Position numbers and translations under genes: made by a program
Shown here: piece by piece, positions 1 to 64,000 of the stretch
Numbering within the stretch: the first letter of the stretch is position 1
Layout: the number at the start of each line of letters is the position of its first letter
Origin: Clostridia bacterium
Lineage (GTDB): Bacteria > Bacillota > Clostridia > Christensenellales > CAG-138
Length of the DNA: 64,000 nucleotides
Assembly (NCBI GenBank): GCA_003246365.1
Contig: QKAN01000216.1
Span: forward strand, 1-64,000
Direction of reading: 5' to 3'
The notes under the pieces: model-generated
The model's input: the letters and a program-made list of their open reading frames with translations, nothing else
Told to the model about the DNA's origin: nothing
Databases searched by the model: none

Positions 1-89
1 AAGAAAAGAAAGAATCTCTTTCTCCCTCGAATTGACATTTCGGGGCAGTTACCCGATAATGTATGAAGTAAATTTGGAGGCACACGGTA

Positions 90-1757
90 ATGGAAGAAGT
101 AAAACACTCGAAGAATTTCATCGAGGAGTTCATCGAAGAGGACATGCGCACAAAAGAGCCGCGCGTGCAGACCCGGTTTCCGCCCGAACCAAACGGTTAT
201 TTGCACATTGGTCACGCAAAAGCGCTCGCCATTGATTTCGGCATGGCCGAACAGTATGGCGGCATCTGCAACCTTCGCTATGACGACACGAACCCGTCTA
301 AAGAAGACGTGGAATATGTCGATGCGATTCAGGCAGATATCCAGTGGCTCGGGTTCCAGTGGAACGAAATTCTCTTCGGTTCTTCCTATTTTGACCAGTG
401 CTACGACCTCGCGGTCAAACTCATCAAAAAAGGCGTCGCGTATGTCGACGAGCTGACGAAAGAGGATATGCGCGCCTACCGCGGTACGCTGACGCAGCCG
501 GGCAAAAACAGCCCATACCGCGACCGTCCGGCGGAGGAAAGTCTCGATTTGTTTGCGCGTATGCGCGCGGGCGAGTTTGAAGACGGGGCGAAGACCCTGC
601 GCGCCAAAATCGACATGGCGTCCCCGAACATCAACATGCGCGACCCCGCGCTGTATCGCATCAAGCATGTGCGCCATCATCAGACGGGCGACAAATGGTG
701 CATCTATCCCATGTACGATTTTGCGCATCCGATTCAGGACGCCATCGAGGGCGTAACGCACTCGCTCTGCTCGCTGGAATACGAGGCGCACCGCCCGCTG
801 TACAACTGGGTGGTCGATCAGTGCGAATTTGATCCCAAACCGCGGCAGATCGAGTTTGCGCGGCTGAATATTACGGATACCATTATGAGCAAGCGTTATC
901 TGCGCAGGCTTGTGGAAGAAGGATATGTTTCCGGCTGGGACGATCCGCGTATGCCGACGCTCTGCGGCATGCGCAGGCGCGGTTTTACGGCGGCCGCAAT
1001 TCGCGATTTTCTGGAGCGCGTCGGCGTAGCAAAAGCGGATTCCGTTGTGGACTTTGCAATGCTGGAACACTGCGTACGCGAAGACCTCAACGAAAATGCT
1101 GCGAGGCGCATGGCGGTGCTCGATCCCGTTCTGGTGGAAATCGACAACTGGGACGAGGGAAAATACGAGGATGTTACGCTGGAAAACCACCCGAACCATC
1201 CCGAACTCGGTTCGCGCACGGTGCGTTTCGGCAAGCGCGCGTATATCGAACGGGACGACTTTGCGGAGGTTCCGCCGAGCAAGTTTTTCCGCCTCAAGCC
1301 GGACGGCGAAGTCCGCCTCAAAGGCGCGTATATCATTAAATGCGTCGGTCTGGAGAAAAACGAAGACGGCACGGTAACCAAGATTCACTGCACCTATGAC
1401 CCCGCAAGCCACAGCGGCGAAGACGCGCGCAAGGTGAAGGGTACGCTGCATTGGCTCAATGTGGACGACGCGGTTGCGGCGGAGTTCCGGCTGTATGACA
1501 CGCTGATGAAGAGCGAGAGCGCGGAGCAGGACGAAGAGGAAGAGGAAACCGCGGTCGAAAAAGACTTTGTCGACCGGCTCAATCCCGATTCGCTCACGAC
1601 GATGAAAGGGGTTGTCGAACCCGCGCTGGACGGCGTTCCGGAGGGCGAGCGGTATCAGTTTATGCGCGAAGGATACTTCTGCGCGGATCGCGACGGAAAG
1701 CCCGGCGCGCCGGTATTCAACCGCACGGTTGGTTTAAAAGACAGCTACAAAGCATAA
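90..1757 (+). CDS. glnS: Glutaminyl-tRNA synthetase
   Basis: 555 aa ORF; class I aaRS motif 'RFPPEPNGYLHIGHAKA' and 'MSKRYL' (KMSKS-like); GlnRS-type C-terminal domain. Confidence 0.95.
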   Translation: MEEVKHSKNFIEEFIEEDMRTKEPRVQTRFPPEPNGYLHIGHAKALAIDFGMAEQYGGICNLRYDDTNPSKEDVEYVDAIQADIQWLGFQWNEILFGSSYFDQCYDLAVKLIKKGVAYVDELTKEDMRAYRGTLTQPGKNSPYRDRPAEESLDLFARMRAGEFEDGAKTLRAKIDMASPNINMRDPALYRIKHVRHHQTGDKWCIYPMYDFAHPIQDAIEGVTHSLCSLEYEAHRPLYNWVVDQCEFDPKPRQIEFARLNITDTIMSKRYLRRLVEEGYVSGWDDPRMPTLCGMRRRGFTAAAIRDFLERVGVAKADSVVDFAMLEHCVREDLNENAARRMAVLDPVLVEIDNWDEGKYEDVTLENHPNHPELGSRTVRFGKRAYIERDDFAEVPPSKFFRLKPDGEVRLKGAYIIKCVGLEKNEDGTVTKIHCTYDPASHSGEDARKVKGTLHWLNVDDAVAAEFRLYDTLMKSESAEQDEEEEETAVEKDFVDRLNPDSLTTMKGVVEPALDGVPEGERYQFMREGYFCADRDGKPGAPVFNRTVGLKDSYKA

Positions 1758-1782
1758 TTCTTTTCTTTGTAAAGAAAAGAAT
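1757..1782. repeat. 26-bp perfect palindrome ATTCTTTTCTTT-GT-AAAGAAAAGAAT
   Basis: Arms are exact reverse complements; near-identical palindrome at 3376-3401. Confidence 0.8.
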
Positions 1783-1842
1783 CAAAAGAAACTTTTTACG
1801 CATCCGCTTCCCGAAAGGAAAACGGATAAAGGAGCGAAATTC

Positions 1843-3279
1843 ATGGTTCGAACCCGGTTTGCCCCGTCGCCGACGGGCTTTATGCACCTCGGTAACCTGC
1901 GCAGCGCGCTGTATACTTATCTATATGCCAAAAAGCACAACGGCAAGTTCATCCTCCGCATCGAGGACACCGACCAGAGCCGCTATGTTGAAGGCGCGGT
2001 AGATGTTATCTACAACACCCTCCGCGATATCGGCATGCTCTGGGACGAAGGCCCCGATGTCGGCGGCGATTACGGCCCCTATGTGCAGAGTGAGCGCAAG
2101 AATATGTACAGGCCATACGCCGAACAGCTCGTCAAGAGCGGCAAGGCGTATTACTGCTTCTGCACAAACGAAGAGCTTGACGCGCGGCGCGAGGAAGCCT
2201 CCGCAAAGGGCGAGGTCTGGAAATATGACAAGCATTGCCTGCATCTTTCGCCGGAGGAAGTGCAAAAGCGCATTGCGGCGGGAGAACCGCACGTAATCCG
2301 CCAGAATGTGCCGCTGACCGGCGAGGCCTCGTTTGACGACGTACTCTACGGACACATCGCCGTGGACTGCGCGGAGCTCGACGACATGGTGCTCATCAAA
2401 GCGGACGGCATGCCGACGTATAATTTTGCCAACGTAATCGACGACCATACCATGGCGATTACGCACGTAATGCGCGGCAACGAATACCTTGCGAGCACGC
2501 CGAAATACAACCTGCTCTATGAGGCGTTCGGCTGGGAAAAACCGGTCTATATCCATATGACGCCGATCATGCGCGACGCGAACCATAAACTCAGCAAGCG
2601 CGACGGCGACGCGTATTACGAAGATTATCTGAAAAAAGGCTATCTCAAGGAAGCGATCATTAACTATGTCGCGCTCTTGGGTTGGAACCCCGGCGACGAG
2701 CGGGAGTTTTTCACGCTAGACGAGCTGAAAGAAGCGTTTGACGTAACCGGCATGTCCAAATCCCCCGCAATTTTCGACGTGAACAAGCTCACCTGGATGA
2801 ACGCGGAATATGTCCGCCGGCTCACGCCGGAGGAATTTACGCGCCATGCCATGCCGTATTACGAGCAGGCGGGCGTTGGACAGATGGATAAAGACATTCT
2901 CTGCCGCATTTTGCAGCCGCGCACGGAGATTTTTACCCAGATCCCCGAAGTGGTGGATTTTCTCGTCACGCTACCGGAATACGACGCGGAACTCTTTACC
3001 AACAAAAAGAGCAAGACGGATTCTGTTGTTTCCGCAGAGGTGCTGGATTTCGTCATCCCCGCGCTGGAAGCGCTGCCCGAATGGACGGAGAGCGCGCTGC
3101 ATGAAACGCTGCTCGGCATGGCGGAGGCGCGCGGCATGAAAAACGGAACGTTGCTCTGGCCGGTGCGCATTTCGCTGGCGGGTAAGATGGTTACCCCTGG
3201 CGGCGCAATCGAGATTGCATCCCTTCTTGGCAGAGAAGAGTCTCTCAGAAGATTGAAGTTTGGCAGAAGCAAACTATAA
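1843..3279 (+). CDS. gltX: Glutamyl-tRNA synthetase
   Basis: 478 aa; 'RFAPSPTGFMHLGNLRSALYTYLYAKK' HIGH-type motif, 'KLSKRDGD' KMSKS-type motif. Confidence 0.95.
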   Translation: MVRTRFAPSPTGFMHLGNLRSALYTYLYAKKHNGKFILRIEDTDQSRYVEGAVDVIYNTLRDIGMLWDEGPDVGGDYGPYVQSERKNMYRPYAEQLVKSGKAYYCFCTNEELDARREEASAKGEVWKYDKHCLHLSPEEVQKRIAAGEPHVIRQNVPLTGEASFDDVLYGHIAVDCAELDDMVLIKADGMPTYNFANVIDDHTMAITHVMRGNEYLASTPKYNLLYEAFGWEKPVYIHMTPIMRDANHKLSKRDGDAYYEDYLKKGYLKEAIINYVALLGWNPGDEREFFTLDELKEAFDVTGMSKSPAIFDVNKLTWMNAEYVRRLTPEEFTRHAMPYYEQAGVGQMDKDILCRILQPRTEIFTQIPEVVDFLVTLPEYDAELFTNKKSKTDSVVSAEVLDFVIPALEALPEWTESALHETLLGMAEARGMKNGTLLWPVRISLAGKMVTPGGAIEIASLLGREESLRRLKFGRSKL

Positions 3280-3375
3280 CTTTCCTTCTTCTGCAAAGAA
3301 ACAACAAAGAGATCATAGCGAAAATACTTTTGTTTTATTTTTCTTTTAAGAAAAGTAAAGAGCAAATTTCTTTTA

Positions 3376-3401
3376 TTTCTTTTCTTTCGAAAGAAAAGAA
3401 A
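3376..3401. repeat. 26-bp perfect palindrome TTTCTTTTCTTTC-GAAAGAAAAGAAA
   Basis: Exact inverted repeat immediately upstream of the ychF RBS. Confidence 0.8.
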
Positions 3402-3418
3402 AAGGAGGTACCCTTTTT

Positions 3419-4510
3419 ATGAAACTTGGAGTGATCGGCCTGCCGAATATCGGCAAGAGCACGCTCTTTAACGCAATTACGCAGGCGGGCGCACAGGCCG
3501 CCAACTATCCGTTTTGCACCATCGAACCCAATGTCGGCGTGGTTGCCGTGCCGGACGAACGCTTAGACGTGCTGGCAAAGATGTACAACCCCGAAAAATA
3601 CACGCCGACCACGATCGAGTTTGTCGATATCGCCGGTCTTGTCCGCGGTGCGAGCCGTGGCGAAGGCCTCGGCAACAAGTTCCTTTCGCATATTCGCGAG
3701 GTGGACGCGGTGGTGCACGTTGTTCGCTGTTTTGAGGACGAGAACGTCGTGCACGTGGATGGAAGCGTCGATCCCGCGCGGGATGTGGAAACCATTTCGC
3801 TGGAGCTGATTTTCGCGGACATGGAAACGGTTGAAAAACGCCTCGACCGCGCGCGCAAACTGCTTAAAGCGGGCGACAAAAAGACGATTTCGGAAGTGGC
3901 GCTGCTCGAACGCCTGCAGCCTGCGCTGGAGAGCGGAAAACCCGCGCGCAGCCTCGACCTGACGGACGAGGAAGCGGAGCTCATGCGCGGTTTCTTTCTG
4001 CTGACCAGCAAGCCCATCATCTACGTCGCCAACGTCAGCGAGGATGATGTCGGGCAGGAGCCGAACGAACACGTGAAGGCGCTGTATGAAATAGCGAAGA
4101 GCGAAAAAGCCGAAGCGCTGACCATATGCTGCAAACTGGAAGAAGAGATTGCGGAACTCGACCCGGCTGAAAAGGACGCGTTTCTCGCGGAGCTCGGCAT
4201 TAAAGAATCCGGCCTCGACCAGCTCGTCAAAGCCTGCTATCGTTTGCTGGGTCTGATCAGCTATCTCACCGCAGGGCCGAAAGAGGTGCGCGCCTGGACC
4301 ATCGTGCGCGGCACCAAAGCGCCGCAGGCGGCGGGCAAAATACACACCGATTTCGAGCGCGGCTTTATCCGCGCGGAGATCGTGCCGTTTACTACGCTGG
4401 AGGAGCTCGGCTCCATGGCAGCCTGCAAGGAAAAGGGCCTTATCCGCAGTGAGGGCAAGGACTATGTGATGCAGGATGGCGACGTGACGTTGTTCCGAAT
4501 CAACGTGTAA
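3419..4510 (+). CDS. ychF: Redox-regulated ATPase/GTPase YchF (Obg family)
   Basis: 'GVIGLPNIGKSTLFNAIT' P-loop, 'DIAGLVRGASRGEGLGNKFL', C-terminal TGS domain. Confidence 0.95.
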   Translation: MKLGVIGLPNIGKSTLFNAITQAGAQAANYPFCTIEPNVGVVAVPDERLDVLAKMYNPEKYTPTTIEFVDIAGLVRGASRGEGLGNKFLSHIREVDAVVHVVRCFEDENVVHVDGSVDPARDVETISLELIFADMETVEKRLDRARKLLKAGDKKTISEVALLERLQPALESGKPARSLDLTDEEAELMRGFFLLTSKPIIYVANVSEDDVGQEPNEHVKALYEIAKSEKAEALTICCKLEEEIAELDPAEKDAFLAELGIKESGLDQLVKACYRLLGLISYLTAGPKEVRAWTIVRGTKAPQAAGKIHTDFERGFIRAEIVPFTTLEELGSMAACKEKGLIRSEGKDYVMQDGDVTLFRINV

Positions 4511-4553
4511 ATTGCGTAAATAAATCAAAAGCAAACCTCATAACGAAACCAGC

Positions 4554-4583
4554 CAGCCGCGCGAACACTCGCGCGGCTGTTTT
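4554..4583 (+). terminator. Intrinsic terminator after ychF
   Basis: CAGCCGCGCGA-ACAC-TCGCGCGGCTG followed by TTTT. Confidence 0.75.
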
Positions 4584-4725
4584 GTATCGTTTTGCAAGCG
4601 GGTATGCCGTATTTGCATAGGTCAAAAACACGCAGAATGATTGACAAAATACAGTATCAGTAATAAAATATCGATAATAAATAATCGAAATGATGAACTG
4701 GCAAAATCATGTGGAGGATGAACGA

Positions 4726-4983
4726 ATGAATCTGACGGTTTGCATCGGAAGTTCCTGCCATTTAAAAGGCTCGCGGATCGTGGTGGAACGGCTGGAAAAT
4801 CTCATTCAAACGCATGGTTTAAAGGACAAAATCGACCTGCGCGGGTCGTTCTGTACCGGAAACTGCCAAACCGGCGTCAGCGCTACGCTTGACGGAGTAT
4901 ATTACTCCCTTACACCGGAAAATACAGAACGGTTCTTCATTGAAAAACTGCTGCCGCGCGTCGCCGAAAAAACCGGCGAGTAA
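4726..4983 (+). CDS. Thioredoxin-like [2Fe-2S] ferredoxin domain protein
   Basis: 'CIGSSCHLKGS...SFCTGNCQTGV' (C-x4-C ... C-x3-C); paralog of 12110-12373. Confidence 0.75.
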   Translation: MNLTVCIGSSCHLKGSRIVVERLENLIQTHGLKDKIDLRGSFCTGNCQTGVSATLDGVYYSLTPENTERFFIEKLLPRVAEKTGE

Positions 4984-5030
4984 CGCGTTGAAATCATAAC
5001 TGCGATATCGAATCAAAAGAAGGAATACGA

Positions 5031-6710
5031 ATGTCGGAAGTTCTGAAACTGAAAAAATCCAATTGTAAAAATTGCTACAAATGCATTCGCCACTGTCCGG
5101 TGAAGTCGATTCGCTTTTCGGCGAACCAGGCGCATATCGTTGGGGAGGAATGCATCCTGTGCGGACAGTGTTTTGTCGTCTGCCCGCAAAACGCAAAAGA
5201 GATTGCCGACGGAACGGAACTGGTCCGCGTTTTGCTCGACGGAAAAGCGCCGGTGGTTGCGAGCCTTGCGCCGTCCTTTGCGGCATATTTTGAAGGAGTC
5301 GGATTTTCCGCACTGCAGGACGCGCTCAAGCGCCTCGGCTTTTCCGCCGCGGAGGAAACCGCGATCGGCGCGACGTTGGTGAAGCGCGAATATGAAAAAC
5401 AAATTGCTGCTGAAACGCAGGATGTGATCATCACCTCCTGCTGCCATTCGGTAAACCTGCTGATTCGAAAATATTATCCGGAACTGATCCGGTTTCTTTC
5501 GCCGGTGGTTTCCCCGATGATTGCGCACAGCACGGATATCAAGCGCAGAATTCCGGACGCGAAAACCGTATTCATCGGGCCGTGTCTTTCCAAAAAAGAC
5601 GAGGCGGAAAACAGCCCTGTGGACGCGGTTCTGACGTTTGAGGAACTCTCAAACATGTTTACCGCTGCAGGAATTGAGCCGGAGCGGAAGATGGATCATG
5701 CGGACGAGAGCCGCGCGCGTCTGTTTCCGACCGTCGGCGGCATTCTCAAAACAATGGATATTCCAGATGTTGGATATACTTGCCTGACGGTGGACGGCAC
5801 CGAAAACTGCAAAGCCGCGCTGGAGGATATTGCCGCCGGCAACTTGCACCGTTGCTTCATCGAGATGAGCGCCTGCGCGGGCAGCTGCATCGGCGGGCCT
5901 GTCATGGAAAAATACAAAAACTCACCCGTGCGGCATTATCAGGCGGTTACCACGTTTGCCGGAAAGCGGGACTTTGCGGTTGCCGCCGCGCCGGAAGACA
6001 CGCTGAAAAAACACCATGCTTATATCGGTGTTGCCAACGCGAATCCTTCGGAAGAGGAGATACAAGAAATTCTCGCAAAAACCGGAAAAACGAAACCGGA
6101 AGATGAACTCAACTGCGGCAGCTGCGGCTACAACACCTGCCGCGAAAAGGCGATTGCGGTCTACCGCGGAAAAGCGGATATCAGCATGTGTCTGCCGTAT
6201 CTGATGGACAGCACGGAGCGTTTTTCCAACAACATTTTAAGCCACACGCCGAACGGAATCCTCGTTGTCAACGAAAACCTCGAAGTGCAGCAGGTGAACA
6301 CGGCCGCGATGCGGATGCTGAACATCGCGCGCGAGGCGGATGTGCTGGGCGAGCCGCTGGTGCGGATTCTGGACCCGCTGCCGTTTCTCGCCGTGCTGGA
6401 AGAGGGGCGCGTTGTCCGCGAGCAGCGCGCGTATTATGCGGAATATGAAAAATACCTCGAACTCTCCCTTGTTTACGATAAAACAACGCATATTCTCATC
6501 GCGATTTTGCGCGACGTCTCCACGGAGGAGGAAGAGCGGCTGAAGAAGGAAAAAATCGGCCGCGAAACAGTTGAAATTGCCGACCGCGTGGTCGAAAAGC
6601 AGATGCGCATCGTGCAGGAGATCGCCTCCCTGCTCGGTGAAACCACGGCGGAAACCAAAATAGCGCTGACCAAACTGAAGGAATCGATCACGAATGAGGA
6701 AGACCAATAA
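5031..6710 (+). CDS. Sensory-type [FeFe]-hydrogenase-like protein (2x[4Fe-4S], H-cluster-like domain, extra Fe-S domain, PAS)
   Basis: Ferredoxin CxxCxxCxxxC motifs at N-terminus; degenerate H-cluster motifs 'TSCCHSV', 'GPCLSKKDE', 'EMSACAGSCIGGP'; 'CGSCGYNTCREKA' Fe-S motif; C-terminal PAS-like region 'HTPNGILVVNENLEVQQVN'. Confidence 0.8.
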   Translation: MSEVLKLKKSNCKNCYKCIRHCPVKSIRFSANQAHIVGEECILCGQCFVVCPQNAKEIADGTELVRVLLDGKAPVVASLAPSFAAYFEGVGFSALQDALKRLGFSAAEETAIGATLVKREYEKQIAAETQDVIITSCCHSVNLLIRKYYPELIRFLSPVVSPMIAHSTDIKRRIPDAKTVFIGPCLSKKDEAENSPVDAVLTFEELSNMFTAAGIEPERKMDHADESRARLFPTVGGILKTMDIPDVGYTCLTVDGTENCKAALEDIAAGNLHRCFIEMSACAGSCIGGPVMEKYKNSPVRHYQAVTTFAGKRDFAVAAAPEDTLKKHHAYIGVANANPSEEEIQEILAKTGKTKPEDELNCGSCGYNTCREKAIAVYRGKADISMCLPYLMDSTERFSNNILSHTPNGILVVNENLEVQQVNTAAMRMLNIAREADVLGEPLVRILDPLPFLAVLEEGRVVREQRAYYAEYEKYLELSLVYDKTTHILIAILRDVSTEEEERLKKEKIGRETVEIADRVVEKQMRIVQEIASLLGETTAETKIALTKLKESITNEEDQ

Positions 6711-7875
6711 TCTCTGCGCCGACATCGGGTATATCAGCCTGAACCACGCGGGCGAACAGCTCTGCGGGGATCATGTTGAAGTTGCCGGACAGGACGAATC
6801 TTCGACGGTGATCGTGCTTGCGGACGGCCTCGGTAGCGGGGTAAAAGCGAATATCCTCTCGACGCTGACCGCAAGAATTCTTTCCACAATGCTGGCCGCG
6901 GGGTTAAAGATTGAGGACTGTGTGGAAACCGTTGCGGCGACGCTGCCGGTCTGCGCAATTCGCGGCATCGCGTATTCCACGTTTACGATACTGCGCCTCG
7001 TCAACAACGAGCGCGCGGAGATCATTCAATATGACAATCCGTCCGTCATTCTCCTGCGGGATGGAAAAAACGTGGAACTGCCTGCCATCATGCAGGACAT
7101 CGGCGGCAAACGGATTTTCCGTTCGGACGTGATGCTGAAGGAAAACGACGTATTCATCGCCATGAGCGACGGTGTAGAGCACGCGGGCGTCGGCGGAGTA
7201 TATAACTTCGGCTGGCGGCGTGAGGACATCGTACGGTATATGGAAACCCTCTGGCATGTCGGTTTTACCGCAAAAACGCTCGCGACAATCCTTCTGGAAG
7301 AGACGAACCGGCTCTACGAAGGGAATCCCGGAGACGATGCAACGGTTTGCGTCGTGCGCATCCGCCCAAGGGTGCCGATGAACCTGCTGTGCGGTCCGCC
7401 GTCCAGTCGGGACGACAACAACAAGATGATGTCGCTCTTTTTCGGCAAAGAGGGAAAGCATATCGTCTGCGGGGGCACGACTTCGTCCATCGCCGCGCAA
7501 TATCTCAAGCAGCCGCTGATTGCGGATCTGGATTTTCCCGACCCGGACATTCCGCCGACGGCGACCGTAGCGGGGGTGGACCTCGTGACCGAGGGCGTGA
7601 TTACGATTAACCGCGTTTTGGAGTATGCAAAGAACTATCTGGAAGACAACAGCGATTATGAACGCTGGAGTCAGGGACGGGACGGTGCATCCCGTATTGC
7701 GCGGCTGTTGTTTGAGGAAGCGACGGATATCAACTTTTTTGTCGGCTGCGCGGTGAACCCGGCGCACCAGAACCCCGAACTGCCGATCAACTTTAACCTG
7801 AAAATGCAGCTGGTGGAGCAGCTTTCGGACTGCCTGACGAAGATGGGCAAGCGCATCAAAACGAGTTTTTTTTAA
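6694..7875 (+). CDS. SpoIIE/PP2C-family serine phosphatase
   Basis: 'VIVLADGLGSGVKANILS', 'AMSDGVEHAG', 'DDATVCVVRI' PP2C-type metal motifs; overlaps upstream hydrogenase ORF by 17 nt. Confidence 0.8.
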   Translation: MRKTNNLCADIGYISLNHAGEQLCGDHVEVAGQDESSTVIVLADGLGSGVKANILSTLTARILSTMLAAGLKIEDCVETVAATLPVCAIRGIAYSTFTILRLVNNERAEIIQYDNPSVILLRDGKNVELPAIMQDIGGKRIFRSDVMLKENDVFIAMSDGVEHAGVGGVYNFGWRREDIVRYMETLWHVGFTAKTLATILLEETNRLYEGNPGDDATVCVVRIRPRVPMNLLCGPPSSRDDNNKMMSLFFGKEGKHIVCGGTTSSIAAQYLKQPLIADLDFPDPDIPPTATVAGVDLVTEGVITINRVLEYAKNYLEDNSDYERWSQGRDGASRIARLLFEEATDINFFVGCAVNPAHQNPELPINFNLKMQLVEQLSDCLTKMGKRIKTSFF

Positions 7876-8012
7876 AAGCCGATCGATGAAGATGAACGAG
7901 CGCATCACGACAAACTTACGAATACATGATTACCTGTGCGGCAGACCCGCCGGACAATCAGAATAAAAATTTGAAACGGTTTAACAAAACACGACGGAGG
8001 AACAACACACAC

Positions 8013-8528
8013 ATGCAGCCAATATTTGACTACAGCGCGGTGAACGAAATTCTGCTGACAAACGGCAGGAAAGAGTCCGCGATCATCGCCATCCTGCAGG
8101 ACGTGCAGGAGCGGTACCGCTATCTGCCGCGCGAGGTGTTTCCCTATCTTTCCCGGGAACTCGGCGTCAGCGAAGCGAAGATTTTTTCGGTCGCAACGTT
8201 TTACGAGAATTTTTCTTTGGAGGCAAAAGGCCGGTTTGTCATTCGCGTTTGCGACGGAACCGCCTGCCATGTACGGAAATCCATACCGATTCTGGAACGC
8301 CTGAGAAAAGAGCTTGGCCTTTCGGAATCGAAAAAAACCACGGACGATCTCGGCTTTACGGTGGAAACCGTTTCCTGTCTCGGCGCGTGCGGCCTTGCGC
8401 CTGTTATAACGGTCAACGATCAGGTGCATCCGGCGATGACGCCGGAAAAGGCGAGCGAATTGGTTGCCGCCCTGCGCGAAGAACTCGCTCTGGAACGCGC
8501 GGAGGAACACGCGGAGGCGAACGTATGA
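8013..8528 (+). CDS. NADH-dependent hydrogenase/NADH dehydrogenase subunit E ([2Fe-2S], NuoE/HydC-like)
   Basis: 'VCDGTACHVRKS...CLGACGLAPVITVND' NuoE-type cluster motif. Confidence 0.9.
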   Translation: MQPIFDYSAVNEILLTNGRKESAIIAILQDVQERYRYLPREVFPYLSRELGVSEAKIFSVATFYENFSLEAKGRFVIRVCDGTACHVRKSIPILERLRKELGLSESKKTTDDLGFTVETVSCLGACGLAPVITVNDQVHPAMTPEKASELVAALREELALERAEEHAEANV

Positions 8529-10405
8529 CAAAATTAGCGAATCGTAACGACCTGATCGAACTAAGAAAAGTTTGTGCGGGCGCGCTCGCCCTCGAAACCA
8601 AGCGTATTCTCGTTTGCGCGGGCACGGGCTGCGTTTCCAGCGGATCAATGGAAATATTCGCCCGTCTTAAAACCCTCATGGAAGAGCGCAACATTCCCGT
8701 TTCTGTGGAGTTGCAGGAAGAACCGCATGGCGAAAGCGTCGGACTCAAGGAGTGCGGCTGCCACGGGTTCTGCGAAATGGGGCCGCTTGTGCGCATTGAA
8801 CCGCAGGGATGGCTCTATACAAAGACGAAGCTGGAAGACTGCGAAGAGATCGTGGAGCGCACCGTTCTGCGCGGCGAGGCGATTGAACGCCTTGCATACC
8901 GCAAAAACGGCGTTGTTTATCCAAAACAGGAAGAGATTCCGTTTTATCAGAAACAGACCCGGCTCGTTCTGGAGCATTGCGGTCAGATCGACGCAACCAG
9001 CATCCGCGAATATCTCGGCATCGGCGGGTATTCCGCGCTGGAAAAAGCGCTCTTCGACCGCACGGCGGATGAAGTGATCGACGAGATCATGCGTTCCAAC
9101 CTGCGCGGACGCGGCGGCGGCGGATTTCCGACCGGACGGAAATGGGCGCAGGTGCGCCGCCAGAAGGAACCGCAGAAGTATATCGTATGCAACGGCGACG
9201 AGGGCGACCCCGGCGCGTTTATGGACCGCAGCGTGATGGAAGGCGACCCGCACCGCATGCTCGAAGGCATGATGATTGCGGGGCTTGCCTGCGGCGCGAG
9301 CGAGGGATATATCTACGTGCGCGCGGAATATCCGCTGGCGGTGAAACGTCTGCGTCGTGCCATTGCGCAGGCGCAAGAGCTGGGACTGCTTGGCGAGCAC
9401 ATTCTCGGCACGGATTTTTCGTTTACCATGCACATTGCGCGCGGCGCGGGCGCGTTCGTCTGCGGCGAAGGCAGCGCGCTGACCGCGTCGATCGAGGGCA
9501 AGCGCGGCATGCCGCGCGTGAAACCCCCGCGCACGGTGGAACACGGGCTTTTTGACAAGCCGACGGTGCTCAACAATGTGGAAACCTTCGCCAATGTTCC
9601 GCTGATCGTTAACCGCGGCGCGGACTGGTATTTAAGCATTGGGCCGGAAAACAGCCCCGGCACCAAGGCGTTTGCGCTTACAGGCAACATTGAAAACACG
9701 GGCCTGATCGAGGTACCGATGGGAACCACGCTGCGCGAGGTCATCTTTGATGTCGGCGGCGGCGTGCGCGACGGAAGAGCGTTCAAGGCGGTGCAGATCG
9801 GCGGCCCATCCGGCGGATGCCTGACGTCGGCGGACCTCGATCTGCCGCTTGACTTCGACTCGCTGAAAAAAGCGGGTGCGATGATCGGCTCCGGCGGACT
9901 TGTGGTGATGGACGACAGCACCTGTATGGTGGAAGTCGCGCGGTTTTTCATGCACTTTACGCAGAACGAATCCTGCGGAAAATGCGTGCCCTGCCGCGAA
10001 GGAACGAAACGGATGCTCGCGATTTTGGAGCGCATTGTCGAGGGCAAGGGCGAAGAGGGAGATATCGACCTCCTGCTGGAATTGGCGGACACGATTACGG
10101 CAACCGCGCTCTGCGGCCTCGGAAAATCCGCCGCGTCGCCGGTGGTCAGCACCATTCGCAGTTTTCGGGATGAATATGAAGCGCACATTCGGGAGAAACG
10201 CTGTCCCGCGGGCAGCTGCCAGAAACTCAAGCGCATCTGGATCGATCCCGCGCTCTGCAAAGGGTGCAGCAAGTGCGCGCGGAGCTGTCCGGTCAACGCA
10301 ATTTCAGGACAGATCAAGTCGCCGTATTCCATTGACCTGACTCGTTGTATCCGCTGCGGGTCGTGCATTGAAACCTGCGCGTTCCACGCGATACTGGAGG
10401 GCTGA
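8525..10405 (+). CDS. NuoF/HydB-like NAD(H)-binding subunit of electron-bifurcating-type hydrogenase
   Basis: Trx-like N-terminus, 'GRGGGGFPTGRKW' NADH/FMN motif, 'ESCGKCVPCREGTKRM' [4Fe-4S], C-terminal 2x[4Fe-4S]; ATGA overlap with NuoE-like gene. Confidence 0.93.
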   Translation: MTKLANRNDLIELRKVCAGALALETKRILVCAGTGCVSSGSMEIFARLKTLMEERNIPVSVELQEEPHGESVGLKECGCHGFCEMGPLVRIEPQGWLYTKTKLEDCEEIVERTVLRGEAIERLAYRKNGVVYPKQEEIPFYQKQTRLVLEHCGQIDATSIREYLGIGGYSALEKALFDRTADEVIDEIMRSNLRGRGGGGFPTGRKWAQVRRQKEPQKYIVCNGDEGDPGAFMDRSVMEGDPHRMLEGMMIAGLACGASEGYIYVRAEYPLAVKRLRRAIAQAQELGLLGEHILGTDFSFTMHIARGAGAFVCGEGSALTASIEGKRGMPRVKPPRTVEHGLFDKPTVLNNVETFANVPLIVNRGADWYLSIGPENSPGTKAFALTGNIENTGLIEVPMGTTLREVIFDVGGGVRDGRAFKAVQIGGPSGGCLTSADLDLPLDFDSLKKAGAMIGSGGLVVMDDSTCMVEVARFFMHFTQNESCGKCVPCREGTKRMLAILERIVEGKGEEGDIDLLLELADTITATALCGLGKSAASPVVSTIRSFRDEYEAHIREKRCPAGSCQKLKRIWIDPALCKGCSKCARSCPVNAISGQIKSPYSIDLTRCIRCGSCIETCAFHAILEG

Positions 10406-10409
10406 AACC

Positions 10410-12113
10410 ATGGATCAGAAAGAATACATGATCGTTGACGGGATTCCCGTCGAAATCAACGGAGAAAAAAACCTGCTGGAGCTGATCCGCAAGATCGGCA
10501 TCAAGCTGCCTACGTTCTGCTATCATTCGGAACTCTCGGTCTACGGCGCGTGCCGTATGTGCATGGTGGAAACCGCGCGCGGCGATTTGGAAGCCGCCTG
10601 CTCCACACCGCCGAAAGCCGGCATGGAGATCAAGACCAATACCGAGCGCCTGCGCCGCTACCGCAAGAACATTCTCGAACTGCTGCTGGCAAACCATTGC
10701 CGGGACTGCACAACCTGCAAAAACAACGGGAAATGCAAGCTGCAGGATCTCGCGATGCGCTTCCATATTGAGGGTGTTCGCTTTCCCAACACGGCCTGCT
10801 CAGCAAAGCGGGACGATTCTTCGCTCTCCATTGAGCGGGACGCCGGAAAGTGCATTCTCTGCGGCGACTGCGTGCGCATGTGTAACGAAGTGCAGCATGT
10901 CGGCGCAATCGACTTTGCCTACCGCGGGTCCAAGATGGAGATCAGCACCGCGTTTGGCAAACCCATTTCGGAATCTCCCTGCGTCGGCTGCGGCCAGTGC
11001 GCCGCGGTGTGCCCGACGGGGGCCATCGTCGTTCGCGACAACGCGGATTCGGTCTGGCGCGCGCTGGATGCAAAGGATGTGAAGGTTACCGCGCAGATTG
11101 CTCCGGCGGTGCGCGTCGCACTCGGACGCGAACTGGGATTAAAAGACGGCGAAAACGGCATGGGCAAAATCGTCGCCGCGCTGCACCGCATGGGCTTTGA
11201 CGAAGTGTACGATACCTCCACCGGCGCGGACTTAACCGTGCTGGAGGAGAGCGAAGAACTGCTTGCGCATCTCGAGGGTGAATCGAACCTGCCGCTGTTC
11301 ACCTCCTGCTGCCCTGCCTGGGTGCAGTATTGCGAAATAACCTATCCGCAGCTGATGCAGCAGGTCTCCACCTGCCGCTCGCCGATGCAGATGTTTGCCG
11401 CGATCATCAAAGAGGAAGGCAAAAAATCCTCGCGCAAACAGTTTCATGTTGCGGTTATGCCATGTACGGCGAAAAAATTTGAAGCTGCAAGGCAAGAGTT
11501 TGCCGTAAACGGCGCGCCGGATGTAGACGTTGTGATCACAACGCAGGAACTCATCCGCATGATCAAAGAATCCGGCGTGGTGTTTGACGAGCTGGAACCG
11601 GAAGCGTTGGATATGCCGTTCGGACTTGCGTCCGGGGCGGGCGTAATCTTCGGCGTGTCCGGCGGCGTGACCGAGGCGGTGCTGCGGCGCATTTCGTCGG
11701 ACAAAACACGCGGTGGGCTGTATGCTCCGGCAATGGCTGGCGTGCGCGGTATGCAGGGCGTAAAAGAGGCAACGGTTCCGTACGCCGGAAGAGAAGTAAA
11801 AATCGCCGTTGTCAGCGGGCTCGGCAACGCGGACGCGCTGATTCAAAAAATACTCTCCGGAGAAGCAAAGTATGACTTTGTCGAGATCATGGCCTGTCCC
11901 GGCGGCTGCGTGAGCGGTGCGGGTCAGCCATATAGCTCGTCCGTCGCGCGGGAAGAGCGCGGCGCGGGACTATACGCAGCGGATCGGGTGTCCAGCGTTA
12001 AACGCTCGGAAGAAAACTCACTTGTCCAGTCGCTCTATGGCGATGTACTCAAGGGTCGCGTGCACGAACTGCTGCACGTGGAATACGGCAAACAGGGAGG
12101 ACACGGCAAATGA
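10410..12113 (+). CDS. hydA: [FeFe]-hydrogenase catalytic subunit HydA
   Basis: N-terminal [2Fe-2S], His-Cys3 [4Fe-4S] and 2x[4Fe-4S]; H-cluster motifs 'FTSCCPAWV', 'MPCTAKKFE', 'EIMACPGGCVSGAGQP'. Confidence 0.95.
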   Translation: MDQKEYMIVDGIPVEINGEKNLLELIRKIGIKLPTFCYHSELSVYGACRMCMVETARGDLEAACSTPPKAGMEIKTNTERLRRYRKNILELLLANHCRDCTTCKNNGKCKLQDLAMRFHIEGVRFPNTACSAKRDDSSLSIERDAGKCILCGDCVRMCNEVQHVGAIDFAYRGSKMEISTAFGKPISESPCVGCGQCAAVCPTGAIVVRDNADSVWRALDAKDVKVTAQIAPAVRVALGRELGLKDGENGMGKIVAALHRMGFDEVYDTSTGADLTVLEESEELLAHLEGESNLPLFTSCCPAWVQYCEITYPQLMQQVSTCRSPMQMFAAIIKEEGKKSSRKQFHVAVMPCTAKKFEAARQEFAVNGAPDVDVVITTQELIRMIKESGVVFDELEPEALDMPFGLASGAGVIFGVSGGVTEAVLRRISSDKTRGGLYAPAMAGVRGMQGVKEATVPYAGREVKIAVVSGLGNADALIQKILSGEAKYDFVEIMACPGGCVSGAGQPYSSSVAREERGAGLYAADRVSSVKRSEENSLVQSLYGDVLKGRVHELLHVEYGKQGGHGK

Positions 12114-12373
12114 CAAATCTTTCGGTTTGCATCGGAAGCGCCTGCCATCTGAAAGGCGCGTATAATGTGATTTCCACATTTCAGCACTTGATTGAGGAGC
12201 ACGGACTGCACGAAAAAATCGCGTTTCAGGCGACGTTTTGTATGAAGGAGTGCCATAAACCAGGCGTCGGTATCTCCCTCAACGGCGAAAAGCGCGTGAT
12301 CGCCGCGGAAGACGCGCGCAGATTCTTCCAGGAAAGCGTTCTGACTGCTGTTCAGGCGGACGAAGCAAAATAA
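12110..12373 (+). CDS. Thioredoxin-like [2Fe-2S] ferredoxin domain protein
   Basis: 'NLSVCIGSACHLKGA...TFCMKECHKPGV'; ATGA overlap with hydA; paralog of 4726-4983. Confidence 0.75.
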   Translation: MTNLSVCIGSACHLKGAYNVISTFQHLIEEHGLHEKIAFQATFCMKECHKPGVGISLNGEKRVIAAEDARRFFQESVLTAVQADEAK

Positions 12374-12377
12374 GAAA

Positions 12378-12418
12378 AAAGCCCGCTGGCGCGGAATCGC
12401 GTTCGGCGGGCTTTTGGT
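12378..12418. terminator. Bidirectional intrinsic terminator between converging genes
   Basis: AAAAAGCCCGC ... GCGGGCTTTT stem between convergent ORFs. Confidence 0.7.
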
Positions 12419-12438
12419 TTTTATATGCGAAGTTCGGG

Positions 12439-13452
12439 TTATTCGCCTTTCATGTCGAGGACCTTCGTTTTCTGGTCGATAACTTCCATACTCAGCAGAA
12501 TCGATTCGCCGATAGCGGCGTCTATGTCGTCGTCCGTCACGCCCAGCGGCAGGCAGGCTTCCTCTTTTTCGATAAACAGGTTCTTTGTCTGCATCTTGAC
12601 AAACTTCGTCATCATCAATCCGCCTTCGGTTCCCTTCGAGCGGTGTTGTTTTTCAATCTGTTTTGCGCTCGCGGCAAACAGAAAATCGGGAATCGTGATG
12701 ATTTTCTTGTTCGGGAAACCCATGTATTTGTTCATGATGGCGATCATCTCTTTCCAGGTGAGATTAAACCAGCCAATCGGATAAGCGTTGCCGCCTTTTC
12801 CGCGCTCCAACGCGCCGGCGAACGCCTGGCCGACCTGATGAACGGTGACCATCGCGGTTCCACCGCGCGGATAGAGAACCGCGCCCTTCATGCCCAGCAG
12901 CATTTCCACAAGAAACACCCATACGGGTTTTCTGCCCTTTTGCGCGCCAAAGATATACGGCAGTTCCAGTATGGAAACGTCAAAGTGATCGTCTGCAAAC
13001 GAGAGCGCCATGTTTTCCTGATCGATGCGGCTTCGGATATAGGGGTGCCATCGGGTCAGCTCCATTTCGGGATATTTTTTGGCGAAATAGGAAAAGTAGC
13101 TGCCCGCGATTACCGCGTGCTTGACGCCGCTTTCTTTGGCGAGACGCAGCATGCGCTCAAGCGGCGTGATGTTATATTTTTTAAAAAAGTCGTAGATGGG
13201 GGAAGGACCTTCAATCCGCTCGTCCACACCAGCAGCAAAGATGAATCCATCCATACCTGTAAACGCCTGTCGCAGCTCGTCGTCCGTCATGTCGTTGCTG
13301 TTTTTCAGCGTTAGTGTCATTTCCGGCGGCAGGAGCGCGCCTTCCGGCAACGGCGGCAGCGCGATGGAATGCACGCTGTGTCCGCGGGAGATGAGCTCGC
13401 GCGCGGCCTGACTGCCCAACAGACCCGTTCCACCGATCATGAGTACCTTCAT
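12439..13452 (-). CDS. NAD(P)-dependent epimerase/dehydratase family protein (extended SDR)
   Basis: 'MKVLMIGGTGLLGSQAARELISRGHSV' Rossmann motif. Confidence 0.8.
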   Translation of the reverse strand: MKVLMIGGTGLLGSQAARELISRGHSVHSIALPPLPEGALLPPEMTLTLKNSNDMTDDELRQAFTGMDGFIFAAGVDERIEGPSPIYDFFKKYNITPLERMLRLAKESGVKHAVIAGSYFSYFAKKYPEMELTRWHPYIRSRIDQENMALSFADDHFDVSILELPYIFGAQKGRKPVWVFLVEMLLGMKGAVLYPRGGTAMVTVHQVGQAFAGALERGKGGNAYPIGWFNLTWKEMIAIMNKYMGFPNKKIITIPDFLFAASAKQIEKQHRSKGTEGGLMMTKFVKMQTKNLFIEKEEACLPLGVTDDDIDAAIGESILLSMEVIDQKTKVLDMKGE

Positions 13453-13645
13453 ATCGACACCTCCTGAATGTTTTCGATACAATGATTTTCGATATTATGA
13501 TTATATCAGATGAAACAGTATATTCAGCATCCATATCACACACTGTTGTAGCCGGGTGTGCGGCAGTATTGTATACTGGTAAGCGCGGCAAAAAACATGC
13601 TACAATATCGTTGATCATTATATAAGGAAAGACGGCGGCTCAAGC

Positions 13646-14020
13646 GTGAAGAAAAAGGACTTTTTTATTATCGGTGGCGTACTGCTGCTGGCGCTTCTTG
13701 CGTTTTTCGCGTCGCGCTTCTTCACGCCCGCTTCATCCGGCGCAACGGTGACAGTTTATGTTGGCGGCTCGGTCTATGCAAAAGTCAGTGCAAGCGATTA
13801 CCAGACCATCACGGTCGATCAGGGCGACGGTAAAGTGAATGTGGTCGTCATCGACGAGAACGGCGTGCGGATGGAATCTTCCACCTGTAAAAATCAGATT
13901 TGCGTGCATCATGGCACTATTGATCCGGACAACGTGGATGAACTGCTGCTTGACCACTGGATTATCTGCCTGCCAAACGGCGTATCCGTAGAGGTTACGA
14001 GCGCGGAGGACGGAGAATGA
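13646..14020 (+). CDS. NusG domain II-containing membrane-anchored protein
   Basis: Single N-terminal TM; 'VTVYVGGSVYAKVSASDYQTITVDQGDGKVNVVVIDENGVRMESSTCKNQICVHHG' typical of NusG_II. Confidence 0.8.
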   Translation: MKKKDFFIIGGVLLLALLAFFASRFFTPASSGATVTVYVGGSVYAKVSASDYQTITVDQGDGKVNVVVIDENGVRMESSTCKNQICVHHGTIDPDNVDELLLDHWIICLPNGVSVEVTSAEDGE

Positions 14021-14571
14021 ACCGCCGCTGGAACGCATCCGCAATTGCAAAACTCGGGCTGTTAACCGCCGTTGCGCTCGTGCTGGGATACTTTGAGCAT
14101 CTGCTGCCGATTACGGGGATCCCTGGGGTCAAACTCGGCCTTGCCAACACGGTTCTTCTGTATGCGCTGTATCTGATTGATATTCCCAGCGCGATCCTGT
14201 TGATGTTTCTCAAGGTGGGGTTGAGCGGCTTGCTCTTCGGCGGCCCGGCTGCGATGCTGTATAGTTTTGCGGGCGGTGCCGCGAGCCTTGCGGTTATGAT
14301 TGCTGCGCGGCGCATGAAGAGCATAAGCGTCGTCGGTGTGAGCGTGCTTGGCGCGCTGACGCACAACGTTGCGCAGATGGTTCTCGCGTGTTTTGTGGTG
14401 CAGACCCGTGCGATCCTCGCGTATCTGCCGGTGCTGCTGCTTGCCGCGGCGGTAACCGGAACGCTGACGGGGCTGATTGCGCGCTATACGTTTCGCGGAC
14501 TGAACCCGAAATCAGCCGACGCGCGGGCGAACGGAAAAAGCGCAGAAAGCGGCGCAAAAAAGCGGGGTTAG
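14017..14571 (+). CDS. Gx transporter / heptaprenyl diphosphate synthase component I-like membrane protein
   Basis: 'LGLLTAVALVLGYFEHLLPITGIPGVKLGLANTVLLYALY'; overlaps upstream stop. Confidence 0.8.
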   Translation: MNRRWNASAIAKLGLLTAVALVLGYFEHLLPITGIPGVKLGLANTVLLYALYLIDIPSAILLMFLKVGLSGLLFGGPAAMLYSFAGGAASLAVMIAARRMKSISVVGVSVLGALTHNVAQMVLACFVVQTRAILAYLPVLLLAAAVTGTLTGLIARYTFRGLNPKSADARANGKSAESGAKKRG

Positions 14572-14610
14572 ACTTGCGCAACTTTGAAAAACATGGAATA
14601 ATGCAAGCAT

Positions 14611-15717
14611 ATGTTATCGAACATTCAAACGGATAAAAAAGAGACGCTCCATTGGGGCAAAAAGACAAATAGAGTGATTCAAAAGATCAAACTTTTCGCG
14701 TTATGCGGCATATTGCTTTCGGGCATGCTGCTTTCCGGCTGTGCGATAGATCAATCGCCGAAACGCTACGAAACCGTGTTTCTGGACGTATTCGACACGG
14801 TGACTACGGTGATTCTGTATGATACCGACGAGAACAGCGCAAACGCGCGATTTGACGAGCTGCACGCGCTGCTGCTGGAATATCACCAGCTGTTCGACAT
14901 TTACCATGCCTACGACGGAATGAATAACCTTTACACCGTAAATCAAAACGCGGGGATTGCGCCGGTTTCGGTGGACGCCAGAATTCTCGATTTGATCGAG
15001 TACGCCAAAGAGATGGACACGCTGACCAACGGCAGAATGAACATTGCGATGGGCGGCGTGCTTGCGCTCTGGCAAAGTTACCGCGACGCGGGATTGGACG
15101 ATCCGGACAACGCCGCGCTGCCGCCGATGGAAGAGCTGGAAGCGGCAAATGCGCACGCGAACATCGACAGCATCATCGTTGACCGGACGGCGGGCACGTT
15201 ATATGTGTCCGACCCGGAAATGCAGATCGACGTCGGCGCGATCGCAAAGGGCTACGCTGCAGAGCAGGCTGTTGCGGCGATGAAAGCTGACGGCGTGAGC
15301 GAGATGCTTCTCAGCGTCGGTGGCAACGTTTGTTCCATCGGAACGCGTTTGGACGGAACCGGCTGGAAAGTCGGCATTCAGGACCCGTATTCGGACGGAA
15401 CAATGTGTGCCGTGCAGGTTGCGGGGCAGAGCGTGGTGACGAGCGGAACCTATGAGCGGTATTACACCGTTAACGGCGTTCGGTATCATCACATTATCGA
15501 TCCAGCGACGCTGATGCCTTCAACGTATTACGACTCGGTTACGGTGGTGTCCGAAAACTCCGCCCTAGCCGACGCGCTGACCACGGGACTGTTCTGCATG
15601 CCGTATGAAGAAGCGTCCGCGCTCGTGGAGTCGCTTTCCGGCGTGGAGGCGCTCTGGGTGCTTCCGGACGGGTCGCAGCGGCAGAGCAGCGGATTTTCCG
15701 CATATCTGGCGGAATAG
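14611..15717 (+). CDS. apbE: FAD:protein FMN transferase (ApbE)
   Basis: Lipoprotein signal 'LLSGCAIDQ', 'FDTVTTVILYD', 'DVGAIAKGYAAEQA', 'YHHIIDPATLMPS'. Confidence 0.92.
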   Translation: MLSNIQTDKKETLHWGKKTNRVIQKIKLFALCGILLSGMLLSGCAIDQSPKRYETVFLDVFDTVTTVILYDTDENSANARFDELHALLLEYHQLFDIYHAYDGMNNLYTVNQNAGIAPVSVDARILDLIEYAKEMDTLTNGRMNIAMGGVLALWQSYRDAGLDDPDNAALPPMEELEAANAHANIDSIIVDRTAGTLYVSDPEMQIDVGAIAKGYAAEQAVAAMKADGVSEMLLSVGGNVCSIGTRLDGTGWKVGIQDPYSDGTMCAVQVAGQSVVTSGTYERYYTVNGVRYHHIIDPATLMPSTYYDSVTVVSENSALADALTTGLFCMPYEEASALVESLSGVEALWVLPDGSQRQSSGFSAYLAE

Positions 15718-15770
15718 AGAGTAAGAAAATAAGTTTGAGATAGATAGACACACGAAAGGGGCATGATTGC

Positions 15771-17813
15771 ATGTACTGCACGCGCAAAGTAAACGAAGAC
15801 ATCACCTGGGTAGGAGGAAACGACCGGCGTCTCGCCATGTTTGAGGGCGTATATTCCATTCCGGACGGCGTATCCTACAACTCATATCTGATACTGGACG
15901 AAAAAACAATACTCTTCGATACGGTGGACAAAGCCGTTGGAAAAGTGTTTTTTGAAAATGTGGCGCACATCTTAAATGGGCGCAAGCTGGACTACGTTGT
16001 GGTGCAGCATATGGAGCCGGATCATTCCGCGACGCTGATGGATCTGCTCTGCCGCTACACGGACACCAAGATCGTCTGCACGAAAAAAACCAGCGAGATG
16101 ATTCAGCAGTTCTTTGCGGAAGATGTTACGGATCGCGCGATCATCGTAAAGGAAAACGACACGCTTTCGACCGGAAAACACGAGTTTCAGTTTATCATGG
16201 CGCCGATGGTGCACTGGCCCGAAGTTATGTTTACCTATGATAAAACCGACAAAGTCCTCTTTTCGGCGGACGCGTTCGGAACCTTTAACGCGCTCAACGG
16301 CGCGCTGTTTGCGGACGAACTGGACTTTTACAATACGCTGATAGGCGAAGCACGCCGCTATTATGCCAACATCATCGGCAAATACGGTCCGCAGGTGCAG
16401 TCCGCGCTGAAAAAGGCGATGGCGTTCGACATCAAGATGATCTGCCCCCTGCACGGGCCGGTACACCGAAGGGATTTTGCGTCATATATTGACAAATATC
16501 TGCGCTGGAGCAGTTATGAGGCAGAGGAAACGGGCGTTATGCTCGCATATGCCTCAATTTACGGCAACACGGAGAATACGGCGGAGATTCTTGCGAGCCG
16601 TCTGCGCGAACTGGGCGTCAAGGTCGAAATGTTCGACGTTTCCGTCGTCCCCATGTCCGAAATCGTTGCGGCAAGCTTCCGCTACAGCCATCTGGTTTTT
16701 GCGGCTACGACGTACAACGCGGGTATCTTCATCACGATGGAAGAGCTGATTCACGATCTTGTGCTGCACAACATTCAGAACAAGACGCTTGCGTTCATTG
16801 AAAACGGGTCCTGGGCGCCGGTGAGCGGAAAGCTCATGAAGGAAACGCTCGCACCGCTGAAAAACATGAATGTGCTGGAGCAGACGGTAAGCATCCGCTC
16901 CGCGCTGAAAGAAAGCCAGCTCAGCGAGGTAGATGCACTGGCGCAGGCGATTGCGGCGACGATGACGCTGCCGGAAAACAAAACCGTGCCCGCGGGCGAA
17001 ATCGACAACTCCGCGCTCTTTGCAATCAGCTATGGTTTGTTTGTGCTCACTGCAAAAGAAGGAGAGCGCGACAACGGCTGTATCATCAACACCGTGCTTC
17101 AGGCCACCAGCGCGCCGATTCGCGTGACTTTTACCGTAAACAAAGGCAACTTTACGCATGATATGGTTCTGAAAACGGGAATCTTCAATATCTCGATTCT
17201 TACCGAGAACTCAAAGTTTGACATCTATCAGCGCTTCGGCCTCAAGAGCGGCAGAGATACGGATAAGTTTGCGGACTTCACAGAATACAAGCGCAGCGCG
17301 AACAGCTTGACCTATGTCACCAGCGGCGTCAACGCGCTATTGAGCGGAAAGGTGATTGGTACGCTGGACTGCGGAACGCATACGCTGTTTTTAGCGGATG
17401 TGACGGAGGCGAGAAAACTCAGCAGCGAACCTTCCGTAACCTATGAGTATTACCGCGAAAACATAAAGCCGAAACCCGGCGCGGAAGCGCAGCAGAAAAA
17501 AGGCTGGCTCTGCACGGTCTGTGGATACATCTATGAGGGCGAAGTGCTTCCGCCGGACTTTATCTGCCCTGTTTGCAAACACGGTGCGGAGGTGTTCGTT
17601 CCGCTTTCGTCTGTCAGTGCGGATAAAAAGCCGGAGGCGGAGAAAAACGCGGAACCTGAAAAAGCGGCAGAGACGAAGCCCGCCGCATCCGGTAAAAAGA
17701 GATGGCGCTGTTCGGTCTGCGGATATATTTACGAGGGGGACGAGCTTCCGCCGGACTATATCTGCCCCGTTTGCAAGCACGGCGCGGAAGTGTTCGAATT
17801 GATCGAAGAATAA
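15771..17813 (+). CDS. Flavodiiron protein (FprA-type) fused to flavin reductase-like domain and two rubredoxin domains
   Basis: Diiron ligands 'HMEPDHSAT', 'VHWPEVMF', 'SADAFG', 'PLHGPVHR'; flavodoxin 'ASIYGNTENTAE'; C-terminal 'CTVCGYIYEG...CPVCKHG' twice. Confidence 0.92.
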   Translation: MYCTRKVNEDITWVGGNDRRLAMFEGVYSIPDGVSYNSYLILDEKTILFDTVDKAVGKVFFENVAHILNGRKLDYVVVQHMEPDHSATLMDLLCRYTDTKIVCTKKTSEMIQQFFAEDVTDRAIIVKENDTLSTGKHEFQFIMAPMVHWPEVMFTYDKTDKVLFSADAFGTFNALNGALFADELDFYNTLIGEARRYYANIIGKYGPQVQSALKKAMAFDIKMICPLHGPVHRRDFASYIDKYLRWSSYEAEETGVMLAYASIYGNTENTAEILASRLRELGVKVEMFDVSVVPMSEIVAASFRYSHLVFAATTYNAGIFITMEELIHDLVLHNIQNKTLAFIENGSWAPVSGKLMKETLAPLKNMNVLEQTVSIRSALKESQLSEVDALAQAIAATMTLPENKTVPAGEIDNSALFAISYGLFVLTAKEGERDNGCIINTVLQATSAPIRVTFTVNKGNFTHDMVLKTGIFNISILTENSKFDIYQRFGLKSGRDTDKFADFTEYKRSANSLTYVTSGVNALLSGKVIGTLDCGTHTLFLADVTEARKLSSEPSVTYEYYRENIKPKPGAEAQQKKGWLCTVCGYIYEGEVLPPDFICPVCKHGAEVFVPLSSVSADKKPEAEKNAEPEKAAETKPAASGKKRWRCSVCGYIYEGDELPPDYICPVCKHGAEVFELIEE

Positions 17814-17826
17814 CTGCGATACACAT

Positions 17827-17858
17827 AAAAAGCACGGCAACAGCCGTGCTTTTTTGTT
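17827..17858. terminator. Bidirectional terminator between converging genes
   Basis: AAAAGCACGGC-AACA-GCCGTGCTTTTTT. Confidence 0.75.
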
Positions 17859-17877
17859 GAGAAGAGAGAGGAAGAAT

Positions 17878-19092
17878 TTACTCGATCACTTCGATTGCGA
17901 GCGGGAACTTGCTCATATACTCGCAGCCGTCTTTTTGAATCAGGATCGGGTTTTCATATCGGAAGCCGATGTTCTCGTCCGGGCAGGCATACTGCATCGC
18001 GCAGATGAGCACTTCGTTTTCAACGTATTCGTGATCCGGATCTGTCCAGTAGGCAAACGGGCCGTCGTGTTTGCCGATTCTCCACTCGTCGCCGAGCATG
18101 CCGATGCCGTGTTCGAATCCGGGCACCATGAAGTCCGCAAATCCGCGCGATTCCGCAAAGTCCATCATCTCCGCCGCAAGGGAAGAGGGGGACACGCCTG
18201 CGCGATAGGATTTCAGCGTGAGCGCCACCATATCGACAAAGTTATTTGCATGCCAGAGTTGGCGGTCGCTTGCCGGTGCGATCAGGTAGTTGTGGCTGTG
18301 GTCGCCGCAGGCGAGGGCAAAGAGTGCATGGATATCTACCATTAGCGGTTCGCCGGCTTCAACTTTTTTCGTGGTTGCCGGGGTGCAGGCGCCGCCCGCA
18401 AGACCGGTGCGGTAACCCGCGGCGATTTCGTTGCCGCCGGTAAACGACCATTCAAACGTGCTGCCTGCCTTGCGCATGGCATATCCGGCAAGACCGCCGA
18501 TTTCCGTTTCGGTCATGCCTTTCCAACCGCCGTTTTTAATTGCGGCGAGAACGGCTTCGTGTCCGATATCCACGATGCGGGACGCCTCGCGAAAGCGGTT
18601 GATCGTTCCGGCATCTTTGATCATTTGCAAGCGATCTACGATGGGATGCGCGTTGACGAGCGTGCAGTTCGGCAGTGCCGCTTCAAACGCCTTATATTCG
18701 TAATAGGTCAGGTATCCTTCCGGCAGGTAGTTGCTCATACCCGCTTCCACGCCGACTCTGCCGCCATGGGGCAGTAGATCGTTGATGAAGTCCGAAATCT
18801 GCGTGATCTGATCCTGTCCGCCCATCGGCGCAAAACCCATCACGTGATCCTCGTCCAGCCAGCTGTCGTCCGCCGCGCGCGCCGCGTCGATGACGAATGT
18901 AAACGCCGTTGGCAGTCCGTCCGCGGGGATGACGATGAAGCTGCGCCAGGGGAAGAACGCGTCCGTCGTCCAGCTCATGGTGCGCAGGCGCGAACCGAGA
19001 TACAGGTCGATCTTTTCTTTCGCCATTTCGGCCTGAATCGCCTTGATACGGCCGGGGAAGTCGATATAAAACGGGCTCGATTTGTCAAACAT
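17878..19092 (-). CDS. M24-family metallopeptidase (Xaa-Pro peptidase-like)
   Basis: Creatinase/prolidase-like N-domain and pita-bread C-domain ('GFEHGIGMLGDEWRIG'). Confidence 0.8.
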   Translation of the reverse strand: MFDKSSPFYIDFPGRIKAIQAEMAKEKIDLYLGSRLRTMSWTTDAFFPWRSFIVIPADGLPTAFTFVIDAARAADDSWLDEDHVMGFAPMGGQDQITQISDFINDLLPHGGRVGVEAGMSNYLPEGYLTYYEYKAFEAALPNCTLVNAHPIVDRLQMIKDAGTINRFREASRIVDIGHEAVLAAIKNGGWKGMTETEIGGLAGYAMRKAGSTFEWSFTGGNEIAAGYRTGLAGGACTPATTKKVEAGEPLMVDIHALFALACGDHSHNYLIAPASDRQLWHANNFVDMVALTLKSYRAGVSPSSLAAEMMDFAESRGFADFMVPGFEHGIGMLGDEWRIGKHDGPFAYWTDPDHEYVENEVLICAMQYACPDENIGFRYENPILIQKDGCEYMSKFPLAIEVIE

Positions 19093-19104
19093 AACGCGTC
19101 CTCC

Positions 19105-19497
19105 TTAAAACTCGGTTTCGATGGTGGCGATGATCTTGTTGAGCCGGTCGCTCAGCGAGGCGAGCTTCAGCGCCTTGACCATGTTGCCCTTGAGTTTGAG
19201 GAGACCGCCCATGAGCGCCTTTTGCGCGCCGAGTTCCGCGCGGCTGATCTTTGCGAACACCTCGTATTCGCCGGAGATGACAAACTCCGCTTTCGGGCCT
19301 TCGCCTTCGCCAACCTGAACGCTCTCTACGCTGCCGCCCGCAAAACCGACAAAGAAATAGTGGCTTTTGCCGTCCGGGCAGTTGAGGTAGAGGTTGTTCA
19401 TGGAGGATGTGAGGTTGTTCATTTTTTCCGGAGTGAGCTGTTCCCTGAGGCGCTTTTCCACTTCGGCGCGCCATTCTTCTGAGAGATACTTGACCAT
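19105..19497 (-). CDS. SCP2 sterol-binding domain protein
   Basis: 130 aa; SCP2-like 'FVISGEYEVFAKISRAELGAQKALMGGLLKLKGNMVKALKLASL'. Confidence 0.75.
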   Translation of the reverse strand: MVKYLSEEWRAEVEKRLREQLTPEKMNNLTSSMNNLYLNCPDGKSHYFFVGFAGGSVESVQVGEGEGPKAEFVISGEYEVFAKISRAELGAQKALMGGLLKLKGNMVKALKLASLSDRLNKIIATIETEF

Positions 19498-19637
19498 AGT
19501 GATGTGTCGCTCCTTTCAGATTTGGTGTTTTTTATAGGGAGAGAAGGATTCTCTCGATGTGCAAGTGATTTGTAACTCAGACAGTTATAATTAACGAATT
19601 ATGAAAGTGTATGCGGCGTTGCGTGCGTCAGCGCGCA

Positions 19638-20219
19638 TCAAACCTGCTTAATTCCGTTTAAAATCAAATCCATCGTAATGGGAAGATAACGGCTCGTATA
19701 TTCTTCTTCGCTGTTGATATAAGTGTGAATGATGAAGTTCTTGTAGATGGAAAAGAGCACTTCGCTGACCGCCGGCGCATCCACGGTGCGGAATTCACCC
19801 GTTTCGCAGCCGAACGATAAAATGCTTTCAATCATGCGAACGGAGTCGCGGTTAATCTCCTCATAAGGATCAACCGTCGGAAACATCGGAAAGATGGAAG
19901 GGTCGTTCCGAAGCAGAGCGCAGAATTCGATGTCCTTTGCGAGATAATACAGCGCGCTTTCGCACAGGGCGGTCATCTTTGCGATGGCGGTGGTTTTTTC
20001 TTCCACTTCCTGTTGCACGCTCGACTGCCAGCGTTTCATGACATACCGCACGGTCTGCTCGTATAAATCGCGTTTGCTGGAGGCGTAGGCATACATAGCG
20101 GTGTTGGTCATGTTCAGCTCGTTTGCAATGTCCTCCAACGTTGACTTTTTGTAGCCATAGCGGGAAAACACCCTGAGCGCCGCGTCGAGAATGACGGTTT
20201 CGTCCTGTTTGTTTCGCAT
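19638..20219 (-). CDS. TetR/AcrR family transcriptional regulator
   Basis: N-terminal HTH 'ILDAALRVFSRYGYKKSTLEDIANELNMTNTAMYAYASSKRDLYEQ'. Confidence 0.88.
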   Translation of the reverse strand: MRNKQDETVILDAALRVFSRYGYKKSTLEDIANELNMTNTAMYAYASSKRDLYEQTVRYVMKRWQSSVQQEVEEKTTAIAKMTALCESALYYLAKDIEFCALLRNDPSIFPMFPTVDPYEEINRDSVRMIESILSFGCETGEFRTVDAPAVSEVLFSIYKNFIIHTYINSEEEYTSRYLPITMDLILNGIKQV

Positions 20220-20264
20220 ATTCGGTTCCTTTGGTCAGATTGTCGATTGAGAAAAGATTAATTT

Positions 20265-20297
20265 ATAATTTAATAAATAAGTGAATAATTAAATTAT
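20265..20297. promoter_or_regulatory. Inverted repeat ATAATTTAAT-N13-ATTAAATTAT upstream of tetR; candidate operator
   Basis: Perfect 10-bp arms, in the tetR upstream region. Confidence 0.45.
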
Positions 20298-20376
20298 AGC
20301 ACGAAGATAGATAGTTGCAAGAGAAATTTTTCGCAATAAAAAACTCTCCCGTATAGGGAGAGTAAAAGTATTCTTG

Positions 20377-21744
20377 TTAGTTCACCGTATTCTCCGCCAT
20401 GCTGCCGCATTCTTTCCAGAACGCATCCGCGCGCTTGACCCAAGCGTTGCAGGCCGCTTCTTCCGCGGGGTATTCCGCATAGAGCGCCTCCGCGCGGCTG
20501 CCGTTTTTCATGCCGCTGAGCAGCGAGCGAATCGTGGACACGCGCAGTTTTCCCGTGAGAACGCCGCCGATCATGATTGCCGCCATGCGGAGCAGTTCGC
20601 CCGTTGTAAAGGTCAGCGGCTCGCCGTTGCCCAACGCGGCAAAGGTCTTGTTGCTGAAGATTACATCGTGCTGAAAGAAAAAGTCATTTTCTTTTGCGGT
20701 GGAGGACATGGCGCCAATCAGCGTTGCAAGCTGTCCGGCGAACGCCTTGCCCTGCGCTTCCACATATTTCTTGTTGATCGGCCAGAGCCGCGCGCGCGTT
20801 AGATATCCGTCCTCGGACAACAGTCGGTCGATTTCTTCCGCCGCGATTTCGAGCTGCACCATGCTCGCGGTAACGCCTTCGCCCGCGGAGGGCTTGGTTA
20901 GGCAGGCCGCGTCGCCGGAGACAAGAAATCCGTCCGCAACAAACGAATATGGCGGGCGGCGATATGGCGTTGTGCCGCGCTCAATGCGCTTGACCGAATA
21001 GCGCGGCAGCTTCACCGCTTTTTCAAATGCCGCGAATACTTTTTCTCCCTCGTCATAGGAGAAATTGGCGCCGACGCCGAGAATTGCGCTGTCCGCGCTG
21101 CCCTCCGGCGCCTCCCAGGTTTTGTAGTAAGTCCAGCCGCGCGTGGTCGTAATATAATCCTTGGTGTCGCGGTATACGACATAGCGCAACGTCACATAAA
21201 ATTTATCCGTATCGGAAATTTCAAAATTTTCAACGCCGTAACCATCCGGCAGTTTGCGCCGCGCCACGGACGGGATGCCGGTGCAGTCCGTCACAAGCCG
21301 TGCCGCAACTTCGTGCCGTTCGCCGTTCTGCTCGTATACTACGCCGCAGATGCGGGCCTCGGCATCATAGATAAAATCGGCAAACGCCGCGCCGTAGCGA
21401 ATCTCGGCGCCCGCCTCCCGCGCCCAGCTGTTCAACCGCGCGATGTAGCGGTGCATATGCATGCCGACCACATGGTAGTTGTTTATCTTTGGATACCGGT
21501 CAAAGGCGGAAAATGTGCGGCCGCCGGTAAATTCAAACGCGAAGTCGTCGTCTGCTTCCGGCAGAGGAATACCGAACCTTGCAAAGTCGCTTTTCGCGAC
21601 GTGAAAGATGTCCAGCCTGCGACCGAGCAGGTCTTTGGAAAGCTTTTCGATGACGAGCACACTGTGCCCTTTTTCAGCGAGCTTGCGCGCAAAATAACTG
21701 CCCGCGGTTGCCGCGCCGACAATGACAACGTCAAATTGTTCCAT
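20377..21744 (-). CDS. NAD(P)/FAD-dependent oxidoreductase, geranylgeranyl-reductase-like
   Basis: 'FDVVIVGAATAGSYFARKLAEKGHSVLVIEK' FAD motif; 'GFLVSGDAACLTKPSAGEGVTASM'. Confidence 0.8.
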   Translation of the reverse strand: MEQFDVVIVGAATAGSYFARKLAEKGHSVLVIEKLSKDLLGRRLDIFHVAKSDFARFGIPLPEADDDFAFEFTGGRTFSAFDRYPKINNYHVVGMHMHRYIARLNSWAREAGAEIRYGAAFADFIYDAEARICGVVYEQNGERHEVAARLVTDCTGIPSVARRKLPDGYGVENFEISDTDKFYVTLRYVVYRDTKDYITTTRGWTYYKTWEAPEGSADSAILGVGANFSYDEGEKVFAAFEKAVKLPRYSVKRIERGTTPYRRPPYSFVADGFLVSGDAACLTKPSAGEGVTASMVQLEIAAEEIDRLLSEDGYLTRARLWPINKKYVEAQGKAFAGQLATLIGAMSSTAKENDFFFQHDVIFSNKTFAALGNGEPLTFTTGELLRMAAIMIGGVLTGKLRVSTIRSLLSGMKNGSRAEALYAEYPAEEAACNAWVKRADAFWKECGSMAENTVN

Positions 21745-21972
21745 AGATGCCTCCGAATTGATTGAGAAGATAGATGAAGAAAGCGAGAACTTCAATTTTC
21801 CGAACAATTAACTCTATTGCAAATAGTATAACACAAACAAGAGCGGGAATATCCCGCTCAAATTGGTTTGTTTCTACATAATCAGGCAATAATGGGCAGT
21901 AAATTTTCTGACATGTCTGCTGCTGCGCAAGGCGGCATCAGCGTCGTCTCGAAAAGGCGAATACGCATCCAA

Positions 21973-22818
21973 CTATGCTTTCGGCGTAACACTGTTCGGC
22001 TGAACATGCGGGGCGAGAATGGAGTCGATGATGCCGAACAAAATGCGCGGCGCTAGGCGCGGACTGATTCGGCAGAGCACATCCATGATGACCGCGTCGA
22101 TGCCGAGCACGAGCCGGGATTGATTCCTTTCAATTCCGTTGATGATTTTTCGCGCAACCTTATTTGGCGTAAGCAGAATAAACGCCAAACGCTCCCGCAA
22201 CTGATCGATTGAGGACGCGACGACCACATCGGAATTGCGGATGATATTTGTATTGATGCCGCCGGGAAACACCGCCATCACGCGAATGCCGGAGCGGCGC
22301 AACTCCAACCGCAATCCTTCCGTGAACAAGCGAACCGCAGATTTGGACGCGCCATACGTGATTTCGCCCGGCATTGGACACAACGCGCCGGCGCTTGAAA
22401 GATTCACGATAAACGCATTCGGCTGTTCATGCAGACAGGGCAGAAACGTCTTTGTCATGTTCAGCGCGCCGAAAAAATTAACGCGCATCACCCGCTCGAT
22501 GGTGGAAAAATCGGTTTCTTCCACCTGCAAAAACGGATGTATGATTCCGGCGTTGTTGATCAGTGCGTCTACCGTATCGAATTGTTCAATGATAGCGTAC
22601 CGCAATTTTTCAATCGCACTTCGGTCTGTAATGTCTGCGGTAAAGCCGGAAACGCGACCTGCATACATGCTTGTCAGCCGCAGCGTTTCCGCCAGCGCAT
22701 CCGGGTTGATATCGACGCAGGCGACCTTTGCGCCGCGTGCCAGAAGTTGTATCGTCAGTTCTCTGCCGACGCCGTTTCCCGCGCCGGTGACTACGACTGT
22801 TTTATCGTATAGATTCAT
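21973..22818 (-). CDS. Short-chain dehydrogenase/reductase (SDR)
   Basis: 'VVTGAGNGVGRELTIQLL' (TGxxxGxG), 'NNAG', 'YGASKSA' (YxxxK). Confidence 0.88.
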   Translation of the reverse strand: MNLYDKTVVVTGAGNGVGRELTIQLLARGAKVACVDINPDALAETLRLTSMYAGRVSGFTADITDRSAIEKLRYAIIEQFDTVDALINNAGIIHPFLQVEETDFSTIERVMRVNFFGALNMTKTFLPCLHEQPNAFIVNLSSAGALCPMPGEITYGASKSAVRLFTEGLRLELRRSGIRVMAVFPGGINTNIIRNSDVVVASSIDQLRERLAFILLTPNKVARKIINGIERNQSRLVLGIDAVIMDVLCRISPRLAPRILFGIIDSILAPHVQPNSVTPKA

Positions 22819-22981
22819 AGGTATTCTCCGCCAATCTTGCTTCTTTCTTGCAAAACAAGTATAATAACAATCTGTTTATGATACAACCAACTGTTGATTT
22901 TAATGCAGCTGTAAAAAAGACAAAATGGCCGGATTTGTCGATCTCAGCGCAAAACATGTAAATTTGACGAGGTAAAACAGG

Positions 22982-23527
22982 ATGGAAAACCAGCGCATAC
23001 GTCTGACGAAACAGCTGCTGCGGGAAAGTTTGATCGATTTGCTGGCAGACAACAGCATCCATAAAATTTCAGTGCGAGAGATATGCGACAAAGCGCAGAT
23101 CAACCGCACGACGTTCTATAAGTATTACGGAAGTCCGTATGATCTGCTCAGAGACATTGAGGATACCGTTCTGGAGCAGATTGAAACCTGGTTGAGCGGA
23201 AAAGCGAATCAGGAAATGGACGATATGCGGCAACTGACGCAGATTGCGGCGTTTATGAACGAAAACCTGAGTTTGTGCCGGCTGCTGATCAACAACACGG
23301 TGGATTCGCAGTTTGCTCAGCGGCTGTTGCGGTTGCCGAACATTCAGCGGCTGCTCGGCGAACAATTGAGCGGCGAATATCAGGAGGAAGACATCGAATA
23401 CATGTATCAGTTTGTCGTGAACGGCGGTTTTTTTATGATCAAATCGTGGATCAATAAGGACGTTCGGGAAGCGCCGGAAAAAATTGCAGCGCTGCTGCTT
23501 CGCTCGGTTGGCAAGATTCTGGAGTAG
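22982..23527 (+). CDS. TetR/AcrR family transcriptional regulator
   Basis: 'ESLIDLLADNSIHKISVREICDKAQINRTTFYKYYGSPYDLL'. Confidence 0.88.
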   Translation: MENQRIRLTKQLLRESLIDLLADNSIHKISVREICDKAQINRTTFYKYYGSPYDLLRDIEDTVLEQIETWLSGKANQEMDDMRQLTQIAAFMNENLSLCRLLINNTVDSQFAQRLLRLPNIQRLLGEQLSGEYQEEDIEYMYQFVVNGGFFMIKSWINKDVREAPEKIAALLLRSVGKILE

Positions 23528-23654
23528 TGTTTTTCGATATTAATTGGCATTTAAAATAAAAACAGGCGGGGAATCCCGTCTGTTTTTATTTGCATGAATT
23601 GATAATCTGTAATTGGTTCTTGGCAAACGTTTCTATTTATAAAGAGAGATCAAT

Positions 23655-24248
23655 TTAGTCGTTGTCCAGCGAGCGGATCAGCGTCTGCGCGACGAGGCGG
23701 CGCGTTTGTCGCGCGTCCATCGCGAGCTTTTCGATATAGCGGTGCGCGGTGGCTTCGTCCATGCCGCGCTTTTCGATGAGCATCCACTTCGCGCGGTTGA
23801 CCAGACGGATTTCTTCCATCTTCTCTTCCAGCGTCGCGGTCTTTTTCTCCATGTCCGCTAGCTTGATGCGCGTTGCGCTCATCATCGCCGCGGCCTGACG
23901 CAGCTGCAGTGCGGTTACGGGTTTGCTCAGCGTGATGACGCCTGCATCTTCCACCTGATCGCTGACCTGATCGTAGCTGTCACCGGGGACGATCAGCGCC
24001 ACGCAGCAATTGCGGTTGTTGGATAGATCGAGTGCCAGCTGCGCGCCGGTTTCATCCGGCAGAGGCGTGTTGATGAACACCAGCGAAAACGGCGTATCGA
24101 GCACAAGGCGCCGTGCTTCCGCAGCGGAGCCGCGCGTTACGATTGGCGTGTAGCGCGTGGAACCAAACACTTCCGCGAGGGTATCGCGGGAGCGCTCCGA
24201 TCCCGAAACGATCAATACGCTATTCTGTTTTCCGCCGCTGTAAGGCAA
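23655..24248 (-). CDS. ANTAR-domain response regulator with pseudo-receiver domain
   Basis: C-terminal ANTAR 'VNRAKWMLIEKRGMDEATAHRYIEKLAMDARQTRRLVAQTLI'; receiver-like fold with N at the phosphoacceptor-like position. Confidence 0.85.
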   Translation of the reverse strand: MPYSGGKQNSVLIVSGSERSRDTLAEVFGSTRYTPIVTRGSAAEARRLVLDTPFSLVFINTPLPDETGAQLALDLSNNRNCCVALIVPGDSYDQVSDQVEDAGVITLSKPVTALQLRQAAAMMSATRIKLADMEKKTATLEEKMEEIRLVNRAKWMLIEKRGMDEATAHRYIEKLAMDARQTRRLVAQTLIRSLDND

Positions 24249-24327
24249 CCGCTCGCCTCCCCGTTTCGTGATGCCGCTTTTGTGCGCTGCATCGCCTCAT
24301 GTCGTTTGAAATCCGTCTACTTTCAGG

Positions 24328-25545
24328 CTACTCGTCCATCGCGGTAAACGCGTTGATGATGCCATCCGGCAGTACGGAGCGAACAAAGGCGCTGTCTCTG
24401 GCCAGTTGCGCTGCCTCCGCGCGGGAGCGCGGCAGTTGACGCAGCTTGCCGGTTATGGACGCATCCGCCGTAAACAGGTTTACATTGGTCGGCGGTGGGG
24501 CGACAAGATTGCGCCGGATACCGTCCAGCCCTGCGGCGAGGATCAGCGCAAACGAGAGATACGGGTTGCCCGCCGGGTCCGGCGAACGCAGCTCCAACCG
24601 TTCGTATTCGCCTTTCGCGGCGGGAATACGGATCAACTGGGAACGGTTTTCTGGCGACCAGGTGACGTAGCGCGGCGCTTTATATTCGCCAAAGCGCGCA
24701 TAGCTCGCGTCAACGGGGTTTAAAAACGCCGTGATTTCGCAGATGTGTTCCATCAACCCCGCCATAAACGCGTCCCGCGCGCCTTCTGTGTGCGGCTTTG
24801 CGAGGGAAAGGTTGATGTGCATGCCGTTGCCGCTTTCGTTGGGCATCGGTTTCGGCGAAAAATCGGCGCAGAGGCCATTTCGCATGGCTACCGTGCGCAC
24901 GACGGAGGGGAACGTGATCGCGTTGTCCGCGGCGGTCATTGCGTCGCCGTAGCGGAAGTCGATTTCATTCTGCCCTGGGCCGTCCTCATGGTGCGAACTC
25001 TCCGGGCGGATGCCCATTTCGCAGAGCGTCAGGCAGATTTCGCGGCGCACGTTTTCTCCGCGGTCCAGCGGAGCAATGTCCATATACTTTGCGTTGTCAT
25101 AGGGGATTTTCGTCGCGTTTCCGTCCGCGTCCAGCCGGAAGAGATAAAACTCAAATTCCGTGCCGAAGTTGACGGTAACGCCTTCGGCTTCCGCCTCCGC
25201 AACAACGCGCTTGAGGATGTTGCGCGCATCCAGCGGGAAGAGCGTTCCGTCCGAACGGCGGATATCCGCAAAGAGGCGGACAACGCGTCCGTGACTCGGC
25301 CGCCAGGGAAGCGCGGTGAGCGTTTCAGAGTCCGGAAACAGCATAAGATCCGAATGCGCTTCGTCTCCGAATCCGCGGATGGCGGATGCGTCGATCGAAA
25401 TACCGTCCGAAAACGCACGCGGCAGCTCCTCCGGCATGATGGAAATATTTTTCGGCATGCCGAATACGTCGCAAAATGCAAGCCGGATAAACTTAACGTC
25501 CTCCGCGGCGGCGTAATCGGCAATTTCTTGTGCTGTGTACATCAT
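24328..25545 (-). CDS. glnA: Glutamine synthetase, type I
   Basis: 'NFGTEFEFYLF', 'SSHHEDGPGQNEIDFRYGDAMTAADN', 'NGMHINLSL'. Confidence 0.92.
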   Translation of the reverse strand: MMYTAQEIADYAAAEDVKFIRLAFCDVFGMPKNISIMPEELPRAFSDGISIDASAIRGFGDEAHSDLMLFPDSETLTALPWRPSHGRVVRLFADIRRSDGTLFPLDARNILKRVVAEAEAEGVTVNFGTEFEFYLFRLDADGNATKIPYDNAKYMDIAPLDRGENVRREICLTLCEMGIRPESSHHEDGPGQNEIDFRYGDAMTAADNAITFPSVVRTVAMRNGLCADFSPKPMPNESGNGMHINLSLAKPHTEGARDAFMAGLMEHICEITAFLNPVDASYARFGEYKAPRYVTWSPENRSQLIRIPAAKGEYERLELRSPDPAGNPYLSFALILAAGLDGIRRNLVAPPPTNVNLFTADASITGKLRQLPRSRAEAAQLARDSAFVRSVLPDGIINAFTAMDE

Positions 25546-25760
25546 ATGTACGCACATCCTCTCTTATATAAATGTAGCGTTTCATCCGCCGGATAAAAAA
25601 CAAATCCGTCTTCCTGCTGTTTGAAAACAAGATCCCTCGTGCGGCGCTTCTGATTGGAGTGTATCATATTCCGAACGCCGTGGCACATGTTTTCAATATG
25701 CATACCGAAAAAACGCATTTTGACAAAAAGCGCCCAAACCCGGGAAAAATCCCGCAGCAT
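25542..25760 (-). CDS. Candidate small protein / leader ORF overlapping the glnA start (72 aa)
   Basis: Open from ATG at 25760, a few nt downstream of a predicted promoter, to a TGA overlapping the glnA start; coding status unproven. Confidence 0.3.
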   Translation of the reverse strand: MLRDFSRVWALFVKMRFFGMHIENMCHGVRNMIHSNQKRRTRDLVFKQQEDGFVFYPADETLHLYKRGCAYI

Positions 25761-25779
25761 GAACGTCTTTGTTCCTGCG

Positions 25780-25808
25780 AGTATACATAATATAGGAATG
25801 ACTGTCAA
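25780..25808 (-). promoter_or_regulatory. Sigma70-type promoter for glnA (TTGACA-N17-TATACT)
   Basis: Minus-strand -35 at 25808-25803 and -10 at 25785-25780, 17-nt spacer. Confidence 0.75.
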
Positions 25809-25936
25809 GGCAAAACGTGAATGATATACAATTGCAAACTGCAAAAAAGGCAGGAACAATTATTTTTAGTTCAATAATAAAGTTTTGTTTACGAAAATCT
25901 GATATTTCACGCAGGAAATCCTGCAAAAATTTCGGG

Positions 25937-25965
25937 TTGACAATATATAATCTGCGCTGTATACT
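25937..25965 (+). promoter_or_regulatory. Sigma70-type promoter for glnN (TTGACA-N17-TATACT)
   Basis: Consensus -35 and near-consensus -10 with 17-nt spacer upstream of GS-III. Confidence 0.75.
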
Positions 25966-25983
25966 ATCCGCATATTATTTCAA

Positions 25984-26034
25984 ACGGCAAAGGCGCCGCG
26001 GAAATACCGTGGTGTCGTTGCCGCTTTTTATAAG
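25984..26034 (+). terminator. Leader terminator/attenuator-like hairpin between glnN promoter and start codon
   Basis: CGGCAAAGGCGCCGCGG-AAATA-CCGTGGTGTCGTTGCCG followed by CTTTTTAT; long near-continuous stem with G.U pairs. Confidence 0.6.
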
Positions 26035-26049
26035 GGTATAGGAGGAGAA

Positions 26050-28149
26050 ATGAGCATGAGTACGGTTTCGGAAACATTTGGCAGTAAGGTGTTTAACGAT
26101 GCGGCCATGAAGGCGCGTCTGCCGAAGGACACATACAAAGCAATGCAGACCGCGATTCGCGATGGGCAGAGACTTGACCTCTCCGTTGCGAATGTTGTTG
26201 CCAACGCCATGAAAGATTGGGCGATTGAGAAGGGCGCGACGCACTTTACGCACTGGTTCCAGCCGCTGACAGGTATTACGGCGGAAAAGCATGACAGCTT
26301 CATTTCGTCAATGCCTGGCGGCAGCGTAATCATGGAGTTCTCCGGTAAAGAGCTCGTTCAGGGCGAACCGGATGCATCCAGCTTCCCGTCCGGCGGCATC
26401 CGCGCTACGTTTGAAGCGCGCGGCTACACCGCATGGGACCCGACCAGCTATGCATTTATTAAGGAAAAGGTTCTTTGCATCCCGACCGCGTTCTGCTCTT
26501 ACGGCGGCGAGGCGTTGGACAAAAAGACCCCGCTTCTTCGCTCCATGCAGGCAATTGACCGTCAGGCGATGCGCGTGCTCAAACTCTTCGGCAACGAAGG
26601 CGTAAAGCGCGTAGCAACCACGGTTGGCAACGAGCAGGAATATTTCCTTGTTGACAAAGCAGATTTTGACAAGCGTCCCGACCTTCTGTTCACCGGACGC
26701 ACCCTCTTTGGCGCCCGCGCACCGAAAGGACAGGAGCTGGAAGATCATTACTTCGGTTCCATCAAACCGCGTGTGCAGGCATTTATGGAAGACCTCAACG
26801 AAGAACTTTGGGAACTTGGCGTACTGGCCAAGACCGAGCACAACGAAGTTGCGCCGGCGCAGCACGAGCTTGCCCCGATTTTCTCGACGACAAATATCGC
26901 CGCGGACCACAACCAGCTGACCATGGAAATCATGCAGCGCGTGGCCAAAAAACACGGCCTTGTCTGCCTGCTGCATGAAAAACCCTTCGAGGGCGTTAAC
27001 GGCAGCGGCAAACACAACAACTGGTCAATTTCGACGGACACCGGCGTCAACCTGTTGGAGCCAGGAGAAACGCCATATGAGAACGCGCAGTTCCTTCTCT
27101 TCCTCTGCGCGGTAATCCAGGCGGTGGATGATTATCAGGACCTGCTTCGCATTTCGGTGGCGAGCGCGGGTAATGACCACCGCCTAGGGGCAAACGAAGC
27201 CCCGCCGGCAATCGTATCCATCTTCCTTGGCGATGAACTCACCGCAATCCTTGATGCGATCGATTCCGGTTCCGCCTATGGTGCGAAGGAAAAGACGCAG
27301 ATGAAGGTCGGCGTACACGTTATCCCGCACTTCCCGAAGGATACCACGGACCGCAACCGCACCTCGCCGTTCGCGTTCACGGGTAATAAATTCGAACTGC
27401 GTATGCTCGGTTCGAGCCAGTCGGTTTCGGACGCGAACATGGTTCTCAATACCGCCGTCGCAGAATCGCTGAAGAAATATGCGGACGTTCTCGAAAGCGC
27501 GAGCGATCTGACCTCCGCAATCCACGACCTGATCCTCAAGACCGTGAAGGCGCACAAGCGCATCATCTTCAATGGTAACGGCTATGACGATGCATGGGTA
27601 AAGGAAGCGGAAAAACGTGAACTGCTGAATCTCAAGTCCACGCCGGAATGCCTGCCCTATCTCGTATCCGAGAAGAACGTTGCGCTGCTGACCTCGCACA
27701 AAGTGCTCAGCGAAACCGAAGTTCACGCTCGCCTCGAGATCGCGCTTGAAGCCTATAAGAAGATCATCAATATCGAAGCGATGACGATGATCGACATGAC
27801 CCGCAAAGATATCCTGCCGGCATCCGTCGCTTTTCAGAAAAAGCTTGCCGACGCCGTCGCAGTGAAACGCACCTACGCAAGCAGCGCGGATTGCAGCTAT
27901 GAAATCGACACGCTTGTGACCGCCGCCGCACTGACCAAGGCCGCTTATGAGAGCGTAAAATCGCTCGAAGACGCGCTTGCCGAAGCAAAAGCGGAAGAGA
28001 ACGCACTCAAAGGTGCCGAACTTTGCAAAGAAAAAGTACTCGAACAGATGAGCGAATTGCGCGCAAGCGTAGATGCGCTCGAAATCCTGACAGCGACTGG
28101 CGATTGGCCGTATCCTTCTTACGGCGATATGCTCTTCAACGTCAGATAA
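26050..28149 (+). CDS. glnN: Glutamine synthetase, type III
   Basis: 699 aa; '[10 protein letters not shown]', '[31 protein letters not shown]', '[12 protein letters not shown]', '[14 protein letters not shown]'. Confidence 0.95.
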
Positions 28150-28174
28150 CGAATATGTAGGAGAAACGAAGATC

Positions 28175-29752
28175 ATGTGTTCTATCATGGGATACCTCGG
28201 CAAGCGCATACCTTTGGATTTGCTTGTTGACGGATTTTATAAAACCATCTCACGTGGACCGGATCTGTCGCGAATGTTGAGTGTTGGGGATGGATACCTG
28301 ATGTTCCATCGCCTGACGATTATGGGTCTGGAAAAGAGCGGCATGCAGCCATTCGAACGGAACGGGGATGCGGTCGTCTGCAACGGCGAACTGTACGGCT
28401 TCCGAAAGATGCGTGACGAATTATTTTCGGGATATGAATTCAAGAGCGGCTCGGATTGCGAGCTGCTCTTACCCATGTATCAGCGTTACGGGACAGATAT
28501 GTTCCAAATGCTCGATGCGGAGTATGCTCTGATCATTTATGATCACAAGAGCGATTCGCTGATCGCCGCGCGCGATCCCATCGGCATCCGACCGCTGTTT
28601 TACGGTTACGACGAAGACGGCAAGATCATGTTTGCCAGCGAGGCGAAGAACTTGTCCGGTTTGACCGATACGATCAATCCCTTCCCTCCGGGATATTACT
28701 GGAAAGACGGGGAGTTTGTTCAGTATGCGGATCTTACCAGTGTCAAATCGTATTCGCCAGACGAGCTGGATGCGGTTTGCGCAACAATTAACGAAAAGCT
28801 GACCCTCGGCGTTGTGAAGCGTCTCGATGCGGATGTACCTCTCGGGTTCCTGCTCAGCGGTGGTCTGGATAGTTCGTTGGTTTGCGCGATTGCGAAAAAA
28901 TATCTGCCGCAGCCGATTCGCACATTCGCCATCGGCATGGTTGGCGACGCAATCGACCTGAAGTATGCCAAACAGGTTGCCGATTATCTCGGCGCGGATC
29001 ATACCGAAGTGTTTATGACAACGCAGGAGGTCATCGGTTCGCTGCGCAATATTGTGCGCATCCTTGAAACATACGATATCACGACCATCCGCGCGAGCGT
29101 CGGAATGTATTTGGTTTGCAAATACATTCATGAAAACACGAACATCCGCGTGCTGATGACCGGAGAAATCTCCGACGAGCTGTTCGGTTATAAGTATACG
29201 GACTTCGCGCCGAACGAAGAAGAATTCCAGAAAGAAGCCAAGAAGCGCATCGACGAAATCTATATGTACGACGTGCTTCGCGCGGATCGTTGCATTTCCT
29301 CCAACTCGCTGGAAGCGCGCGTACCGTTTGGCGATCTGGACTTTGTGAAATACGTCATGTCGATCAACCCAGCGCTCAAGATGAATCGCTTTGGCAAAGG
29401 CAAATATCTGCTGCGTCATGCGTTTGAGGGCGACTACCTGCCGCACGATATTCTGTATCGTGAAAAAGCCGCGTTTTCGGATGCGGTCGGGCATTCCATG
29501 GTCGACCACATCAAGGCGTATGCTGAAAAGCTCTATACTGACGAGGAGTTTGCCGAGCGCAGCAAGAAATACACCTTCGCAACGCCCTTTACGAAGGAAT
29601 CGCTGCTGTACCGCGAACTATTTGAGGCCGAATACCCCGGCCAGGCGCATATGGTCAAAGACTTTTGGATGCCTAACCGTACTTGGGAAGGCTGCAACGT
29701 CAACGATCCTTCGGCTCGCGTTCTCGCGAACTACGGCGCAAGCGCGGTATAA
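28175..29752 (+). CDS. asnB: Asparagine synthase B (glutamine-hydrolysing)
   Basis: 'MCSIMGYLG' Cys2 nucleophile; 'PLGFLLSGGLDSSLVCAIA' PPi loop. Confidence 0.93.
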   Translation: MCSIMGYLGKRIPLDLLVDGFYKTISRGPDLSRMLSVGDGYLMFHRLTIMGLEKSGMQPFERNGDAVVCNGELYGFRKMRDELFSGYEFKSGSDCELLLPMYQRYGTDMFQMLDAEYALIIYDHKSDSLIAARDPIGIRPLFYGYDEDGKIMFASEAKNLSGLTDTINPFPPGYYWKDGEFVQYADLTSVKSYSPDELDAVCATINEKLTLGVVKRLDADVPLGFLLSGGLDSSLVCAIAKKYLPQPIRTFAIGMVGDAIDLKYAKQVADYLGADHTEVFMTTQEVIGSLRNIVRILETYDITTIRASVGMYLVCKYIHENTNIRVLMTGEISDELFGYKYTDFAPNEEEFQKEAKKRIDEIYMYDVLRADRCISSNSLEARVPFGDLDFVKYVMSINPALKMNRFGKGKYLLRHAFEGDYLPHDILYREKAAFSDAVGHSMVDHIKAYAEKLYTDEEFAERSKKYTFATPFTKESLLYRELFEAEYPGQAHMVKDFWMPNRTWEGCNVNDPSARVLANYGASAV

Positions 29753-29769
29753 CCTCCACCCTGGCACCC

Positions 29770-30175
29770 TCGAATACCGTGGGAATTCGCTCCTTCCGCG
29801 GTATGATCACCGGCTCCCGATACTCGGGGGCTGGTTTTTTATTTGTTGTTTTTTGAGAAAACAACGAATACAGGCAGGAATTCGCTCCTTCCAAATTGTG
29901 ATTCTGGCGTGAGTTAAGAGAGCTGGTTTTTTATTTGTGGTTTTTGAGAAAACAACGAATGCCGGCGGGAATTCGCTCCTTCAAATTGTGATGTTGGCGT
30001 ACGTTAATGGGGGTGGTTTTTTATTTGTTGTTTTTTGAGAAAACAACGAATACGAGCGAGAATTCGCTCCTTCCTAATTGCGATGCCGGCGTATGTTAAT
30101 AGAAGTTGTTTTTTTATTTGTTGTTTTGAGCAAACAACGAATGCGGGCGGGAATTCGCTCCTTCCTAATTGTGAT
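29770..30175. repeat. Tandem array of five ~91-bp units
   Basis: Box GAATTCGCTCCTTC starts at 29783, 29878, 29969, 30060, 30151 (spacing 95, 91, 91, 91); a conserved hairpin (TTTGTTGTTTT...AAAACAACGAA) lies in each of the four intervals. Confidence 0.9.
29810..29842 (+). terminator. Intrinsic terminator of asnB within first repeat unit
   Basis: CCGGCTCCCGA-TAC-TCGGGGGCTGG then TTTTTT. Confidence 0.75.
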
Positions 30176-30388
30176 GCATGCTTCTATTATGCTTTGATTG
30201 TTTCTGACACTCAAAAATGAATGTCAATGATTTAATCCTTTGTGTATCTAAAGATGCGATGGATTTCATTTCTATATTCTTGCCGATTTGCGCATGACGT
30301 GTATAATAAACGGATACAAAGATCGTTTTACATAGATTTTACATCGGTGCATTTTTCGAGAGAAACAATGCAGGAAGGAGCGCAAATC

Positions 30389-31072
30389 ATGTATAACTTT
30401 TCTGTCGATTGGCTGCAAACGCTCTCTATGCTGGGTCGCGTTGCGCTTGCCGGATTGCTCGCGGCTGTGATTGGGTTTGAGCGTGAGCATGTTCAGCGAA
30501 ACGCCGGTATGCGCACACATATTCTCGTCGCCATCGGTGCGGCACTCGTGATGTGCAGCGGCGAATTTCTCGCCGTAAAATACCCGACGATTGACCCTGC
30601 GCGTATTGGTGCGCAAGTAGTCAGTGGCATCGGTTTTTTGTGTGCCGGTACCATCATTAAAGAAGGTATTTCTGTTCGCGGCCTCACCACCGCCAGCAGC
30701 TTATGGTGCGTTTCCTGCGTCGGTCTCGCGGCCGGCTGCGGCAACTATATTCTTGCGGTTGCGACGACAATTCTGATTTTGATCGTGCTAAGGGTGCTGC
30801 GATCCATGGCGCACAACCGCAGAAGAAAAGCAAACCGTCTTGTGTTGCAGGTAGTTTTATCGATGGCAGGAGAGAGCATCGTAAGCCTCCAGAAGGATTT
30901 AGACCGGATGGGCTGCGTGATTGACGAGTTCAGCTTTGCAATTGACACAAAAAATCTTAAACGGCATGTCTATGCGCATCTGACCTTGCCAAATCGAGAT
31001 GATCTGGCGCATCTGATGGAGGGACTATCCCGCATCGACGGCGTTGAATCAGTCGAGTCGGTATACGAGTAA
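30389..31072 (+). CDS. MgtC/SapB family membrane protein
   Basis: 'RVALAGLLAAVIGFEREHVQRNAGMRTHILVAIGAALVM', 'GIGFLCAGTIIKEGISVRGLTTASSLW'. Confidence 0.9.
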   Translation: MYNFSVDWLQTLSMLGRVALAGLLAAVIGFEREHVQRNAGMRTHILVAIGAALVMCSGEFLAVKYPTIDPARIGAQVVSGIGFLCAGTIIKEGISVRGLTTASSLWCVSCVGLAAGCGNYILAVATTILILIVLRVLRSMAHNRRRKANRLVLQVVLSMAGESIVSLQKDLDRMGCVIDEFSFAIDTKNLKRHVYAHLTLPNRDDLAHLMEGLSRIDGVESVESVYE

Positions 31073-31130
31073 AACGCCGCAAAGTCTATTTAAATAAGGG
31101 CGTAAAAACCGAAGTGAAACAAAAAAGAAC

Positions 31131-31168
31131 TCCCCCGACGCTGCATCAGCGCGGGGGAGTCGTTTTGT
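31131..31168. terminator. Intrinsic terminator between converging mgtC-like and trxA genes
   Basis: ACTCCCCCG...CGGGGGAGT followed by CGTTTT. Confidence 0.65.
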
Positions 31169-31182
31169 ACAAATTGTTCTTT

Positions 31183-31494
31183 TTAGCCTTCGAGCATCTG
31201 GAGAATAAATCCCTTGTTGCGCGCGCCAACTGCTTTGTTGACGGATTCGCCGTTTTCAAACACCATCAGCGTCGGGATACTCATCACGCCATATTGGCTT
31301 GCGAGCTGCGGCTGTTCGTCGATGTTGATCTTGCAGACTTTGATGTCCGCTTTTTCTTCGGCAATTTCGTCTACAATCGGGGAAACCATACGGCAGGGCC
31401 CGCACCACGGCGCCCAGAAATCGACCAACACTTTTTTGTCGCTGTCGAGGACTTCGCTTGTGAAGTTTGCGTTTGTAATGGTGACGATTGACAT
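31183..31494 (-). CDS. trxA: Thioredoxin
   Basis: '[24 protein letters not shown]'. Confidence 0.95.
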
Positions 31495-31733
31495 TTGAAC
31501 CACTCCTTGTTGGATGTTGAGACAAGAAAACCCGATCTAATCCAATCTGCTTTGTTCAGCTATTACGAGGTAATCTCGGTCTCTTTCTTACAGTATAACG
31601 GATGCGATTCAATTTTGAAAAGCTTTCCGGGCAAATTGCCTTATAAATGCAACATTTTGTCCGGAAATCGACGTTGCGTTTCGTTCCGGTATACGATAGA
31701 GTGAATAAAACCGGATGAAAAAGGAGTTGGCGC

Positions 31734-32630
31734 ATGCGCACACTGACACAAACGATTGAACCCAGCGCCGAAGGGCGAACGGTATTAAGCCTGCTTCGGC
31801 GTGAGTTTGCCTGCTCAGATGCGCATATTTCGCGATTGAAACGCCGGGAAAACGGAATCCTGCTGAACGGGAACCGATGTTATGTTACGGCGCGGGTTGC
31901 GACCGGCGATACGCTCGAAATCGAAATCGGCGATCTGCCGGACGGACACATCGTGCCGATGGCATATCCACTGGACGTGATCTTTGAAGACGAAGACTTG
32001 CTGATCATCGACAAACCAGCGGGAATTGCAGTGCATCAATCTACGCGGGACCCGGAGGAACTGACGCTCGAAAACGCGGTTTGCCATTATCTCGGCGGCG
32101 GCATCAGCCCGCATCCGGTGAGCCGTCTTGACCGCGGCACATCCGGCCTTATGGCGTTTGCAAAGAGCGGATATATCCACGAACGGCTGCGTCGGCAGAT
32201 GCATACGGAATCCTATGCGAGAGTTTATCTTGGCATAGCCGTTGGTCGGGTCGAACCGCCTAGCGGAAAAATCGATCTGCCGATTGGCATGGCGAAAGGC
32301 TCAACCTATCAGCGCGCGATCTGTCAGGACGGGCAGTCTGCGCAGACGGAATATGAAACGCTGGCAAATCACGAGCGCTTCACGCTTCTCCGGCTCATCC
32401 CGCATACGGGAAGGACGCATCAACTCCGTTTGCATCTTTCTGCAATTGGATATCCGCTTGCGGGAGACTGGCTCTACGGCGCGGAAGACCGAACGTTGAT
32501 TGCGCGGCCTGCGCTGCATTCGCATCAACTTGACTTGACGCATCCCGTCTCGGGTGAGCGAATCACTCTGGTTTCGCCGCTTCCGGCAGATATGCGGCGA
32601 TTGATCGATTTAGAGAATATTGAGGGGTAA
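31734..32630 (+). CDS. RluA-family RNA pseudouridine synthase
   Basis: S4-like N-terminus; 'PHPVSRLDRGTSGLMAFAKS', 'PHTGRTHQLRLHLSAIGYPLAGDWLYG'. Confidence 0.93.
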   Translation: MRTLTQTIEPSAEGRTVLSLLRREFACSDAHISRLKRRENGILLNGNRCYVTARVATGDTLEIEIGDLPDGHIVPMAYPLDVIFEDEDLLIIDKPAGIAVHQSTRDPEELTLENAVCHYLGGGISPHPVSRLDRGTSGLMAFAKSGYIHERLRRQMHTESYARVYLGIAVGRVEPPSGKIDLPIGMAKGSTYQRAICQDGQSAQTEYETLANHERFTLLRLIPHTGRTHQLRLHLSAIGYPLAGDWLYGAEDRTLIARPALHSHQLDLTHPVSGERITLVSPLPADMRRLIDLENIEG

Positions 32631-32638
32631 GAATCAGA

Positions 32639-33004
32639 GTGAATATTCAAACGATACAGAAAAACAATAGTACAATCGCGCTGATCGAAAGCGAAGAACT
32701 GCTGATTACAGACGTGCAATCGGCGCTCGATCTGATGGCGACGGTGCGCTACGAAACAGGAGCGGATCGCGTTGCACTCGGCAAACAGGCAATTGACGAG
32801 CGGTTTTTCGTGCTCAGCAGTCGTCTCGCGGGCGATATCCTTCAGAAATTCGTCAATTATCAGATGAAACTCGCCATCATAGGGGATTTTTCCGGCTACA
32901 CCAGCAAACCGTTGCGCGATTTCATCTATGAGAGCAACAACGGCAACCATGTGTTCTTTGTTCAAACGGAAGAAGAAGCGATTGAGAAACTTTCGCGCAT
33001 ATAA
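32639..33004 (+). CDS. DUF4180-like protein
   Basis: 121 aa; overall pattern resembles DUF4180 ('KLAIIGDFSGYTSKPLRDFIYESNNGNHVFFV'). Confidence 0.65.
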   Translation: MNIQTIQKNNSTIALIESEELLITDVQSALDLMATVRYETGADRVALGKQAIDERFFVLSSRLAGDILQKFVNYQMKLAIIGDFSGYTSKPLRDFIYESNNGNHVFFVQTEEEAIEKLSRI

Positions 33005-33047
33005 AAAAGCTGTGCCGCAAGGCACAGCTTTTTGTTGATTGAGTTGC

Positions 33048-33668
33048 TCAAGGCGTGGATTGTAACGTTTGCGCGAGTTCGTCGAACGCGATCGGCCGGT
33101 CATAATGACCGCCGATGGTCTCCAGCTCGGTTCCCGCGATAGAGAGCAGAAACCCGTCTGCCTGATAGCGCACAAGAAACGTGTTCACAAGACTTTGCAG
33201 AATCAGCTGCTGATGCGCTGTGTCGGTTGCTTTCACAGATAGCGCGAACGCATCCGACAGATCGAGACGAACCAGCACGCCGCTGAATGTTTCATCCTCG
33301 AACGTCAGTTCTTCCTGCGCGACGGAAAACGCGATGTTCCGCCCGTAGTCCACGTCCGGCAGGGCTCCCGCCGCGACGAGCGCGGAGAGTAACCCCTGAA
33401 CAGAATCTTCCGCCAGCGTCTGAACCGAAACGAGACCCGTGCCGGATTCATCCGGCACATAGAGCGTAACGTCGATGGAAACAGGCGTTGCGGTTGCATC
33501 AGGCGTTGTTGCTGGCGCGGGGGAAGGCGTGCTGTCGTTAACCGTTTGCGTTACGGAACCTTGCGGTTCGCCCGCGGGTGCGCAAGAGAGGCACGCCGCC
33601 AAAATCAGCGGCAAACTGAGCGCAACCCCGACTCGAATCAGATGATGCCGAGCGGAACGAGCACCGCA
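33048..33668 (-). CDS. GerMN-domain lipoprotein (start uncertain)
   Basis: Lipobox 'LILAACLSC', GerMN-like 'DVTLYVPDESGTGLVSVQ...GLLSALVAAGALP'; longest ORF extends to 33800 and overlaps the upstream gene. Confidence 0.6.
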   Translation of the reverse strand, partial: CGARSARHHLIRVGVALSLPLILAACLSCAPAGEPQGSVTQTVNDSTPSPAPATTPDATATPVSIDVTLYVPDESGTGLVSVQTLAEDSVQGLLSALVAAGALPDVDYGRNIAFSVAQEELTFEDETFSGVLVRLDLSDAFALSVKATDTAHQQLILQSLVNTFLVRYQADGFLLSIAGTELETIGGHYDRPIAFDELAQTLQSTP

Positions 33669-34273
33669 AGCAGTACGATGTTTACGCTGGCGAGAGAGAT
33701 AATCCACTTCTTTTGTACCTTCGGTTCCTTGTCGTAAATGAGGTAGCTCGCGAGGAAAAACGGGATGTAGGTTGTGATGAACACAGGAAGCGCACCCCAC
33801 CAGGGATAAACCCAGATGAACGCGGGCGTTCCGGCGAGGAAAATTTCGACGAGCGAGAAAAACAGCGCGCTGCCGATTGCAAACGTAATGCGGTTGTTGA
33901 CGCCGAGAATCTTCAGGTTTTTGTCAGCGGGCAGCAGCTTTGAGGTAAAGCCGGCGACTGCGAACATCATGGAAAGTTCCCAACTGACGCCGATGAGCAG
34001 GATATAGCTCGTGCTTTCCGGCGAAACCGTCCAGAGCGCATAACCCGAAACATAGCAGATGACCGCGTTTGCAATCTCATAGAGCCAGTGTACGCTGTAG
34101 AGCATCAGCGCGGCGGCGATGGCCTTGTAATTCTTCTTGTGGATTTCGTCCACATAGATCATCACCACGAACGCAAGAATCGCGATGAATGTCCAGTTGA
34201 AATTACTGGGATCGCGAACGGCGGCCTTGGCGAGATCGGCAAGCGACTTGAGTCCCGGATCTCCAAAGAGCAT
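33638..34273 (-). CDS. Hypothetical multi-pass membrane protein
   Basis: 211 aa with several hydrophobic segments; family not recognised. Confidence 0.6.
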   Translation of the reverse strand: MLFGDPGLKSLADLAKAAVRDPSNFNWTFIAILAFVVMIYVDEIHKKNYKAIAAALMLYSVHWLYEIANAVICYVSGYALWTVSPESTSYILLIGVSWELSMMFAVAGFTSKLLPADKNLKILGVNNRITFAIGSALFFSLVEIFLAGTPAFIWVYPWWGALPVFITTYIPFFLASYLIYDKEPKVQKKWIISLASVNIVLLAVLVPLGII

Positions 34274-34435
34274 GACAATTACCTCCCGATTTATTTTTTA
34301 GGTTTTCTGGCATACAATTAGATGGGATACACGATGAGACTGCGATTATTCTACCGCGTTAAACAACCGCTGTCAATTTTTGAGAATCACATTGTGAACA
34401 TTGCGTCGAGAAAATTCGCTGAAACGGAGGCCATC

Positions 34436-34780
34436 ATGTCCAAAGAATTGCTCGGCTGCTGCGGCGCCTATTGCAGTACCTGCAAGGCATATCGACAAGG
34501 CGCGTGCAAGGGATGCAAGGTCGGTTACGATACCGGCGAACGGGACATTTCCAAGGCGAAATGCGCTATGAAAACCTGCTGTATCCGTCGCGGGCATGCT
34601 AGCTGCGCGGACTGTGCTGAGTACGATTCCTGCGCGATTCTTGCTGCATTTTACGGTCATGAAAGCTACAAATATAAAAAATACAAGCAGGCGACGGAGT
34701 ATATCCGGGCGCATGGCTATGATGCGTTTTTTAGACATGCCGATCGCTGGAACGGCGCATACGGGAAATATAAAGATTGA
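34436..34780 (+). CDS. DUF3795-like cysteine-rich protein
   Basis: 'LGCCGAYCSTCKAYRQGACKGC...CCIRRGHASCADCAEYDSC'. Confidence 0.75.
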   Translation: MSKELLGCCGAYCSTCKAYRQGACKGCKVGYDTGERDISKAKCAMKTCCIRRGHASCADCAEYDSCAILAAFYGHESYKYKKYKQATEYIRAHGYDAFFRHADRWNGAYGKYKD

Positions 34781-34843
34781 TTTATAGTTAAAGGCAATCA
34801 AAAACGTCCGGCGACTATGTGCGCCAGACGCTTTTTTAATTAA

Positions 34844-35239
34844 TTAACCGTGCAGCTTTTGTGCGGTTTTTTCCATGAATTTTTCGTTGTCAACGATGAA
34901 TCGCTCCTGCGTTCCTTCGCCGATCAGCCCCGCGTCATCATACGCGCGGCAGGAAAACACGAGTCTGCGGCGGTCGATTTCGATGAGTTCCGTTTCGCAG
35001 CGGATCGTCATACCCATAGGTGTGGCGCTCAGGTGTTTTACATTGATCAAGGTGCCGACGGTGGAACTGCCCTCCGTCAGATAAGGCGTTACGCTCTCCA
35101 TTGCGGTATATTCCATCAGCGTGATCATGCAGGGGGTTGCGTAAACCGGCAGGCCGCCGCTGCCGAGTGCCTTTGCGATGTTTTTTTCAGTGACGATCTC
35201 GGTTTGCACGCCGCGCACGCCGCTGTGAAGTTCACTCAT
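34844..35239 (-). CDS. Hotdog-fold thioesterase family protein
   Basis: 131 aa; 'GGLPVYATPCMITLMEYTAMESV...GSSTVGTLINVKHLSATPMGMTI'. Confidence 0.8.
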   Translation of the reverse strand: MSELHSGVRGVQTEIVTEKNIAKALGSGGLPVYATPCMITLMEYTAMESVTPYLTEGSSTVGTLINVKHLSATPMGMTIRCETELIEIDRRRLVFSCRAYDDAGLIGEGTQERFIVDNEKFMEKTAQKLHG

Positions 35240-35358
35240 TCTAAAAATGCCTCCGAACTGTCGTGTTTCCGATGATGATAACCGAATAGAGCGAAAAAAT
35301 CAACCGATAACGGCAGAGTCGACGCCGAAACCGACGCGCTCTGCCGTTTTTGAGAGAA

Positions 35359-36111
35359 TCACTCGTAATCGAACACGTCTACCCAGCGGAAAAGCAATTC
35401 GCGCTCTTCCGGCTTGCCCTTAACAGACTGGCTTGCGGCGACGATGGGAATCCATTTTTGCACGTATTGCCGCTGCGTTCCGCTCTTTTCGCAGAAGAGC
35501 TTCAGGTACGCTTCCGCCGTTTTCTCGTCGCCAGAGAGCGCAAAGAGCAGATAGGTGCGCGCGGCGTCTGCCGAAGCGTTGCCTTGCGTTGCGTGAGACC
35601 AGTCCAGAATAAACGGGGTTCCGTCGTCCCGGATGATGATATTCGTCGGGTTGAAATCCCCGTGGCAGAGTTTGTTATGCCGCGGCATGGACTCCAGACG
35701 CGTGTGCAGGTCATACTTCGTTGCGGTCGGCAGCTCGGTTTGTATGATCTTGCGATCCATTTTATCCCTTAATCTGGGGAGCAGCGGACAGATCTGGCGG
35801 TGCATAGTCAACTGCAAATCGACAAACTGTTCCAGATAGGCCGCGTGTTTCTTGGGGTTTTCCGCCATCAGCTCCGCGAGCGTGCGGCCGGGGATATACT
35901 CGGTCAGGATATACCACTTGCAATCTTCCGTCATGCCGACGCCGTAAAGCTTCGGTATGTTCAGCGTCGTCTCCTCCACGCGTGCGTGGTTGAGCGCCTC
36001 GTTCAGTACGTCCGCCTTCTTGAACCCTTCGCCAAACATCTTGATGACAGTGTCGCCGTCGCGGTAAATCGTCTTATTGGTGCGAAACGCGATTACATTC
36101 GATAGATCCAT
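35359..36111 (-). CDS. Aminoglycoside phosphotransferase-like (APH/choline kinase) family protein
   Basis: 'LCHGDFNPTNIIIRDDGTPFILDWSHA' catalytic motif. Confidence 0.85.
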   Translation of the reverse strand: MDLSNVIAFRTNKTIYRDGDTVIKMFGEGFKKADVLNEALNHARVEETTLNIPKLYGVGMTEDCKWYILTEYIPGRTLAELMAENPKKHAAYLEQFVDLQLTMHRQICPLLPRLRDKMDRKIIQTELPTATKYDLHTRLESMPRHNKLCHGDFNPTNIIIRDDGTPFILDWSHATQGNASADAARTYLLFALSGDEKTAEAYLKLFCEKSGTQRQYVQKWIPIVAASQSVKGKPEERELLFRWVDVFDYE

Positions 36112-36127
36112 ATTCGTCGTCCTCCCG

Positions 36128-38758
36128 TCAAACGTTTGTATGTGTGCCGTAATAGGCGTTGAGATACATCTGCTTGATTTCGCTCATGAGCGGGTAGCGC
36201 GGGTTTGCGCCGGTGCACTGGTCGTCGAACGCCTGCTCAACCATGTCGTCCAGCCGCGCAAGGAAGTCTTCTTCCTTGATGCCGTAGTCCTTGATCGTCT
36301 TCTTAATGCCGACGCGCTCTTTGAGCACATCCAGCGCGGCGATCAGAGCTTCTACCTTGTCGTCGTCGGTCTTGCCTTTGAATCCGAGAGCGTCCGCAAC
36401 TTCCGCATAGCGGGCCTTGGTGTGCGGGTGGTCATACTGGGAGAAGGTACCCATCTTCACCGGAACGTCCGTTGCGTTGAAGCGGATGACTTCGTCGATC
36501 ATCAGCGCGTTGGCAACGCCGTGCGGCAGATGATGGAACGCGCCAAGTTTATGCGCCATGCTATGGCATACGCCGAGGAACGCGTTTGCAAACGCCATGC
36601 CTGCCATCGTAGCGGCGTTGGCCATCTTTTCGCGGGCAACAGGATCGTTCTGACCGTTGTCATAGGCGCGGGGCAGATAGTCGAAGATCATTTTGAGCGA
36701 GCGCAGCGCCGTGCCGTCGGTATAGTCCGTTGCGAGCATGGAAGCATAGGCTTCCAGGTTGTGCGTCACAGCGTCGATGCCGCTTGCTGCGGTTAGGCCC
36801 TTCGGCGCGTTCATCATCATGTCCGCGTCAACAATTGCCATATCCGGCATGAGTTCGTAGTCTGCCAGCGGATATTTCACGCCGGTCGTTTCGTCCGTGA
36901 TGACGGCAAACGGCGTTACCTCGCTGCCCGTGCCTGCCGTGGTCGGAATCGCGATGAAGTAGGCTTTTTCGCCCATCTTCGGGAAGGTGTAAACACGCTT
37001 GCGGATATCCGAGAAGCGCATTGCCATATCCATGAAGTCCGCTTCGGGATGTTCGTAAAGCACCCACATGATCTTTGCCGCGTCCATCGCGGAACCGCCG
37101 CCGAGCGCGATGATTACGTCCGGTTTGAAGGTTGCCATCTGTTTGGTGCCTTCGCGGGCGCTTGCAAGCGTCGGATCGGGGAGAACGTTGAAGAACGTTT
37201 CGTGCGCAATGCCCATTTCATCGAGTTTATCGGTCACCGGCTTGGTATAGCCGTTTTCATAAAGGAACGTATCGGTTACCAGGAAGGCGCGTTTTTTGCC
37301 GAGCGTCGATTTGAGTTCGTCCAGCGCGACGGGCAGGCTGCCTCTCTTGAAGTATACTTTATCGGGCGTACGGAACCAAAGCATGTTTTCTCTCCTCTCG
37401 GCAACGGTTTTGATGTTGAGCAGATGTTTCGGGCCAACGTTTTCGGAAACGGAGTTGCCGCCCCAGCTGCCGCAGCCGAGTGTGAGGGAGGGAGCAAGCT
37501 TGAAGTTGAACAGATCCCCGATTCCGCCGTGTGCCGAAGGCGTGTTCACGAGAATACGGCAGGTTTTCATGCGCGCGGAATATTTTGCGAGTTTTTCTTT
37601 TTCCGTAATGGCGTTGAGGTAAACGCTAGCCGTGTGACCGTAACCGCCGTCTGCAATCAGGCGGTCCGCTTTATCCAGCGCTTCGTCAAAGCTCTTGGCG
37701 CGGTACATGGCGAGTACGGGTGAGAGCTTTTCATGCGCGAATTCTTCGGAGAGTTCAACGCTTTCGACTTCGCCGATTAAAATCTTTGTCGATTCTGGAA
37801 CCGTTACGCCGGAGAGCTTGGCGATTGCGAAAGCCGTCTGCCCAACGATTTTTGCGTTCAGCGCGCCGTTGATCAAAATGGTCTTGCGTACTTTGTCGGT
37901 TTCATCCGCTTTCAGGAAATAGCAGCCGCGGTCGGCAAACTCTTTTTTCACCTTGTTATAGACGGAGTCAAGAACGATAACGCTCTGCTCAGACGCGCAG
38001 ATCATGCCGTTGTCAAACGTCTTGCTCAGGATGATCGAGCTGACAGCCATCAGGATATCTGCCGTGTCGTCGATGATGGCGGGCACGTTGCCGCTGCCGA
38101 CGCCGACGGCGGGTTTGCCGCTGCTGTATGCGCTCTTGACCATGCCGGGTCCGCCGGTTGCGAGGATGATGTCGGCTTCTTTCATGGCAAGGTTGGTCAG
38201 TTCAAGACTCGGTGCATCCACCCAGTCGATAATGCCTTCCGGCGCGCCTGCGGCAACCGCCGCGTTGAGCACGATGCGCGCCGCTTCAATGGTGGACGCT
38301 TTTGCGCGCGGATGCGGGCTGATGAGAATGCCGTTACGCGTTTTTAACGCGATCAGGGTTTTAAAGATTGCGGTTGATGTCGGGTTTGTGGTCGGAATTA
38401 CCGCGGCGATAACGCCGATCGGTTCCGCGATGCGGACGATGCCATAGGCTTTGTCTTCTTCTATAATGCCGCAGGTCTTCGTGTTGCGGTATGCGTTATA
38501 AATATATTCGGAAGCATAGTGGTTTTTGATCACCTTGTCTTCAACAACGCCCATGCCGGTTTCTTCCACGGCGAGCTTCGCCAGCGGGATGCGGGCCTTG
38601 TTTGCGGCGGTCGCTGCTGCCAGGAAGATTTTATCCACCTGCTCTTGCGTGTAGGTTGCAAATTTGCTCTGTGCTTCGCGCAGACGGGCAAATGCGGTTT
38701 CCATGGCCTCTACGCTGTCAATGGGGGTTCGATTCGTCTTTTGTAACATACGCTCCAT
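36128..38758 (-). CDS. adhE: Bifunctional acetaldehyde-CoA/alcohol dehydrogenase
   Basis: 876 aa; ALDH-type N-domain and iron-ADH C-domain ('GGGSAMDAAKIMW', 'CHSMAHKLGAFHHLPHGVANA'). Confidence 0.96.
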   Translation of the reverse strand: MERMLQKTNRTPIDSVEAMETAFARLREAQSKFATYTQEQVDKIFLAAATAANKARIPLAKLAVEETGMGVVEDKVIKNHYASEYIYNAYRNTKTCGIIEEDKAYGIVRIAEPIGVIAAVIPTTNPTSTAIFKTLIALKTRNGILISPHPRAKASTIEAARIVLNAAVAAGAPEGIIDWVDAPSLELTNLAMKEADIILATGGPGMVKSAYSSGKPAVGVGSGNVPAIIDDTADILMAVSSIILSKTFDNGMICASEQSVIVLDSVYNKVKKEFADRGCYFLKADETDKVRKTILINGALNAKIVGQTAFAIAKLSGVTVPESTKILIGEVESVELSEEFAHEKLSPVLAMYRAKSFDEALDKADRLIADGGYGHTASVYLNAITEKEKLAKYSARMKTCRILVNTPSAHGGIGDLFNFKLAPSLTLGCGSWGGNSVSENVGPKHLLNIKTVAERRENMLWFRTPDKVYFKRGSLPVALDELKSTLGKKRAFLVTDTFLYENGYTKPVTDKLDEMGIAHETFFNVLPDPTLASAREGTKQMATFKPDVIIALGGGSAMDAAKIMWVLYEHPEADFMDMAMRFSDIRKRVYTFPKMGEKAYFIAIPTTAGTGSEVTPFAVITDETTGVKYPLADYELMPDMAIVDADMMMNAPKGLTAASGIDAVTHNLEAYASMLATDYTDGTALRSLKMIFDYLPRAYDNGQNDPVAREKMANAATMAGMAFANAFLGVCHSMAHKLGAFHHLPHGVANALMIDEVIRFNATDVPVKMGTFSQYDHPHTKARYAEVADALGFKGKTDDDKVEALIAALDVLKERVGIKKTIKDYGIKEEDFLARLDDMVEQAFDDQCTGANPRYPLMSEIKQMYLNAYYGTHTNV

Positions 38759-38904
38759 CTCCTCTTGTTTCCTCTTTGTTCAGGTTCCTGCAAGCAGTTA
38801 GCGGGACGCCCGATGCTTCTTTTATAAGCAGGTTACTTTCTTTCTGGTTTTAGGATACGTCGAAACACGGTATGAGAGAAGATAGAAATACGGAATATCA
38901 GTAT

Positions 38905-38930
38905 ATAGATATCGATATAATAATATCTAT
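38905..38930. promoter_or_regulatory. Inverted repeat ATAGATAT-N10-ATATCTAT upstream of adhE
   Basis: Perfect 8-bp arms in AT-rich adhE/lysR intergenic region. Confidence 0.25.
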
Positions 38931-39042
38931 TTATGCGGATTTGGATCCGATTGATTCAGATTTTGTGCAAAAATTGGCTTTTAGGATAATAATTACACCA
39001 AAAAATAAAAAATCCGGCTTTCGCCGGAAATGCAATCGATAT

Positions 39043-39975
39043 TTAATGTTGATTTACTTTCTTTGTGGATTCGCGGAGTTTTTCGATCAGCAATCGATCG
39101 ATTCGGGAGAGATGAAACCCGCTGCGATAGATTAAAACATCCCGAAAAACATTGCCCGGCAGAGCGACGCGCCGCTGCGTAAGATCAAAGCGGGTTAAAA
39201 CGTCGTGCGGTATCGGCGAGGCTAGAGCATACGCTGTTTCCAAACGATTGATGAGCTCAAGCTGGCTAGCGCGCTCATAAACGGTTATGGTTTTCTTCGC
39301 CTCAATGGCTTGTGCGATTTCGCGCGCCTGATTGACCGGCAGGGCGGGAATTGACGCGTCACCGTAAATAATTTCGGTATAATCGGCGAGATCCTCCTCG
39401 GTGAGCATGTCCTGCGCGGCGAGGGGATGGCGCTTGCTCATAATCGCGACGGATGAAAACTCGAAAATCGGTTCATATTGCAGTCCGCGTTCGGTCAACG
39501 CGTTGAGGTAGTTGGTTTCGTAAATGGTTTGATAGCGAATCACGCCCAGTCGATTTACGCCGTTTGCCACCTGCTTGATGGTGCGCATCGCGCCCGCTTC
39601 GCGGTAGTCGATGCTGTAATCCGCATTCGGGCCAAGCGAGTGGATTACTTCTGTCAGCGCGTGCGAAACATAACTGGCGCGCGGCGCGCAAAGATCGAAC
39701 CGGATTTTATTATCTTCAGACGGACGATACAGCGCCTCCATCTCCGCAACCTGAGAAAGGATGATTCTCGCATAACCAAGAAACTCGCGTCCTTTTTCCG
39801 TTGGAACAACGCCCTTGGCAGTTCTGTCGAAAATTGCGATGCCCAGGTCGTCCTCCAGTTCGCGGATGGATTTGCTCAGGTTTGGTTGATTCATATAAAG
39901 ATTTTCCGCAGCTTTGCTGATGGAGCCTGTTTTCTCCACCTCGACTGCGTACTTGAGCTGCAATAGATTATTCAA
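39043..39975 (-). CDS. LysR family transcriptional regulator
   Basis: 'LLQLKYAVEVEKTGSISKAAENLYMNQPNLSKSIRELEDDLGIAIFDRTAKGVVPTEKG'. Confidence 0.93.
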   Translation of the reverse strand: MNNLLQLKYAVEVEKTGSISKAAENLYMNQPNLSKSIRELEDDLGIAIFDRTAKGVVPTEKGREFLGYARIILSQVAEMEALYRPSEDNKIRFDLCAPRASYVSHALTEVIHSLGPNADYSIDYREAGAMRTIKQVANGVNRLGVIRYQTIYETNYLNALTERGLQYEPIFEFSSVAIMSKRHPLAAQDMLTEEDLADYTEIIYGDASIPALPVNQAREIAQAIEAKKTITVYERASQLELINRLETAYALASPIPHDVLTRFDLTQRRVALPGNVFRDVLIYRSGFHLSRIDRLLIEKLRESTKKVNQH

Positions 39976-40014
39976 GCGGTCCTCCCTTCCACGTAGGAAA
40001 GTAACATGCGTTTT

Positions 40015-41610
40015 TTAGGCGCGCATTGCGTGTCCGGATGTGGCAAATGCCGTTTTGTCGAGTGCATCGCCGTTTAACACGAGTTTGCCGTTCACATAAA
40101 CCCGATCAATGCCAAACGCTTTGGACTGATCCGGCGCGGTATTCTTCAATTCTGTTTCGTCAAACACGGTCAGATCCGCATAATAGCCCGCTTTCACATA
40201 GCCGCGCTGCGGAATCGAAAAGCGGTCTGCGACGGCGCCCGTCATCTTGCGGATCGTGCGGGGCATCGTATCTCCCGTTCCGTTGAGAGAAAGATGCAGG
40301 AATTTCGGGAAACAGTCGTAGATTGCCGGGTTCTGAATGCCGTGTTCTTCTACCCAGGCATCCGTCATATACAGCACGTTGTCGTGCTTTGAAAGAGACG
40401 AGATAATCTCCGGCGTGCTGTAAGGACCCATATTGACGCGACCAGCAAAATTACTTTTTTCACAGAGCATGAGGTATGCGTCAAGATTGTTCATGTGCTG
40501 CTCTTTTGCGATCTGGCGCACGGTCTTTCCTTCATATTCTTCATAGCCGGGGCCGATGTAGGCAATCTCTATGTCGTTAAACCCGAATCCGAGCAGCAGG
40601 ATGGATGCATTGGCGAGAATGCGGAAACGGAATTTGTTGATAAACTTGCGTTTGTCTGCGGGGGAAAGCGCCTGATACCAGGTCGGCATGATAACGGTGA
40701 TCACCGAAACGCCCAGCAGTTCGGAATAGATATCGAACATGGCGTCCACGCCGTTTGCGCGCATACGCTCTATGATTTCAACGAGTTCCGGCTGGCACTT
40801 AAACGAATTGGTGCCGACAAAAATCGCATGCGAATATTGCAGCTTGACATTCAGCCCTTTGGTGATTTCTTCCAGTTCGTCGAGTGCGCGCAGAAGATGC
40901 GCTCTTCCGAGCAGTTCCGGATACGCCATGGAAACCGCGGAGCATGCGCGCGGGTGAACGGTTAGCGGGCGGTCGTAGCGCGCGCAGAGTTCGGCAACGG
41001 CGCGCAATTCTTCTTTCGGCGCGTATAGACCGGGTTCATACATTAAACCGAGCGAAACCCCGCAGGCGCCTTGTTGCAAGTTTTTTTCCATCAGGGCGAG
41101 CATCTCACCCCGCTCTTCCGGCGTTAAAGGCCGATTGCAGTAACCCGTTCCGCTTACGCGAGCGGAGCAGTGACCGGTCAGGGACGCAACGTTGAGCGGC
41201 GTGTTTGCGTCGATTGCAGAAAAGAGCGAGTCGACATCGGGATACACGCCCGTCAGGTCGTCCATATGGAACAGTCCCGCGCCGACTTTGTCGATGTGTT
41301 CGCTTTCTTTCGCAAACCCGGTCATCGACAAACCGCAGTTGCCCGTGATAAACGAGGTAATGCCCTGCCGGACAAACGGTTCAAAATACGGGCGCGCATC
41401 TTTCTTTGCAGCGAACCAGTCGTTATGCGAATGCGCGTCAAAGAAGCCGGAGGAGACGCTCTTGCCAGATAAATCGACAACTTCGGCGTTGGCCGCTTCG
41501 ATATTTGGGGATACTTCAACTATGGTTTCGTTTTCGATGAGGATGTCGCCGACAAATGCGTCAGCGCCGGTGCCGTCGTAGATTCGACAGTGCTTGAGCA
41601 GTGTTTTCAT
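40015..41610 (-). CDS. N-acyl-D-amino-acid deacylase / amidohydrolase family protein
   Basis: 'SGFFDAHSHNDW' metal motif; D-aminoacylase-like layout. Confidence 0.85.
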   Translation of the reverse strand: MKTLLKHCRIYDGTGADAFVGDILIENETIVEVSPNIEAANAEVVDLSGKSVSSGFFDAHSHNDWFAAKKDARPYFEPFVRQGITSFITGNCGLSMTGFAKESEHIDKVGAGLFHMDDLTGVYPDVDSLFSAIDANTPLNVASLTGHCSARVSGTGYCNRPLTPEERGEMLALMEKNLQQGACGVSLGLMYEPGLYAPKEELRAVAELCARYDRPLTVHPRACSAVSMAYPELLGRAHLLRALDELEEITKGLNVKLQYSHAIFVGTNSFKCQPELVEIIERMRANGVDAMFDIYSELLGVSVITVIMPTWYQALSPADKRKFINKFRFRILANASILLLGFGFNDIEIAYIGPGYEEYEGKTVRQIAKEQHMNNLDAYLMLCEKSNFAGRVNMGPYSTPEIISSLSKHDNVLYMTDAWVEEHGIQNPAIYDCFPKFLHLSLNGTGDTMPRTIRKMTGAVADRFSIPQRGYVKAGYYADLTVFDETELKNTAPDQSKAFGIDRVYVNGKLVLNGDALDKTAFATSGHAMRA

Positions 41611-41784
41611 ATGCGATTATTCTCCCATTCATTCCCAATATATGGTATCACAAACCGCGAAAAATGAGAAGTTATTCGCAAAAACGGCATGATAATAAAG
41701 TGTGCTTTTATTCGTTTATCAATGCTTTTTTCGCGTCTTAACATTGACACCATCGAATCGGGTACGTATACTTTTGTTAAATGA

Positions 41785-41995
41785 ATAGCGTGCGTATCTG
41801 CGCCTGATGAAGGCGCTGGCGGAGAAATTCCACCAAGGGAATGCGGATGAAAGTTCCGAGCTACCCCAGTAACCGTGAAGCGGACGAACGGACACAAAGC
41901 CACTGCGATCATCGCGCGGGAAGGCGTCCAAGTAGGATGAAGCGAAGCCGGGAGACCTGTTTATGCATGAACAATACTCCTGGGGTGGAGTGAAG
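41785..41995 (+). ncRNA. Cobalamin (AdoCbl-type) riboswitch
   Basis: Ordered conserved elements 'AGCCACTG', 'GGGAAGGCGTCC', 'GGATGAAGCGAAGCCGGGAGACCTG' (B12 box) upstream of an ABC importer. Confidence 0.88.
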
Positions 41996-42028
41996 CTATT
42001 GACCGCGCCGACAGCACGCGAAGTTTCC

Positions 42029-42066
42029 ATTGCTCCCTCTCCTCAAAGAGCGGAGCAATTTTTTTA
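42029..42066 (+). terminator. Riboswitch expression-platform terminator
   Basis: ATTGCTCC...GGAGCAAT followed by T-tract, between riboswitch and 42129 ORF. Confidence 0.8.
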
Positions 42067-42128
42067 TTGTTTCCCTCTCAGCTCTATTCATGAAACAGTG
42101 TAAAACAGCTTATTGAAGGGAAAGAATT

Positions 42129-43109
42129 ATGATCAAACACACAAAACGATTGGCCGCGCTGCTTGCGGCAATTTTACTGCTTGGTTCGCTCTCCGCCTGC
42201 GCGTCTGCAGCGGTTGAATCGGAAGCGACCGCCGCCCCGACAGAGACGGCAACGGAAGCGCCAAGCGGCATTACCGTTACCGACATGATGGGACGCGAAG
42301 TAACGCTTGCGGAACCTGCAACCCGCGTCGTCGCGCTCAGCGCGGCGGACTGCGAGGTGCTTTATGCCGTCGGCGCTGGCGATTTACTCGTCGGCCGCGG
42401 CGAATACTGCGACTATCCGGCGGAAGTACTGGATGTGGTCGCCGTGCAGTCCGGCATGGAGACCAACCTCGAACAGATCATCGCGCTACAACCGCAGGTG
42501 CTCCTGATGAGCGCGATGGCGCAGACCGAGGACCAGGTGAAACAACTGGAAGACGCGGGAATTGCCTGCGTGGTTTCGGACGCGAAGGATATTGAAGGTG
42601 TTTATACCGCCATTGAGCTGATTGGCACGCTGACCGGACACGACGAAGAAGCGGCGTCGGTGATTGCCAATATGCAGACGACCTTTGACGCGCTCTCCGC
42701 GCGCGCGGGGGAACTGGAAGGTAAGAGCGTTTATTTTGAAGTTTCTCCGCTGCAATACGGTCTCTGGACGGCGGGCAGCGGCACGTTTATGGACGAAATC
42801 GCAACCCTGCTCGGACTGAAAAACGTATTTGCGGATGTCTCCGGTTGGGCGGAAGTATCCGAAGAGCAGGTGCTGGAAGCGAACCCCGACATCATTGTAA
42901 CCATTGCGATGTACTACGGCGAGGGACAGACGCCGACGGAAGAAATCCTTTCCCGCGCGGGATGGCAGGATCTGACCGCCGTGCAAAACGGCGACATTCT
43001 GAACCTGCCTGACAACGAACTCTCCCGCCCCGGCCCGCGTCTGGCAACCGGTGCACAGGCACTCTTTGACTTTGTATTGGAGGCAATCCAACAGGATAAT
43101 GCGGCGTAA
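42129..43109 (+). CDS. ABC transporter substrate-binding lipoprotein (BtuF/FecB-like)
   Basis: Lipobox 'LGSLSACAS'; 'VTDMMGREVTLAEPATRVVALSAADCEVLYAVGAGDLLVGRGEYCDYP'. Confidence 0.9.
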   Translation: MIKHTKRLAALLAAILLLGSLSACASAAVESEATAAPTETATEAPSGITVTDMMGREVTLAEPATRVVALSAADCEVLYAVGAGDLLVGRGEYCDYPAEVLDVVAVQSGMETNLEQIIALQPQVLLMSAMAQTEDQVKQLEDAGIACVVSDAKDIEGVYTAIELIGTLTGHDEEAASVIANMQTTFDALSARAGELEGKSVYFEVSPLQYGLWTAGSGTFMDEIATLLGLKNVFADVSGWAEVSEEQVLEANPDIIVTIAMYYGEGQTPTEEILSRAGWQDLTAVQNGDILNLPDNELSRPGPRLATGAQALFDFVLEAIQQDNAA

Positions 43110-44196
43110 TCAACGCGATTTGGCGGAGGGCGAGCTGCCGCCCACCGCACAAAACAAGCATAGAAGAGGCAAACGGGAAGGGTTTCGCATAGGCGAACTC
43201 CTCCTGTTTTCGCTTGTCACGCTGGCGGTTATGGCGCTTTGCATCTGCGTCGGCAGCGTGAGCCTGCCGCTGAAAGAGACGTTAACAGTCGTTTGGAATG
43301 CGATCTGGAATCTGCCGCAGTTGGACGGAATTTCGGTTCCGATCATTCTTTCCGTTCGTTTGCCGCGCGTGCTGTGCGTTGCGCTCACGGGCGCGGCGCT
43401 TTCGCTTTGCGGCGGGGCGATGCAGGGACTGTTGAAAAACCCGCTGGCGGACGGCAGCACGCTTGGTGTCGCGAGCGGCGCATCCCTCGGCGCGGTGATC
43501 GCAATTGCGTTCGGTATCACGCTGCCGCAGCTGCCGTTTGCGGGCACGATGGTGATGGCGATCGCGTTTGCGTTTCTCTCGCTGCTGATCATTCTGACGC
43601 TGGCGTATAAAATCGACTATTCCATGAGCACGAATACGATCATTCTCATCGGGGTGATCTATTCCATGTTTATTTCCAGCATACTTGCGCTGATAATTTC
43701 GTTTGCGTCCGATAAAGTCAAGCAGATTACATTCTGGACGATGGGGTCGCTGCTGGGCACAACGCTGCAAAACGCGCTTGTGCTGCTCGGCGCGCTTGTG
43801 CTGTTCGGCGGCGTGATATTGCGGTTTTCGCGGGAGCTAAACGCCTTTGCCGTCAGCGAGGACAATGCGCGCAACATCGGCGTACCCGTGCGGCGGGTCA
43901 AGCTTCTCCTGCTTATCGCGATGAGCGCGCTCATCGGCGTATGCGTCTCCATCGGCGGCACAATCGGATTCGTCGGCCTCGTAACGCCGCATATGGTGCG
44001 CATGATCGTCGGTCCCGATCACAAGCGGCTGCTTCCGGCGTCGCTGTTCGGCGGTGCGGTGTTTCTCATGCTGGCGGATCTGGTAGCGCGCATCCTGCTC
44101 AACCCGATCGAACTGCCAATCGGCGTGGTCACCTCGTTTATCGGCGCGATTTTGTTTGTTGTCATCTTTTACCGGTCGAGGAGGGCGCGGATATGA
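43099..44196 (+). CDS. FecCD-family ABC transporter permease (BtuC-like)
   Basis: 'RLPRVLCVALTGAALSLCGGAMQGLLKNPLADGSTLGVASGASLGAV', 'GTIGFVGLVTPHMVRMIVGPDHKRLLPAS'. Confidence 0.92.
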   Translation: MRRNQRDLAEGELPPTAQNKHRRGKREGFRIGELLLFSLVTLAVMALCICVGSVSLPLKETLTVVWNAIWNLPQLDGISVPIILSVRLPRVLCVALTGAALSLCGGAMQGLLKNPLADGSTLGVASGASLGAVIAIAFGITLPQLPFAGTMVMAIAFAFLSLLIILTLAYKIDYSMSTNTIILIGVIYSMFISSILALIISFASDKVKQITFWTMGSLLGTTLQNALVLLGALVLFGGVILRFSRELNAFAVSEDNARNIGVPVRRVKLLLLIAMSALIGVCVSIGGTIGFVGLVTPHMVRMIVGPDHKRLLPASLFGGAVFLMLADLVARILLNPIELPIGVVTSFIGAILFVVIFYRSRRARI

Positions 44197-44957
44197 ACCT
44201 GCTCGACGTAAACAACCTGACCGTGCAATACGGCGCGCTAACGATTGCGGATCACATAAACTTTTCGCTCGCGGAAGGGGATTGGCTCATGCTGATCGGC
44301 CCGAACGGCGCGGGTAAAAGCACCGTCGTCAACGCGATTTCGCAGGGGATTGCCTACACCGGTGAAATCCGCGTGATGGAAAAAAACGTTCGGACATACC
44401 GCGCGCATGAGCTGGCAAAACTAATCGGTGTTTTGTCGCAGTCGCATTCGATGGGATATGGTTTTACGGTTGGTTCCGTCGTGCGGCTCGGACGCTATGC
44501 TTACGCGCCGGGGCCTTTTTCTGGCGGAAAAGTGGAGGACGAAGAAGCCGTTGCGCGTGCGCTCGAGCTGACGGGTATGACGCGGTTTGCCGACAATAAT
44601 GTGCTGACGCTCTCCGGCGGCGAATTGCAGAGAACGTTTTTAGCGCAGCTCTTTGCGCAGAATCCGAGGGTGCTGCTGTTGGATGAACCGACCAACCATC
44701 TCGACCTCGTCTATCAGAAGCAGGTGTTCGAAATCATCGGAGAGTGGCTAAAAACACCGGGACGCGCGGTGGTTTCCGTTGTGCACGATCTTAGCCTTGC
44801 GCGGGCATATGGCACGCACGCGCTGCTGCTTGACGGCGGAAAAACAATTGCATACGGCGCGGCGAAAGAGGTCTTTTCTTCGAAACATCTCAATCAGGCA
44901 TATAATATGGATGTATCCGGTTGGATGCAAAAGATGCTTTCGCAATGGCAGGAATAA
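44193..44957 (+). CDS. ABC transporter ATP-binding protein (BtuD/FecE-like)
   Basis: Walker A 'GPNGAGKSTVVNA', signature 'LSGGELQRTFLAQLFAQNPRVLLLDEPTNHLD'. Confidence 0.95.
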   Translation: MNLLDVNNLTVQYGALTIADHINFSLAEGDWLMLIGPNGAGKSTVVNAISQGIAYTGEIRVMEKNVRTYRAHELAKLIGVLSQSHSMGYGFTVGSVVRLGRYAYAPGPFSGGKVEDEEAVARALELTGMTRFADNNVLTLSGGELQRTFLAQLFAQNPRVLLLDEPTNHLDLVYQKQVFEIIGEWLKTPGRAVVSVVHDLSLARAYGTHALLLDGGKTIAYGAAKEVFSSKHLNQAYNMDVSGWMQKMLSQWQE

Positions 44958-45135
44958 AATTGATCGCAGGTACAATTCAGCAAAAATCACACGGATTTTA
45001 CGAAAATCGGCAATTTTCGGGGGAAAAGTAGTGTATAATCGACAGAACATCGCAAAAGCGCTGTTCTGTTTTTTATGAATCAATTGAATGCTGCCGTACA
45101 CAGATGATACAACCGGTGGCAAAGGAGTGAACCAT

Positions 45136-45774
45136 ATGCTTTCCATCGTTCTTCTTCGGCACGGCAAGACCAAAGGCAACCTCGCGGGACGCTACAACGG
45201 CAGGACGGACGATCCGCTCTGTGCGGAGGGAATCGCCGAGGCCGAAACCGCGCGGCATTTTCCGGAGATCAAACTGGCGTATGCCAGCCCGTTGCAACGC
45301 ACGCAACAGACCTCGCGCATTTGCTTTCCAAATGCGGAGATTGTAACCGTACCGGATTTGAGAGAGATGGACTTTGGCGATTTTGAGGGGCGCTCCGCAG
45401 CCGAAATGGAACAGGATAAGGATTATAACGCCTGGCTTGAGGGCGGTTGCATAGACGCTTGCCCGAACGGGGAGAGCGTGCCCGGGTTTGCAAAGCGCGC
45501 ATCTGCGGCGTTTGCCGGCGCGGTTGCCGACGCGATTGCCCGCGGAGAGTCGCGCGTTGGATTCGCGGTTCACGGCGGCATTATTATGGCGCTCATGACG
45601 GCGTTTTCCGGCTCGGATGCGTTATACCATACATGGTATGTTTTGAATTGCGGCGGATATGAGGTGACCATCGACGAAAAAACGTGGGCGGATAAAAAGC
45701 AGTTTTCCAGCTATGCGTTGTTCGGCGAACAGGGACAGAGTAAAACGATTGTCGGGCGTGAGCTTGACGCATAA
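45136..45774 (+). CDS. Histidine phosphatase family protein (possible alpha-ribazole phosphatase CobC-like)
   Basis: 'LRHGKTKGNLAGRYNGRTDDPL' RHG motif. Confidence 0.82.
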   Translation: MLSIVLLRHGKTKGNLAGRYNGRTDDPLCAEGIAEAETARHFPEIKLAYASPLQRTQQTSRICFPNAEIVTVPDLREMDFGDFEGRSAAEMEQDKDYNAWLEGGCIDACPNGESVPGFAKRASAAFAGAVADAIARGESRVGFAVHGGIIMALMTAFSGSDALYHTWYVLNCGGYEVTIDEKTWADKKQFSSYALFGEQGQSKTIVGRELDA

Positions 45775-45789
45775 CAACGAAAAACAAAA

Positions 45790-45828
45790 AAAGCGGCGGC
45801 ATGGAAAAACCATACCGCCGCTTTTTAT
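45790..45828. terminator. Bidirectional terminator
   Basis: AAAAAGCGGCGG-TATGGTTTTTCCATG-like stem: AAAGCGGCGGCATGG...CCATACCGCCGCTTTTT. Confidence 0.75.
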
Positions 45829-45838
45829 GAGCAGCATT

Positions 45839-46375
45839 TTATTCTGTAATTAGATGCGATTTTTTCAGGGAAAGTATGAGTACGGGGATGATGGCTAGTT
45901 GAATGATGATGCCCGGCAGAGCGGTGGCAAACGCGGCGGTTGTCCAGATAGCGAACGAATAGGCACCCGCACGGAAGATCAACGCGTTGAGCAAACCAAA
46001 CACAAGGCGACCGGCCAGCATTGCGCCAATGAGCGAAATATAGAGATCCAATATGAGCTTTCCGGTACGGATATACCGCATGAGCAGACCGGAAACCAAC
46101 CCGTATACCGCAAGTTCGCAGAGCATGCTTGGTAAATATGCCATCGGCGGCATACCTGTGAATATGCTCGAAAGAAGCGGTGTCAGAACGCCGCATGCCA
46201 GCCCGTAGGGCCAGCCGCAGACAAGACCGCAGAGCAGTACCGGAATGTGCATCGGTAGAAAAATACTGCCCGCGTTGGCGATAGAGTGAAACGCGAGCGG
46301 GAGCACAACGCCAAGGGCGATGCAAAGTCCGGCAAGGATAAGGCGTTTTGTTTTGTTCATGATGAATCGATACAT
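45839..46375 (-). CDS. ECF transporter S component
   Basis: Multi-pass; 'GSIFLPMHIPVLLCGLVCGWPYGLACGVLTPLLSSIFTGMPPM...MLCELAVYGLVSGLLM'. Confidence 0.85.
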   Translation of the reverse strand: MYRFIMNKTKRLILAGLCIALGVVLPLAFHSIANAGSIFLPMHIPVLLCGLVCGWPYGLACGVLTPLLSSIFTGMPPMAYLPSMLCELAVYGLVSGLLMRYIRTGKLILDLYISLIGAMLAGRLVFGLLNALIFRAGAYSFAIWTTAAFATALPGIIIQLAIIPVLILSLKKSHLITE

Positions 46376-46407
46376 GTAGATTTACTCCTTTTATATTTTT
46401 TTACAAC

Positions 46408-46562
46408 AAAAAACAGCCGCGAGGACCGTTCCAGCTTGACCGGAACAAGTAGCCTTCGTGGCTGTATTATGCGAAAGGATTGTAGTTTTGTCCGCCTTCG
46501 TGGCGAGTTGCTTTAAGCACGTTTGCTTAAAACTCGTTCATCTTCGTGATGAACTCAATGCG
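46408..46562 (-). ncRNA. Structured 5' leader / candidate orphan riboswitch upstream of ECF gene
   Basis: Three hairpins with ACGAA loops (GTTCATC-ACGAA-GATGAAC; CGCC-ACGAA-GGCG; AGCC-ACGAA-GGCT) plus terminator-like ACAGCC...GGCTGTTTTTT. Confidence 0.6.
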
Positions 46563-46613
46563 ATTATTTTACAGACGATATCACCATGCTGTCAAGATAT
46601 AACAGCGAATGGG

Positions 46614-47048
46614 TCATGATACGACAGTTGTCTCCAAAAAGCGACGATCCAATTCATCGAGCGTCAGGGAAATCAGTTCTTTGATTCCATACGGACCGAG
46701 ACCTGCAACATAGCTGCCGCAAAGATTCATTGGAATCAGCAGACGAACGGCGGGACTTTGACCAACGGCAACTGCGATTGCCGGTGTGATCTCTCCCATC
46801 ATAGAATCCGCTAGCACGATGCCAAGCGGGCCAATGATGCAATCCGCCGTACGGCAGTTGACGAGAACCGCATTTTCACCGGTGCCCGCGCGTACTGCGC
46901 CCGCTTTTATCATCGTTGTTGTCGCTACGCTGTTTGTGCCTGTGGCAATAATTTCATAACGGTCGGTTCGGGACGACAACAATTCGATGATCAGCTTCCC
47001 AATACGGCCGCCCTGACCGTCAATCACGAGAACAACAGGTTTACTCAT
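46614..47048 (-). CDS. DUF3842-like protein
   Basis: 144 aa; 'VVLVIDGQGGRIGKLIIELL'. Confidence 0.8.
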   Translation of the reverse strand: MSKPVVLVIDGQGGRIGKLIIELLSSRTDRYEIIATGTNSVATTTMIKAGAVRAGTGENAVLVNCRTADCIIGPLGIVLADSMMGEITPAIAVAVGQSPAVRLLIPMNLCGSYVAGLGPYGIKELISLTLDELDRRFLETTVVS

Positions 47049-47084
47049 ATATTCTTCCTTTCCTGAAAGGCAGGGGTGATTCGC

Positions 47085-47660
47085 TTATCGCATAAACGCG
47101 TTTAATCCGTTCAGCGTCAACCGTTCAATTTGTGCTGCAACAATTTGCGGCGGCTGGGGGATGCCCTGACGCACCCATTCGCGGATAACGGCGACGCTGC
47201 CGTTGACCGAATATGTATATAGAATTTCCTGCAATGCCGCATCCGCGCGTATTCCGGCGGAACGCCAGGAAATCATTGTCTGATCATGCGCGAGTGAAAT
47301 TAGCCGCGTGAGAAAATGCGGGTCTCCGTTTTCTGAAAGCAGGATATGGCTCAGCTCGTAGTTTTGCGCAATCGCGAGGCAGATTTCTTCGATAAGCGAT
47401 GAGATGTTCTGTTCTTCGGTGATCTGGTCCAGCGAGCTTTTCACCTTGTCAAACAACTCTTCTTCAACGTTTTCGAGCAAATCTTCCGCGCTTTGAAAAT
47501 GCGTGTAAAACGTGTTGCGGTTAATGCCGGCGCGGCGGCAAAGCTCCGTTGGCGTAATCTTGGAAATCGGCTTATCGCGCAGAAGTTCCAGCAGCGCTTC
47601 GCGCAGGAACATCTTTGTATACAGAACGCGACGGTCGATTTTTTGCGGTGCTTCCGGCAT
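47085..47660 (-). CDS. TetR/AcrR family transcriptional regulator
   Basis: 'REALLELLRDKPISKITPTELCRRAGINRNTFYTHFQSAEDLLENV'. Confidence 0.88.
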   Translation of the reverse strand: MPEAPQKIDRRVLYTKMFLREALLELLRDKPISKITPTELCRRAGINRNTFYTHFQSAEDLLENVEEELFDKVKSSLDQITEEQNISSLIEEICLAIAQNYELSHILLSENGDPHFLTRLISLAHDQTMISWRSAGIRADAALQEILYTYSVNGSVAVIREWVRQGIPQPPQIVAAQIERLTLNGLNAFMR

Positions 47661-47985
47661 TGGGTTCAAGAGCTCCTTCCGGTGAAAATTATGATGAACG
47701 AGAAAGTCGAACAATTTCGATGCGTTCGTTAAGTTCCAATAAGTTACTTACCGAACATGCTGTTAAATAAATGGCGTAACGATAGTATGTTGGAAACGAA
47801 AATATTTGTCAAATAAAATCTATGAGTTGATGATCGGGAAAAATCGAGGCGTTAAGCGAAATTACCACCGAGGGTAACTAAACTTACCTACGCAGAACAC
47901 GGCAGTTGCCAAAACAATAGAAATGCTTATCCGAAACACTGAAAAAACGAAGCATCGTACTACCATAGTATTACGGGTGTTCCTG

Positions 47986-48174
47986 TTAGTCGCCGCAATG
48001 CGAAAATATGGTGAGAACTAAAAGAATGATGAAAACAATCAAAAGAGGCGAGCAACCGCCGCCTCCGCCGTTTCCGCTTGGGCCTTTGCCGCCGCCGTTG
48101 TTGCGATCAAACGCCTGCTTATAGTGCATGTATCCGGTTATGCCTTTTCCGAAGTAGCCATAGTCGTTTTTCAT
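47986..48174 (-). CDS. Small Gly-rich single-TM protein
   Basis: 62 aa; Gly/Asn-rich linker then 'LLIVFIILLVLTIFSHCGD' C-terminal TM. Confidence 0.5.
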   Translation of the reverse strand: MKNDYGYFGKGITGYMHYKQAFDRNNGGGKGPSGNGGGGGCSPLLIVFIILLVLTIFSHCGD

Positions 48175-48218
48175 ACAAATTCCTATTTCAGATTGAAATG
48201 TGACTGATTCTGATTAAA

Positions 48219-48413
48219 TTATCGTTGGAAACCGCCTAAAATTCCAAGGAGAAAGAGAAAAAGAGGAATACCGACGAGGATCACAATCCAGCCGATATGA
48301 CTGCGTTTTATTCGTTCAGCAGGAATTTTGTCATATTCTGTCATAACGCGGTTTTCCGGACGCGACCCCCAATCTCCGGTCATGTTTCTTCCGAAAAAAC
48401 TATTGTTCGGCAT
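48219..48413 (-). CDS. Small C-terminally membrane-anchored protein
   Basis: 64 aa; 'IGWIVILVGIPLFLFLLGILGG' TM near C-terminus. Confidence 0.5.
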   Translation of the reverse strand: MPNNSFFGRNMTGDWGSRPENRVMTEYDKIPAERIKRSHIGWIVILVGIPLFLFLLGILGGFQR

Positions 48414-48616
48414 GGTAACAACCTCCTGCAATCAAAAGTTGAATAGAAGAAAATTGGTTTTTTATACTGCAAGTATGATCGGAAATGTAGCAATATCAAA
48501 CTACCTGTGAAATTCAGCTCGAGTATAATCGCACCGATAAACACATGATATAATAACAACAAGAATCAAAGCAAGTATCATTCAGGTGATACGAGTATAT
48601 TGAACGGAGTTTACAG

Positions 48617-49405
48617 ATGAAAAGAGTTTTTTGCTGCCTGACGGCAGCTGTTCTTTTGGGCGGACTAACCGCCTGCGCCGGCAACAAAACAACGGAAATT
48701 CCGGAGGCGACCGCGGAGATCGTAACCGTGGAAACGCAGGAAACGCAAAACCCGGAAACAACTGCGCCGGAGGTAATCGAGTTCAACGACGATGTGCTGG
48801 AAGGGCTGATCCGCGAGGCGATGAATCGACCGACCGGAGAGATAACTGTTGCGGAAGCGCAGCAGGTGACCGAACTGGTGTTTCAGATGCAGGGAGTCGA
48901 CCCTGATCAGCCGTATATCCATTCACTAGACGCGCTGAAGTACTTTACCAACCTGACCTATCTCGGGCTTGGGTACGCCGTGCTGAATGCGGACGACCCG
49001 ACCGCTCCGATCGACATTAGTCCGTTGGCTGGCATGACAAAGTTGGAGTCACTCCAATTGGGCGGACTTGTGATCGACGATCTTTCGATTGTCGCGAACA
49101 TGCCGAATTTGATGAGCCTGACTGTGTTTGGCGGAAAACGGCTCAGCGATCTCACCCCGCTGGCCGGGTTGACCAAGCTACAGGCGCTCACGCTGAATAA
49201 CAATCTGATTACGGATGTTAAGCCGCTGTCGGGATTGACGAATCTGATCTATCTGGATCTTCAGGCAAACCAAATTACGGATGTTTCCCCGTTGACTGGA
49301 CTGACAAAACTGAACCGGCTCTTTCTTGCAAACAATCCCATTGAGGATTACTCACCGCTGGACGAGATTCGCGCTGCATTGGAAGAATGGGATTTTTCAT
49401 ACTGA
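48617..49405 (+). CDS. Leucine-rich-repeat (internalin-like) lipoprotein
   Basis: Lipobox 'LGGLTACAG'; repeats 'LTPLAGLTKLQALTLNNNLITDVKPLSGLTNLIYLDLQANQITDVSPLTGLTKLNRLFLANN'. Confidence 0.88.
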   Translation: MKRVFCCLTAAVLLGGLTACAGNKTTEIPEATAEIVTVETQETQNPETTAPEVIEFNDDVLEGLIREAMNRPTGEITVAEAQQVTELVFQMQGVDPDQPYIHSLDALKYFTNLTYLGLGYAVLNADDPTAPIDISPLAGMTKLESLQLGGLVIDDLSIVANMPNLMSLTVFGGKRLSDLTPLAGLTKLQALTLNNNLITDVKPLSGLTNLIYLDLQANQITDVSPLTGLTKLNRLFLANNPIEDYSPLDEIRAALEEWDFSY

Positions 49406-49672
49406 GTTTGTAAGTCAAACGATTTGAGCTTCAAACAGACGCCGTAATGACGTCTGTTTTTTACTGAAGTTGTAGAGATTCTAGAAATGCGGTATGATGA
49501 ATTTGGCACAAAAAATAGCAGTCATATCAAACGTAACAAATCGATGAAGAAATACTGAAAAAAGCAAAAAAACGTTGTAAAACAAACAGAACCGACAGGA
49601 AAACAACGGTATACTTGGCCTGAACAAATAAGAAACGAGCTGCGCAATTGCGCAGAATCAGGAGGAACGAGT

Positions 49673-51295
49673 ATGGGTATGTTTTGTTATCAATGTCAGG
49701 AAACAGCAGGCAACAAAGGCTGCACGGTACGCGGCGTTTGCGGAAAATCGGAGGATATTTCCAATCGCATGGACCTGTTGTTGTATGTGCTCAAAGGAAT
49801 CTCGGATATCGTGGTGCGGGACGGGCTGGACAGCAAGGAACTCGACGAGGTAAACGGCGAGGTGCTCACGAGCCTGTTTATGACGATTACGAACGCAAAC
49901 TTCGACAGCGACGCCATCGAACGGCAGATCATCAAAATACTCGCACTGCGAGACAGCCTCCGCCCCTGCAAGGGAACCTATCATGACGCGGCGACGTTTA
50001 CCGTTTCCGGCACGACGCAGATGCTGCAAAAAGCGGCTGAAGTCGGCGTACTAATGACAGAGAACGAAGATGTTCGCTCCCTGCGCGAACTGATTGTTTA
50101 CGGAATCAAAGGCCTAGCGGCATATGCCGAACACGCGCGCAATCTCGGCAGTAAAGACGACGATATTTCCGCGTTTATCTATGAGGCGCTCGCCGCAACG
50201 CTGGACGATACGCTCTCGGCGGATGCGCTCACCGCGCTTGTGCTCAAAACGGGTTCATACGGCGTAAAGACGATGGCGATGCTGGACGCGGCGAACACCG
50301 CGCGCTACGGCACGCCGGAGATCACAAAGGTGAACATCGGCGTGCGCGGCAATCCGGCTATCCTTGTTTCCGGTCACGATCTGGTCGACTTGGAACAATT
50401 GCTGGAACAAACGCGCGGAACAGGCGTGGATGTTTACACACACGGCGAGATGCTGCCCGCGCATGCGTATCCCGCGTTTAAAAAATACGATAACTTCGTC
50501 GGCAACTACGGCAACGCCTGGTGGAAACAGCTCACGGAGTTTGAGTCTTTCCATGGCCCGATTCTCTTTACCACAAACTGCATCGTGCCGCCGAAGAGCG
50601 AAGAGATTCGCGCGCGCATCTTTACCACCGGCGCGGCGGGGTTCCCCGGCTGCAAACACATCAAAGCAAATGCCGACGGAAAGAAGGATTTCTCCGGACT
50701 GATCGCGCTTGCAAAAACATTGCCGGCTCCGGAAGAGATTGAGCATGGCGAAATCGTCAACGGATTTGCGCATGCGCAGGTGCTCGCGCTGGCGGACAAG
50801 GTAATCGACGCGGTCAAGAGCGGCGCGATCAAGAAATTCTTCGTCATGGCGGGTTGCGACGGGCGCATGAAGAGCCGCGATTATTACACCGAATTTGCGG
50901 AAAAACTGCCAAAGGACACCGTGATCCTGACCGCGGGCTGCGCGAAATACCGCTATAACAAACTCAATCTTGGAGACATCGGCGGCATACCGCGCGTGCT
51001 GGACGCGGGACAGTGCAACGACAGCTATTCGCTCGTGGTCATCGCGCAGAAGCTGGCGGAGGCGTTCCAGCTCAACAGCGTCAACGAACTGCCGCTGGCG
51101 TTTAACATTGCCTGGTATGAGCAGAAGGCGGTTATCGTACTCCTTGCGCTGCTTTCACTGGGCGTGAAAAACATTCACCTCGGCCCGACACTTCCGGGTT
51201 TCCTCTCGCCAAACGTGGCGAAGGTGCTTGTGGATACGTTCGGCATCGCCGGCGTAGGAAATGTGGACGACGACATCGCCCTTTTCCTCAACTGA
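49673..51295 (+). CDS. hcp: Hybrid cluster protein (hydroxylamine reductase)
   Basis: '[23 protein letters not shown]', '[13 protein letters not shown]', 'FTTNCIVPP'. Confidence 0.95.
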
Positions 51296-51371
51296 GCTCG
51301 TATAATAAGAAAACGTCCCTGCCGGAATCTCCGGCGGGGACGTTCGCGTTATTATGATTATCAATTGAGAC

Positions 51372-51797
51372 TTATAGCGTCATCAAATTCAGTCCGACTT
51401 CGTCTGAAAACGCGCGCTCAATTGGTTCGGAACAAATCTGGATAAAGATTTCCGCCGTTGCGCCAACCACGCCGCTGGTCAGATGCCCACCGAACGCGCG
51501 GCCTTCAACGTCGCCCAGCACGACGTGCATGTGGACATATGCCTGCCCATCCTTGGTAGAGAGATTGCCTGTGAGCGCGGCGATTTCAAGCGGCTGCTGC
51601 AATGTTGTTTTATGATACACCTTTTCCGTTGGGTCGAACAACCCGATTTCCGCGGAGCGCACCGCGCCAATTCCGCTGACTGTTCCGGAAGAAATTTGGT
51701 ATGTCTTTGCGGCTTCCAGCACGCAAGAGACAATCTCTTCTCCGACCGCGAGGCAGAGAACGAGCGTTTGACCGTGATTGAGCAGTTTTGCCTGCAT
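51372..51797 (-). CDS. PPC/DUF296 domain DNA-binding-like protein
   Basis: 'ISSGTVSGIGAVRSAEIGLFD', 'HMHVVLGDVEGRAFGGHL'. Confidence 0.85.
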   Translation of the reverse strand: MQAKLLNHGQTLVLCLAVGEEIVSCVLEAAKTYQISSGTVSGIGAVRSAEIGLFDPTEKVYHKTTLQQPLEIAALTGNLSTKDGQAYVHMHVVLGDVEGRAFGGHLTSGVVGATAEIFIQICSEPIERAFSDEVGLNLMTL

Positions 51798-51959
51798 AAA
51801 TACATTCCTCCGATGCTTCGGAAATTTGCGCAGATAATTCTGTGCCTGTCGTTATCATACCCCTGTTTTGGCTGGAATACCAGCCATTGCGTATCCGCAC
51901 GCTTATGTTAAGATAGAATCAGTTATTAAGGTATCTCACGTCTGACGGAGGGATAGAAT

Positions 51960-53282
51960 ATGAAGTTTTTAATCATCGGTGCAAACGCAGCGGGGATGAG
52001 CGCGGCCTCCCGCATCAAACGCAGACAGCCGGAATGCGAAGTGACCGTATTGGAGCAGACATTCGAGGTGTCTTACGGCGCATGCGGGCTGCCGTATTAT
52101 ATTGCGGGTCTCAACGACGATCTGGATTTGGTACGGATTCGCAGTGTGTCCGATTTTGAAGAAAACGGAATCATCATGCGCATGGGGTATTCTGCGGAAC
52201 AAATCGACTTTTCGAACAAGACGGTTTCGGGACATGATTCCGAAGGAAACCAGTTTTATGCGGGATATGATCGATTGCTGATTGCCAGCGGTGCATCGCC
52301 CAGGCGGCTGAACGTACCCGGGGAACAAACGGCCGGTGTTTTTACGCTGAAAACACCGCAGGATGCACAAATGATTCGCGATGCGATTCTACCGAAGCGC
52401 GGCAATGTTGTTATCATCGGCGGCGGCGCTATCGGGATGGAGCTTGCCGAAGCGTGTCTGCTGCAAAAGGTGAAAAGCCTTCGCGTGATAGAAGCTACGA
52501 ATCAACTGCTGCCGGGGTTTCAGGAAGAATTTGCGAGCGCGGCTCTGGATGAATTGACCAGCCACGGGGCGCACATACATTTAGGCGAGCGGGTCACCGC
52601 GATTAGCGGAACGGAACATGTTACCTCCGTCGTAACGGAAAAAGGCGAATATGAGGCCGACGTGGTCATTGTTTCCGTGGGTGTTATACCGAACACAGCC
52701 TTTGCGCACGGTTTGATCAAACTGCCAAACGGCGCCATTGCGACCGACGGCGCGATGAAGACGAGCGAGACGGATGTGTTTGCTGCGGGTGATTGCGCAA
52801 GCGTTTGGCACGAACTTTTGCAAAAGCCGGTGTATTTTCCGCTCGGCACGTATGCCAATAAGCAGGGGCGACTTGCAGGGGACAGCATGTGCGATAAACC
52901 CGTGAACTATCAGCGCGCGCTCGGCAGCGCTATGCTGCATTGTATGGGTTTGGAATTCGCCAAGACAGGCATTATGGAAACGGAAGCAAAACTGGCCGGA
53001 ATCGACGCAAAGAGTATTACGGTTCACGCATACTCACACCCGCGTTATTACCCGAACGCCTGCGATATCGTAATGAAACTCTGTTACCGCGAGCCGGATC
53101 GCGTTCTGCTCGGCGCGCAAATTATGGGGGAGCGGGACGCCGCGATTCGTATCGATTTGTTTGCGCTCGCAATCGACCGCGGCATGACGACGGAGGAGCT
53201 GGGATTTGCGGACTTTGGCTATGCGCCGCCGTTTTCCGGCGTGTGGGATGCCGTCGCCGTTGCGGCAAACGCGGCAAAATAG
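51960..53282 (+). CDS. FAD-dependent CoA-disulfide reductase / NADH oxidase-like
   Basis: 'IIGANAAGMSAASRIKRRQPE', 'SYGACGLPYYIAG' redox Cys, 'VVIIGGGAIGMELAEACL'. Confidence 0.88.
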   Translation: MKFLIIGANAAGMSAASRIKRRQPECEVTVLEQTFEVSYGACGLPYYIAGLNDDLDLVRIRSVSDFEENGIIMRMGYSAEQIDFSNKTVSGHDSEGNQFYAGYDRLLIASGASPRRLNVPGEQTAGVFTLKTPQDAQMIRDAILPKRGNVVIIGGGAIGMELAEACLLQKVKSLRVIEATNQLLPGFQEEFASAALDELTSHGAHIHLGERVTAISGTEHVTSVVTEKGEYEADVVIVSVGVIPNTAFAHGLIKLPNGAIATDGAMKTSETDVFAAGDCASVWHELLQKPVYFPLGTYANKQGRLAGDSMCDKPVNYQRALGSAMLHCMGLEFAKTGIMETEAKLAGIDAKSITVHAYSHPRYYPNACDIVMKLCYREPDRVLLGAQIMGERDAAIRIDLFALAIDRGMTTEELGFADFGYAPPFSGVWDAVAVAANAAK

Positions 53283-53380
53283 AGAATCTACGAGATAGAA
53301 ATCTACATTAAATATTAGACCGCCTTCGGGCGGTTTTTTGTTCAATCGATCAGATATATCAAAAAGATATATAAAAAGCG

Positions 53381-53409
53381 TTGACAAGCAGAATAATTCT
53401 GCTAATATA
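53381..53409 (+). promoter_or_regulatory. Promoter with 17-bp palindromic spacer (TTGACA-AGCAGAATAATTCTGCT-AATATA); candidate PadR operator
   Basis: AGCAGAAT-A-ATTCTGCT is a perfect inverted repeat filling the -35/-10 spacer. Confidence 0.6.
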
Positions 53410-53438
53410 TATCTAACAGATATAAAGAAGGCGAACGC

Positions 53439-54044
53439 ATGCGACAAACGGATTATGTGATTCTCGGGCTCTTGGCGGAGCGGCCGCTCAGCGGATATCA
53501 AATCAAAAAGATCGTCGATATCCGGTTTAAGTTCTTTTGGAGCGAAAGCTTCGGTCAAATTTTTCCCGCACTCAAATCGCTTGCCGAGCAAGGCCTCGTT
53601 CAGGAATGCCCGCAGGAAGATGCGGGTGGTCGCGCGGTGAAAACATATGCCATTACGGCTGTGGGCAGGGAATCGCTGGTCAACTGGCTTGGCCAGCCGG
53701 TCGAAAAAGAGTCTTTTCGATTGGAAATTCTGCTGAAAACATATTTTTCCGGCTATGCTGCGCCGGAAGCGATGCTTGCGCACCTGGGCGCGTTTGAAGA
53801 GAGCCACGCAAGTCAGTTGCACATTCTGACCCTGTTTCAGAAAGAGCTGGAGAGCATACCGGACGACGACGAGAACCATGGCGAAATCCTGCGTGTGATC
53901 GACTTTGGACAAAAGGCCAACCGCGCGTATCTGGACTGGTGCCGCGAAACAAAACAATATTTTGAGCAAAAACAACTCGCTCAAGCCGCAAAATCCGGCT
54001 TACGAGACGAGAACAGACAAACGGACACAGCGAAAAAGGAGTAA
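53439..54044 (+). CDS. PadR family transcriptional regulator
   Basis: 'YVILGLLAERPLSGYQIKKIVDIRFKFFWSESFGQIFPALKSLAEQGLV'. Confidence 0.92.
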   Translation: MRQTDYVILGLLAERPLSGYQIKKIVDIRFKFFWSESFGQIFPALKSLAEQGLVQECPQEDAGGRAVKTYAITAVGRESLVNWLGQPVEKESFRLEILLKTYFSGYAAPEAMLAHLGAFEESHASQLHILTLFQKELESIPDDDENHGEILRVIDFGQKANRAYLDWCRETKQYFEQKQLAQAAKSGLRDENRQTDTAKKE

Positions 54045-54048
54045 ACCA

Positions 54049-54771
54049 ATGCGTCAAAAAATCCGCAGAATCCTGCTATATGTTTCCCTGTTTCTTTTCC
54101 CGATTACAATGAACTTTTTCTCCCCGTATGTTTCCATCGACGGCGCGTTTGCGGGGGTGCTTTCCGGCAGCGCGATGATGTTTGTGTTGCTCTTTCTGTC
54201 CGGCATTTTCTTCGGACGCGCATGGTGCGGCTGGCTTTGCCCGGCGGGTGGGCTGGCGGAGGTTGCGCAAACGGTGAATCCGAAACCGGCGAACGCGAAA
54301 ACGCTGCGCATCGTTCGCTACTGCATTTTTGCGGTGTGGTTCGGTGTGCTGACAACGGGGTTTATTCTTGCTGGTGGGATAAAGGGACTTGATCCTTTGC
54401 GCATGACGGAACACTATATCTCTGTGGATGAACCAGTAAAATACATCATCTATTACTTTGTGTTAGGATTGTTCTTTATTCTGGACCTTGCGCTCGGTCG
54501 GCGCGGCGCTTGCCACGGCGTATGCTGGATGAGCCCGTTCCTAACGGCGGGCATGGCGGTTGGGCGCGTGCTGCATCTGCCGCAAATGCGGATCAAAGCA
54601 AAGCTGGAAGCGTGCATCGACTGTAAAAAGTGCAACAATAAATGCCCGATGAGCATCGACGTCAACGCCGCGGTGAAAACGGGCAGCGTAAAGAGTTTCG
54701 ATTGCATCCTCTGCGGGGAATGCGTGGATGTTTGCCCGAAGAATGTTCTATCCTACCGGAAACCAAAATAA
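54049..54771 (+). CDS. NapH-like 4Fe-4S membrane ferredoxin
   Basis: 'GRAWCGWLCPAGGL' and two C-terminal 'CxxCxxCxxxCP' clusters. Confidence 0.85.
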   Translation: MRQKIRRILLYVSLFLFPITMNFFSPYVSIDGAFAGVLSGSAMMFVLLFLSGIFFGRAWCGWLCPAGGLAEVAQTVNPKPANAKTLRIVRYCIFAVWFGVLTTGFILAGGIKGLDPLRMTEHYISVDEPVKYIIYYFVLGLFFILDLALGRRGACHGVCWMSPFLTAGMAVGRVLHLPQMRIKAKLEACIDCKKCNNKCPMSIDVNAAVKTGSVKSFDCILCGECVDVCPKNVLSYRKPK

Positions 54772-54818
54772 CGAACGGACAACCTGCAAAGCCGGATGGT
54801 ATCGCATCCGGCTTTTCT
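54669..54818. repeat. Direct repeat copy 1 (3' end of NapH-like gene plus terminator)
   Basis: 150 bp aligning without gaps to 57181-57330, 7 mismatches by eye. Confidence 0.93.
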
Positions 54819-54938
54819 TTTATTTATTAAGCACGATGATGGACTTCGTTAAAATTTTAAAGTAAGATAAATTAATAACAAAAGAATCCTGTTTTCAACA
54901 GTTTAAACTCTTATTGTGCGTTACTAGCGGGAGGTTTT

Positions 54939-57143
54939 ATGGGGATTGTCTACTTTAAGCTTGAGAATTGTTATGGAATAAAATCTTTTCAATACACATT
55001 TAATTTTAATGCAAATAAAAAGGCTCATATTATATATGCTCCCAATGGCACTATGAAAACTTCATTTGCACGAACTCTACAAGATATATGTGACAATCGG
55101 ATTACAACAGACGCTTTTTTTCCTGAACGTAAGACTACTAGAATTGTCAAGCACGACAATCAAGATGGAATTGATTTTGAAGCATCAGATATACTAGTTG
55201 TAGCACCATATCGAGGTGATTACAAATCGGAACGTATGAGTTTACTGTTGGCAAACCAAAGCCTAAAAAACGAATATGATTCGATTCATAATGAGATAGA
55301 CAGTAAGATGGATGCTGTGAAAAGAAATCTTTCGACAATGTCAGGGAAAAAAGATGCAATAAGCATTTTAGTTAAAGATTTTGGTGAAGAACCAATAAAC
55401 TCTTACGAGCTATTAAGCCGTATCTCTGATGATATTGAATTGAAAGCACAAGCACAATTCGAAAATATTTCATATGGGAAATTATTCACTCCTGATGCAG
55501 AGGACGCTTTAAAACGCCCTGAGTTACTAGATGAATTAACTTCATATGTTGTGCAATATAACAAATTGTTATCTAATTCTGTAGTCTTTCAATCAAAATT
55601 TGATCATTATAATGCCAAGGAAATATCAGGCGATTTAGCTAAGTCTGGATTTTTTCAGGCAAACCATAAAGTCCTTTTAAATGGCGAAAGCGTTGGACGA
55701 GACGAAAAAGAGTTTAGGGAGATTATCGATGAAGAAAAACGGCGGATTATTGAAGTTGGTATGGCGGAAAAATTTGCCAAATTAGATACGATTTTAGATA
55801 AAAAAATAGGCACACGAGATTTCAGAGCGTTTATAAGTCAGAATAAGTCCATTATACCTGAGTTAGCTGATGTTCAAGAGTTTAAGAAAAAAATTTGGGT
55901 GTCTTATTTGCTTTCAAAGGAAGCAGATTTTATTGAAGCAGTATTGTGCTATAAAAGAAGTCGCGAACGAATTTCGGAAATAATTAATGAAGCTGCGAAT
56001 CAAACATCCATTTGGGAAGAGATTGTAAATGAGTTCAACAATAGATTTTTAGATTTACCCTATTCGTTAAAGATTGGAAACAAAGAAGATGTTGTATTGA
56101 ATCAAAAAGCACCAGTTGTCATATTTCATTTTAAGAGTGATAGAGCTGAAAAAGAAGTAGAACAAAAATTATTGCTCGAATTTTTAAGTGATGGTGAAAA
56201 AAGAGCCCTTTATTTATTGAATATTATTTTTGAAATAAAAGCGCATCAAATAACTAATCGACATCCATTAATAGTATTTGATGATATTGCTGATTCATTT
56301 GATTATAAAAATAAATACGCTATTATCGAGTACTTGATTGATATTATAGAAAGCCAGTTTTTTTCTCCAATAATCCTTTCGCATAATTTTGATTTTTATC
56401 GGACATTAGCTTGCAGGGCAGGGCTTAAATCATCTTCATGGTTCGCTGAGAAAACGGAGAGAGAAATTTCTATCGAGAAGGGTGAATACTTTGAAGATGT
56501 ATTTGAACATTGGAAAGAAGAGGTTTATAAAAAAGATGCTATTCTTGTTGCTTCTATCGCATTTCTAAGAAATATTGAGCAGTATCAAAATGGCAAAGAA
56601 TCAATATCTTATCAACAACTAACCGCTTTACTACACTACAAGAAGAATCTAGTGCATCCTGTAATATCAACAGAATGTTATCTCATGGACGATTTTTGTG
56701 ATCTAATAATTGAAAAATGGGGATTAAAAAGAGAGCTAATCACATATGATAGAACGATTTCAGTATTTGAGTTTATTATTAAATGCGCTCGCGATATTTC
56801 AAATAATCCGCAATCTTCTTTTTGCTTAGAGGAGAAAGTAGTATTAGCTATTGCATGTAGATTAATAGCAGAGAAATATATGATTAATCGTATTGCAGAT
56901 GCATCAAAGACCGAGGCAATAAAGAAAAATCAAACTAGAGCTTTAAAAAATCTTATTACGTTTAATCGTGCTGATCCGCAGGATGTTCAACGAGAAGAGA
57001 TAATTAACCGAGTACTAATAATATCCTCAGAAAACATACATATAAATGCATTTATGTATGAACCTCTAGTAGACATAGCTCTTTCAGAAATAAAAGCATT
57101 GTTTAATTTAGTCTCATCTCCATTGTTATCGGATGCAGTATAG
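54939..57143 (+). CDS. ABC/SMC-type AAA ATPase (candidate solo defence protein)
   Basis: 734 aa, AT-rich; Walker A-like 'IYAPNGTMKTSFA', signature-like 'LSDGEKRALYLLNIIFEI', Walker B 'HPLIVFDDIADSFD', His switch 'PIILSHNFDFYR'. Confidence 0.8.
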   Translation: MGIVYFKLENCYGIKSFQYTFNFNANKKAHIIYAPNGTMKTSFARTLQDICDNRITTDAFFPERKTTRIVKHDNQDGIDFEASDILVVAPYRGDYKSERMSLLLANQSLKNEYDSIHNEIDSKMDAVKRNLSTMSGKKDAISILVKDFGEEPINSYELLSRISDDIELKAQAQFENISYGKLFTPDAEDALKRPELLDELTSYVVQYNKLLSNSVVFQSKFDHYNAKEISGDLAKSGFFQANHKVLLNGESVGRDEKEFREIIDEEKRRIIEVGMAEKFAKLDTILDKKIGTRDFRAFISQNKSIIPELADVQEFKKKIWVSYLLSKEADFIEAVLCYKRSRERISEIINEAANQTSIWEEIVNEFNNRFLDLPYSLKIGNKEDVVLNQKAPVVIFHFKSDRAEKEVEQKLLLEFLSDGEKRALYLLNIIFEIKAHQITNRHPLIVFDDIADSFDYKNKYAIIEYLIDIIESQFFSPIILSHNFDFYRTLACRAGLKSSSWFAEKTEREISIEKGEYFEDVFEHWKEEVYKKDAILVASIAFLRNIEQYQNGKESISYQQLTALLHYKKNLVHPVISTECYLMDDFCDLIIEKWGLKRELITYDRTISVFEFIIKCARDISNNPQSSFCLEEKVVLAIACRLIAEKYMINRIADASKTEAIKKNQTRALKNLITFNRADPQDVQREEIINRVLIISSENIHINAFMYEPLVDIALSEIKALFNLVSSPLLSDAV

Positions 57144-57180
57144 GTTTTGGATTATTGCATGAATATTATTCAGCACAAAT

Positions 57181-57330
57181 CGCGGTGAAAACGGGCAGCG
57201 TAAAGAGCTACGATTGCATTCTCTGCGGAGAATGCGTGGATGTTTGCCCGAAGGATGTTCTATCCTACCGGAAACCGAAATAGCGAACGGACAACCTGCA
57301 AAGCCGGATGGTATCGCATCCGGCTTTTCT
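57181..57330. pseudogene. Direct repeat copy 2: orphan 3' fragment of NapH-like ferredoxin gene plus duplicated terminator
   Basis: Encodes 'AVKTGSVKSYDCILCGECVDVCPKDVLSYRKPK*' versus '...KSFDCILCGECVDVCPKNVLSYRKPK*' in the intact gene. Confidence 0.93.
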
Positions 57331-57423
57331 GCTATCCCAATTGAGATTGACGTGATAACGGCAGAAGCATAAAATAATCTGATAACGTATTTTTCGTACA
57401 ATTTTTTCTAAAGGATTTTCCGA

Positions 57424-58926
57424 ATGAAACGCCGTTTGTTTTCTTCTTTACTGGTTATCATTCTACTCGCTTTTACTTTTCCGCAGGTTGCCCGCGCGGA
57501 AGGGGCGGATACACCCGTTCTAATCAAGGACGCGGCTGGCTTGATTGCGATTGCGGAGCATCCGGAAGGTGACTACATCCTCGGCGCGAACATCGATCTG
57601 TCCGGTGTAAACTGGATGCCGTTTGCGTTTTCCGGAACGCTCGACGGCGCGGGTTTTACGGTTTACAATCTCTCAATCACGCAAACCTGCGAAGAGACGC
57701 GCATTACCTACGACGGGCGGCATGGCGGGTATCATACGATTTTTGCCGCGCTGTTTTCCACCGTAAGCGGCAGCGTGAAAAACCTGAATCTGCTGAATGA
57801 AACCATCGATCTGACGACGGACCAACCGTGCTTTATCGCGGGTATTGCCGGATATCTGCTCGGCGGCGAACTGATCAACTGCTCCGTCAGCGGGCGGATG
57901 AAGATTGTTTCCACAGCTCCACAGTGCGGCGCTGGCGGAATTGCCGGGTTCGGACACGGACGGATAGAAGGCTGCACGGTGGATGCGGAAATCACGATCT
58001 GTGCGGTCAATCCAGATCGGTATTGCGAAGAATATCTTGGCGGTATTCTTTCAAACGGTTATGCGGATGTGATTGACTGTTTGGTAAAACTGGCAGGGTA
58101 TACCTCCGTGCGCGGATATGTGCACAACGGAGGGCTTGTTGGCTTAAGCGACGTAAACCCGGAGAACAAACGGTATTTCGGGCATGTGCGCGGCTGCAGT
58201 GTGGACGCGAAAATCTCGTTTTTTGAAGATGTTGCGGATCGCAGAGCCTATTGCAGCGCGTATATTGGCGAAATTCAGAACGACGATCTGGTTGTCTCCG
58301 CCAATGAAACAGTGCGATTTGTGAGTTTGGAGAGCAAGGACTTTACACGCATGCTCCTGCCGGACATGGATCAAAACCCCGTTTATAACGCGGTTGTGAC
58401 TCCGCCGAAATGCACCGCGTTTGGCTACACCACCTATACGAACCCGGATACGGGATACTCTTATACGGACGATTACACTGCGCCTGCGCATACACCGGGA
58501 GAATGGCAGGTGGTGACACCGGCAAGCTATACGGGCGAAGGCACGCAGCGACAGTATTGCGCCGAGTGCGGCGTATTACTGGCGGAGGAAACGCTTCCAA
58601 AGCTGATTCCATCCGTTTCGTGCGAACTGAGTGAAAGCAAAGTGGAAATGACGTATCAAGATTCGCTTCAATTGATAGCGACGGTGTTGCCGATTGACGC
58701 AACAAACGGAAACGTCACATGGATGAGTTCGGACGAATCCGTTGCTACCGTGAGCAACGACGGGCTGGTGACAGCACTTGGCAAAGGCAAAACCGCGATC
58801 TACTGTAAAACGGACGACGGGTTTGCCTCCGCGGCTTGCGAGGTGGAGGTTCGCTTTACGTTTGGTCAGTGGTTGACGCGCTATATTCTGTTCGGCTGGA
58901 TATGGAGCGCGGGCATCAACGGATAA
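57424..58926 (+). CDS. Secreted protein with GLUG-like repeats and bacterial Ig-like (Big_2) domain
   Basis: Signal peptide; 'VTWMSSDESVATVSNDGLVTALGKGKTAIYCKTDDG' Big_2 motif. Confidence 0.8.
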   Translation: MKRRLFSSLLVIILLAFTFPQVARAEGADTPVLIKDAAGLIAIAEHPEGDYILGANIDLSGVNWMPFAFSGTLDGAGFTVYNLSITQTCEETRITYDGRHGGYHTIFAALFSTVSGSVKNLNLLNETIDLTTDQPCFIAGIAGYLLGGELINCSVSGRMKIVSTAPQCGAGGIAGFGHGRIEGCTVDAEITICAVNPDRYCEEYLGGILSNGYADVIDCLVKLAGYTSVRGYVHNGGLVGLSDVNPENKRYFGHVRGCSVDAKISFFEDVADRRAYCSAYIGEIQNDDLVVSANETVRFVSLESKDFTRMLLPDMDQNPVYNAVVTPPKCTAFGYTTYTNPDTGYSYTDDYTAPAHTPGEWQVVTPASYTGEGTQRQYCAECGVLLAEETLPKLIPSVSCELSESKVEMTYQDSLQLIATVLPIDATNGNVTWMSSDESVATVSNDGLVTALGKGKTAIYCKTDDGFASAACEVEVRFTFGQWLTRYILFGWIWSAGING

Positions 58927-59175
58927 ATCGTATAAATAGAACGGGGTTTTTCCGCAAAAACAGCGGATTTCCGGCGTTTTTGCAATTTATCGTTTGATGA
59001 ATTCAAAAACAAAGTATGCTATACTGAATTATTAGTAATGCGATGCTGATCAAATTTTATCTTGCGCCGCAATCGTAAAGTCGGACGAATTCTTTATTTC
59101 GAAAAAACTTTCGCGGCAAGACGGTCGGACAGTTTTCCATTCGAATTTGAAAACAATATTTACGGGGGTTTGCGA

Positions 59176-60327
59176 ATGCAGAATGCGCTATATGTTGAAA
59201 TCAGCGCGATTGGTATCATTCTGCTGGTCATCATTCTGATCACGCAACAACGGACGAGCGGTTTTTCAGCTGCGCAGCGGCGGTTTAACGATCTGCTGTA
59301 TACGATGATCGTAATGCTCGTTGTAGACGCTGCGTGTTGGTTGATCGACGGCACACAGTTTCGCTTCGCTCGCGAACTGAATTATGTTCTCGAAACGATC
59401 TATTACGCGTTCCAAATTATATTGCCGTTCCTTTGGGCGGTATATGTGGAAATTGCTTTGAGCAGCGATCTGAAATCCGCACGCAGAAGAATCAATATCG
59501 CGACGGTTCCGCTGATCATTTTCATTATTGCGCTGGTGTTCAATTTCAACCGCGGTTTTGTCTTTATAATCGATGAAAACAACGTATATCATCGCGCATC
59601 CGGCATGTATGTGTATGCTGCTTTGACTTATGTCTATCTGGTATACGGAAGCATACGCGCTCTGATTAAAGCAAAAGACTCCACCTGGGTGGATGACAAG
59701 CGCCGCTGTTACACCATGGCATTTTTCACAGTGCTGCCGTTGATTGCCGGAATTATTCAGGCGCTGTTTTACGGAATCAGTTTAAATTGGATCATTGCAA
59801 CAGTCTCCGCCGTATTGGTCTATATTGATTCGCTGGATCATCAGATTTCGAGCGATCCGCTGACCGGACTGAACAACCGCCGTGAATTGACGAAATATCT
59901 GCTGCGGGAAATGCGGGATCGCGACACGACCAGAAACGGCTTCTTGACGCTGATCATGATGGACGTCGATGAGTTTAAGCAGATCAACGATACGCTTGGG
60001 CATTTCTATGGGGACAACGTTCTGATTGCAGTCGCGGGAATATTGAAAGCAAGCTGCAAAAACACGGAGGCGTTTCTGGCGCGGTATGGCGGCGATGAAT
60101 TTTGCATTGTTCTTCCGGCAAGCACCGAGGCGGACACGCAAAAGGTTGTTGAGCGAATCGCATTGCAGCAGGAAGAATGGAACAAATCGCATCTGGACAT
60201 GCATGCCGTCAGCTTAAGCATCGGTTGCGCGGTTTGGGATGCGCAGAAAGACTCCGGATACGAAGCGTTGATTACGCGCGCGGATAAAAAGATGTATGAA
60301 TCTAAGAAGAAGAAAAAACACTCGTAA
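59176..60327 (+). CDS. Membrane diguanylate cyclase (GGDEF)
   Basis: N-terminal multi-TM; 'DPLTGLNNRRELTKYL', 'ARYGGDEFCIVLPAS'. Confidence 0.92.
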   Translation: MQNALYVEISAIGIILLVIILITQQRTSGFSAAQRRFNDLLYTMIVMLVVDAACWLIDGTQFRFARELNYVLETIYYAFQIILPFLWAVYVEIALSSDLKSARRRINIATVPLIIFIIALVFNFNRGFVFIIDENNVYHRASGMYVYAALTYVYLVYGSIRALIKAKDSTWVDDKRRCYTMAFFTVLPLIAGIIQALFYGISLNWIIATVSAVLVYIDSLDHQISSDPLTGLNNRRELTKYLLREMRDRDTTRNGFLTLIMMDVDEFKQINDTLGHFYGDNVLIAVAGILKASCKNTEAFLARYGGDEFCIVLPASTEADTQKVVERIALQQEEWNKSHLDMHAVSLSIGCAVWDAQKDSGYEALITRADKKMYESKKKKKHS

Positions 60328-60394
60328 AAACTGATCGAAGCGTCGCGCCGAATTCCGAGCCGTCCTGTGCGTTACATTCAACGGGGGTATACCA

Positions 60395-61540
60395 ATGCAA
60401 AGCTTGCTCTATGCGGAAATCAATCTAGTCGGCATCATATTGCTGCTGGTTATTTTATTGAACCAAAGACAATCCACCGGGATTTCAACCGCACAGATAC
60501 AGTTTAATGTTCTTATCATCTCCGGCTTGATTATGCTTGCCGTCGATTCCTGCTGCTGGCTGATCGACGGAAAGCAATTTTTATTTGCTCGAGAACTTGC
60601 GTATACCGTTGAAACGCTGTTTTATGTAATGAATATTTTGATGCCGTATTTCTGGATGCGATTTACGGAGTTTGCGCTGAATGCAAACCGGACAACTGCA
60701 ATTCGAAACACAAAAATCGCGGCGATTCCGCTCGTAATCTTATTTGCCGCATTGGTATTAAACTTCAAATTTGGGTTCGTGTTTACCATCGATTCGAACA
60801 ATGTGTATCACCGCGCCGCCGGATTCGTTGCTTATGCAATTCTTGCCTACGGATATCTGGCTTATGCAACCGTTCTTTCGCTGAAAATGGCGCGAAGCGC
60901 CGCCTGGGCCGGCGACCGGAGGCGGTATCATGTCATGGCGTTTTTCATGGTTCCGCCGTTTCTGGGTGGAGTCATTCAAGTGTTCTGGTATGGCGTGAAC
61001 TTTACATGGGTGCTGGCTTCTATTTCAATTCTTCTTGTTTATATTGATTCGCAAAACAGGCAGATTTCTACCGATCCGCTTACGTCGCTGAACAACCGGC
61101 ATGAATTGGCCAAGTTTTTACTGCGAGAGATGAAAGAACCTTCAAAAAGCAGCGCGGTAACGTTGATTATGATGGACATCGACAAGTTTAAACAGATCAA
61201 CGATACATACGGACATTTTTGCGGAGATCGTGTGCTTGTTGCCGTTTCGGATATTCTGAAAATGAGCTGCAAAAATACACCGGCGTTTCTGGCGCGGTAT
61301 GGCGGAGACGAATTTTGCGTTGTGCTGCCGGCCGCCGCCGAAAGCGGCGCGGATGCGATGATTGCCCGCGTACGAGCGGGAATTTCCGAATGGAATTCGT
61401 CAAATCCTGATAAGCTGCCGATTGGTATGAGTTTTGGGGTCGCTGAATGGAATGCGCAGCGAAACGAAAGTTATGAGTCGCTCATCTGCCGCGCGGACGA
61501 AAAGATGTATCAGGAGAAAAACTCGAAAAAGAGTAAATAA
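60395..61540 (+). CDS. Membrane diguanylate cyclase (GGDEF), paralog of upstream gene
   Basis: Same layout; 'DPLTSLNNRHELAKFLLREM', 'ARYGGDEFCVVLPAA'. Confidence 0.92.
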   Translation: MQSLLYAEINLVGIILLLVILLNQRQSTGISTAQIQFNVLIISGLIMLAVDSCCWLIDGKQFLFARELAYTVETLFYVMNILMPYFWMRFTEFALNANRTTAIRNTKIAAIPLVILFAALVLNFKFGFVFTIDSNNVYHRAAGFVAYAILAYGYLAYATVLSLKMARSAAWAGDRRRYHVMAFFMVPPFLGGVIQVFWYGVNFTWVLASISILLVYIDSQNRQISTDPLTSLNNRHELAKFLLREMKEPSKSSAVTLIMMDIDKFKQINDTYGHFCGDRVLVAVSDILKMSCKNTPAFLARYGGDEFCVVLPAAAESGADAMIARVRAGISEWNSSNPDKLPIGMSFGVAEWNAQRNESYESLICRADEKMYQEKNSKKSK

Positions 61541-61622
61541 ACCAAACCAATACAAATAATATGCCCGCCTGATCGCGCAATTTGCGAACAAGGCGGGCTT
61601 TCATTATCATCAATAGTCTTTT

Positions 61623-62432
61623 CTATTTTTCGCCGATATACATCGCGTGTTCGGACAACGCCAGTAGCTCCGGGACTTCGAGATATCGTTTTGCGATTTC
61701 CAGCCAGCATGCAATTTCGTCCGGTTCACGGGACAGGATATCCGGTTCGTTCGGGGAGAGGATTCCTTCCTGGCCGAACAGATGCAGCTTTTTCAGCGGG
61801 AACTGCTCCATAAACGGCAATATATTGCGCGAATGCGTAAAGCAGGCGCGGGTAAATGCTCTACCCCGGTAATCATTGCCGTCTACGATCGCTTGTATGA
61901 TCGGGCTGGTGTCTTCTTCGGTCGAATCGCGTATGATATTGCCGCCGTTTTTCAAATCAAAAAGGATGCCCGCAAATACCTGAATAAACGAAACATATAA
62001 TTTTCCGCCGGGTTTGAGGCACCGCAATGCGGCCTCCACGGCGCGGGTTTGATCCGTAGGATCGAGCAGATGATAGATCGGTCCCATGAGAAACACATGA
62101 TCAAACGAACCAAGCTCCAGTTCGTCGAGATGGAGACAGTTTTTCACATGCGTTTTCATCGAAACGCCGGCTTCCGCCGCTTTTTGGTTTGCGAGGCGGA
62201 TGTTTTCGCGTGACAGATCGACGAGCGTAACTGCGCAACCTCGTCCGGCATAATGGATGGAATATCGTCCCGGCCCGCCGCCGATATCGAGAATGCGATC
62301 GCCCGGGCGGATGTACCGATCCATCATGTGCGTTGTGAGCAGAAATTCGAACGGATGCTCTTCAAGTCGCTGCCATTCCAACTCCGGGTTCGCGTCATAA
62401 TAATCCCGAATGATGGTCGTATTTTGCTCCAT
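61623..62432 (-). CDS. Class I SAM-dependent methyltransferase
   Basis: 'DRILDIGGGPGRYSIHYAGRGCAVTLVDLS'. Confidence 0.9.
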   Translation of the reverse strand: MEQNTTIIRDYYDANPELEWQRLEEHPFEFLLTTHMMDRYIRPGDRILDIGGGPGRYSIHYAGRGCAVTLVDLSRENIRLANQKAAEAGVSMKTHVKNCLHLDELELGSFDHVFLMGPIYHLLDPTDQTRAVEAALRCLKPGGKLYVSFIQVFAGILFDLKNGGNIIRDSTEEDTSPIIQAIVDGNDYRGRAFTRACFTHSRNILPFMEQFPLKKLHLFGQEGILSPNEPDILSREPDEIACWLEIAKRYLEVPELLALSEHAMYIGEK

Positions 62433-62541
62433 TGCATGCACCGCCCTTCTTTGTGTTTCCGAGTATGGTATCATAAAACAATAGCGGTGTGTAAAAAAGC
62501 GTAAAATATATCTTTTTGGAGAAATCACACGAAATCATCGG

Positions 62542-63120
62542 TTACAAAACAAACTCCATTTGGCATGCACCCGGCTCGTTTTTCGTGTGTTCCGGATCAT
62601 ATTCCAGCGCCTCTACGCAGCCTACGGAAAGATAGAACGCCTGCGCCTGAACGGAGGAATGCGCCGAGATATACAACTTTTGCGCTCCCTGTTCCCGCGC
62701 CCATTGTGCCGCGCGAAAAAACAGTTCTCTACCGATGCCGTGCTGGCGCATTTCTCGGGAAACATACAACCGGGAAAGATCGCGGTATTGTCCCAGAGAT
62801 CCCATTTTTGCCGACTCCACTGCTGCAAATCCTTTTAGCAGATTCAAATCATTATAAGCGGCGAGCAGCAGGCCGCCGGAACGCACCGTTTCGCGCAGGA
62901 TAGAACAGAGTTCCGTGTGCGCTTCTTCGTCCCAAACGTCGGTAAATGACGCGTCGACAATTGTCCATACGCCGTCAACTTTTTTTCTGCAGCGTGTCGT
63001 CTCCTGATATCGGTCGAACCCGGCGAACATGGAAGGCATAATTTCGTTTTCCGTCAGCGTGCGATAATCCACTGAAAAAATCCCCGTTTCATTGGTGTTC
63101 TTGCAAACAAAATATAACAT
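62542..63120 (-). CDS. GNAT family N-acetyltransferase
   Basis: 'LSRLYVSREMRQHGIGRELFFRAAQWAREQGAQKLYISAHSSVQAQAFYLSVGC'. Confidence 0.88.
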   Translation of the reverse strand: MLYFVCKNTNETGIFSVDYRTLTENEIMPSMFAGFDRYQETTRCRKKVDGVWTIVDASFTDVWDEEAHTELCSILRETVRSGGLLLAAYNDLNLLKGFAAVESAKMGSLGQYRDLSRLYVSREMRQHGIGRELFFRAAQWAREQGAQKLYISAHSSVQAQAFYLSVGCVEALEYDPEHTKNEPGACQMEFVL

Positions 63121-63516
63121 AGTATTTGTCCGAATCAAACAAAAGCCCCCGCGCATTACTACGCGGGGGGATGCCCGAAACGGGAATCAGCAGCGCCGGA
63201 ACGATTCTTGTGTTCTGCAAGGGATTGTTCTGCGGGGCTTTTAACCCCGAATGGCAGATTAGAATCGCGCGGCTGCTTGCTGTAACAGACTAAGAATTCT
63301 TGATACAACCGATTTTTTTCGGCTTTATCGGAAATCATCCCTGATTTCTGAATTAAGAATAACAAATACAAATACGTTTTACTGTGATTTTGTTGCGCAA
63401 ACGCGGCAAAAAAACTTGTTTTATCACATAGAATTGCATTTTTGTGCGGATATGGTATCATAAATTGTTCGTAGTACAAACGAATTTCGCTTGCCCGGCG
63501 AGAAGGAGAGGAAATC

Positions 63517-63966
63517 ATGACCGATCAGGAGATCGAACTGTTACTCAACCAAGTGCTCAAAGACATGTTTTACAGCGTACTGCGCTTGCAGGAAAAGAGC
63601 GTATCCAAACTCGCAAACGGCAATCTCAGCCGCACGGAGATGCACGCGCTCGAAATCATTCAGGATGTGCCGGATGCAACGCTGACGCAGCTTGCGGATA
63701 TTCTCGGCATTACGAAGGCGACGGTCAGCGTTTCGGTCAGCCGCCTTGTCGAAAAAGGATATCTGGAAAAAATCCGCTCGGAGGACGACCGCCGCAAGAG
63801 CATTCTTCGCCTTACAGAGAGCGGCGAGGTTATGTGCAAAAAGCACACGCAATTTCACGATATGCTCATTAACAGTATCATGCGTGAATTTCGCGTTGCC
63901 GAGTATCCGGAGGTGCTCAAGTCAATGCAAGCGCTTGTGAACTTTTTTAACAATCTGCGTGTGTGA
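63517..63966 (+). CDS. MarR family transcriptional regulator
   Basis: 'TLTQLADILGITKATVSVSVSRLVEKGYLEKIRSEDDRRKSILRLTESG'. Confidence 0.92.
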   Translation: MTDQEIELLLNQVLKDMFYSVLRLQEKSVSKLANGNLSRTEMHALEIIQDVPDATLTQLADILGITKATVSVSVSRLVEKGYLEKIRSEDDRRKSILRLTESGEVMCKKHTQFHDMLINSIMREFRVAEYPEVLKSMQALVNFFNNLRV

Positions 63967-64000
63967 TATTGCAAGAAAAATTGTTCATATGCAGTTTTTG

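Follow-up and report, generated by a model that had tools for sequence, protein, structure and literature searches.

Our analysis of the window, a 64,000-nucleotide stretch of the Clostridia contig QKAN01000216.1, revealed a member of a widespread gene family, PDC-S46, that very probably has a role in anti-phage defence. As judged by comparison of homologues and their loci, the family has conserved ATPase motifs and a conserved, effector-like C-terminal domain, is mobile, and occurs adjacent to defence genes. We give roughly even chances to the full reading, in which the window gene was acquired by horizontal transfer and acts as a single-protein defence against phages: its ATPase would gate an effector, most likely a RloC/PrrC-like ribonuclease, and infection would be aborted. 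The trigger, the RNase chemistry and the abortive outcome are the parts of this reading that we infer.

The AT-rich, one-ORF island described in the initial annotation is real: the 734-aa ORF (S46 gene, Table 1) has a GC content of 0.324 compared to 0.529 in the remaining window, 7.1 s.d. under 284 equal-sized windows. Comparison with its sister allele (pN 0.22, pS 0.80) indicates that S46 is under purifying selection. The protein matched the PADLOC family PDC-S46 (PDLC05023), a single-gene candidate, over its full length and without difference in layout (residues 2-726 on positions 2-716 of 719; E 5.8e-217, 720.7 bits), and this was its one strong annotated match; a PADLOC check had been proposed in the initial annotation. 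The gene is not undescribed, as had been claimed, because PADLOC already lists its family. Within PDC-S46 the window protein stands out as divergent, with about 40% identity to its nearest named homologue. The unnamed family phrog_38705 was matched as well (E 1.8e-140), Pfam and NCBIfam gave weak SMC_N/RecF similarity or nothing, and a sequence search of the PDB with S46 gave no match. PDCs are mostly single-gene candidates derived from 'guilt by embedding', the majority of them unvalidated (PMC12988326), and our literature search, with bioRxiv outside its scope, found no functional or wet-lab study on PDC-S46. PDC-S46 is a widespread, catalogued family to which no mechanism has been assigned so far.

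Table 1. Features of the S46 island and its insertion site (positions in the window).
Feature	Position	Strand	Remarks
NapH-like ferredoxin/membrane protein gene, 240 aa	54049..54771	+	upstream of island
Left copy of 155-bp direct repeat	54669..54823	+	3' end and terminator of intact ferredoxin gene
S46 gene, 734-aa ABC/SMC-like ATPase with C-terminal effector-like domain	54939..57143	+	ATG start; PADLOC PDC-S46 and phrog_38705 matches
Walker A APNGTMKTS, residues 34-42	55038..55064	+	K40 in 69/69 homologues having the column
ABC signature LSDGEKRA, residues 416-423	56184..56207	+	G419, E420 in 70/70
Walker B and D-loop start VFDDIADS, residues 446-453	56274..56297	+	D448, D449 in 70/70
His switch LSHNFD, residues 480-485	56376..56393	+	H482 in 70/70
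C-terminal all-helical domain, residues 512-734	56472..57140	+	AlphaFold on domain alone: pLDDT 89.5, pTM 0.89
R544-x3-Q548 ... H566	56568..56636	+	in register with RloC R-x3-E (hhalign, five RloC references); H566 possible third residue
E631-x-K633 ... R641-x3-E645	56829..56873	+	invariant block; R641, E645 also kept in related ATPase L110
H701-x-N703-x-F-M-x-E708-P709-x2-D712	57039..57074	+	invariant block (homologue alignment)
Right copy of direct repeat, 94% identity	57181..57335	+	displaced 3' fragment of ferredoxin gene and terminator
Ig-like/GLUG surface protein gene	57424..58926	+	downstream neighbour; adjoins ferredoxin gene in empty-site congeners

The ATPase motifs named in the initial annotation (P-loop, LSDGEKRA, VFDDIADS and LSHNFD) were all found and are conserved among homologues. 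An AlphaFold model of the whole protein, with 70 homologues in the alignment, reached a pLDDT of 87.6; in Foldseek it matched SMC/Rad50/RecF heads and the ATPases of retron I-A/Ec83 and type II Lamassu, the ATPase head alone being matched. The motifs and the matches to SMC/Rad50 heads thus bear out an ABC/SMC-like ATPase. The middle part, announced as a long coil, is helical in the model but is built from short to medium helices in series, not from a single long coiled coil. The retron I-A/Ec83 ATPase and Lamassu LmuB, which have SMC-like defence ATPase heads like that of S46, work with separate effector proteins, whereas in S46 a putative effector is fused to the ATPase.

An effector had been suspected in the region after the His switch, and both the predicted fold and the conservation of this region point to a putative effector domain. 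AlphaFold and Foldseek, proposed as a check for this part, returned a confident all-helical fold and no match to PrrC, RloC or HEPN proteins; searched alone against the PDB and BFVD viral models, the domain had no significant match, and no nuclease or HEPN was found. Specifically, no HEPN helical fold was matched at E <= 0.001 (7bxo, a HEPN-type toxin-antitoxin entry, came up only at E 4.9), and none of the invariant residues in 70 homologues form an R and H pair 4-6 residues apart as in the HEPN Rx4-6H motif. The domain has 17 invariant residues among the 70 homologues. R544 and H566 occur in all 70. Position 548 is occupied by E in 65 of them, by D in three and by Q in two; both the window protein and the sister allele have Q. 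A second invariant set, E631/K633/R641/E645/Q665/H701/N703/E708/D712, is complete in 70/70 including the window protein.

One scan of species-representative genomes yielded 387 relatives with up to 39% identity, of which 80 were kept; the family comes from about 19 phyla. In the family tree (FastTree, with the window protein on a long branch) phylum labels cluster, yet Pseudomonadota alone require eight changes on well-supported branches. The bin to which the window belongs was the sole carrier among 101 relatives searched, the gene being absent from the 100 others. In all 70 loci compared, the GC content of S46 is under that of its flanks. The gene was found on 25 plasmids (nine predicted conjugative), in eight IMG/VR viral contigs and in one fecal phage contig; three plasmids were opened, and transfer or toxin-antitoxin genes were seen beside S46 on conjugative ones. 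In E. coli, a full copy is present in 6 of 5426 complete genomes and another 39 genomes gave partial matches only, which suggests that loss of the gene may be frequent. The one partial-match genome opened, APEC O2-211, has a 369-bp S46 remnant beside IS1 in the same operon position (L163, 6001-6378). With this patchy spread over phyla and its carriage by plasmid and viral sequences, the S46 family is, by its sequence record, mobile.

We also inspected the neighbourhoods of homologues, another check that had been proposed, and found restriction-modification (RM) and Hma-like defence genes beside S46. In PADLOC scans RM proteins were the commonest immediate neighbours, mainly of type I and III. 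Type I or III RM genes were present in at least 17 of 79 homologous loci, and in 12 of these they are no more than 100 bp away from S46; this count was made by single-query phmmer in S46 loci alone and is a lower bound. The E. coli homologue (WP_096983205.1) follows a DEAD-box helicase gene at a distance of 32 bp in all three genomes opened, and a scan of the neighbours in one of these loci (L161) found the helicase to be HmaA-like and a gene further upstream HmaB-like. Since relatives have RM or Hma-like neighbours, S46 is not always solo. The initial claim that it would act alone has to be qualified: the window copy has no partner gene beside it, and visual inspection of the ORFs at 49-64 kb showed no RM gene, but relatives often adjoin type I/III RM genes or sit in a Hma-like operon. 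Gene neighbourhoods indicate that the S46 family is defence-linked, and the E. coli homologue in its Hma-like operon is directly assayable.

The island is bracketed by a 155-bp direct repeat that the initial annotation had missed, and is therefore an insertion. Where the copies differ in two amino acids (Y/F, D/N), congeners have the version of the right copy, whereas at other sites they match the left one. None of seven congeners has an S46 gene at all. In three of them (G003, G005, G006) the site is empty, with the Ig/GLUG gene directly after ferredoxin; G002 has a gene for a 503-aa multi-span membrane protein there (L099, 2348-3856; 41.5% GC, no Pfam match), and G007 a 348-aa TIR-like gene (L097, 672-1718) with weak TIR/deoxyribosyltransferase matches. 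On L097 the TIR-like gene is followed by a truncated GLUG gene, a second ferredoxin 3'-end copy (about 2100-2215) and an alcohol dehydrogenase gene. A further S46 allele is found in the window's own bin (87% complete, 6.5% contamination), where contig C206 contains a sister-species ferredoxin end and then the apparent start of an S46 gene, and contig C13 an S46 gene (64% identical) with the same Ig/GLUG and GGDEF genes downstream. The two contigs probably join and probably come from a sister species; at this site the terminator alone is repeated. Given the empty sites and the alleles with S46, TIR-like and membrane-protein genes, we regard it as a hotspot of insertion where cargo of at least three kinds is found; its alleles show turnover of single defence genes. 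The lateral acquisition proposed in the initial annotation is supported by the patchy spread, the mobility, the low GC content and the insertion site that is empty in congeners.

A similar arrangement was identified in a Bacteroidetes MAG (L016), where S46 lies downstream of a type III methylase-like gene and the 3' end of the upstream gene is present in duplicate, once on either side of S46 (50 bp, 98%; 4545-4594 and 6829-6878). Across the family, flanking repeats were detected in 5 of 63 S46 loci and 2 of 300 control intervals. As a family-wide rule they were rejected: the repeats of L044, L053 and L073 are of another sort, and the 3'-end duplication is therefore confined to the window and L016. 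Comparison of these two loci suggests that both genes were inserted in a shared manner, with no recombinase carried by the island, and no recombinase gene was found inside the island of the window. The duplication might have arisen by single-crossover integration of a circle carrying the S46 gene and the 3' end of its target, or alternatively through a recombinase acting in trans.

In the reading that we favour, the N-terminal and middle parts would form a SMC/Rad50-like ABC ATPase head, which probably dimerises on ATP and responds either to the DNA of the phage or to its interference with restriction or DNA metabolism. The C-terminal domain would then be released by ATP turnover; this domain most likely would cut tRNA or other RNA as a RloC/PrrC-like metal-independent ribonuclease, and RNA cutting would stop translation and abort the infection.

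The resemblance to PrrC and RloC that was noted initially is supported by profile alignment and by the same order of ATPase and effector. Like S46, RloC (AAA_13/PF13166; PDC-S06) has an ABC ATPase split by a helical insert, a His switch and a C-terminal effector starting with R-x3-E, and S46 aligned to profiles of 19 RloC-like proteins with E values of about 1e-17 to 1e-18 over 549-581 columns. The initial statement that the C-terminal region has no known nuclease motif holds in so far as Foldseek found no known nuclease fold, but R544-x3-(E/Q)548 falls on the catalytic R-x3-E of RloC with all five references in hhalign. PrrC shares the ATPase-nuclease order, and some S46 homologues share its adjacency to type I RM genes. 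Together with weak PDC-S06 (RloC-like) matches of the E. coli and Pseudomonas homologues, these likenesses could place S46 among the RloC or PrrC anticodon nucleases proper, which we nevertheless consider quite unlikely. Any CxxC, as in the zinc hook, occurs in only 3 of 77 S46 proteins compared to 20 of 20 RloC-like proteins. The window protein matched neither the PADLOC PrrC model nor, at E <= 1, PF13166, for which the sister allele scored 27.2 bits, under the cut-off of 36. PrrC is also much shorter (PADLOC model of 372 positions), and the window copy has no adjoining RM gene. The triad R-x3-E-x36-52-H is essential for RloC (PMC2610378), whereas R544-x3-(E/Q)548 is separated from H566 by X17 and the window lineage has Q at the catalytic Glu; a second R-x3-E..H candidate is R641-x3-E645-x55-H701. 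S46 moreover has an extra domain of about 165 residues past H566, with R641, E645, H701, N703 and D712 invariant and no reliable RloC counterpart, and therefore the active site may sit there and the chemistry may differ. The C-terminal domain profile alone did not find RloC. Like Q548, the X17 spacing and the residues past H566, this also weighs against the ribonuclease step of the reading that we favour. A sequence search of the PDB with one RloC query gave no RloC-like structure, so that the missing structural match is weak evidence against RloC likeness.

It is a real possibility that S46 is a defence ATPase whose C-terminal effector has another chemistry, such as a nuclease of new fold or an enzyme that modifies nucleotides, based on the second invariant set. 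The confident all-helical model without a PDB or BFVD match would fit, as would the completeness of this set in the window protein, in which E548 is not kept; the RloC alignment reaching R544-x3-E548 with every reference tried speaks for the ribonuclease. R641-E645 and N703/P709/D712 also recur in L110 (congener G003, 892-3108), a 738-aa AAA_13-like ATPase that matches PF13166, is about 20% identical to S46 and is not PDC-S46. Shared residues are R544, LT..H566, R641-x3-E645, N703, P709 and D712, and L110 is a possible link between S46 and RloC-like families by these residues. A housekeeping RecF/RecN/SMC-type repair or chromosome protein, to which the structural match of the head and weak similarity to SMC_N (22.6 bits against a cut-off of 40) and to RecF (27.9 bits against 172) might point, is very improbable and was rejected: these family models score under cut-off, vertical conservation is absent, the gene is patchy among the 101 relatives searched and missing from empty sites in congeners, and plasmid and phage carriage and RM adjacency add to this. 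Cargo with another benefit, such as plasmid competition or selfish maintenance, would agree with the position beside transfer or toxin-antitoxin genes on conjugative plasmids; it is quite unlikely in view of the recurrent operonic placement directly by RM or Hma-like genes. A combined proposal is less probable but still has some weight: the C-terminal domain would represent a new effector fold, be it an RNase or another type, under control of the SMC-like ATPase, and S46 genes could spread as one-gene cassettes that insert behind genes and leave a 3'-end copy at the distal end, the arrangement seen both in the window and in the unrelated Bacteroidetes locus.

Residues R544, E548 and H566 on the one hand and R641, E645 and H701 on the other are specific candidates for the active site. 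If the C-terminal domain is indeed an RNase that lacks both the zinc hook and the HEPN motif, the class of ATPase-nucleases would be widened. Elsewhere in the window's bin, contig C93 encodes a RloC-like protein (L105, 1411-3621; PDC-S06, E 8.8e-236).
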